A stretch of DNA of 29,484 nucleotides from a virus. Under the pieces are notes generated by a model. That model did not search any database, was not told where the DNA came from, and saw only the letters and a list, made by a program, of their open reading frames with translations. The position numbers and the translations under genes are program-made. Below are positions 1 to 29,484 of this stretch, one piece after another. The stretch lies in IMG/VR virus record IMGVR_UViG_3300007623_000026, positions 1-29,484 of that record; one strand, 5' to 3'. The stretch's first letter is position 1, and each line of letters opens with the position of its first letter.

Positions 1-86
1 ATATAGCATATTTGGCACTTGTTCCTTTCGGTTGGATATCTTGGAATGAATGTCGCAAAAATCAGCAAAAAGCAGAGAAAGGTTGA
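1..86 (+). CDS. C-terminus of a truncated upstream gene
   Basis: An open frame runs in from the left edge (codons begin at base 3) and stops at TGA 84-86. The visible tail is 27 residues: a hydrophobic stretch (IAYLALVPFGWISW) followed by a charged end (KNQQKAEKG). This would suit a small membrane protein with a cytoplasmic tail. It ends two bases before the next start, which is typical of the tightly coupled genes here. Too little is visible to assign a family. Confidence 0.5.
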   Translation, partial: IAYLALVPFGWISWNECRKNQQKAEKG

Positions 87-88
87 TA

Positions 89-742
89 ATGAAAAAAGAT
101 AAAATTTTGATTGAACTACTTGAACAAGTTAGTGAAGACGCAACTATAATTCCAGAAGAGCTACTAGACGAATATGAAGCATTCTATGAAGGCATTACTA
201 TGGATATGCTCAAAGATTTGCTTCCAAAGTCTGTTAGAAAGAAAATTGCACATGTTGCTCATAAAGAAAAGTATAAAATAGCTTTGGATTTGTACAAACA
301 AATCAAAAATGACAAAAATAGAAAAATGTCAGACCACATGGCTATGGTAACTGCGGCTGAATTGGTAGGACTAAATCCTCGTGAGCTTCTAGATGTTATG
401 AAAACTAGAAGAGAAGAGAATCAAAATGGTCAGAAATACCTAAAACCTAGTATCAAGCCAACAGGAAAGGTTTTAGAAGATGGACTCCCAGAAACTACTA
501 AAGCATATTGCGATATGACTCCGGGACAAACATATGAAGAAATTATGTCAATAATCTCAGAGAAGGCACCTCCTGACAAAGATATAGAAAACTGGATTAA
601 AAAGAATAAAGAGAGATTCATTGACCGTTATGGCGAAGAAGACTATGCCGAGTATTTGTATGGTCGTGCTTGGAATATGTTCAATAAGCGCAAAGGCATA
701 ACAGAATGTAGAATTCAAAGATTTAAAGATTTTATAAAATAA
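89..742 (+). CDS. Hypothetical phage protein, 217 aa
   Basis: I do not recognise the family. The frame opens at 50, but the ATG at 89 is preferred because AGAAAGG lies 6-7 bases upstream of it and the previous gene ends at 86. The product is highly charged and soluble, with long helical stretches rich in Lys, Glu and Asp and no membrane segment. The C-terminal part has an aromatic block (GEEDYAEYLYGRAWNMFNKR). It sits directly upstream of other genes that look late, so a virion or assembly role is possible but is only an inference from position. Confidence 0.75.
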   Translation: MKKDKILIELLEQVSEDATIIPEELLDEYEAFYEGITMDMLKDLLPKSVRKKIAHVAHKEKYKIALDLYKQIKNDKNRKMSDHMAMVTAAELVGLNPRELLDVMKTRREENQNGQKYLKPSIKPTGKVLEDGLPETTKAYCDMTPGQTYEEIMSIISEKAPPDKDIENWIKKNKERFIDRYGEEDYAEYLYGRAWNMFNKRKGITECRIQRFKDFIK

Positions 743-761
743 TTTTAATTAGGAGTATACG

Positions 762-2168
762 ATGCTACCACATAAAGGCGAGAATAAGGTTTCTCAAAAT
801 TTTCTTGATACAGTATCAAAAATTACAGAAAAGACAGAAAAGCCAAAATCATTTTGGGACGCCATAACAGATGTAGATAATTCTAAATCATATGGACTTG
901 GAAGTTATGGACAGGTTAAACAACTAAATGAAAAATATGATTTACCCAAGCCAACAAAATTTAGCAATGGTTATGTATACCATGTAACAGATGCTGATTC
1001 TGATGGAACCTCATTTGAAGTAAGAAAAGGTAGTAAAGTAGTTCTTTCTGGATTCTATGACATGTATGCTGATGAAATTAATGTAAGTGGAAAAAGATAC
1101 GATATTTCCAATTATGCTACAGTGCAGGATAAAGTTAAAGAACTACTAAAGTTGAAAGAAGAAACTCTTAAAGAAGATAAGATTGACAAAATTATTGAAG
1201 ATATCTTCACTTCTAAAGATGGTAAAAAGTTTGGTGATGCTTGGGAGAAGGGCGATACCAAAGAAGCTATCAACATCCTAGTTAAGAACAAAGTTTCTAA
1301 AGCTGATGCTCAGAAAGCAGTGGACAGAGTTTTCTCTGAGTCATTCCAGCTTCAGGAGAAAGAAGAAGAAGTTTCTGAGAAATATGACCCAACTGATATG
1401 GTTAAAGAACCAGCACCAAAGGGAACTCCTAAAGAAGTTGTCGCTCTTTTTGACAAGATGTATGACACTTATATGAAAGCGGGTGGTTCTTCCTCAACTC
1501 CATCATGGAGAAAGATGGACGCTGAGCTTAAAGATATGGGATATTGGACTTCAAATGTCAAAAAGACATACAGACTTCGTAAGCTAAAAGAATCTAAAGA
1601 TATCACAGAAAGATATGAGCGTTTTTATGATACAACTTGGGGCAACTGGGGTGAGCATGAAGTCGTTAAATATGGAATGTCAAGAAAACTCAAGCCAGTT
1701 GGTGTAATTGGTGGCAAGGGTACTGTAAATTACAGAGTACTATTTGACCTTGATGCTTTTGATAAATCTGAACTTAAAGGTGTCAAGTTGAAGGCTGGTG
1801 AGAGAATTTTCCGATACGCTACTCGTGTAACGATGGCGGGTGGTATGATTCCACTTATCAAGGTAAACCTTGACAAAGGTCTAATGTACTTCTTGACTCA
1901 GGACAGCGCAGAGAATGGTGAGACATATGAGTTTGAAACTCGTGGTGAAAAGCTAACATTCAGTCGTATGATTGAAGAATCTGTTGATGTATCCAAAGTC
2001 AATAAACTTATTGAAGGTATTGCCAAAGCACTTGATGAAGGTGTTGAATTTGATTACGAAGCAAAAGGCGAGGTTATTAACCAACTTTCAGAAGAAGGTA
2101 TTAAATGGGACCGCTCTTTGCTAAATCGTGAACAGATGAGTAAACTTGGTGTTAAGTTTGACATATAA
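762..2168 (+). CDS. Hypothetical phage protein, 468 aa
   Basis: This is a large protein I cannot place in a family. AGGAG lies about 8 bases before the ATG. Residues 1-130 look like a mixed alpha/beta domain. Residues 130-210 are charged and helical (EEEVSEKYDPTD region), probably a linker. Residues 210-330 contain an aromatic-rich segment (YERFYDTTWGNWGEHEV), followed by a domain with many Gly and beta-prone residues. There is no signal peptide or membrane segment. The last codons overlap a T4-type late promoter core that serves the next gene. Size and position beside fibre genes suggest a virion-related protein, unproven. Confidence 0.75.
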   Translation: MLPHKGENKVSQNFLDTVSKITEKTEKPKSFWDAITDVDNSKSYGLGSYGQVKQLNEKYDLPKPTKFSNGYVYHVTDADSDGTSFEVRKGSKVVLSGFYDMYADEINVSGKRYDISNYATVQDKVKELLKLKEETLKEDKIDKIIEDIFTSKDGKKFGDAWEKGDTKEAINILVKNKVSKADAQKAVDRVFSESFQLQEKEEEVSEKYDPTDMVKEPAPKGTPKEVVALFDKMYDTYMKAGGSSSTPSWRKMDAELKDMGYWTSNVKKTYRLRKLKESKDITERYERFYDTTWGNWGEHEVVKYGMSRKLKPVGVIGGKGTVNYRVLFDLDAFDKSELKGVKLKAGERIFRYATRVTMAGGMIPLIKVNLDKGLMYFLTQDSAENGETYEFETRGEKLTFSRMIEESVDVSKVNKLIEGIAKALDEGVEFDYEAKGEVINQLSEEGIKWDRSLLNREQMSKLGVKFDI

Positions 2169-2171
2169 ATA
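2164..2171 (+). promoter_or_regulatory. T4-type late promoter core TATAAATA
   Basis: An exact match to the T4 late promoter -10 element, which is read by host RNA polymerase carrying a phage late sigma factor. It overlaps the stop codon of the preceding gene (TAA 2166-2168) and lies about 30 bases before the fibre-like gene at 2202. A second exact copy at 4283 has the same placement relative to its flanking genes, which argues against chance. Confidence 0.65.
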
Positions 2172-2201
2172 TTGTTAAATTAATATTTCAAGGTATATAA
2201 T

Positions 2202-3068
2202 ATGGCAGGAAAACACGTTAAAGACTTACAGGAGATAACCCAGTTATCTCCTGAAGCTCAAATTATTGTTGTACAGGATAACCTTACTCAAAGAACTAAC
2301 GTTGCTGAAGTGATGCGTCTTTTGACGCAACCAGATGTTACTACAATCTACAATATTGAATCAGTTGTAACTACTGAAACAGTTCAGGCTACTGTAGACG
2401 CTTCTTTAGAGCCCTATGATAGCAGAATCACCTCAAACGCTACTGCCATTAACACAAACAGTACCAATATATCTGGATTGGATACTCGTGTGGGGGATTT
2501 GGAATCTAGCTCATCCAACTGGAATACAGCCTTTAACTGGGGCAACCATGCCGCTCAATCATATGAAAGAACAGCATTTAAAGGCGCGGCTAATGGTTAT
2601 TGTGGTCTAGATGCTAATTCTAAAATAGAAGATGCTAATCTTCCTTTGCCATTTACAGGCTCTCAGGTCAATATTACAGCAGATATGTTGCCAACTATAA
2701 CAAACAGCATGTTGCCAGTATTAGACCTTTCTAAAATACCTACATTGACAGCAGATAAGATTCCATTACTAACGGATGCTCAGATACCAGATAATTATGT
2801 TACGAATGAAAACTTTTATTGGCAAAATATAGAATTGACGGACAATACAGACTTCGACCCTATGAAAGAATATAGGGTAACTATGCTGGATGCTGATACA
2901 TCAAAAACTATAACTGTATTTCCTCATAAAATTCAAAATACTAGATTATTTTTTGTTGATTATTACATGCCTTCGGACAGTAAAGTAAGTATTAAGGATT
3001 ATGCTAATACAGATATGTCAAACTTTTCAATTATATCAGTTCATAGTAGAAGTTTAGGAGTGTTGTAA
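2202..3068 (+). CDS. Tail fibre-like structural protein, 288 aa
   Basis: The N-terminus (about 1-45, KDLQEITQLSPEAQIIVVQD) resembles the head of many phage fibre proteins, which begin with a short D/L-rich segment ahead of a trimeric shaft. Around 105-140 it carries the hinge-like unit NWNTAFNWGNHA followed by KGAANGYCGLDANSKIEDANLP, a pattern common in phage fibre and baseplate-associated fibres. The rest is Thr/Asn/Asp-rich and beta-prone. An exact late promoter core lies just upstream. The next gene shares the same hinge units, so the two probably belong to one fibre or to neighbouring virion parts. Receptor specificity cannot be read from the sequence. Confidence 0.7.
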   Translation: MAGKHVKDLQEITQLSPEAQIIVVQDNLTQRTNVAEVMRLLTQPDVTTIYNIESVVTTETVQATVDASLEPYDSRITSNATAINTNSTNISGLDTRVGDLESSSSNWNTAFNWGNHAAQSYERTAFKGAANGYCGLDANSKIEDANLPLPFTGSQVNITADMLPTITNSMLPVLDLSKIPTLTADKIPLLTDAQIPDNYVTNENFYWQNIELTDNTDFDPMKEYRVTMLDADTSKTITVFPHKIQNTRLFFVDYYMPSDSKVSIKDYANTDMSNFSIISVHSRSLGVL

Positions 3069-3069
3069 T

Positions 3070-4287
3070 ATGGGTAAGAAGATTTCTACACTCCAAGATG
3101 CCGTTGACCTAAAAGATAGTGACTTGATTCTAATTGTGGAAACTTCTATAGACGGAGTTCCACAGACAACCAAGAAAACTACAGTTTCTTCTTTCAGAAG
3201 CCAGTTGAATTCATCCGAAGCAATAGATTACTATAAAAAGTATGAAACTATGACTTCTACTGAAATTAACACTTTGGTAAATAATAGATTCATAGCCGAC
3301 CAATCTGGTATACCAGGCGGTGTTTATAATAGAGGAAACTGGGATACGGCTTTCTCGTGGGGCGACCATTCGGCTCAGAACTATGAAAGAATAGCACAAA
3401 AAGGCGCTGTAAATGGCTACTGTGACCTAGATGCTTATGGACAGGTTCCTGTTACAAGATTGGGTGCGGCTATTCCATCTTCACATGTTGTTGGTGGTGT
3501 TACTCAGACGGATTTAAATAACTGGAATGATGCTTATGGATGGGGAGACCATTCAACAGCAGGGTACTTCTTGGCTTCTGAAGCGTCAACAGTGGCTACA
3601 ACAGGCTCATATGCTGATTTAACTGGTAGACCAAGTGTAGCAACCTCCACAACTACAGGTTTAATGTCATCTACCGACAAGTCTACATTGGACTCTTTGG
3701 TTGAAAATCTAGACCCCAGCGGCACTGGTGGTACAGGTCTCTATGTTAAGAAAACAGACCTAGCTGATGTAGCTACTAGTGGTGATTATGCCGACTTGAC
3801 AAATACACCAACAGCAGTTAGTACTTTTACCAATGATTTGGGTTATTTGACTGATTACACTGTAACAGAAGAAGATGTAACAGCACATCAAGCGGCACTT
3901 ACTATTACTCAATCTCAAATTAGTGACTTAAGCCATTTTGATGGAAACTACAGTTCTTTGATTGGCGCTCCTGTACTGGCTACCGTGGCTACTAGCGGCT
4001 CTTATACAGATTTAACCAATCAACCTACATTGTTCGATGGGGATTATAACAGTTTAACCAATCAACCTACATTGTTCGATGGGGATTATAACAGTTTAAC
4101 AAATATCCCCACTTCGTTAATTAAAGCAGGGGCGGAGACAACAACTCCAGCTTCTACTTCAGAAACATTTGAAGATGCTATGTTATTAGTTCCAGTGAAT
4201 TGTATAACTTGTGGACTTATAAAAACCGAAGATGCTGGAAGCGGCACTGGTTTCTATTATCAAGTTAAGTATAGACAAGTATTATAA
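3070..4287 (+). CDS. Tail fibre-like protein with tandem shaft repeats, 405 aa
   Basis: The N-terminus (KISTLQDAVDLKDSDLILIVE, then TKKTTVSSFRSQL) matches a common phage fibre opening. Two hinge units follow (NWDTAFSWGDHS and NWNDAYGWGDHSTAGYF). A run of repeated shaft units comes next, of the type VATTGSYADLTGRPS, DVATSGDYADLTNTPT and FDGDYNSLTNQPT. Two adjacent units are identical at the DNA level (42 bp). The last 40 residues form a short beta-rich tip with two Cys. It starts one base after the upstream fibre gene ends, with AGGAG as ribosome site. A role in host attachment is inferred from architecture. Confidence 0.75.
   Translation: MGKKISTLQDAVDLKDSDLILIVETSIDGVPQTTKKTTVSSFRSQLNSSEAIDYYKKYETMTSTEINTLVNNRFIADQSGIPGGVYNRGNWDTAFSWGDHSAQNYERIAQKGAVNGYCDLDAYGQVPVTRLGAAIPSSHVVGGVTQTDLNNWNDAYGWGDHSTAGYFLASEASTVATTGSYADLTGRPSVATSTTTGLMSSTDKSTLDSLVENLDPSGTGGTGLYVKKTDLADVATSGDYADLTNTPTAVSTFTNDLGYLTDYTVTEEDVTAHQAALTITQSQISDLSHFDGNYSSLIGAPVLATVATSGSYTDLTNQPTLFDGDYNSLTNQPTLFDGDYNSLTNIPTSLIKAGAETTTPASTSETFEDAMLLVPVNCITCGLIKTEDAGSGTGFYYQVKYRQVL
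4011..4100 (+). repeat. Two exact 42-bp tandem repeats within the fibre gene
   Basis: Bases 4011-4052 and 4053-4094 are identical, and a third copy begins at 4095 and breaks off after 6 bases. The unit is 42 bp (14 codons, LTNQPTLFDGDYNS), so a gain or loss keeps the frame. Exact identity suggests a recent duplication or repeated slippage or recombination. Confidence 0.9.
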
Positions 4288-4290
4288 ATA
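4283..4290 (+). promoter_or_regulatory. T4-type late promoter core TATAAATA
   Basis: An exact TATAAATA overlapping the stop codon (4285-4287) of the fibre gene and about 33 bases upstream of the small virion-like gene at 4323. The placement mirrors the copy at 2164. Confidence 0.65.
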
Positions 4291-4322
4291 AATAATATTA
4301 CACAATAAGTAAGGAGAATAAC

Positions 4323-4646
4323 ATGCCATTGTGGACAGAAACTACACCACCAACATTTAAATCTGATGCCGTACTGGGCAATGCTGGTTGGGAAGACAAA
4401 GACACCAAAGAACTATTAGTTGCTATGAATGTAACATCTGGTGAGAGAGCAAGTTATGATGCTCTAAATACACCAGCACCAACACCAGTTAATGCTGATG
4501 CTCTAGTTGCTGGTACAGAATACACTATTACAACAGTTGGTGATACAGACTTTACACTAGTTGGCGCGGCTGATAATACCGTTGGTACTGTATTTACAGC
4601 TACAGGTGCTGGAACAGGTACAGGTACTGCTACACCAACAGCTTAA
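4323..4646 (+). CDS. Small virion-like protein, 107 aa
   Basis: Residues 1-36 (WTETTPPTF, then NAGWEDKDTKELLVAM) form a short module also seen in small proteins of cyanophages and other marine T4-like phages, usually near structural genes. Residues 58-104 (LVAGTEYTITTVGDTDFTLVG, ending TATGAGTGTGTA) match a beta module found repeatedly in phage structural proteins, with the typical pattern LVxGxxYTIxxVGxTDFTxxG. The ribosome site is AAGGAG. An exact late promoter core precedes it. The next gene repeats the N-terminal module, so the two are paralogues with different tails. A decoration or fibre-associated role is inferred. Confidence 0.7.
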   Translation: MPLWTETTPPTFKSDAVLGNAGWEDKDTKELLVAMNVTSGERASYDALNTPAPTPVNADALVAGTEYTITTVGDTDFTLVGAADNTVGTVFTATGAGTGTGTATPTA

Positions 4647-4678
4647 TTTATAATTTTTGATTTGACTAGGAGAATATA

Positions 4679-4960
4679 ATGGGTACATGGACAAAATCTA
4701 CTCCACCTACATGGGCTAAAAACGCAGTTGCTACTAAGAGCGGTTGGACAGACCCAGATACTGGGGAGCTTCTTGTGGCGGCTAAAGGACTTCTTGATAG
4801 TGCTCCAAAGGCACCTAAAAAAGAAGAGCCTAAAAAAGAAGAGCCTAAAGTAGAAGAAGTTGCTGAAGAGCCAAAGGTAGAAGAAGCTGAAGAAAAGAAA
4901 CCAGCTAAACGCACCTCAAAGAAAAAAGCCTCAAAGAAAGAGGAATCTTCTGAAGACTGA
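4679..4960 (+). CDS. Small virion-like protein with Lys/Glu/Pro tail, 93 aa
   Basis: Residues 1-37 (WTKSTPPTW, then SGWTDPDTGELLVA) are clearly paralogous to the N-terminus of the preceding gene. The C-terminal half is low-complexity and highly charged: two exact KKEEP units (15-bp repeats), then EEVAEEPKVEE, ending in KKASKKEESSED. Such a tail is likely disordered. The ribosome site is TAGGAG, 7 bases before the ATG. Position and paralogy suggest a small structural or virion-bound protein. The charged tail could mediate protein or nucleic acid contacts, but nothing proves that. Confidence 0.7.
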   Translation: MGTWTKSTPPTWAKNAVATKSGWTDPDTGELLVAAKGLLDSAPKAPKKEEPKKEEPKVEEVAEEPKVEEAEEKKPAKRTSKKKASKKEESSED

Positions 4961-4979
4961 CAGCGGGATTTAATTAATT

Positions 4980-5372
4980 ATGTTTGAGAACTTAACGCAA
5001 GCTAATGTTTCTCTTTATGAAGCAAAATATTATGATAATCCACATTGTATGACTGAAGAAGAATTTAATGAGGATATAAACAGAATCAAATATTTAAAGA
5101 TTCTGTTTAGTCGTTACAAGTCTAAGGGGGTTCTAAAAGAAAGATTGATTTTAAATCATCTCATTATACTATATAATGTTTTAGAACCCCATGCTTGTAC
5201 AAGAATTTTGTTTTTGAAGATTGATAAAGAGTATTGGTCTTATTTAAAACCTTTTCTTTTGTACTTGAATTATTTGCCAAATGTGGTAAAATGTATTGAT
5301 GGAAAAGATATAAGCACTAATGAAATTTCGCTAGACAAAGGCGTAATTGATAGTTTAAGGAAATTAGGATGA
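4980..5372 (+). CDS. Conserved T4-like phage hypothetical, 130 aa
   Basis: The pattern FENLTQANVSLYEAKYYDNP, then EEFNEDINRIKYLKILFSRY and LKERLILNHLIILYNVLEP, is one I associate with a small uncharacterised protein widespread in cyanophages and other marine T4-like phages. It is helical, with a hydrophobic C-terminal half (YLKPFLLYLNYLP) but no clear membrane segment. The ribosome site is weak (GCGGGA). Its stop overlaps the start of the next gene by ATGA, so the pair is probably translationally coupled. The function is unknown. Confidence 0.75.
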   Translation: MFENLTQANVSLYEAKYYDNPHCMTEEEFNEDINRIKYLKILFSRYKSKGVLKERLILNHLIILYNVLEPHACTRILFLKIDKEYWSYLKPFLLYLNYLPNVVKCIDGKDISTNEISLDKGVIDSLRKLG

Positions 5373-6013
5373 ACGTATTTGATGCTTTCGTAGCATACCA
5401 ATTTATTAAAATTCTCGTAACGCCTTGGGAAGAGACCGAAGCGTTTAAGTTGGGTATCATTGATGAAGATGGTAACAACCTTAAAAAGGCTAGAGAATTG
5501 AAATCGGGAGAAGAAAAGAAAGCATATACTATTTTCCATAGACTTATATTTAATGTTAAAAGATTCTTGGCGAAAGTTCCGGGTGGTCGCTCCAAACTAG
5601 CCTCATACGCGGCGGCACTTGCGCTTTTGAAAGAAGAATGTGAAGAGAACAAAGTTGATTTCGTTCTCATGGAAAACGCATTTATTCGCTTCATGGAGCA
5701 GGATTCTAAACAATGGTTAAATGAAGAGGTTACTGTAAATGCTGGTTCTGGTAACATTGCTGGAATTGGTGTTGGCGACAAAGGCGAACCCGGTGTAAGA
5801 ACTAGTAAGTTTGCTGGACATAAAGTAATTCATGTTGATAGGGATACTTTCACAAAACTTGTACAAGGTAAGCGCAAAAACAAGCACTGGTCAAGATATG
5901 TGAAAGAAGATGACCCAACAGGAATGGCGATTAAAAAACATTTCAGAAATTCCAAGAAACGACTATTCATGCAACTTGGTGACGATGGACCCATACAGGA
6001 AATCGTGCTATGA
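5369..6013 (+). CDS. Conserved T4-like phage hypothetical, 214 aa
   Basis: Residues 1-105 (YQFIKILVTPWEETEAFKLG, then FHRLIFNVKRFLAKVPGGRS and YAAALALLKEE) resemble a conserved uncharacterised protein of marine T4-like phages, usually found next to the type of gene that precedes it here. Residues 120-145 are Gly-rich (NAGSGNIAGIGVGDKGEPG), probably a flexible linker. The C-terminus is basic (VQGKRKNKHWSRYVK, KKHFRNSKKRLF) and could contact nucleic acid. It is coupled by ATGA overlaps on both sides. Related phage genes lie near structural operons. The role is unknown. Confidence 0.75.
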   Translation: MNVFDAFVAYQFIKILVTPWEETEAFKLGIIDEDGNNLKKARELKSGEEKKAYTIFHRLIFNVKRFLAKVPGGRSKLASYAAALALLKEECEENKVDFVLMENAFIRFMEQDSKQWLNEEVTVNAGSGNIAGIGVGDKGEPGVRTSKFAGHKVIHVDRDTFTKLVQGKRKNKHWSRYVKEDDPTGMAIKKHFRNSKKRLFMQLGDDGPIQEIVL

Positions 6014-6399
6014 TATTATCATTTGTCAGAAAATTTAAAGTTTATCTAATATTTCTGGCTATATTATCAGGTCTTCTATTGACAGGGAAGATAATGTATG
6101 ATAGAATGAACAATAAGATAATAACTTTAGAAAAAGAATCCTCAGTTCTCAGAATATCAAATCGTCAAAATGAGACAGTAATTGAAACCCTCAGAATGAA
6201 CTCATCTGATTTGACAACCATCAACAATGAACTGAGAAAAGAAAACATAAGACTCAACAACCAAGTAACTGAACTTAGAGATACATTTCTTAAAAATGAC
6301 ATTGGTTACTTAGCTACACAAAAGCCCACACTCATACAAAGAATAGTAAATAGAGCAACCGACAAAGTTGGCAAAGACATAGAAAGAATCACACAATAA
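6010..6399 (+). CDS. Rz-like inner-membrane coiled-coil protein (candidate i-spanin)
   Basis: One N-terminal membrane segment (about 8-27, KVYLIFLAILSGLLLTGKIMY) preceded by basic residues predicts an N-in type II topology. The ectodomain (30-129) is a long, charged helix with Asn-rich heptads (KESSVLRISNRQNETVIETL onward), the usual build of Rz-type i-spanins, which connect the inner and outer membranes at lysis. The length of 129 aa fits the family. A lipoprotein gene follows closely, as expected of a spanin pair, although a 39-aa gene separates them. No endolysin or holin is visible beside it, so the lysis role is inferred from topology and order. Confidence 0.55.
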   Translation: MILSFVRKFKVYLIFLAILSGLLLTGKIMYDRMNNKIITLEKESSVLRISNRQNETVIETLRMNSSDLTTINNELRKENIRLNNQVTELRDTFLKNDIGYLATQKPTLIQRIVNRATDKVGKDIERITQ

Positions 6400-6410
6400 A
6401 GGTGAATGCT

Positions 6411-6530
6411 ATGAAAGATTATTACAATACATTAGAGTTTAATATCTGGAACAAAATACATTATTTCGTTGTTTTGTGTCCATTGGCTATAGTAACAGGT
6501 GCTATTATCGCTTCTTGGTTTATATTATAA
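6411..6530 (+). CDS. Small single-pass membrane protein, 39 aa
   Basis: The ATG at 6411 follows AAAGGTGA with good spacing, and the frame runs 39 codons to TAA. The N-terminal half is polar (MKDYYNTLEFNIWNKIH). The C-terminal half is one strong membrane segment (FVVLCPLAIVTGAIIASWFIL) ending at the last residue. It sits between the Rz-like gene and the lipoprotein gene. A pinholin or lysis-timing role is possible because of this position, but one tail-anchored segment is not diagnostic. Confidence 0.6.
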   Translation: MKDYYNTLEFNIWNKIHYFVVLCPLAIVTGAIIASWFIL

Positions 6531-6541
6531 TTGGCAAAAGA

Positions 6542-6967
6542 ATGAAAAGAATATTATTTACTGCTTTTACAGTTTTGTTTTTGACAGGGTGCTCATGGGG
6601 AGTGAAAGAGCCTATTGTCGAAACAAAATTTATAGAAAAACCACCATTAAAATTATCAAATCCAGCACCAGTGATTCCAAGAGATGTTGAGTTTATTATT
6701 ATTACTCCAGAAACTCAGGATGATGTTTGGATTGAACTTTCTAGAAAGAAAATTGATGTAGTTCTATTTGGACTTACTGATAAAAGTTATGAAAACATCT
6801 CTATAAATCTAGCCGAGTTGCTTAGATATATCGAAGAGCAAAACATAATAATCAAACAATACAAAGACTATTATGAGGGAAGCTCTGAGACCTCACAGGA
6901 GGCTCCACAAGCCTCGGAAGAAACTAGTACAATCGTACCAAACCCAGACCCTAAAGACATTCCATAG
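6542..6967 (+). CDS. Lipoprotein, candidate outer-membrane spanin partner, 141 aa
   Basis: The frame opens at 6476, but the ATG at 6542 gives a textbook lipoprotein signal: MKR, a hydrophobic core, then the lipobox LTGC with the lipidated Cys at 17. The mature part is 125 aa, with a Pro-rich start (KPPLKLSNPAPVIP), a mixed middle, a helical segment (LAELLRYIEEQNIIIKQYKD) and a Ser/Glu/Pro-rich tail. Classical Rz1 proteins are shorter and richer in Pro. Larger unnested o-spanins exist, and this one is separate from the Rz-like gene. It could instead be a phage surface lipoprotein, for example for superinfection exclusion. Confidence 0.6.
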   Translation: MKRILFTAFTVLFLTGCSWGVKEPIVETKFIEKPPLKLSNPAPVIPRDVEFIIITPETQDDVWIELSRKKIDVVLFGLTDKSYENISINLAELLRYIEEQNIIIKQYKDYYEGSSETSQEAPQASEETSTIVPNPDPKDIP

Positions 6968-6992
6968 CCCCTCTCCGTGGCTCAAATAAAGC

Positions 6993-7022
6993 TTGACAAG
7001 TCAAGTCGTTTGGTGGTATAAT
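6993..7022 (+). promoter_or_regulatory. Consensus sigma70 promoter
   Basis: TTGACA at 6993-6998 and TATAAT at 7017-7022, both exact, with 18 bases between them. It lies about 40 bases before the primase gene and after the late-type genes, so it probably starts early transcription of the DNA metabolism block by unmodified host polymerase. Confidence 0.85.
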
Positions 7023-7064
7023 ATTATCTATAATTTATAATAGTATCTTTACTTGGATTGAACA

Positions 7065-8105
7065 ATGTCACTCTATACAGACCAAAAATACATAACCCAA
7101 ATGTCCCATCTTCTGATAGGATATACGAAGAAAAAAGATTACTTGTGGAATTTTCGCTGTCCATATTGTGGTGATTCTAAAGAAAAGAAACAGAAAAAAA
7201 GAGGATATGTGTATAGGAAAACCAATGGGTTGTTTTACATGTGTCATAACTGCGGTGTATCAACTACACTGGGAAATCTAATTAAGTTTCTCTCTCCAGA
7301 ACTCCATAAAGAATACCTAATGGAAGAATACAAAGATTCTCAAAACGGAAGGCAGAGAAGTTCTAAGGGTAAGCTTGAGAAGATGAAACCTATTAAATCT
7401 GCTAAGCCAAATTTCACCAAACAAAGTAAAACAGAAAGACTTATTAAATCAATGGAGTCTAATGTTGTATTTGACTTACCAGATGATGACCCTGTTAAAA
7501 AATATCTGGTAGGCAGGATGATACCAGAAGAAAATTTAAAAGAAATGTTTGTAGTAGATGACTTCAAGGAATATGTTGATTTAGTTCTACCAGACAATGA
7601 ATACAACTTAGTAAAAAATGACAAAAGAATTGTAATACCAATGCGTACAAAGGATGGAACATTGGTCGGATTTCAGGGAAGAGCTATTGGCAAAAGTAAC
7701 TTAAGATATATTACTATAAAAGTTCGAGAAGACTTACCAAAAGTCTATGGAATGGACAAATGGAACCCAAAAGAAAAAACTTATATTCTTGAAGGTCCGA
7801 TAGATAGTATGTTCCTACCAAATGCGATTGCCATGGCAGGTTCTGATATGACTTTTGAGGTAGATAAATCAAATTCTGTAGTTATTTTGGATAATGAAAA
7901 AAGAAATTCAGAAATAACTAGAAGAATGAAAAAGTTGATTTCAGATGGCTACAATGTGGTTATTTTTCCAGACAGTATTGAGGAGAAAGATATAAACGAT
8001 ATGATACTCGCTGGTAGGACAAAAGATGAAATTTTAGAGATTATAGATAGACATACCTACTCAGGATTGAAGGCAAAAGTTGTCTTTGGACAGTGGGTGC
8101 GATGA
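7065..8105 (+). CDS. 61: DNA primase, gp61-like
   Basis: This enzyme makes RNA primers for lagging-strand synthesis together with the replicative helicase. A zinc-binding domain at the N-terminus has C32-PYC35 and C60-HNC63 in the contexts FRCPYCGDS and FYMCHNCGVSTT, which closely match the cyanophage/T4 gp61 group. A toprim catalytic domain follows, with YILEGPIDSMFLP (the acidic EGP motif), GFQGRAIG and a later VVILDNEKR carrying the metal-binding acid. The length of 346 aa is close to T4 gp61 (342). It is the first gene after a consensus sigma70 promoter. The ribosome site is weak (TTGGA), so the ATG is chosen by family alignment. Confidence 0.9.
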   Translation: MSLYTDQKYITQMSHLLIGYTKKKDYLWNFRCPYCGDSKEKKQKKRGYVYRKTNGLFYMCHNCGVSTTLGNLIKFLSPELHKEYLMEEYKDSQNGRQRSSKGKLEKMKPIKSAKPNFTKQSKTERLIKSMESNVVFDLPDDDPVKKYLVGRMIPEENLKEMFVVDDFKEYVDLVLPDNEYNLVKNDKRIVIPMRTKDGTLVGFQGRAIGKSNLRYITIKVREDLPKVYGMDKWNPKEKTYILEGPIDSMFLPNAIAMAGSDMTFEVDKSNSVVILDNEKRNSEITRRMKKLISDGYNVVIFPDSIEEKDINDMILAGRTKDEILEIIDRHTYSGLKAKVVFGQWVR

Positions 8106-8130
8106 ACATTATAGGAGTGAGATTTAAATT

Positions 8131-8805
8131 ATGAAAGTGAAATTAGTTAGTTATTCTAAACCAACAGAAGAGTTTGAAAACGAAAGTATTAAAGATATTC
8201 AGGACTTGATTTCTTATTGTGCTCGTGTATCAAATCCTTCAAATCAATACAATACCGAAACATCTGAAAAACTGCTTAATTATTTGTTGAAACACAAGCA
8301 TTTTAGTCCGTTTGAAATGGTTAGTGCTTGTATGGAAATCGAAACTACAAGAGACATTGCTAGGCAGATTCTACGCCACAGGTCTTTTTCATTCCAAGAG
8401 TTTAGTCAGCGATACGCAGACCCAACAGAAGATTTAAGCTTTGAATATCGTGAGGCTAGACTACAGGATTCAAAAAATAGACAAAATTCTATAGAAAACT
8501 CAGACCAAGAGCTACAAGCACAATGGGAACGCAAACAGGCGGCTGTCATTGAAGCTTCTGTTGATGCTTATAAGTGGGCTATTGAGAATGGCATTGCTAA
8601 AGAACAAGCTCGTGCGGTTCTTCCAGAAGGCAATACATGCTCAAGGATGTATATGAATGGTACGTTACGCAGTTGGCTCCACTACATTGAGCTTAGAGCG
8701 GCAAATGGTACACAAAAAGAACACATGGAAATAGCGAAAGAATGTGCTAAAGTTATTAGTGAAGTATTTCCAATGATAGACAGTATTTTAGATAATAACT
8801 CTTAA
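8131..8805 (+). CDS. thyX: FAD-dependent thymidylate synthase ThyX
   Basis: It methylates dUMP to dTMP using methylene-tetrahydrofolate, with FAD and NAD(P)H as reductant. The ThyX signature RHR-x7-S is present at 82-92 (RHRSFSFQEFS), followed by QRY. The usual N-terminal CARVSN motif is at 30-35, and NGTLRSWLHYIELR with its substrate-binding Arg is near the C-terminus. The length of 224 aa is normal. T4 itself uses the unrelated Td-type enzyme, so this is a non-orthologous replacement seen in many marine phages. AGGAG lies 13 bases upstream. It sits directly before nrdA and so supplies the last step of dTMP synthesis. Confidence 0.95.
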   Translation: MKVKLVSYSKPTEEFENESIKDIQDLISYCARVSNPSNQYNTETSEKLLNYLLKHKHFSPFEMVSACMEIETTRDIARQILRHRSFSFQEFSQRYADPTEDLSFEYREARLQDSKNRQNSIENSDQELQAQWERKQAAVIEASVDAYKWAIENGIAKEQARAVLPEGNTCSRMYMNGTLRSWLHYIELRAANGTQKEHMEIAKECAKVISEVFPMIDSILDNNS

Positions 8806-8823
8806 TAAACGGAGATATAATTA

Positions 8824-11082
8824 ATGGAAATCATGGTAACAAAAAGGGATGGTCGCAAAGAACCCCTTAACCTAGATAAATTCCACAGAGTTACTATGTG
8901 GGCAACGGAGGGTATTACAGGTGTATCCGCCTCAGAGGTTGAAATTAAATCTCATCTACAATTTTATAACAACATAACTACCAAAGATATTCAAGAGACG
9001 CTAATTAAAGCGGCTGGTGATTTGATTAGTGCCGACACTCCAAATTATCAGTATGTTGCTGGACGTTTGATTTGTTACCATTTGAGAAAAGAAGTATATG
9101 GTCGCTTTGAGCCAGTACATATCAAAGAGCTTGTTGAAAAGAATGTAAAAACAGGTTTTTATGATGAAGAAATTCTTAAAAAATATTCTGATGAAGAGTG
9201 GAACGAAATTAATAAATTCATCCATCATGAACGAGACGAAACACTAACATATGCGGCAATGGAGCAGTTGCGAGGTAAGTATCTAGTACAAAACCGTGTA
9301 ACTGGAGAAATCTATGAAACTCCACAAATTGCTTATATGTTAATTGCGGCAACATTGTTTGGCGATTATCCAGCAGAGACAAGACTAACTTATGTTAAGG
9401 ATTACTACGATGCTATCTCAACACATGAAATTTCTTTGCCAACTCCAGTTATGGCAGGAGTACGTACAAGTCAGCGCCAATTTAGTAGCTGTGTTCTTAT
9501 TGAGACTGATGACACTCTAGATTCCATTAATGCCACAACTTCTTCAATTGTAAAATATGTATCACAGAGAGCGGGTATTGGTATTGGAGCGGGTAGACTC
9601 CGCGCTTTGGGGTCTCCAATTCGTGGTGGTCAGGCTTATCACACTGGCGTAACTCCATTCTTTAAGCTATTCCAGAGTGCGGTAAACTCCTGTTCTCAGG
9701 GCGGGGTGCGTAAAGGCTCAGCTACACTATACTACCCATGTTGGCACTATGAAATTGAAGACATGTTGGTTCTAAAGAATAACAAGGGTACAGATGATAC
9801 TCGTGTTCGTTTTCTGGACTACGGTGTACAGTTTAATAAGCTAATGTATGAGCGTTTGATTAACGGTGAAGATATTACTCTGTTTTCTCCAAGTGATGTA
9901 CCAGCGGTACTAGAAGCATGGTATGAAGGCGACTATGATAAATTCAAAGAAGTTTACGAAAAGGCAGAACGAACTACTAGTATTAGACGCAAAAAGATTA
10001 AAGCTTTGGATTTGTTCTCTCAGTTCATAACGGAAAGAAAGCAAACAGGAAGAATTTATCTACAAAACATTGACAATACAAACGCACATAGTTCATTTAA
10101 ACCTGAACAGGCACCAGTTGTAATGTCAAACTTGTGTTGTGAGATTACATTGCCTACTAAGCCATTGAAGCAGATTGATGACCCAGAAGGCGAAATTGCT
10201 CTCTGTACCCTCTCAGCTATCAACTTCGGTGCTTTTAAGAAGCCAGAAGATATGGAAAAAGCATGTGATTTGGCAGTTAGAGGACTAGATGCCTTGCTTT
10301 CTTATCAGAATTATCCTATAATAGCGGCACAAATGTCAACAGAAGGTCGTAGACCTTTGGGTGTAGGTATCATTAACTTGGCATATTTCCTTGCTAAGAA
10401 CGATTGTACTTATGATGACCCTAAAGCATTGAAGTTGGTAGATGAATGGACCCAACACTGGTCATACTACCTAATTAAAACTTCTGCTGATTTGGCAAAA
10501 GAATTTGGCGCATGTCCAAAATCAAATGAAACTAAGTATCATGACGGAATACTGCCAATTGATACTTACTCAAAAGCAGTTGATGAATTGGTAGAGCCGA
10601 TTGAATATGTTGATTGGGAGTCCCTAAGAAAACAGCTAAAAGAATATGGTATAAGAAATAGTACACTGATGGCACTGATGCCTTCAGAAACATCTTCTCA
10701 GGTTGCTAATGCTACAAATGGTGTTGAGCCTCCTAGAGAATTGGTATCCGTTAAACAGTCTAAAGACGGGGTTCTATCGCAGGTAGTTCCTGAAATTCGT
10801 AGACTTAAAAATAAATACGATTTGCTTTGGAATCAAGCAAGTCCAGAAGGATATCTTAATATCATGGCAGTTTTACAAAAGTATGTTGACCAAGCAATTT
10901 CGGTTAACACTTCATATAATCCTCAGTATTACATGGATGAGAAGATTCCAATGAGTGTTATGATTAAGCATTTGTTGGATTTCTACAAATATGGAGGAAA
11001 AACTTTGTACTACTTCCAGACATATGATGGTCAAGGCGAAGTAAATGTAGATGATGCTTCATGTGACGGATGTACAATATAA
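8824..11082 (+). CDS. nrdA: Ribonucleotide reductase class Ia, large subunit
   Basis: It reduces ribonucleoside diphosphates to deoxy forms in the cytoplasm together with NrdB. An N-terminal ATP-cone (about 3-90, VTKRDGRKEPLNLDKFHRV) suggests dATP/ATP control. The catalytic site has the thiyl Cys at 438 in SNLCCEITLP, with the essential Glu at 440. The redox pair is C223 (SSCVLIE) and C461 (ALCTLSAINFG). Near the C-terminus KTLYYFQTYDG carries the Tyr pair of the radical path, and the tail ends in CDGCTI for re-reduction by the glutaredoxin encoded downstream. The second Cys in NLCC is at a position that is Leu in E. coli. 752 aa is full length. Confidence 0.97.
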   Translation: MEIMVTKRDGRKEPLNLDKFHRVTMWATEGITGVSASEVEIKSHLQFYNNITTKDIQETLIKAAGDLISADTPNYQYVAGRLICYHLRKEVYGRFEPVHIKELVEKNVKTGFYDEEILKKYSDEEWNEINKFIHHERDETLTYAAMEQLRGKYLVQNRVTGEIYETPQIAYMLIAATLFGDYPAETRLTYVKDYYDAISTHEISLPTPVMAGVRTSQRQFSSCVLIETDDTLDSINATTSSIVKYVSQRAGIGIGAGRLRALGSPIRGGQAYHTGVTPFFKLFQSAVNSCSQGGVRKGSATLYYPCWHYEIEDMLVLKNNKGTDDTRVRFLDYGVQFNKLMYERLINGEDITLFSPSDVPAVLEAWYEGDYDKFKEVYEKAERTTSIRRKKIKALDLFSQFITERKQTGRIYLQNIDNTNAHSSFKPEQAPVVMSNLCCEITLPTKPLKQIDDPEGEIALCTLSAINFGAFKKPEDMEKACDLAVRGLDALLSYQNYPIIAAQMSTEGRRPLGVGIINLAYFLAKNDCTYDDPKALKLVDEWTQHWSYYLIKTSADLAKEFGACPKSNETKYHDGILPIDTYSKAVDELVEPIEYVDWESLRKQLKEYGIRNSTLMALMPSETSSQVANATNGVEPPRELVSVKQSKDGVLSQVVPEIRRLKNKYDLLWNQASPEGYLNIMAVLQKYVDQAISVNTSYNPQYYMDEKIPMSVMIKHLLDFYKYGGKTLYYFQTYDGQGEVNVDDASCDGCTI

Positions 11083-11094
11083 AAGGGATTATAA

Positions 11095-12243
11095 ATGAGT
11101 AAAAAAGTATTTCCAGTAGAAAACAAAGATAACTTGTCATCTAAAGCTTTCCTAGACCCAAATGGGGGTGTGGGAGTACAGCGTTACGAGCAAGTAAAAT
11201 ATAAACAATTTGATAAATTTATAGATAAACAACTAGGGTTTTTCTGGCTACCTCATGAGATTGATATCATGAGGGATAGCAAAGACTTTAAAGATTTGAG
11301 TGAGTATGAAAAACATATTTTTACTTCAAATCTTAAAAGACAAATTCTCCTAGATAGTGTACAGGGTAGGTCTCCGAACCTAGCACTTTTGCCGATTGTG
11401 AGTATTCCAGAACTAGAGACTTGGGTTGAATCTTGGGCATTTAACGAGACAATTCATTCACGTTCATATACTCATATCATTCGAAATGTATATTCAGACC
11501 CTTCATTGGTTTTCGATGAGATGTTTGAAATTGATGAAATTATGGATTGTGCTAGAGATGTATCGAAATACATTGATGACCTAATTGAAGCCGCCACTTG
11601 GTACAACCAGTTGGGAGAAGGCACTTATACGATAATTCAAGAAGGAGCGGATAAAGCAACAAATGTTAATGTAGATTTGTATGACTTGAAAACAAAATTG
11701 TGGTTAGCAATTAACTCAATTAATGCTTTGGAAGGAATTCGTTTCTATGTATCATTTGCTTGTAGTTGGGCATTTGCTGAACTTAAGAAAATGGAAGGTA
11801 ATGCTAAGATTATTAAACTAATCTGTAGGGATGAAAACCTTCATTTGGCAAGTACACAAACTATGCTAAAAATCCTACCAAAAGATGACCCTGATTTTGA
11901 GAAAATTAAGGAAGAAACAAAAGACCAAGTACAGAAGATGTTTGAAGATGTGGTTGAACAAGAAAAAGCTTGGGCGCACTATCTTTTCAAGGATGGTTCT
12001 ATGATTGGTCTAAACGAAGAGTTGCTAGTATCATATGTTGAGTGGATTGCCAATAAACGAATGACAGCGGCTGGATTGGATTCTCCATACAAAGGTGGTT
12101 CAAATCCTCTTCCTTGGACACAAAAATGGATTGCTGGGGGCGATGTTCAAGTTGCTCCACAGGAAACAGAAATTAGTTCATATGTCATTGGTGGTGTCAC
12201 TCAAGACATTGACCTTGGCACTTTTAAAAATTATAGCCTTTAA
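11095..12243 (+). CDS. nrdB: Ribonucleotide reductase class Ia, small subunit
   Basis: It holds the di-iron centre and tyrosyl radical used by NrdA. Metal ligands can be seen at D87 (LLDSVQGRSP), E118 and H121 (NETIHSRSYTHI), and later at the Glu of EGIRFYVSFAC and the Glu and His of RDENLHLAS. The radical Tyr is Y125 in HSRSYTH, so this is a normal Ia-type subunit and not a Tyr-less variant. The length of 382 aa is close to T4 NrdB. It starts 12 bases after nrdA with AAAAGGGA as ribosome site, and is followed by a glutaredoxin gene. The set is complete and appears functional. Confidence 0.97.
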   Translation: MSKKVFPVENKDNLSSKAFLDPNGGVGVQRYEQVKYKQFDKFIDKQLGFFWLPHEIDIMRDSKDFKDLSEYEKHIFTSNLKRQILLDSVQGRSPNLALLPIVSIPELETWVESWAFNETIHSRSYTHIIRNVYSDPSLVFDEMFEIDEIMDCARDVSKYIDDLIEAATWYNQLGEGTYTIIQEGADKATNVNVDLYDLKTKLWLAINSINALEGIRFYVSFACSWAFAELKKMEGNAKIIKLICRDENLHLASTQTMLKILPKDDPDFEKIKEETKDQVQKMFEDVVEQEKAWAHYLFKDGSMIGLNEELLVSYVEWIANKRMTAAGLDSPYKGGSNPLPWTQKWIAGGDVQVAPQETEISSYVIGGVTQDIDLGTFKNYSL

Positions 12244-12253
12244 GGAGTTAATA

Positions 12254-12484
12254 ATGACGATACAGGTATATTCCAAATATAATTGCCCACAATGCGTAAA
12301 AGCCAAAGCAATACTCAAAAACCTCAATATGTCTTATGATGAAATTAATATTGAAGAAGATGTATCTGCTAGAGACTTTCTAGTATCAAATGGTCTAAGA
12401 AGTCTACCACAGATTTTTATTGATGGAAAAGCGGTTATTGGTGGCGAGGCAGTAACACCAGCGGCACTGGCGGCATACAGGTAA
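12254..12484 (+). CDS. nrdC: Glutaredoxin, 76 aa
   Basis: A small thiol-disulfide carrier expected to re-reduce NrdA. It has the CPQC active site at 11-14, the cis-Pro segment RSLPQIFIDGK and the GGEA motif, in normal order for a glutaredoxin. The frame is open from 12095, but the ATG at 12254 follows AAGGAG by 7 bases and gives a protein of family length. The longer frame would overlap nrdB heavily. It lies 10 bases after nrdB, the usual place in phage nrd operons. The symbol is used by analogy with T4, and orthology is not certain. Confidence 0.9.
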   Translation: MTIQVYSKYNCPQCVKAKAILKNLNMSYDEINIEEDVSARDFLVSNGLRSLPQIFIDGKAVIGGEAVTPAALAAYR

Positions 12485-12490
12485 TTAGAT

Positions 12491-12640
12491 ATGGAAGACT
12501 TCAACATGGAATGTATGAATTGCGGAATTCAGTTTGATGTTAATTTCGCAAGTGAAGATGAAACAGATGAAATTGAAGTTGCTTTCTGTCCATTTTGTGG
12601 AGATGAATCTAACTTTGAGAAAAAAGAACTAAGCTTCTAA
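12491..12640 (+). CDS. Small zinc-ribbon protein, 49 aa
   Basis: The frame starts at ATG 12491, six bases after the glutaredoxin gene, and ends at TAA 12640. It has two Cys pairs, CMNC (8-11) and CPFC (33-36, followed by GDE), separated by an acidic loop (SEDETDEIE). This is the layout of a minimal zinc ribbon. Such proteins may act as adaptors or bind nucleic acid, but no partner can be named. A ribosome site is not obvious, so it may be coupled to the upstream gene. Confidence 0.65.
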   Translation: MEDFNMECMNCGIQFDVNFASEDETDEIEVAFCPFCGDESNFEKKELSF

Positions 12641-12645
12641 AGTAT

Positions 12646-12679
12646 ATATAGTACATCTACTAAAAAAGGTGTACTATAT
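12646..12679 (+). promoter_or_regulatory. RNA hairpin that encloses the resolvase ribosome site
   Basis: Bases 12646-12655 (ATATAGTACA) pair perfectly with 12670-12679 (TGTACTATAT). The 14-base loop contains AAAAAAGG, the only plausible ribosome site for the ATG at 12681, which comes right after the stem. A T-rich sequence (TATATATA, 12643-12650) differs from the late promoter core by one base and overlaps the left arm. Transcripts read through from upstream would fold and hide the site. Those starting after the left arm would not. Confidence 0.6.
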
Positions 12680-12680
12680 T

Positions 12681-13238
12681 ATGAAAATAGCGGGAATTGA
12701 TTATTCAATGACATGTCCAGCAATTACAATTGCGGAATTAGAATTAGACGAAGAGATAAGCTTCGACAAGTGTAGTTTCCACTACTACACAGACAAAAAG
12801 AAATTTGACTTGGAATTGCAAAACATTCATGGCAAATTACAAGAAAACTGGAACACTCAGATACAGAGATTTGACAATATTTCATTATGGGTACTTGATG
12901 TTGTATCTGGGTGTGACTTTATCGGAATAGAAGATTATTCCATGGGTTCAAAAGGAAAAGTATTTCACATTGCCGAAAATACAGGTATTATGAAATATAA
13001 ATTGTGGAAAAACAATATTCCTTTTGAGACCTTCCCACCATCAATAATAAAAAAACATGCTACTGGTAAAGGAAATGCCGACAAATATAAAATGGAAGAG
13101 GCTTTCTTTGACCAAACAGGTAAACAACTAAAACCTATTCTTGGTCAAACTGAAAAACAATGGTCTCCATCGGGTGACATAATTGATAGTTATTTTATAG
13201 CCCAGTGTGCTTGGAAACATTACAGAGAACTTGACTAG
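12681..13238 (+). CDS. RuvC-like Holliday junction resolvase, 185 aa
   Basis: A predicted RNase H-fold endonuclease that would cut branched DNA during recombination and before packaging. Acidic residues expected of the RuvC site are visible: D7 in MKIAGIDYS, the Glu of DFIGIEDYSMGSKGK, and the Asp of PSGDIIDSYFIAQCA. A basic KKHATGKGNADK segment precedes the last motif, as in RuvC and its phage relatives. GTG at 12669 could extend the protein, but ATG 12681 gives the family-like start and follows AAAAAAGG. T4 uses the unrelated gp49 for this job. The ribosome site lies in a hairpin loop, which suggests control of timing. Confidence 0.8.
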   Translation: MKIAGIDYSMTCPAITIAELELDEEISFDKCSFHYYTDKKKFDLELQNIHGKLQENWNTQIQRFDNISLWVLDVVSGCDFIGIEDYSMGSKGKVFHIAENTGIMKYKLWKNNIPFETFPPSIIKKHATGKGNADKYKMEEAFFDQTGKQLKPILGQTEKQWSPSGDIIDSYFIAQCAWKHYRELD

Positions 13239-13291
13239 ACTACTATATTTTGATAATATAATTGTATACATATTAAAAAATGAGGAATGAA

Positions 13292-13870
13292 ATGGAACTG
13301 ACATTGAGAAGTGCTAGAAAACTAGAGAAAGAAATAGCCAATGTTGTAGAAAATGATGAACTACAAACATCTGGAACTTTTCGCCTTCAAGACGATTTTG
13401 AAAATATCCAAAAAGCAATAGAAGAAGGTCAAGCTCGCTTGCGTGGAGCAATTTCTTCTCTGGACACTCTTCTACAACTTAGATATTTGATTCGTTCTGC
13501 TATTTCAGAAACCAATGAAAAAGCTGGCATTAACCAATCATTGGCAACTAGAGAATATCTTTTGAATAAAGTTAAGAAGTTCGAAAAGTTATTGGATGTT
13601 TGTAGAGAAGAGGATTTTGATGTGATTCAAGATAGAATTGAATTAGTTAAGAAATCAAATGAAACACCAAAATTTTCTTATATGGTTACTCCAACACTTA
13701 ATGTTAATTATCTTGATTTCAATGATAAACAGATTATTAAGAATACTATCAAAGAAATCAAAAGAAATATTACTAGCATTGATGATAATTTGGTTGTATT
13801 GAATACTACCAACAAAATTACTTTGACAGAAGAGCATGTTGAGCTTCTTAAAAAGTACAACCTAGTTTAA
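13292..13870 (+). CDS. Hypothetical helical protein, 192 aa
   Basis: ATG 13292 is preferred over 13280 because GAGGA lies 5 bases before it. The product is nearly all helical and charged, with a probable coiled coil (about 1-75, ending TLLQLRYLIRSAISETNEKA). That stretch vaguely recalls the DIP1984/septicolysin-like family, but I cannot confirm it. The C-terminal third mixes strands and helices (TPTLNVNYLDFNDKQIIKN). There are no membrane or signal segments. It is followed by 226 bases without a clear gene, in which a helical open stretch continues in the -1 frame. Function unknown. Confidence 0.7.
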   Translation: MELTLRSARKLEKEIANVVENDELQTSGTFRLQDDFENIQKAIEEGQARLRGAISSLDTLLQLRYLIRSAISETNEKAGINQSLATREYLLNKVKKFEKLLDVCREEDFDVIQDRIELVKKSNETPKFSYMVTPTLNVNYLDFNDKQIIKNTIKEIKRNITSIDDNLVVLNTTNKITLTEEHVELLKKYNLV

Positions 13871-14096
13871 GTTTTGGAGCTATCGCTGAATTGAAGAATA
13901 AACTCAAACAACATGTCTTGGACATACTATAAAGAATCTAACATTGTTATGAATACTCATATTTTTCTCCTTTGTTAATTGTTGAAGTGTAGTATTCTAA
14001 TCATAACGTTATTGTTTATTGTATATTGAAACTTGTTAGAGTTTATCAGATTTTTGGCGGTAGTTCCTCCCTACCAATCTTCCAAAGGTGATAATT

Positions 14097-14504
14097 ATGA
14101 GTGATGATTTTACAGGAAATGAAGAGCTTAACGAAGAGCTTAACGAAGAGCTTAATGAAGAGCAGGAAGAGCATACTCCCATTCCAGAAGAATTTAAAGG
14201 TAAGTACCTAGTATACTTTTGCTATGAATGGCAAGATATGGATTCTTGTGTTAAATTCTATATTGAGATGGATAAACGACAAGAATACTCCAACAGAGAC
14301 ATTCTAATGTATCTTATTGACCAATTTGATGGAATTGCCGAATTGGAAGATGGTACAATGGTAAATCTACTTCAATTTGTACAGTCTTATGTAATCGAAC
14401 AAGATGCGGATTATGTATATGGCGAAGAACATGTTGAAGAAAAACCCAAAGAGCGCCATTTGAAAGTGGTAGAATTGAAAAGGGATGATTCAGAAGATGA
14501 GTAA
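14097..14504 (+). CDS. Hypothetical acidic protein, 135 aa
   Basis: ATG 14097 is chosen over the in-frame GTG at 14088 because AAAGGTG fits it as ribosome site. The N-terminus carries three tandem 12-bp units (14121-14156) that encode ELNE repeats and lead into EEQEEH. The middle (KYLVYFCYEWQDMDSCVKFY, then YSNRDILMYLIDQF) looks like a small folded alpha/beta domain, and the tail is charged. A short hairpin (GGTAG/CTACC) with a pyrimidine loop lies about 20 bases before the start and may affect translation. The stop codon overlaps the start of the exonuclease gene. Function unknown. Confidence 0.7.
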   Translation: MSDDFTGNEELNEELNEELNEEQEEHTPIPEEFKGKYLVYFCYEWQDMDSCVKFYIEMDKRQEYSNRDILMYLIDQFDGIAELEDGTMVNLLQFVQSYVIEQDADYVYGEEHVEEKPKERHLKVVELKRDDSEDE

Positions 14505-15111
14505 TAAAGTTGATACTGTTGTCTTTGATATGGAGACAACAGGCACATTTCCAGATACTGGAATTCTTTCAATAGGAATGGTTGCGTTTAATAGTGAAGA
14601 TGAATTGGATTTTCAAACACTGGTAGATAATGGAATTGAGTTGAAGCTTGATATTAGGTCTCAGATTAAACGCGGAAGGTCTGTATTGCCTGATACCATG
14701 GAGTGGTGGGAGAAGCAAGGAGAAGCCGCTAAGAGAGTTCTCAAGCCCCTACCGACAGATTTATCATTAGAAGAAGCTTATGACAGGATTCAACAATTCT
14801 TTGATGAAAATGGTATAAATAACAAGAAAATGCGTCCACCAGTGACCTTCTATTGTCGCTCTCCCGCTTTTGACTTGACCATATTAACAAACATGTGCCA
14901 TATGCTAAAGCGCCCACAATTGATTCCTCACTTGGCTGTACGCGATGTACGAACTGTCATTGATGTTTTGACAGGTTCAACTGATGGATATGTTAGTAGA
15001 AAAGAAAGAGAAGGGTTCATTAAACACAATGCTCTCCACGATTCTGCCAATGATGCCCTTCAAATGTACGAGGCAGTTGCTATTAATCAAATGATGTGGA
15101 CAGAAGAATGA
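14497..15111 (+). CDS. dexA: DexA-like 3'-5' exonuclease (DEDDh)
   Basis: It would remove nucleotides from 3' ends of DNA. The exonuclease I motif is FDMETTG with D11 and E13. Motif II includes the Asp of CRSPAFDLTIL. Motif III is HNALHDSANDA, where H-x4-D gives the DEDDh type. Segments such as DIRSQIKRGRS, TMEWWEKQGEAAK and VRDVRTVIDVLTG parallel T4 DexA in order and spacing. The start at 14497 overlaps the previous stop (ATGAGTAA), and an in-frame ATG at 14485 is less likely. 204 aa is slightly shorter than T4 DexA. It is coupled to the next gene by an ATGA overlap. Confidence 0.85.
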   Translation: MSNKVDTVVFDMETTGTFPDTGILSIGMVAFNSEDELDFQTLVDNGIELKLDIRSQIKRGRSVLPDTMEWWEKQGEAAKRVLKPLPTDLSLEEAYDRIQQFFDENGINNKKMRPPVTFYCRSPAFDLTILTNMCHMLKRPQLIPHLAVRDVRTVIDVLTGSTDGYVSRKEREGFIKHNALHDSANDALQMYEAVAINQMMWTEE

Positions 15112-15650
15112 AAAAAACAAGAAAAACTCAACAGCGCAAAAATCTAGTGGATAGGCTATCTAAAGAGATAGTCTATAACCATGAAAAGAAAGTTCTTAAC
15201 TACAAGAATGATGATGCTAAAATGATAATTAAGAACTCTCTTTCTAGGTTGGCTATATATGCTCAAGAACTTCTGAAGAAAGAGCCCATTAGCAATATTG
15301 ATAAAATAAAAAAATCACAAACAATGCTACTTGATAACTGGACCAAGGAAAACTCCATTCCTCCTGTTTTGGCATTTGGGGCGCAGGTAAGTCCCGTACT
15401 AGTATTTGATGATGTAACATCTAACACAAAAGTAGCATTCACGCTCACCAAGGGTCACAATTTAGATAATGTGAGAAGAATGCTTGCGGATGGTATTATT
15501 CTATCTTCAATCGGATATGATTTTTCCATAGTTTTAGTTATTGACATATCCGAAAATTCTATGCTAAAGAAATCCCTTGACAATCCCCATGAAAAAGAAT
15601 ATATTAATAAGTTATGGGATGATTACAATGTAAGAGTAATTGTTGTTTAA
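15108..15650 (+). CDS. Hypothetical protein, 180 aa
   Basis: Start at 15108, overlapping the exonuclease stop by ATGA. The N-terminal 20 residues are strongly basic (KKTRKTQQRKNLVDRLSK). Residues 20-75 are helical. From about 80 on there is an alpha/beta domain with hydrophobic strands (PPVLAFGAQVSPVLVFDD, YDFSIVLVIDIS, VRVIVV) that ends at the C-terminus. There is no signal or membrane segment and no motif I can name. Coupling to the exonuclease hints at a DNA-related role, but that is weak. Confidence 0.65.
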   Translation: MKKTRKTQQRKNLVDRLSKEIVYNHEKKVLNYKNDDAKMIIKNSLSRLAIYAQELLKKEPISNIDKIKKSQTMLLDNWTKENSIPPVLAFGAQVSPVLVFDDVTSNTKVAFTLTKGHNLDNVRRMLADGIILSSIGYDFSIVLVIDISENSMLKKSLDNPHEKEYINKLWDDYNVRVIVV

Positions 15651-15707
15651 TATATGATACATATTTCAATAATGTAAACAATATGATACAAAATAAGGAA
15701 TGATACC

Positions 15708-15971
15708 TTGAAAATTACTGATGAACAGATTGATGAATTTCTTGATGACTTTTTCTCTTCAGAGGAAGGAAAAGAACTTGCTGATGATGTATTGAAAAAA
15801 TATAGAGATTCCTTTTTTGAAACTTACACGATAATGGATGTGGAAGGTGATGGTGTTATTGCTGTACAGAAAGGATTTGAGGAATTTGTTGAGAATGGGG
15901 TTATAGTTGAAGATGAAGATATTATTAATAATATTGTTATTGTTCCTCCCAGTGTTCTTGATGATGAATAA
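15708..15971 (+). CDS. Hypothetical acidic protein, 87 aa, TTG start
   Basis: The frame has no ATG near its beginning. TTG at 15708 is preceded by AAGGA with 8 bases of spacing and gives KITDEQIDEFLDDFFSSEEG as N-terminus, so it is the likely start. The protein is very acidic, with helices at the start and a beta-like end (NNIVIVPPSVLDDE). Strong negative charge and small size are common in phage proteins that mimic nucleic acid or inhibit host proteins, but no specific resemblance is visible. The stop lies inside the start of a 39-aa frame downstream. Confidence 0.6.
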   Translation: MKITDEQIDEFLDDFFSSEEGKELADDVLKKYRDSFFETYTIMDVEGDGVIAVQKGFEEFVENGVIVEDEDIINNIVIVPPSVLDDE

Positions 15972-16080
15972 TAGTACATCTAAATGGTTTTTATTCAGAC
16001 ATAGACCTAAAGTTGTAATTGAATATTCAATAGGCAAGTCCATAAACGCATTTAAAAAATATGAATTTGTATATGTATGA
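15961..16080 (+). CDS. Small basic protein, 39 aa
   Basis: A frame of 40 codons starts with ATGATG inside the last codons of the upstream gene and ends at TGA 16078-16080, 27 bases before the ligase gene. The product is basic and aromatic (KWFLFRHRPKVVIEYSIGKS). The overlap suggests coupled translation. There is no independent ribosome site, so the call is moderate. Family unknown. Confidence 0.45.
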   Translation: MMNNSTSKWFLFRHRPKVVIEYSIGKSINAFKKYEFVYV

Positions 16081-16107
16081 TTGAACTAAAAATAACCGAG
16101 GATTATA

Positions 16108-17421
16108 ATGGAAAGCAAATCTGTAATTGAGATTTTAAAAGAATTAGAAAACGAATCGTCACGCAATGGAAAGATTGCCATATTAGAACGAGAAAAAGAC
16201 AATAAACTTCTCAGAGACGTTATAAAGCTTGCTTTAGATGAACATAAGATTTTCTATATGAAAAAAGTTCCTGAATATGATTCATCTATCCAAGGAATAG
16301 TCCCATTAAAAAAGTCTATCCAAGTATTCTCTATTCTAGAATCCAGAACTGTTACGGGTAATAAGGCTCAAGAAGTATTCTCTATGGCTATGGAGAATTG
16401 TATTCCAGAAGACCGAGAAGTAATGGAGAGAATACTACAAAAAGATTTAAAATGTGGAGTCAATATAGCAACTGCCAATAAAGTTTATGGCAAGAGCTTC
16501 CTATTGAAGTACCCTTGTATGTTAGCATCTTCACAAAACGATAAAAACCTTAGTAACATAGTTTTTCCAGCATATGGTCAAATAAAATATGATGGGATGC
16601 GAATTAATATTATTAGAAATAAAAATGGTAGCTTTGAATATAAAACCAGAAACGGCAGGGGCTTAGAAGCTAGTGTATGGGATGTTATTTTTGATGATGT
16701 TCCAAATGGCACAGTGATAGATGGCGAGGCTTTGGTACTAGGAGAAGGCGGAAAGCTATTAGATAGAAAAACAGGAAACGGTATCCTTAACAAAATAGTA
16801 AAAGGAACTGCTACTGATGAAGAGAAGAACTGTATTGTGTTTGTTGTTTGGGATATGGTAACACTTCAACAGTTTAGAAATGGTTCCTCTGCCGCACCAT
16901 ATGATTCTAGATTCGAAGCATTGAATATGGTTTTTCCTCCTGATGGTGAGGTTTCTACTCGCTGTAGGGTAGCTCAAACTTGGACAGTTGAAAGTTTAGA
17001 TTTAGCCAAAGAATTGTTTCAGCATTGTCTACAGATGGGTGATGAAGGTATTATTCTTAAGAATATAAAAGGCATTTGGGAAGACAAACGTTCCAAGAAC
17101 CTAGTTAAAATGAAAAATGAATTGGAAGCAGACTTGGTAGTAACTGATTGGCATGAAGGAACAGGAAAATACGAAGGATTGATGGGTTCAGTTACTGCTA
17201 AAACTGCTGATGGAAAATTGGAAGTCAATATAGGCTCTGGATTCACAGATGAACAGAGAAAGAAGCACACAAAAGATTACATTGTGGGTAAGATTGTGTG
17301 TACCAAATACAATGAGATTATCCAAGATAAGACTAAAGAAACTATGTCTTTATTTTTACCTATTTTTGTTGAAATTAGGGAGGATAAAAATGAAGCTAAT
17401 AATTTAGAGGAGCTTATGTAG
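16108..17421 (+). CDS. 30: ATP-dependent DNA ligase, gp30-like
   Basis: It seals nicks in duplex DNA in replication, repair and recombination. The adenylation motif I is KYDGMR with the nucleophile Lys at 160 (T4 ligase uses K159). Motif III is seen in FVVWDMVTL, motif IV in EGIILKN, and motif V in NLVKMKNELEADLVV. The C-terminal OB domain is marked by GLMGSVTAKTADGKLEVNIG and GFTDEQR. An N-terminal helical domain (1-140) is present, as in T4 gp30. 437 aa is somewhat shorter than T4 (487). The ribosome site is GAGGA. The stop overlaps the GTG of the next gene. Confidence 0.95.
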   Translation: MESKSVIEILKELENESSRNGKIAILEREKDNKLLRDVIKLALDEHKIFYMKKVPEYDSSIQGIVPLKKSIQVFSILESRTVTGNKAQEVFSMAMENCIPEDREVMERILQKDLKCGVNIATANKVYGKSFLLKYPCMLASSQNDKNLSNIVFPAYGQIKYDGMRINIIRNKNGSFEYKTRNGRGLEASVWDVIFDDVPNGTVIDGEALVLGEGGKLLDRKTGNGILNKIVKGTATDEEKNCIVFVVWDMVTLQQFRNGSSAAPYDSRFEALNMVFPPDGEVSTRCRVAQTWTVESLDLAKELFQHCLQMGDEGIILKNIKGIWEDKRSKNLVKMKNELEADLVVTDWHEGTGKYEGLMGSVTAKTADGKLEVNIGSGFTDEQRKKHTKDYIVGKIVCTKYNEIIQDKTKETMSLFLPIFVEIREDKNEANNLEELM

Positions 17422-17753
17422 TGGCATTTGATATTGAGCTTGTTGAAAAAAATATATCTGGAAACATTCATTTCTTTTGGAAAATTGATGGTGAGATTGG
17501 TCATAAATCTGATTTTCCCGAAGGGTTTGAAAGACTTGATGATGCCGAAGATTGGTTTCGTCAAAGTGTATTTTATGAAGAACATGTTTTTAACTCAGGC
17601 TCTAACCAAAATGCTAGGTGGAGAACTATTGATAGACGCTCCCACGAAGATAGAAGAAATAGGGTTTCTATAACAGACAGAAGAAAAAAACCACAAGGGA
17701 GGCGTTGGAAAGACCAATTGCGTAAAATGAGAGAAAAGTATAAAGACAAATAA
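17421..17753 (+). CDS. Hypothetical protein with Arg-rich tail, 110 aa
   Basis: GTG 17421 overlaps the ligase stop (TAGTG) and is supported by GAGGAG 8 bases before it. Residues 1-55 look like a compact alpha/beta fold (NISGNIHFFWKIDGEIGHKS). From about 66 the chain is very basic, with spaced pairs (WRTIDRRSHEDRRNR, TDRRKKPQGRRWKDQLRKM), a pattern common in short bacterial and phage proteins and likely to bind nucleic acid or anionic surfaces. It is translationally coupled to the ligase, so a DNA-end or ligase-related role is possible but unproven. Confidence 0.65.
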   Translation: MAFDIELVEKNISGNIHFFWKIDGEIGHKSDFPEGFERLDDAEDWFRQSVFYEEHVFNSGSNQNARWRTIDRRSHEDRRNRVSITDRRKKPQGRRWKDQLRKMREKYKDK

Positions 17754-17754
17754 T

Positions 17755-17762
17755 TATAAATA
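17755..17762 (+). promoter_or_regulatory. Orphan TATAAATA late-promoter core
   Basis: An exact late promoter core just after the stop of the Arg-rich gene. No gene of credible size starts before the intrinsic terminator at 17818-17847, so transcription from here would give a short RNA of about 80 nt. Chance occurrence in AT-rich DNA remains possible. Confidence 0.4.
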
Positions 17763-17817
17763 ATTTTATGGATATGGAACTTACAATAACTATTATTAAC
17801 CAGAAATAACTTTCCAA

Positions 17818-17847
17818 GGGACGGGTGTCAAAACTCGTCCCTTTTTT
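17818..17847 (+). terminator. Intrinsic terminator
   Basis: The stem GGGACGGGT pairs with ACTCGTCCC (9 pairs, one G-U) around the loop GTCAAA and is followed by six T. It ends the ligase-operon transcripts and isolates phoH. Confidence 0.9.
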
Positions 17848-17872
17848 ATTCTGTTTAATAATAATAGCCACT

Positions 17873-17899
17873 AATCCTATTCTCATATCCGATAGGATT
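17873..17899 (+). promoter_or_regulatory. Inverted repeat in the phoH leader
   Basis: AATCCTAT (17873-17880) and ATAGGATT (17892-17899) are perfect inverted copies separated by 11 bases, and end 2 bases before the AGGAG of phoH. It could be an operator or a leader hairpin. The short T run after it is too weak for a clear terminator. Confidence 0.4.
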
Positions 17900-17911
17900 T
17901 TAGGAGATTCT

Positions 17912-18682
17912 ATGACTAAAAAGCAGAGAAGGGCTCTCAAGCGCACAGAAAGAAACAGAACAAGTTCTTTTGAATCGTTTATTGAGACTAACCCAATGCC
18001 AATGATTCAAGACTATATTCCTCAACGTAACACCAAGCCTATAGAGGCTAGAACAGAAACACAAGGACATTATATACTGTCCATAGAAAACAAACACTTA
18101 ACATTCGGAGTTGGTCCAGCAGGGACAGGTAAAACATGGGTTTGCGGAGCACTAGCCGCAGAAGCATTAACAGAGGGTTTAACTGAAAGAATTGTTATAA
18201 CCAGACCAGTTCAGGAGGCTGGCGAAAACTTAGGATTCCTACCGGGAGAGATAGAAGATAAATTTGCTCCCTATTTTCAACCATTCAAAGATGTGCTTAT
18301 AGAGAGATTAGGAAAGGGTCATGTACAAGCACTGATGAAATCTGGAAGGATTGAAACCGCACCATTTGCCTATATGCGAGGTAGAACATTTAAAAATTGC
18401 TGGGTAATACTTGACGAAGCCCAGAATACAACACCAGAACAAATGAAACTTTTCTTGACACGAATAGGAGAAAACTGTAAGATAATTATTAACGGTGATT
18501 ATTCACAGAAAGACATTCGAGGAAAGTCTGGACTTGAAGATGCTATTCAGAGAGTTCAACATATCAGCGGATGTGAAGTAATTGAATTTTCACAAAAAGA
18601 TATTGTTCGCTCAGGACTAGTCCAGCGAATAGTAGAAGCCTATGAGGACTCACAAACTGTAAGAAGAGTCGCTTTTGGGTAA
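17912..18682 (+). CDS. phoH: PhoH-like P-loop ATPase
   Basis: A cytoplasmic ATPase common in marine phages. Its cell role is unsettled, with links to RNA metabolism and phosphate stress proposed. Walker A is GPAGTGKT at 68-75 and Walker B is VILDEAQNTTPEQM. Other PhoH-typical segments are ITRPVQEAGENLGFLPGEIE, IAPFAYMRG-like ETAPFAYMRGRTFKN, and NGDYSQKDIRGKSGLEDA. The frame is open from 17825, but that part spans the terminator. ATG 17912 follows AGGAG and gives the basic N-terminus MTKKQRRALKR. 256 aa is normal for phage PhoH. A strong terminator precedes it, and a promoter follows it. Confidence 0.95.
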   Translation: MTKKQRRALKRTERNRTSSFESFIETNPMPMIQDYIPQRNTKPIEARTETQGHYILSIENKHLTFGVGPAGTGKTWVCGALAAEALTEGLTERIVITRPVQEAGENLGFLPGEIEDKFAPYFQPFKDVLIERLGKGHVQALMKSGRIETAPFAYMRGRTFKNCWVILDEAQNTTPEQMKLFLTRIGENCKIIINGDYSQKDIRGKSGLEDAIQRVQHISGCEVIEFSQKDIVRSGLVQRIVEAYEDSQTVRRVAFG

Positions 18683-18685
18683 GGC

Positions 18686-18714
18686 TTGACAAGATAAGGA
18701 ATCTTTGATAAGCT
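18686..18714 (+). promoter_or_regulatory. Probable sigma70 promoter
   Basis: TTGACA (18686-18691), 17 bases, then TAAGCT (18709-18714) preceded by TGA as an extended -10. The predicted start near 18721 coincides with the first base of a perfect hairpin. Confidence 0.6.
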
Positions 18715-18720
18715 AATAAT

Positions 18721-18744
18721 AAGTGGCTATATTCGTAGCCACTT
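18721..18744 (+). promoter_or_regulatory. 5'-terminal mRNA hairpin
   Basis: AAGTGGCTA pairs perfectly with TAGCCACTT across a 6-base loop. It begins at the predicted start of transcription and lies before the AAGGAG of the next gene. Hairpins at the very 5' end are known to protect mRNA from decay. No long T run follows, so it is unlikely to terminate. Confidence 0.5.
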
Positions 18745-18764
18745 CTATAACAAGGAGTAATGAT

Positions 18765-18977
18765 ATGATTTTAGATAACACTTTGAACACAAAATCAGTG
18801 GATGAACTATTGGACCTTCAAGAACGAATTGAAAGCGATATTCAAAAAGAATCAGATGGTTATTTGGTACAAGCGTTAAGGAGCGACTTGGATGCCATAT
18901 CTTTAAAACTACAAGAACTTGTTAGCGAAGAGTATGCAGAACAAGATAGTTTGGTAGAATTCGTCAAAAGTTTTTAG
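18765..18977 (+). CDS. Hypothetical helical protein, 70 aa
   Basis: ATG 18765 is preceded by AAGGAG at 8 bases. The open frame from 18723 crosses the leader hairpin and is not used. The protein is small, acidic and helical (ELLDLQERIESDIQKES, then LKLQELVSEEYAEQDSL), probably forming a helical hairpin or coiled coil. It has its own promoter, as is common for early phage genes that act on the host. Function unknown. Confidence 0.65.
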   Translation: MILDNTLNTKSVDELLDLQERIESDIQKESDGYLVQALRSDLDAISLKLQELVSEEYAEQDSLVEFVKSF

Positions 18978-19006
18978 CCCCATAAATACTCATAAATGAC
19001 CGTATA

Positions 19007-19058
19007 AGCGATTTTCTTTTTTGACCTGTTGTGGTATTGGTCACTAGAGAAAATCGCT
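19007..19058 (+). ncRNA. Structured leader or small RNA element
   Basis: The outer arms AGCGATTTTCT (19007-19017) and AGAAAATCGCT (19048-19058) pair perfectly over 11 bases. Inside, TGACC (19022-19026) pairs with GGTCA (19039-19043) around a 12-base loop. Two asymmetric single-stranded joints separate the helices. No T run follows, so it is not an ordinary terminator. It sits 22 bases before the next GTG start. Confidence 0.5.
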
Positions 19059-19080
19059 CTAATCTATTGGTAGGGAAGTT

Positions 19081-19302
19081 GTGAGTAATCTAGTAAAGTA
19101 TGTTTATGAAAAACCTGTTATTGAAGATGGACAACAAGTAGGAGTACAGGTTTTTACATATTCCGAAGAAAAAATCCTCAAAGAATATTGGCTCTCTTGG
19201 TTACAAATTCAAAAACAACATGGCGTAGACATAACAAAACTTACAGAAAAAGACTGTATAGAAGATTGGAAAGATTTTTATAATGCGGAGTATGTAAACT
19301 AA
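19081..19302 (+). CDS. Hypothetical protein, 73 aa
   Basis: GTG start with AGGGAAG as ribosome site. The product has a beta-like N-terminus (LVKYVYEKPVIEDGQQVG), followed by helices with several Trp (LKEYWLSWLQIQKQHGVD, then CIEDWKDFYNAEYVN). Its stop overlaps the dCMP deaminase start (TAATG), so both are probably made from one message that begins with the structured element upstream. Family unknown. Confidence 0.7.
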   Translation: MSNLVKYVYEKPVIEDGQQVGVQVFTYSEEKILKEYWLSWLQIQKQHGVDITKLTEKDCIEDWKDFYNAEYVN

Positions 19303-19727
19303 TGAAAGATAACTGGAAAGTAGCATACATGGACACAGCAGAACGATTCGCACAAGAGTCATATGCTACACGACTTCAAGTGGGTGCCATTGTTGTAAAA
19401 GATGACCGTATTATATCTATTGGTATCAACGGTATGCCAAGTGGCTGGGATAATATATGTGAGCATATGTTGGAAGATGGCACACTAAAAAGTAAACCAG
19501 AAGTACTTCATGCCGAAACTAATGCTATTTCAAAACTAGCCAAATCATCTGAGAGTGGCGATGGAGCGGCTATCTTTATCACACACAGTCCATGTATTGA
19601 TTGCGCTAAAGCATTGTATCAAGCTGGAATCAAAGAAGTCTATTATCGCAATGATTATAGAACTAAAGATGGGATTCATTTTCTAGAGAAATGTGGAATT
19701 CCTGTAGAAAAAGTTAATTACTTTTAG
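19302..19727 (+). CDS. cd: Deoxycytidylate (dCMP) deaminase
   Basis: It converts dCMP to dUMP, the substrate of the ThyX encoded at 8131. The zinc site is complete: H70-A-E72 (HAETNAI) and C98-IDC101 (SPCIDCAKAL). The flanking segments VGAIVVKDDRIISIGINGMP and GIKEVYY are typical of the phage and bacterial dCMP deaminase family. 141 aa is close to the usual length, but the extra N-terminal zinc site of T4 Cd is not seen. It starts by TAATG overlap with the preceding gene. Confidence 0.93.
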   Translation: MKDNWKVAYMDTAERFAQESYATRLQVGAIVVKDDRIISIGINGMPSGWDNICEHMLEDGTLKSKPEVLHAETNAISKLAKSSESGDGAAIFITHSPCIDCAKALYQAGIKEVYYRNDYRTKDGIHFLEKCGIPVEKVNYF

Positions 19728-19762
19728 TTATATCTTTATAACAAATAAATCTAATAAAATGC

Positions 19763-19790
19763 TTGATTTATTTTAGAAATTCGCTATAAT
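19763..19790 (+). promoter_or_regulatory. Sigma70 promoter of cassette 1
   Basis: TTGATT (19763-19768), 16 bases, then exact TATAAT (19785-19790). The transcription start is expected near 19797, the beginning of a leader shared with the next cassette. Confidence 0.75.
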
Positions 19791-19794
19791 TATA

Positions 19795-19816
19795 ATATAA
19801 CGAATTGAGAGAGAAA
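19795..19816 (+). repeat. Shared 22-bp leader, copy 1
   Basis: Identical over 22 bases to 20089-20110. It contains CGAATTGAGAGAG and supplies the ribosome site (GAGAGAG, 8 bases before ATG 19822). It starts at about the predicted transcription start. Confidence 0.85.
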
Positions 19817-19821
19817 ACACT

Positions 19822-20028
19822 ATGCGTACTGAAATGCTGAATATGAATGAATTCCTTGCTCTTCCACGTAGCGAAGAGGGTCGAATCCTCAATATGTACG
19901 ATAACTTCCTGTTCATGACTCCAGAAATGGTCAAGCTACTTGAAACTGACGATTTTGCTTACTACTATGACCTCAAAGAAGAAATTGAATATGAAATGAA
20001 CGCTCTCCGTGAGGAATTTGGGATATAA
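19822..20028 (+). CDS. Hypothetical acidic protein, 68 aa
   Basis: Small acidic helical protein (MNEFLALPRSEEGRILNMYD, then LLETDDFAYYYDLKEEIEYE). It has its own consensus-like promoter and a leader identical to that of the next cassette. Codon use includes CGT, CTG and CTC somewhat more than in neighbouring genes, which may reflect high expression. Small acidic products from strong early promoters often target host proteins in T4-like phages, but nothing here identifies a target. Confidence 0.75.
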   Translation: MRTEMLNMNEFLALPRSEEGRILNMYDNFLFMTPEMVKLLETDDFAYYYDLKEEIEYEMNALREEFGI

Positions 20029-20055
20029 TTTTTTCGCGATTTTGTTAAAAAACGC

Positions 20056-20084
20056 TTGACAAATAATAAAAGATGCCTTATACT
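20056..20084 (+). promoter_or_regulatory. Sigma70 promoter of cassette 2
   Basis: Exact TTGACA (20056-20061), 17 bases, then TATACT (20079-20084). The expected start near 20091 is the beginning of the second shared leader. Confidence 0.85.
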
Positions 20085-20088
20085 TACC

Positions 20089-20110
20089 ATATAACGAATT
20101 GAGAGAGAAA
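20089..20110 (+). repeat. Shared 22-bp leader, copy 2
   Basis: Second exact copy of 19795-19816. It places GAGAGAG 8 bases before ATG 20116, the same spacing as in copy 1, and so decides the start of the following gene. Confidence 0.85.
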
Positions 20111-20115
20111 TGATT

Positions 20116-20400
20116 ATGATGAATATTAAAGCTGGTGACCTGATTAAATCTTACGACTTTGCTAAAGAGTTACAGCCAGGTTGTTACATGATTGGCATCG
20201 TAACTGATATCGAAGATGATGGAATTCTCGTTTGTGATATGGTTAAATCAGTCTTTGACGGTAAAGAATATGACCATCCACACAAAGAGTTTGGCTTCAA
20301 AACATTGAAACAGGGTCTGGGTATGTTTGATGACCGTGATACTCGTATTGAGTTGATTGTTACTAAAGAAGACCTTGAACTGGTGATGGAAGCGGCATAA
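20116..20400 (+). CDS. Hypothetical protein, 94 aa
   Basis: ATG 20116 is chosen over 20110 and 20119 because it keeps the 8-base spacing to GAGAGAG found in the sister cassette. The N-terminus (IKAGDLIKSYDFAKELQPG, then YMIGIVTDIEDDGILVCDMV) looks like a small beta barrel of SH3-like type, of the sort found in short phage proteins that bind RNA or proteins. The last third is helical and acidic. The stop overlaps the next gene by TAATG. No family assigned. Confidence 0.75.
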   Translation: MMNIKAGDLIKSYDFAKELQPGCYMIGIVTDIEDDGILVCDMVKSVFDGKEYDHPHKEFGFKTLKQGLGMFDDRDTRIELIVTKEDLELVMEAA

Positions 20401-20546
20401 TGACCAGTGACGAATTCTTTGACAGGCATCCCGAGGCAACCTCTGAAGACTATAAAAAATATTTAACAAAAATAATTGCCGAATTAAAGCTGGAAAAGGA
20501 AAATTATGAAAAATTACAAGAAAAATTAAAAGAAAATAATTCGTAA
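20400..20546 (+). CDS. Small coiled-coil protein, 48 aa
   Basis: The frame begins at ATG 20400, overlapping the previous stop (TAATG), and ends at TAA 20546. The product has a short acidic head (MTSDEFFDRHPEATSEDY) followed by one long amphipathic helix rich in Lys, Glu and Leu (IIAELKLEKENYEKLQEKLK). It probably forms a coiled coil, perhaps with its upstream partner. A strong terminator follows 30 bases later, which closes this cassette. Confidence 0.65.
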   Translation: MTSDEFFDRHPEATSEDYKKYLTKIIAELKLEKENYEKLQEKLKENNS

Positions 20547-20575
20547 AAATATTGAAATAATTAAGTGTTTTTCTT

Positions 20576-20601
20576 AAAAGTGGCTTCTAGCCACTTTTTT
20601 T
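20576..20601 (+). terminator. Intrinsic terminator
   Basis: AAAAGTGGCT (20576-20585) pairs perfectly with AGCCACTTTT (20589-20598) around TCT, with a continuous T run to 20601. It separates the small cassettes from the structured RNA region downstream. Confidence 0.95.
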
Positions 20602-20898
20602 CGCATAATGCATTGAAAAATCTAGAAATTTTAGTTTGTCTAAATAATTTCAGATAGTAAAGACAATAGTTAATTTCGTGACAATTGTTCGCTATCACTC
20701 GATACGCTGGCGGGGAGGTTGGCGGTTGGAACAGGAGCCCCAATTGTGAATTATTTTAAGGATTAACTTAATTCACAACTATGGATTTTTACTCAAGGAT
20801 GAGTGGAGTGGTTCATGGATGAATCACTGTCCATAGCGTGACGGGGGGAGGTGTCACGAAAAAATAGGTACCCTTAATAGTAAATAAGGAGAACTACT
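20602..20898 (+). other. 297-bp non-coding region
   Basis: No credible protein gene lies here. Bases 20602-20676 are very AT-rich and should hold the start of transcription. I see no strong sigma70 promoter, but TCTAAATA at 20639-20646 is one base from the late core. Bases 20677-20858 are strikingly richer in G and highly structured (see the RNA entry). Bases 20859-20898 form an unstructured A-rich stretch that ends in the AAGGAG of the exported-protein gene. Confidence 0.7.
20677..20858 (+). ncRNA. CsrA/RsmA-binding RNA candidate (CsrB/RsmZ-like)
   Basis: Four local hairpins expose GGA. H1, 20744-20778: 10-bp stem TTGTGAATTA/TAATTCACAA, with an inner TTAA-GGA-TTAA. H2, 20791-20804: ACTCA-AGGA-TGAGT. 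H3, 20807-20828: 9-bp stem, loop TGGA. H4, 20837-20858: CGTGAC/GTCACG, loop with GGGGGGAGGT. H2 and H3 read TCAAGGATGA and TCATGGATGA, exact fits to the RsmE/CsrA consensus (A/U)CANGGANG(U/A), each with an ANGGAN hexaloop closed by C-G. Nine GGA triplets occur between 20714 and 20849. A stem CTATGGA/TCCATAG (20779-20785, 20830-20836) encloses H2 and H3. CsrB-type RNAs sequester CsrA, whereas the same sites in a leader would control the next gene. No terminator follows, so the leader reading is fully open. Confidence 0.6.
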
Positions 20899-21408
20899 AT
20901 GAAAAACTTTACTAAACTAGCACTTGCAACTTTCACTGCAACTACTCTCATGGCAACTACAGCACCAATGGCTTCTGCGGCTGAATTCAAAATCGAAGGT
21001 GCTACTGAAACTCTAGCATCTGGTTGCTCATTCCTAAACGTACAGGACGGTACAATGGCATGGGATGAGGCTAATGGCATCTGGTACACTACTGGCGATG
21101 GTCAGGTTCGTGTTAAAACTCGTGACGTTATCTCTGTAGTCGTTGACAACAACAAAAAGCTACAGGATGCTCTAGGGGATGCTGATACTCTAGTTGATGT
21201 TGCTTACGATAACTCTACCCTAACTTGGGAAAACCCACGCAAATCACCAGCTTCTGCTGTAAACACTAACGATTACACAGTAACTGGTCTAGAAGGTGGT
21301 AACGTACTAAACCTAAAAATTGACCATACATTGACAACTTCTGACAGCTATGTAGCTGAATCAAACACTAACTACCATCTAGTAAATGTTGTTACTTGTA
21401 ACATCTAA
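20899..21408 (+). CDS. Exported pilin-like protein, 169 aa
   Basis: A clear Sec signal peptide (MKNFTKLALATF, hydrophobic core, cleavage after ASA at 27) predicts export to the periplasm or surface. The mature part is Thr, Asn, Asp and Val-rich and beta-prone, with just two Cys, one near the start (C43 in ASGCSFLNV) and one near the end (C167). Such a pair would bridge the first and last strands, as in fimbrial subunits or spore-coat-U-like domains. This resemblance is structural and weak in sequence. Codon use (AAC, CTA, GGT, GCT) and AAGGAG suggest high expression. The leader contains CsrA-type sites. A chaperone-like gene follows. Confidence 0.7.
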   Translation: MKNFTKLALATFTATTLMATTAPMASAAEFKIEGATETLASGCSFLNVQDGTMAWDEANGIWYTTGDGQVRVKTRDVISVVVDNNKKLQDALGDADTLVDVAYDNSTLTWENPRKSPASAVNTNDYTVTGLEGGNVLNLKIDHTLTTSDSYVAESNTNYHLVNVVTCNI

Positions 21409-21418
21409 AGGAAAATAA

Positions 21419-21805
21419 ATGCTTATTAAATCATTATTAATGAGCGTCTTAGCGGCACTGGCATTCAATGCCAGTGCTCATTCTCAGACGCCGGGATACC
21501 AAAAAGAAATGGCATATTCTGAAACGCATTCTATGGTATATGAAATAAAAAATGAGTTCGATTTTCCTATTGTTCTCAAGGTCAATGTTTTTGAAAAAGA
21601 TGGAATAACACCATCAACAGATTGGACTATCGACAGAGAGCTATTTAAAATGGTTCCGGGTAGCATAAAGAGATTTGCTGTTACATTTAAGACTGAAGAA
21701 GAACGTAAGGTAATTGTTTGCTCTGTACTACATAGGGTAGGATATGAAGAAGAGATACCAACTACTATTACTCGCGTTTGTTCTAGGTTGTGGTTATATA
21801 AATAG
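21419..21805 (+). CDS. Exported PapD-like chaperone N-domain, 128 aa
   Basis: The signal peptide (MLIKSLLMSVLAALAFNASA, cleavage after Ala 20) is followed by about 108 residues that resemble the first immunoglobulin-like domain of pilus chaperones. The sequence has VYEIKNEFDFPIVLKVNVFE, then a variable loop, FKMVPGSIKRFAVTF and KVIVCSVLHRV, which follows the family order N-x-x-x-x-P, then L-x-PG, then strand G. The second domain of true PapD chaperones is absent. Two Cys near the C-terminus could form a disulfide. It lies 10 bases after the pilin-like gene, the order expected of subunit and chaperone. Its end overlaps the next gene by 62 bases. Confidence 0.6.
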   Translation: MLIKSLLMSVLAALAFNASAHSQTPGYQKEMAYSETHSMVYEIKNEFDFPIVLKVNVFEKDGITPSTDWTIDRELFKMVPGSIKRFAVTFKTEEERKVIVCSVLHRVGYEEEIPTTITRVCSRLWLYK

Positions 21806-22151
21806 TACCCATGGCGCGGCAAATGTCACTGATAGGTTTAAAACACATTCAGGGACAGAATGTGAAAGGTCTCATAACTCAGGGAAAGAGTTAGAGCTTA
21901 GTGTAATAGCAGACCCAGAAACAGATGAGAAAAAAGTCATGCTAACAATGACAGTAGAATTCGGAAGAGGTTCATTTGAATCACAACGAATAAACTGTCA
22001 AACAACCATGTTGTTGGAGCAAGATAGAATGTATCTTGAAAACGAAAGATTAAAACTGGAACTGGAGTTGCTAAAACGCAAAGTCAATGGTGACCCCAAT
22101 GCTGGTCAAACTTCGGCTTCTAGTACAACTACGGACGGTGACGATTGGTAA
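21744..22151 (+). CDS. Exported protein or lipoprotein, 135 aa
   Basis: The signal (MKKRYQLLLLAFVLGCG) carries a possible lipobox VLGC with Cys at 16. A type I cleavage near THGA is an alternative. The mature part has a strand-rich domain with two Cys (TECERSH and RINCQTT) and then a charged helix (LEQDRMYLENERLKLELELLKRK), likely a coiled coil, ending in a Ser/Thr/Asp tail. No in-frame Met exists between the signal and residue about 63, so the 62-base overlap with the previous gene must be real if this protein is exported. It probably belongs to the same exported set. Function unknown. Confidence 0.65.
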   Translation: MKKRYQLLLLAFVLGCGYINSTHGAANVTDRFKTHSGTECERSHNSGKELELSVIADPETDEKKVMLTMTVEFGRGSFESQRINCQTTMLLEQDRMYLENERLKLELELLKRKVNGDPNAGQTSASSTTTDGDDW

Positions 22152-22163
22152 AGGAGAATAACT

Positions 22164-22217
22164 ATGGTCTTACTAATGCTATTATTTCTTATATTTATTG
22201 TGGTACAAGAAGTTTGA
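22164..22217 (+). CDS. Tiny hydrophobic peptide, 17 aa
   Basis: AAAGGAG stands 7 bases before the ATG, an excellent ribosome site. The frame reads MVLLMLLFLIFIVVQEV and stops at 22217, so almost the whole peptide is one membrane segment. It follows the exported genes by 12 bases. Small membrane peptides of this type exist in bacteria and phages, but such short frames also arise by chance. The ribosome site is the main support. Confidence 0.4.
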   Translation: MVLLMLLFLIFIVVQEV

Positions 22218-22250
22218 ACCTGTGCTGTATATCATGACATAACTTCTTTT
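22207..22250 (+). terminator. Possible terminator after the exported-gene operon
   Basis: AAGAAGTT (22207-22214) can pair with AACTTCTT (22241-22248) across a 26-base loop, and TTTT follows. The stem is AU-rich and the loop is long, so the call is tentative. The following 120 bases are pyrimidine-rich with no gene seen. Confidence 0.35.
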
Positions 22251-22371
22251 ACCTATATTACGAAATACAAATCCACCACTGCCAAATCTAACTTTCTTAC
22301 TGTTCCTTACCCTAGGCTCTCCTTGGCTTTATAATTAACTGCAATTATTTATCTTTTTTAAGCAAAAAATG

Positions 22372-22399
22372 TTGACTTACACTGCGATTATGTTATCAT
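22372..22399 (+). promoter_or_regulatory. Extended -10 sigma70 promoter
   Basis: TTGACT (22372-22377), 16 bases, then TATCAT (22394-22399) preceded by TGT as an extended -10. It serves the gene at 22433. Confidence 0.75.
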
Positions 22400-22432
22400 A
22401 TAATTATAAACTAAACAGAAAGGCGAACTACC

Positions 22433-22894
22433 ATGAAAATTGAAATTGGCAAAACATACAGTGTAACAAATGCTACCAAACGCACATTCATTGAAGTAAA
22501 CTACATGACAGGTCCGGGCAAAGCTAAGTTTCCTAATCTTAGCCGTGTTATGACTTGGCGTGGTGGCACAATGATAGTCAATGTCAAATATGAACCAGAA
22601 GTAGATTTGCTCCAAGCGGCAGTAGATGCTGGTGAATCATACGATGACCTTCTTGAGTTTGACATGTTTGAAGAGGCTTACTTAGATAGCACATGGTCTG
22701 GTGATATTGAAGATTACGAGGCTGGCGATGCTAAAGACCTTAAGAAAGTTGATAAACTTCGCGAAGAGTATTTCAACAATCCAGGTGACTCTTTTGACTT
22801 TATCACATGGCTTGAAGAAGAAAAAGGCTATGAAATGGATGATACCTCTTGGTCTATTGACGGTCCAGTTGAAATTTCATTAATTGAGGAATAA
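22433..22894 (+). CDS. Hypothetical acidic protein, 153 aa
   Basis: AAAGGCGA precedes the ATG by 7 bases and a good promoter lies upstream. Residues 1-60 look beta-rich (MKIEIGKTYSVTNATKRTFI, then VMTWRGGTMIVNVKYEP). The rest is very acidic (DAGESYDDLLEFDMFEEAYL, ending SIDGPVEISLIEE). Charge and size could suit a nucleic-acid mimic or an inhibitor of a host protein, but I see no resemblance to a known one. A new promoter starts 7 bases after its stop, so the gene forms its own unit. Confidence 0.75.
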   Translation: MKIEIGKTYSVTNATKRTFIEVNYMTGPGKAKFPNLSRVMTWRGGTMIVNVKYEPEVDLLQAAVDAGESYDDLLEFDMFEEAYLDSTWSGDIEDYEAGDAKDLKKVDKLREEYFNNPGDSFDFITWLEEEKGYEMDDTSWSIDGPVEISLIEE

Positions 22895-22900
22895 AAAAGG

Positions 22901-22928
22901 TTGACATTGCCTCAAAATGATGTATACT
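22901..22928 (+). promoter_or_regulatory. Sigma70 promoter
   Basis: Exact TTGACA (22901-22906), 16 bases, then TATACT (22923-22928). It drives the 57-aa gene at 22969 and probably the run to 24804. Confidence 0.8.
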
Positions 22929-22968
22929 ATAAGGGTAAGTTGATAAAATTGTGCGATAAGGTGACAAT

Positions 22969-23142
22969 ATGAAAGATTTAAAAAAGTTGACCATTGGTGA
23001 TTACGTTAAGTGTCTCAACAAGGAAGGCTACTTTGAAGTCGTTGCGTTAGAAAGACGAGATGACATTGTTGTCACTTTATCAAACAATCGCAAGATATTG
23101 GCAACATTTGACCATATCGAAGATGTTTTGAATAATAAATAG
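22969..23142 (+). CDS. Small SH3-like protein, 57 aa
   Basis: The ATG at 22969 follows AAGGTGA by about 5 bases and a consensus-like promoter. The product (LTIGDYVKCLNKEGYFEVVA, then DDIVVTLSNNRKILATFD) has the alternating strands and GDYVKC-type opening of a small beta barrel, such as KOW or SH3-like domains that bind RNA or proteins. The end is helical and acidic. It resembles in general form the 94-aa product of 20116, though I see no clear sequence match. Function unknown. Confidence 0.7.
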   Translation: MKDLKKLTIGDYVKCLNKEGYFEVVALERRDDIVVTLSNNRKILATFDHIEDVLNNK

Positions 23143-23179
23143 AATAAATACTAAACTTGACTAGATACTAGAGGTAAAT

Positions 23180-23611
23180 ATGAATATTGATAAGTTTTGC
23201 GAAACAGTTGTAAAAGAATACAAAAAGAAATTCCCAAAAGCATGGATTGTTGCTCATAAGCGTAAGCTATTAGGCGAGGTTGTTTACATTTCTTTTGGTG
23301 TTCAGGAGAAGAAAAATCTATCTGGTGGTTATGAAGAAAATGACCCAGCACAGCACAAATTCATGATTCATGATGTTAAAGATGGTGAGTTCAGTTCGGA
23401 CAAAATCACTCTAGATGTTGTTGTTGGTGGTTCATTGTATATCAAGCCAGCAGAAGGTAGCTACATGGCATATGATAAAGTAAAAATTGGTCTTCGTAAA
23501 AAAACAGGAACCCCTGAGCAAATAATCACACATTTGACTAAGTATTTTTCTAAACTTGATAAAGTTGTCAAGGATGAGAAAAAGAAAGGTACTCTAGCTC
23601 ATAAAATTTAA
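23180..23611 (+). CDS. Hypothetical protein, 143 aa
   Basis: AGAGGT precedes the ATG by 6 bases. The chain begins with a basic helix (VVKEYKKKFPKAWIVAHKRK) and then a strand-rich domain (GEVVYISFGVQEKK, ITLDVVVGGSLYIKPAEGSY, DKVKIGLRKKTG). It closes with a Lys-rich helix (LDKVVKDEKKKGTLAHKI). Basic ends suggest contact with nucleic acid. No membrane segment is present. It begins a run of closely spaced genes that includes the STAS protein. Family not recognised. Confidence 0.75.
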   Translation: MNIDKFCETVVKEYKKKFPKAWIVAHKRKLLGEVVYISFGVQEKKNLSGGYEENDPAQHKFMIHDVKDGEFSSDKITLDVVVGGSLYIKPAEGSYMAYDKVKIGLRKKTGTPEQIITHLTKYFSKLDKVVKDEKKKGTLAHKI

Positions 23612-23613
23612 TC

Positions 23614-24090
23614 ATGATTCATTCAGAAGAGCAATGGATTTATATTTGTGACCGTCTCAAGCAAATCGAAGAAGATTTCCAATTCATTAACTTGAATCGC
23701 GAAAATCTTCAAGATATGCTTGGGAATTCTAATGTCTTTATGTTAGAAAATTCAATCTCGACTATTGAGAATGTTTTTAAAAGAATTGACCCTAATGGAT
23801 ATCAGAGATATATTTCAAAGAAAAAAGCAGAAGTCAATACTGAAACTAACGAAATTGAAGAATCAATGGGCGAATTGAGAGCGGATGAACTCGTTTTTTT
23901 GATGAAAAAAGAAGCCAAAGACAAAGAGAACACTGGAGGGGCTGTTGTTTCCTTGCTTGTAAAAGGGAGTATTCGAAAAAGCAATGCTTCGGTGATATGT
24001 ATATCTGGAAAATATCACTACAAAATAGGCATGGAGAAATTTTCAGAAAAATTATTTAAAAAAGAACTTGCCAATAACTATAGGATGTAG
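23614..24090 (+). CDS. Hypothetical protein, 158 aa
   Basis: It starts two bases after the preceding stop without an obvious ribosome site, so it is probably coupled. The N-terminal half is helical (YICDRLKQIEEDFQFINLNR, then NSISTIENVFKRIDPNGYQR). The middle is acidic, and the end has strands and a basic segment (VVSLLVKGSIRKSNASVICI, then FKKELANNYRM). No known motif is seen. Lying two genes upstream of the STAS protein, it could be a partner, but there is no kinase or phosphatase signature. Confidence 0.7.
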   Translation: MIHSEEQWIYICDRLKQIEEDFQFINLNRENLQDMLGNSNVFMLENSISTIENVFKRIDPNGYQRYISKKKAEVNTETNEIEESMGELRADELVFLMKKEAKDKENTGGAVVSLLVKGSIRKSNASVICISGKYHYKIGMEKFSEKLFKKELANNYRM

Positions 24091-24092
24091 TT

Positions 24093-24371
24093 ATGAAATC
24101 AAATGAGTATTTTAATCCATTTCTAGAAATAAATGATTTAAAAGAATTGTTTTCTTCTAGGTCTGAAGAAATTCGAAGAATTGCAATTGTTGCTTTGCGA
24201 AGTGCCATTAGGTCTGAAAGGATTAAAAGACATGATTTGATGAAACTCCTATCTGATACTGATTTAACAGTTCCTGAATTAGAAATGATTCTTGATGTGC
24301 TGATTACTGTTGAAAAATATAGAGTTGACGCATATGAATTAAGTCAATCTCTGACGGACAAAAAATTATGA
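24093..24371 (+). CDS. Helical-repeat-like protein, 92 aa
   Basis: The whole chain is helical with HEAT-like spacing (FSSRSEEIRRIAIVALRSAI, then LLSDTDLTVPELEMILDVLI), possibly two or three helix pairs that form a protein-binding surface. It starts two bases after the previous gene (weak AGGATG) and overlaps the STAS gene by ATGA, so the two are translationally coupled and may act together. No family assigned. Confidence 0.7.
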   Translation: MKSNEYFNPFLEINDLKELFSSRSEEIRRIAIVALRSAIRSERIKRHDLMKLLSDTDLTVPELEMILDVLITVEKYRVDAYELSQSLTDKKL

Positions 24372-24694
24372 AAACAACTATATTTCAAGAACATGATATT
24401 ATTATTGTTCACTTTCCAAGAAGGGTTACTTTTTTCAATTTCCCAGAAGTGGCAAGGTATATAGAGCCATTGTTAGATACAGAAAACAAATTAATAATTG
24501 ATTTAATCGAAACTGAATTTATGGACAGTGTTGGTTTTGCATATCTTCTTAAACTTTCAAATGAAGTAAAGTCGTTTAGTTTACTGTCTCCAAATGAAGT
24601 ATTATTTTCTTTGATGGCTTTATTAAATATTGACGAAAAATTAAATATTGAGCACTCTTTGAAACACTCAATAAAATATCATACAACGGAGTAA
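24368..24694 (+). CDS. STAS-domain protein (anti-sigma antagonist-like), 108 aa
   Basis: The STAS order is visible: a first strand pair (DIIIVHFPRRVTFFNFPEVA), the central strand KLIIDLIETEFMDSVGFAYL (41-60), and the later strand and helix SFSLLSPNEVLFSLMALLNI. In SpoIIAA-type proteins the loop reads DSSG and the second Ser is phosphorylated by the cognate kinase. Here the loop is D53-S54-V55-G56, so the usual acceptor is Val. Such a protein could act as a switch-independent antagonist or a decoy in a host partner-switching system. It is coupled by ATGA to the helical gene before it. STAS proteins are uncommon in phages. Length is normal for a single domain. Confidence 0.75.
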   Translation: MKTTIFQEHDIIIVHFPRRVTFFNFPEVARYIEPLLDTENKLIIDLIETEFMDSVGFAYLLKLSNEVKSFSLLSPNEVLFSLMALLNIDEKLNIEHSLKHSIKYHTTE

Positions 24695-24696
24695 TT

Positions 24697-24804
24697 ATGG
24701 ATATAGAAAGGTTGGCGGAAGTTATTGCTTCTGGAGTACTTGTTTATGTTGTTTTGGTAGGAATATATGAATACTACGAACACAAAAACAAAAAAGGGAG
24801 CTAA
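24697..24804 (+). CDS. Small membrane protein, 35 aa
   Basis: ATG 24697 follows CGGAGT and lies 2 bases after the STAS gene. One membrane segment (ASGVLVYVVLVGIYEYY) is followed by a basic tail (EHKNKKGS), which predicts N-out or tail-in anchoring. The stop codon lies inside the terminator stem. The position after STAS could mean a membrane partner for that system, but this is speculation. Confidence 0.6.
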   Translation: MDIERLAEVIASGVLVYVVLVGIYEYYEHKNKKGS

Positions 24805-24816
24805 AAGCTCCCTTTT
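24792..24816. terminator. Bidirectional intrinsic terminator
   Basis: AAAAGGGAGCT (24792-24802) pairs perfectly with AGCTCCCTTTT (24806-24816) around AAA. T-rich tails occur on both sides, so it can stop the plus-strand run and the converging minus-strand fibre operon. Confidence 0.92.
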
Positions 24817-24832
24817 CTTTATCAAATATATG

Positions 24833-26107
24833 TTATACAGCCGCTTTAATGTAAGAAGCTACAACAGAGTCTGTTGAAATTGGTGCTTCTGAAAGCGTAA
24901 GTGTAACATTGTCGCCAGCAACTGTAAAGTTAGCAGGAGCAAAGTTAGCAGTACCGTTCACATATAGAGTGATTGTACCAGCACGAGCCGCATTTGGTAG
25001 TGTGAAGGTAGTGTTAGAACCATCTTTAGTACCGTTTACAGAACCACCAGTAACAATATCAGACTCGCGAATGATAGTGGTATCATTTTCAATAGTTGTG
25101 ATACGTGTATTGTGAGCTACAATTGATGCCGCATTGGTAGCAATTGCTGTAGCATTGGTGTTGCTGTTTGTTTCAAGCTCATTGATTGCCGCAACGATAG
25201 TAGTCTTGTCTTCTGTAGTTAGAGAAGCAAGAGCACCTACATTTGTAGTTACAGTAGCAACAGCAGTTGCGTTTGTAGCAATGTCAGTTACATTCTGAGC
25301 AATGTTAGCATTCGCAGTAGCGATAGCTGTAGCATTGGTATTTGCGTTTGCATCAACTTCATTGATTGCCGCAACAACAGAGGTTTTAGCATCTGTAGTT
25401 AGTGAAGACAATACGCCCTGATTAGTTGTTAGAGTAGAAATGTTACCAGCATTGGTTGCGATAGCAGTGCCATTAGCAGTAATGTTAGCCGCATTGGTAG
25501 CAATTGCTGTAGCGTTAGTATTGGCATTTGTTTCTAGCTCATTTACAGCATCTACAATCGAAGTTTTAACTTCTGTAGTAAGGGAAGCAAGAGAGCCTAC
25601 ATTTGTATTTGTAGTGTTGATAGAAGTCTGAAGAGCCGCTTCTGCCGCGCCAGCACGAGATGCTTCATTTGAAATAGCAGTAGCATTGTTAGCCGCATCA
25701 AGATTTACTTCGTTGATAGCATCAACAAGCGAAGCCTGAGTATCAGTAGTTAGGTTAGTTAGTGTACCCTCTACTGCTTTAGCTCTGTCTACTTCTGCTG
25801 TCAAGTCAACAATAGTTGCTTTTAGAGCAAGTTCAGAAGTAATAGTTGTTGCGAAATCTGGGTCATTGGCAAGAGCCGATGAGATTTCATTAAGTGTGTT
25901 TAGTAGGTCTGGTGAACCATCTACTAGAGTATCAATCGCGATTTTTACTTTGTTGTCAATAGAGCCAACAACAGTATCTGCACCATTGATTTTAGCAATT
26001 TCGGTGTCAAAACCTGTGAGTCTATCGGTAAACGCGGTGTCTAGTAGTGCTTGGCTAATAGAGCCTGTTAGTAGTTGCGAACTAGCGCGAATTTTAGTTA
26101 ATGCCAT
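24833..26107 (-). CDS. Fibre-like structural protein with repeat shaft, 424 aa
   Basis: The N-terminus (MALTKIRASSQLLTGSISQA, then LLDTAFTDRL) matches a type common in phage fibre or virion proteins. Residues about 95-330 consist of repeated units of the form LTTDAKTSVVAAINEVDANA followed by NTNATAIATNAANI, predicted to form a trimeric coiled coil. The last 80 residues (GSVNGTKDGSNTTFTLPNAA, then VNGTANFAPANFTVAG, ending ASYIKAAV) look like a beta module for joining or binding. AAAGGAA is the ribosome site. It ends at a bidirectional terminator and is last in a three-gene operon read from a late promoter at 26841-26848. Confidence 0.75.
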   Translation of the reverse strand: MALTKIRASSQLLTGSISQALLDTAFTDRLTGFDTEIAKINGADTVVGSIDNKVKIAIDTLVDGSPDLLNTLNEISSALANDPDFATTITSELALKATIVDLTAEVDRAKAVEGTLTNLTTDTQASLVDAINEVNLDAANNATAISNEASRAGAAEAALQTSINTTNTNVGSLASLTTEVKTSIVDAVNELETNANTNATAIATNAANITANGTAIATNAGNISTLTTNQGVLSSLTTDAKTSVVAAINEVDANANTNATAIATANANIAQNVTDIATNATAVATVTTNVGALASLTTEDKTTIVAAINELETNSNTNATAIATNAASIVAHNTRITTIENDTTIIRESDIVTGGSVNGTKDGSNTTFTLPNAARAGTITLYVNGTANFAPANFTVAGDNVTLTLSEAPISTDSVVASYIKAAV

Positions 26108-26135
26108 TTTTTGTTCCTTTTGTTATTGTTGAGGT

Positions 26136-26426
26136 TTAAGAGGTTATTAAAAGTTTGTCTTGGGTGTAAAGGGTCCATTCTGAAGACATAACTAGAGAAT
26201 TAGTATCGGTATCTACCACATAGTCATTGTCGGCACCATACCTTAGTTTGACACCATTCATAAAGACATGCTTTATGGTATGTTGAACAGGGAATGTAAA
26301 TCCAGAAACACCTTCTTCTGGGGCTTGTACATCAACACCAAATTCAAGCTCTGTGGTCTGAGAAGCAAATCCTTGACCTGTACTTGATGTGTTGTAAAAA
26401 CTGCTGATTAAATCACTACCATTCAT
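26136..26426 (-). CDS. Virion-like small protein, 96 aa
   Basis: The product is beta-prone with phage structural flavour: HVFMNGVKLRYGADNDYVVD followed by TNSLVMSSEWTLYTQDKLLI resembles the modules of fibre or tail proteins that read YxNGxxLxxGxDYxxD. No membrane or signal segment is present. It starts one base after the upstream gene ends, with AGAAG as ribosome site, and lies 28 bases before the fibre-like gene. The last gene's C-terminus has a similar module, so the two may form one structure. Confidence 0.65.
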   Translation of the reverse strand: MNGSDLISSFYNTSSTGQGFASQTTELEFGVDVQAPEEGVSGFTFPVQHTIKHVFMNGVKLRYGADNDYVVDTDTNSLVMSSEWTLYTQDKLLITS

Positions 26427-26427
26427 A

Positions 26428-26793
26428 TTAATTCTTCTCGCTTTCTAATACTGACCAAAGTTGACAATCGGGACCACTTAGATAAATGTGAAGTTTTTCT
26501 TCATTTTCCGCCATTGGTACTGGAATTCTATATGTTCCCGGTTTTACAAAATTCATTACAGTCTTATCAACGTTTTCTCCATTGAAAGAAGATACTGAGA
26601 AAGTTTTGTTTGGAATTGATTCTTCTTCTACTGATAGTTCTAGACTAGCGGCACCCGAAATAACTTCTACATATATCAGAACCATTGTTTTGTTAGCTGG
26701 TTCAATAAAAGAAGAAACGCTACCAGAACCTTCGTCAGAAATAGCTTCAAAGTCTTTTTTCCAGTTGTCCCATTTGTTGATTATTGCTGACAT
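26428..26793 (-). CDS. Virion-like protein, 121 aa
   Basis: The frame opens at 26832, but ATG 26793 is chosen because GGAG lies 6 bases before it. A helical head (SAIINKWDNWKKDFEAISDE) is followed by a beta-rich body (ANKTMVLIYVEVISGAASLE, then GTYRIPVPMAENEEKLHIYL), ending in QLWSVLESEKN. The fold could be a small sandwich as in baseplate or fibre connectors. It is the first gene after the minus-strand late promoter, which supports a structural role. No specific family recognised. Confidence 0.65.
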   Translation of the reverse strand: MSAIINKWDNWKKDFEAISDEGSGSVSSFIEPANKTMVLIYVEVISGAASLELSVEEESIPNKTFSVSSFNGENVDKTVMNFVKPGTYRIPVPMAENEEKLHIYLSGPDCQLWSVLESEKN

Positions 26794-26840
26794 GTAATTC
26801 TCCAATTTTAAATTATTTATTAATTCGAACATTTATAGAC

Positions 26841-26848
26841 TATTTATA
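26841..26848 (-). promoter_or_regulatory. T4-type late promoter core, minus strand
   Basis: The plus strand reads TATTTATA, which is TATAAATA on the minus strand. It lies 48 bases upstream of the first gene of the fibre-like operon and two bases from the -35 box of the divergent sigma70 promoter. Confidence 0.7.
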
Positions 26849-26850
26849 AT

Positions 26851-26879
26851 TTGACAAGATGGGGGATATAGACTATACT
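26851..26879 (+). promoter_or_regulatory. Sigma70 promoter
   Basis: Exact TTGACA (26851-26856), 17 bases, then TATACT (26874-26879). It drives the membrane protein gene at 26924 and stands back to back with the minus-strand late promoter. Confidence 0.85.
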
Positions 26880-26923
26880 GGTTCATAACACTAAAACTAT
26901 TTATCATGTACAAAGGAGTCATC

Positions 26924-27982
26924 ATGACAGAAGTTCTCTTGCAAGGACAAAATTATCTATTCTACTTAATTTTCGTAATGATTATCGTAGGAATAATCAA
27001 AGAAAATGAATATTTTGTAGATTTCGTAAATATCCTAATTAAATTTGTTCCATCTAAACGGGCAGTAGTGGCGCTTGTTAGTTTATTTGGTGGAATACTC
27101 CCCATACCCGGAAGGGTCACAGTTTCTGCTGGACTACTTGATACGATTGCTCCGATAGATAATGGTGACACATGCTCAAGGAAATCAAGGTCGAAATTTG
27201 GAATTATAGATTATTTGTCAACTCACATTTATTATCTATTTTCTCCATTGGAAAAAACAATAATAATACCAATGGCTGTACTGTCCTTGACATATTTGGA
27301 AATCCTTCAATACATGCTACCCCTAATTGTAATTTCTTTAGGATATGTTGTCTGGTATATTTTCGGAAAATTGACTGAAAAAGATATTCAAATTAACACT
27401 TCTGATAAGCATATTGATTGGCTAAGATTCACAAGTGGTTCATTGCCTGTTTTTGTCGGTATTGGATTTTTAATTGCGGGGTTTCAGGGTCATCTGGTAT
27501 TTGGTTTGTTGGCTATTTATTATATCATAAAATCTCAAACTTATTGTCCTCGGTGTTGGTTGGAATTCGTTAATTGGAAACTGGTCGGGCTTCTGGCTAT
27601 TGTAATCGCCCTTGGAAATTACATCAAACTGTATGATGGCGATATTCATGCATTTATAGAGAACGGTGCTTTTGATATCACTACCCCAGTTGGCTTTATT
27701 ACAATATCCAGTGTTGCTTTCTTAGCGAGCTTTGCCATGGGTTCATCATCTAAATATGCTGGTATTGTCGCTCTCTTGGCGACTATCTATGGAGTTGAAT
27801 GGCTAACTTGGTTTGTGGTTATTGATTATGCTGGTTACCTACTATCTCCCACTCACAAATGTACACATATCGGCAGAATGTATTTTGGAACACGATTCCG
27901 AGATTACTACACTGTTCTCGGCATATGGTGTATTCTTATGACACTTATCTCCTTTGTAGGATTTAATCCCATATTTTATTAA
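26924..27982 (+). CDS. DUF401-like integral membrane transporter, 352 aa
   Basis: The ATG at 26924 follows AAAGGAG, and the open frame from 26906 includes that ribosome site. About eight to ten membrane segments are visible. Two half-helix-like loops stand out: GGILPIPGRVTVSAGLLDTI (56-75) and VIDYAGYLLSPTHKC (299-313). This pair resembles the LPxPGG and GYxGxLLSPxHxC loops of the DUF401/AF0261 family, related to ion and organic-anion transporters. In that family PGG is usual, and here it is PGR. The CPRC pair at 208-211 is unusual. Substrate cannot be told. A strong sigma70 promoter suggests early expression. Such a transporter in a phage is uncommon. Confidence 0.65.
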   Translation: MTEVLLQGQNYLFYLIFVMIIVGIIKENEYFVDFVNILIKFVPSKRAVVALVSLFGGILPIPGRVTVSAGLLDTIAPIDNGDTCSRKSRSKFGIIDYLSTHIYYLFSPLEKTIIIPMAVLSLTYLEILQYMLPLIVISLGYVVWYIFGKLTEKDIQINTSDKHIDWLRFTSGSLPVFVGIGFLIAGFQGHLVFGLLAIYYIIKSQTYCPRCWLEFVNWKLVGLLAIVIALGNYIKLYDGDIHAFIENGAFDITTPVGFITISSVAFLASFAMGSSSKYAGIVALLATIYGVEWLTWFVVIDYAGYLLSPTHKCTHIGRMYFGTRFRDYYTVLGIWCILMTLISFVGFNPIFY

Positions 27983-27989
27983 ATATATA

Positions 27990-28018
27990 TTGACTGTGCT
28001 CCATTTATCTGCTATGAT
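27990..28018 (+). promoter_or_regulatory. Sigma70 promoter with possible operator
   Basis: TTGACT (27990-27995), 17 bases, then TATGAT (28013-28018). The inverted pair CCATTTA (28001-28007) and TAAATGG (28026-28032) flanks the -10 box. It may be an operator, or a chance repeat in AT-rich DNA. Confidence 0.65.
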
Positions 28019-28040
28019 TATTGGGTAAATGGAGTAAAAT

Positions 28041-28271
28041 ATGAACAAAATAGATTTAATAACAGAATACCTAGGAGCCGCATTTGGAATAGTTGGCGCG
28101 ATTCTTGTAAGCATAAATACTGATATATCCCAATATGGATTTATTTGCTTTTTTATCTCATCTGTGCTTCTGATAGCACTTTCAATTAGAAAAGGCTTAC
28201 ATGGACTGCTAATGATGCAGGTATTATTTGCTTTTATCAACATGTTCGGCATATATCGCTGGATGCTATAA
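28041..28271 (+). CDS. Small membrane protein, three segments, 76 aa
   Basis: Three hydrophobic segments are seen (YLGAAFGIVGAILVSI, YGFICFFISSVLLIALS and LLMMQVLFAFINMFGIYRW). The pattern of a Gly-rich first segment, a basic loop (IRKG) and a final NxxGIYRW is like half of PnuC or SemiSWEET-type transporters, which can act as oligomers of three-helix units. It could carry a small metabolite, but the match is only by layout. GGAG lies 7 bases before the ATG, and the gene has its own promoter. Confidence 0.65.
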   Translation: MNKIDLITEYLGAAFGIVGAILVSINTDISQYGFICFFISSVLLIALSIRKGLHGLLMMQVLFAFINMFGIYRWML

Positions 28272-28282
28272 CTGGAAAAATT

Positions 28283-28477
28283 ATGGAATACAAACAAAAG
28301 AAACTAGGCAGTGGTCTCTATGAATATAGAGATTATGAAATAAAGAAAACCAAGATTCTTCTAAACAAAGCCGAAATGTGGGCATTTGCGGATAAATCTG
28401 GTACTACATATACAGCTAAGACTCTTAAAAAATGTAAAGAATGGATTGATTCCATTCAAGATAATTTAAACCAATAG
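28283..28477 (+). CDS. Small basic protein, paralogue 1, 64 aa
   Basis: The sequence opens YKQKKLGSGLYEYRDYEIKK and closes KTLKKCKEWIDSIQDNLNQ. The next gene shares this layout (basic opening, GxYxYR, a K-T-rich strand, then TLKxCKxxID), so the two are tandem paralogues. The fold may be a three-stranded sheet followed by a helix, like AP2 or integrase arm domains that bind DNA. No upstream ribosome site stands out. Confidence 0.65.
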   Translation: MEYKQKKLGSGLYEYRDYEIKKTKILLNKAEMWAFADKSGTTYTAKTLKKCKEWIDSIQDNLNQ

Positions 28478-28482
28478 CTACT

Positions 28483-28710
28483 ATGGCAAAATATAAAGAA
28501 AAACGAAATCCAGATGGAACTTATCATTACCGTGGACATTTCATTAAGAAAGGAAAATGGGATGGTAGGACAAATGGCAAAAAAATTATATGGTCATATA
28601 AAGATGCCAGAACTGGGCTGTGGAGAACCGCCCCTACCTTAAAATCATGTAAACAGACTATTGATAAATTTATAGATTTCTACAGCAAAAAGGAGATAAG
28701 CGATGACTGA
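28483..28710 (+). CDS. Small basic protein, paralogue 2, 75 aa
   Basis: It opens KYKEKRNPDGTYHYRGHFIK and closes RTAPTLKSCKQTIDKFIDFY. Compared with paralogue 1 it has a longer middle (WDGRTNGKKIIWSYKDARTG). The very basic strands and final helix resemble the AP2-like DNA-binding layout. It starts 5 bases after paralogue 1 and overlaps the following gene by 8 bases. DNA binding is an inference. Confidence 0.65.
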   Translation: MAKYKEKRNPDGTYHYRGHFIKKGKWDGRTNGKKIIWSYKDARTGLWRTAPTLKSCKQTIDKFIDFYSKKEISDD

Positions 28711-28966
28711 AAACTCCAAACAACTTTTAATATTCCAAATGCGAAGAGATATTAAACTATGGAATACTACTAAATTCATATCCTCACTAGCAATTGGTAT
28801 TTTGATTTTACAAATGTTAGAAACAAACTTCACAGACACCACACTAGTACTACCAACTGTAATACTTCTACTCATAAACAGATACTCACAATCAAACATA
28901 GTAAAAATACTAAAAGCTGGAATTCTCCATGGAATCTCATATAAGGAAGATATCAAAGGTGGATAA
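28703..28966 (+). CDS. Small membrane protein, 87 aa
   Basis: AAGGAG precedes the ATG by 7 bases inside the end of the previous gene. A soluble head (NSKQLLIFQMRRDIKLWNT) is followed by two close hydrophobic segments (FISSLAIGILILQML and TLVLPTVILLLINRY) and a basic tail. This predicts a helical hairpin with both ends in the cytoplasm. The codons for the last 13 residues overlap the next frame. Function unknown. Confidence 0.65.
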   Translation: MTENSKQLLIFQMRRDIKLWNTTKFISSLAIGILILQMLETNFTDTTLVLPTVILLLINRYSQSNIVKILKAGILHGISYKEDIKGG

Positions 28967-29348
28967 TATAGAATTAGTTCAAAAAGAAGATAACGACTTC
29001 GTTGAACCTAAACAACTTAACTTAGATTTAAATTGCCCACCATGGGTATTTGTAAGACCAGAATACCTATGCTCAGTTGAAAGTGGTATTCATATTGTAA
29101 AAAATGAAGATTCAATACAAGAAAGATATGATGAATACCATCCATATCTTGCGGCAACATGGAACTGGTTAGTTCAAAACGAATATATATCTTATGATGA
29201 AGTGAAAAACGAAGACACTGTAACAAAAGATTTCTTTTTTAACAATCACTTGTTTAAGCCAAAAGAAAGATTTCCTTCTGCCAAAGAGCTAAAAGCAATT
29301 TGTGGAAATATCAAATCTTGGAATTTTGGTAAGCCATGGGAGAAATAA
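28929..29348 (+). CDS. Hypothetical protein, 139 aa
   Basis: Start uncertain: ATG 28929 overlaps the preceding gene by 38 bases and has a weak GGA, while GTG 28959 would shorten the overlap. The sequence is soluble and rich in Trp, Tyr and acid residues (NCPPWVFVRPEYLCSVESGI, then YHPYLAATWNWLVQNEYISY). The end has RFPSAKELKAICGNIKSWNF. No motif is recognised. It is followed after 2 bases by a zinc-ribbon gene. Confidence 0.6.
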   Translation: MESHIRKISKVDNIELVQKEDNDFVEPKQLNLDLNCPPWVFVRPEYLCSVESGIHIVKNEDSIQERYDEYHPYLAATWNWLVQNEYISYDEVKNEDTVTKDFFFNNHLFKPKERFPSAKELKAICGNIKSWNFGKPWEK

Positions 29349-29350
29349 AT

Positions 29351-29484
29351 ATGTATCCATCACCTGACATTAAAGGAAGTGACATTGTAAGACCAAATGG
29401 TTCATTGTGTCCAGTATGCAAAGAACTACACACAGAGAAACAAGATTTTAATGGAGCAGAAGCATATTTTTGTAAAACATGTAA
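29351..29484 (+). CDS. Zinc-ribbon protein, truncated at the right edge
   Basis: The frame starts at ATG 29351, two bases after the previous stop, and is still open at the window end after 44 codons. It carries CPVC at 20-23 and a second pair CKTC at 41-44, with a Phe before it (AEAYFCKTC). This is a two-knuckle zinc ribbon. The rest is outside the window. Confidence 0.6.
   Translation, partial: MYPSPDIKGSDIVRPNGSLCPVCKELHTEKQDFNGAEAYFCKTC

Follow-up and report, generated by a model that had tools for sequence, protein, structure and literature searches.

What is the role of an array of GGA-bearing hairpins that lies directly upstream of three genes for exported proteins in a virus genome? 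A sequence-only reading of the segment at 20677-20858 had proposed a phage-encoded RNA with the architecture of CsrB or RsmZ, acting either as a sponge for CsrA or as a leader that makes the exported genes respond to CsrA. The window (the whole stretch of DNA analysed, an IMG/VR virus record 29,484 bases long with a GC content of 35.7%) encodes ThyX, ribonucleotide reductase, an ATP-dependent DNA ligase, PhoH, a T4-type primase, a RuvC-like resolvase and tail-fibre proteins. Because of this gene content and the presence of the T4 late-promoter consensus TATAAATA ahead of several genes (exact copies, at 2164, 4283 and 17755 and at 26848 on the minus strand, precede other genes), its source is, as judged from sequence, a T4-like aquatic phage, and the record is probably without most of this phage's genome. 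The primase has its best match in Methylophilales phage Melnitz (43%), and ThyX in Limnohabitans phage DC31 (69%) and Melnitz (61%). Since phages like Melnitz have a tmRNA with a glutamine riboswitch (PMC9004378), a tRNA or tmRNA identity was considered for the element; a search found none.

The window has several other features of note. A DUF401-type membrane protein is encoded at 26906-27982 and is also present in a few cyanophages (Synechococcus phage S-H25, 39.5%). Two adjacent small genes, at 19728-19821 and 20029-20109, share the leader end ATATAACGAATTGAGAGAGAA downstream of sigma-70-like promoters, an apparent repeated control region. At 18978-19080 a long inverted repeat (GCGATTTTCT...AGAAAATCGC) lies between a late-promoter-like CATAAATA and the next gene.

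The GGA-rich element lies between a terminator with a late-promoter-like octamer and the start codon of the cassette, so it is most simply read as an mRNA leader, about 245 nt long, for the three downstream genes. The features of this region are as follows.

20576-20601, plus strand: intrinsic terminator that ends the upstream unit (AAAAGTGGC-TTCTA-GCCAC-T7), read from the sequence
20639-20646, plus strand: late-promoter-like octamer TCTAAATA, one mismatch to the T4 consensus
20652-20898, plus strand: putative 5' leader (about 245 nt, from a presumed transcription start) of the exported cassette
20713-20740, plus strand: 28-nt motif GGGNGG-N14-AGGNRCCC, copy A
20744-20778, plus strand: hairpin 1, arms TTGTGAATTA/TAATTCACAA, with AAGGAU in its apical part (GGA 20760)
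20779-20836, plus strand: closing stem CTATGGA/TCCATAG, enclosing both hexaloop hairpins
20792-20803, plus strand: hairpin 2, with C[AAGGAU]G as hexaloop; candidate for high-affinity binding of CsrA/RsmA
20812-20823, plus strand: hairpin 3, with C[AUGGAU]G as hexaloop; candidate for high-affinity binding of CsrA/RsmA
20837-20858, plus strand: hairpin 4, CGTGAC/GTCACG with a G-rich loop, its 3' arm contested by 20677-20683
20846-20873, plus strand: 28-nt motif, copy B; alignment with related contigs begins at 20855
20885-20895, plus strand: Shine-Dalgarno region (AAGGAG), with predicted partial pairing to CCUUA just upstream
20899-21408, plus strand: P1, exported, 169 aa, of no known family, with an apparent signal peptide
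21419-21805, plus strand: P2, exported, 128 aa, PapD/DraB-type pilus-chaperone-like domain by predicted structure
21744-22151, plus strand: P3, exported, 135 aa, no known family

A pattern scan for terminators missed the one at 20576-20601, probably since its A/T tract was counted as stem. From 20858 to the ATG at 20899, neither the scan nor reading of the sequence finds a terminator. A search of the window and of both leader types (the second is described below) against Rfam gave no match to any family, and BLAST of the leader against annotated phages was likewise without a match.

The density of GGA triplets is as the sequence-only reading described it, nine in about 150 nt, at positions 20714, 20728, 20734, 20760, 20783, 20797, 20805, 20817 and 20847. 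Across the whole window this plus-strand peak of nine per 150 nt is reached only by intervals starting at 20700-20714, and the minus strand peaks at six. To speak of nine sites overstates the number of accessible GGAs, because four (20728, 20734, 20783 and 20805) are largely base-paired in the predicted ensemble; about four of the nine are accessible, chiefly 20760, 20797, 20817 and the G-rich 20714. The four hairpins with GGA in the loop are reproduced by the minimum-free-energy fold of 20677-20858, in which four terminal loops on stems of at least 4 bp contain GGA (shuffle mean 0.24; none of 500 shuffles equalled it), and the full leader, 20652-20898, has five GGA hairpin loops (shuffle mean 0.29; 0 of 500). 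The fourth hairpin competes in predicted folds with a long-range stem, 20677-20683/20852-20858. The 182-nt segment folds with a z of -5.5 against dinucleotide shuffles, and no other stretch has strong GGA-loop hairpins clustered so densely in a scan of both strands of 115 phage sequences totalling 1.6 Mb. Loop enrichment, strong fold and top rank all count in favour of recognition by CsrA.

The form of the loops is as informative as their number. CsrA and RsmE bind best to an ANGGAX hexaloop placed directly on a stem (PMC4005645), and the two hairpins said to fit the RsmE/CsrA consensus, with an ANGGAN hexaloop closed by C-G, are located at 20792-20803 (CTCAAGGATGAG) and 20812-20823 (TTCATGGATGAA), both matching (A/U)CANGGANG(U/A). 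Such 10-mers occur seven times on the plus strand of the window, two of them in the leader, and two or more arose in 16 of 20,000 leader shuffles. In the predicted structure these two candidate Csr/Rsm sites are C[ANGGAU]G hexaloops, the high-affinity ANGGA loop form, and their GGAs are separated by 20 nt, within the 10-63 nt over which paired sites can be bridged by CsrA; the SELEX consensus of Escherichia coli CsrA is RUACARGGAUGU (PMC7652899). The Shine-Dalgarno AAGGAG also contains a GGA, which is predicted to lie outside any stable hexaloop; no hexaloop overlaps the Shine-Dalgarno, itself a generic GGA, and this counts against control by CsrA. Overlap of a site with the Shine-Dalgarno or the start is frequent among CsrA-controlled leaders without being universal.

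The downstream genes form a cassette that we infer to be exported and, from a structural model of moderate confidence, possibly pilus- or adhesin-like. Apparent signal peptides, judged by eye, are present in all three of P1, P2 and P3. The model of P2 has a mean pLDDT of 61.7 (about 70-84 in the core), and the PDB entries that it matches best are of pilus chaperones (DraB, E 6.5e-5; also Caf1M, CsuC and FimC); the AlphaFold model of P1, with a pLDDT of 34, is unusable. Neither Pfam nor PHROG has a family that matches P1 or P3, and BLAST of P1 and P2 against annotated phages returned none. A profile of P1 found nothing in GTDB genomes, as did a profile of P2 in 369 genomes of one class. In IMG/VR, matches to P1, P2 and P3 are confined to three contigs.

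These contigs (L002-L004) are nearly identical to one another, and with the same cassette they provide a second leader type. They align with the window at 82% DNA identity from position 20855 onward; upstream of this point they cannot be aligned to it and have a different neighbouring gene. In L002 a late-promoter-like octamer, TTTAAATA (5784-5791), is followed directly by AAGGAU hairpins near 5811, 5842 and 5871, and then by two copies of the 28-nt motif, at 5884-5911 and 5946-5973. At each of the three AAGGAU sites of L002-L004, the predicted ensemble leaves the second G and the A unpaired to at least 0.95, and the L002 leader has two GGA terminal loops where 0.17 are expected (p 0.014); that these signals recur despite the lack of alignment counts in favour of CsrA. 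The loss of GGA loops in related phages had been proposed as one observation that would overturn the idea, and what is seen is a loss of leader sequence with retention of GGA hairpins. All six loops of the two leader types read A(A/U)GGAU, which carries the SELEX-type GGAU and is also counted in favour, whereas a mimic of the ribosome-binding site should prefer AAGGAG; the U after GGA may derive partly from A-U closing pairs in palindromic hairpins. Counted on the other side are the weakly non-random overall fold of the L002 leader (z about -1 to -2), its single match to the 10-mer consensus, and the absence from its prediction of the partial Shine-Dalgarno pairing seen in the window. Because only two leader types are present in the collection, the window and L002-L004 amount to one independent comparison.

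The second shared feature is the motif GGGNGG-N14-AGGNRCCC, which occurs twice in each of these two otherwise unalignable leaders and in 0 of 20,000 shuffles of either. On a first scan the pattern, which was derived from these four copies, was absent elsewhere in 1.87 Mb of loci; in IMG/VR it is found in the three contigs and in four GC-rich, coding-looking chance matches. No known RNA family in Rfam accounts for it. Two other candidates for a common feature were rejected: a G-quadruplex is predicted for copy A only, and GGAG sites of the kind cleaved by T4 RegB, several of which are present in the window leader, are absent from that of L002.

By analogy, the closest known architecture is the flaA leader of Campylobacter jejuni, whose two CANGGANG hexaloops are separated by 21 nt and which is both a target and a titrator of CsrA (PMC4894983). 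The phage leader similarly has two adjacent CANGGANG hexaloops, with a GGA distance of 20 nt, and similarly precedes a gene or genes for an exported filament-type protein; it differs in belonging to a phage, in being longer and more structured, in its extra GGA hairpin and 28-nt motif, and in that binding is putative. The E. coli pgaABCD leader, with six CsrA sites, is likewise long, multi-site and ahead of genes for an exported surface structure (PMC7652899), whereas the sites of the phage leader are mainly in hairpin loops. As cited in PMC4894983, the Salmonella fimAICDHF leader, which titrates CsrA, also has fimbria-type genes downstream and, unlike the phage leader, is chromosomal. Hairpin 3, AUGGAU, is one base removed from the ACGGAU hexaloop of Pseudomonas hcnA that is bound by RsmE (PMC4005645), although the hcnA hairpin lies at the ribosome-binding site and hairpin 3 elsewhere. 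Several GGA loops are also found in the small RNAs CsrB, CsrC, RsmY and RsmZ, from which the phage element differs in having no Rfam match, no terminator of its own, and a position in an mRNA leader.

These differences bear on the proposed sponge, a stand-alone phage small RNA that would titrate CsrA/RsmA in trans. Its multiple GGA loops fit such an RNA, and the long-range stem could close a discrete RNA of 182 nt, whose end may be made by processing instead of by a terminator. The covariance search recommended by the sequence-only reading found no Csr/Rsm family even at E values up to 10, about four accessible loops are few for a sponge (though more than in shuffles), and the 3' end of the element is part of the conserved cassette leader. 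Together with the missing terminator, this speaks against a sponge, which we regard as very unlikely; of the likeness to CsrB/RsmZ, the non-random GGA loops of the best-binding form remain and membership of the small RNA family does not. A leader whose main role is titration, through an abundant late mRNA that would free host CsrA targets in the manner of Campylobacter flaA or Salmonella fimAICDHF, would account for the two-hexaloop design, which in flaA is itself both CsrA-repressed and CsrA-titrating (PMC4894983), and for the late-promoter-like octamer upstream; the results are equally compatible with simple control in cis, and we consider titration as the main role quite improbable. Chance, by which a G-rich structured spacer would bear functionless GGA loops, draws some weight from there being only two independent leader types and from patterns picked partly after the sequence had been viewed; set against the 0 of 500 shuffles that reached the GGA-loop count, and the recurrence of GGA loops in the second leader, it has very little probability.

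A more substantial rival is a structured leader with some other role, as a ribosome standby site, a set of Shine-Dalgarno-like AAGGA lures for the 30S subunit, a protection against nucleases, or the binding site of an unknown phage or host protein; the part that matters for function may be the 28-nt motif common to both leaders, not the GGA loops. The Shine-Dalgarno core AAGGA is present in five of the six loops, the 28-nt motif, twice in each leader type, exceeds all shuffles and lacks a known family, and such a leader would function in any host, including those without CsrA. What it does not predict is a U after GGA in six of six loops, or two ANGGAX hexaloops at bridging distance, and we regard it as a real possibility, if a rather doubtful one.

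The choice between this alternative and CsrA turns in large part on the host, since CsrA must be supplied by host or phage; if neither has it, the structured leader, bound by another ligand, becomes the preferred explanation. The gene was detected in all four gammaproteobacteria checked; a sample of the class to which a Halieaceae genome belongs has it in 235 of 274 genomes. Against the CsrA reading, it was found in none of the 25 betaproteobacterial genomes checked, and in neither the window nor 29 related phage records, mostly fragments. The host evidence is ambiguous: phage gene similarities (ThyX, primase) lean towards betaproteobacterial hosts, and an IscU tree, not decisive for host, places the IscU of the L002 phage among gammaproteobacteria, in a group of weak support to which Methylophilaceae also belong. 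In a further record (IMGVR_UViG_3300026123_000041, 17361-18809) a phage-borne iscU is split by an apparent intein, and its joined halves are up to 85% identical to beta- and gammaproteobacterial IscU. CsrA proteins are themselves encoded by 30 of 2,517 phages, and csrA-carrying phages that infect csrA-less Burkholderia exist (PMC7366521).

The best explanation, which we hold tentatively and at a little short of an even chance, is CsrA-type control in cis of the exported cassette by its leader. We hold it most likely because hairpins 2 and 3 conform to the ANGGAX and bridging rules and the flaA leader has a similar spacing; the CsrA-responsive leader is the better of the two options originally offered, with CsrA binding, the transcription start and the regulation itself all being what we infer. 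A CsrA/RsmA-type dimer, provided by the host or by the unsequenced remainder of the phage, would bridge the two hexaloops and, via other GGAs up to the Shine-Dalgarno AAGGAG, would block the ribosome or remodel the leader, such that the exported proteins would be produced only when CsrA is limiting; the abundant late transcript would also titrate CsrA as a side effect. In an extended and, taken as a whole, unlikely version, the late leader would be a decoy for host CsrA, which represses until transcript abundance exhausts the protein, so that host CsrA targets would be freed and the pilus-like cassette switched on together, with fast turnover of the leader leaving only the GGA loops and the 28-nt motif to persist.

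The open-licence papers searched describe no phage RNA with the build of a CsrA target or decoy, and phage small RNAs were reviewed in 2025 without mention of Csr (PMC12197685). A phage-encoded pilus-chaperone-like cassette is itself unusual. If the binding is real, the leader would link infection by a T4-like phage to the host switch that governs carbon, motility and biofilm, and would present a case of RNA-protein recognition that is kept while the sequence of the leader turns over.
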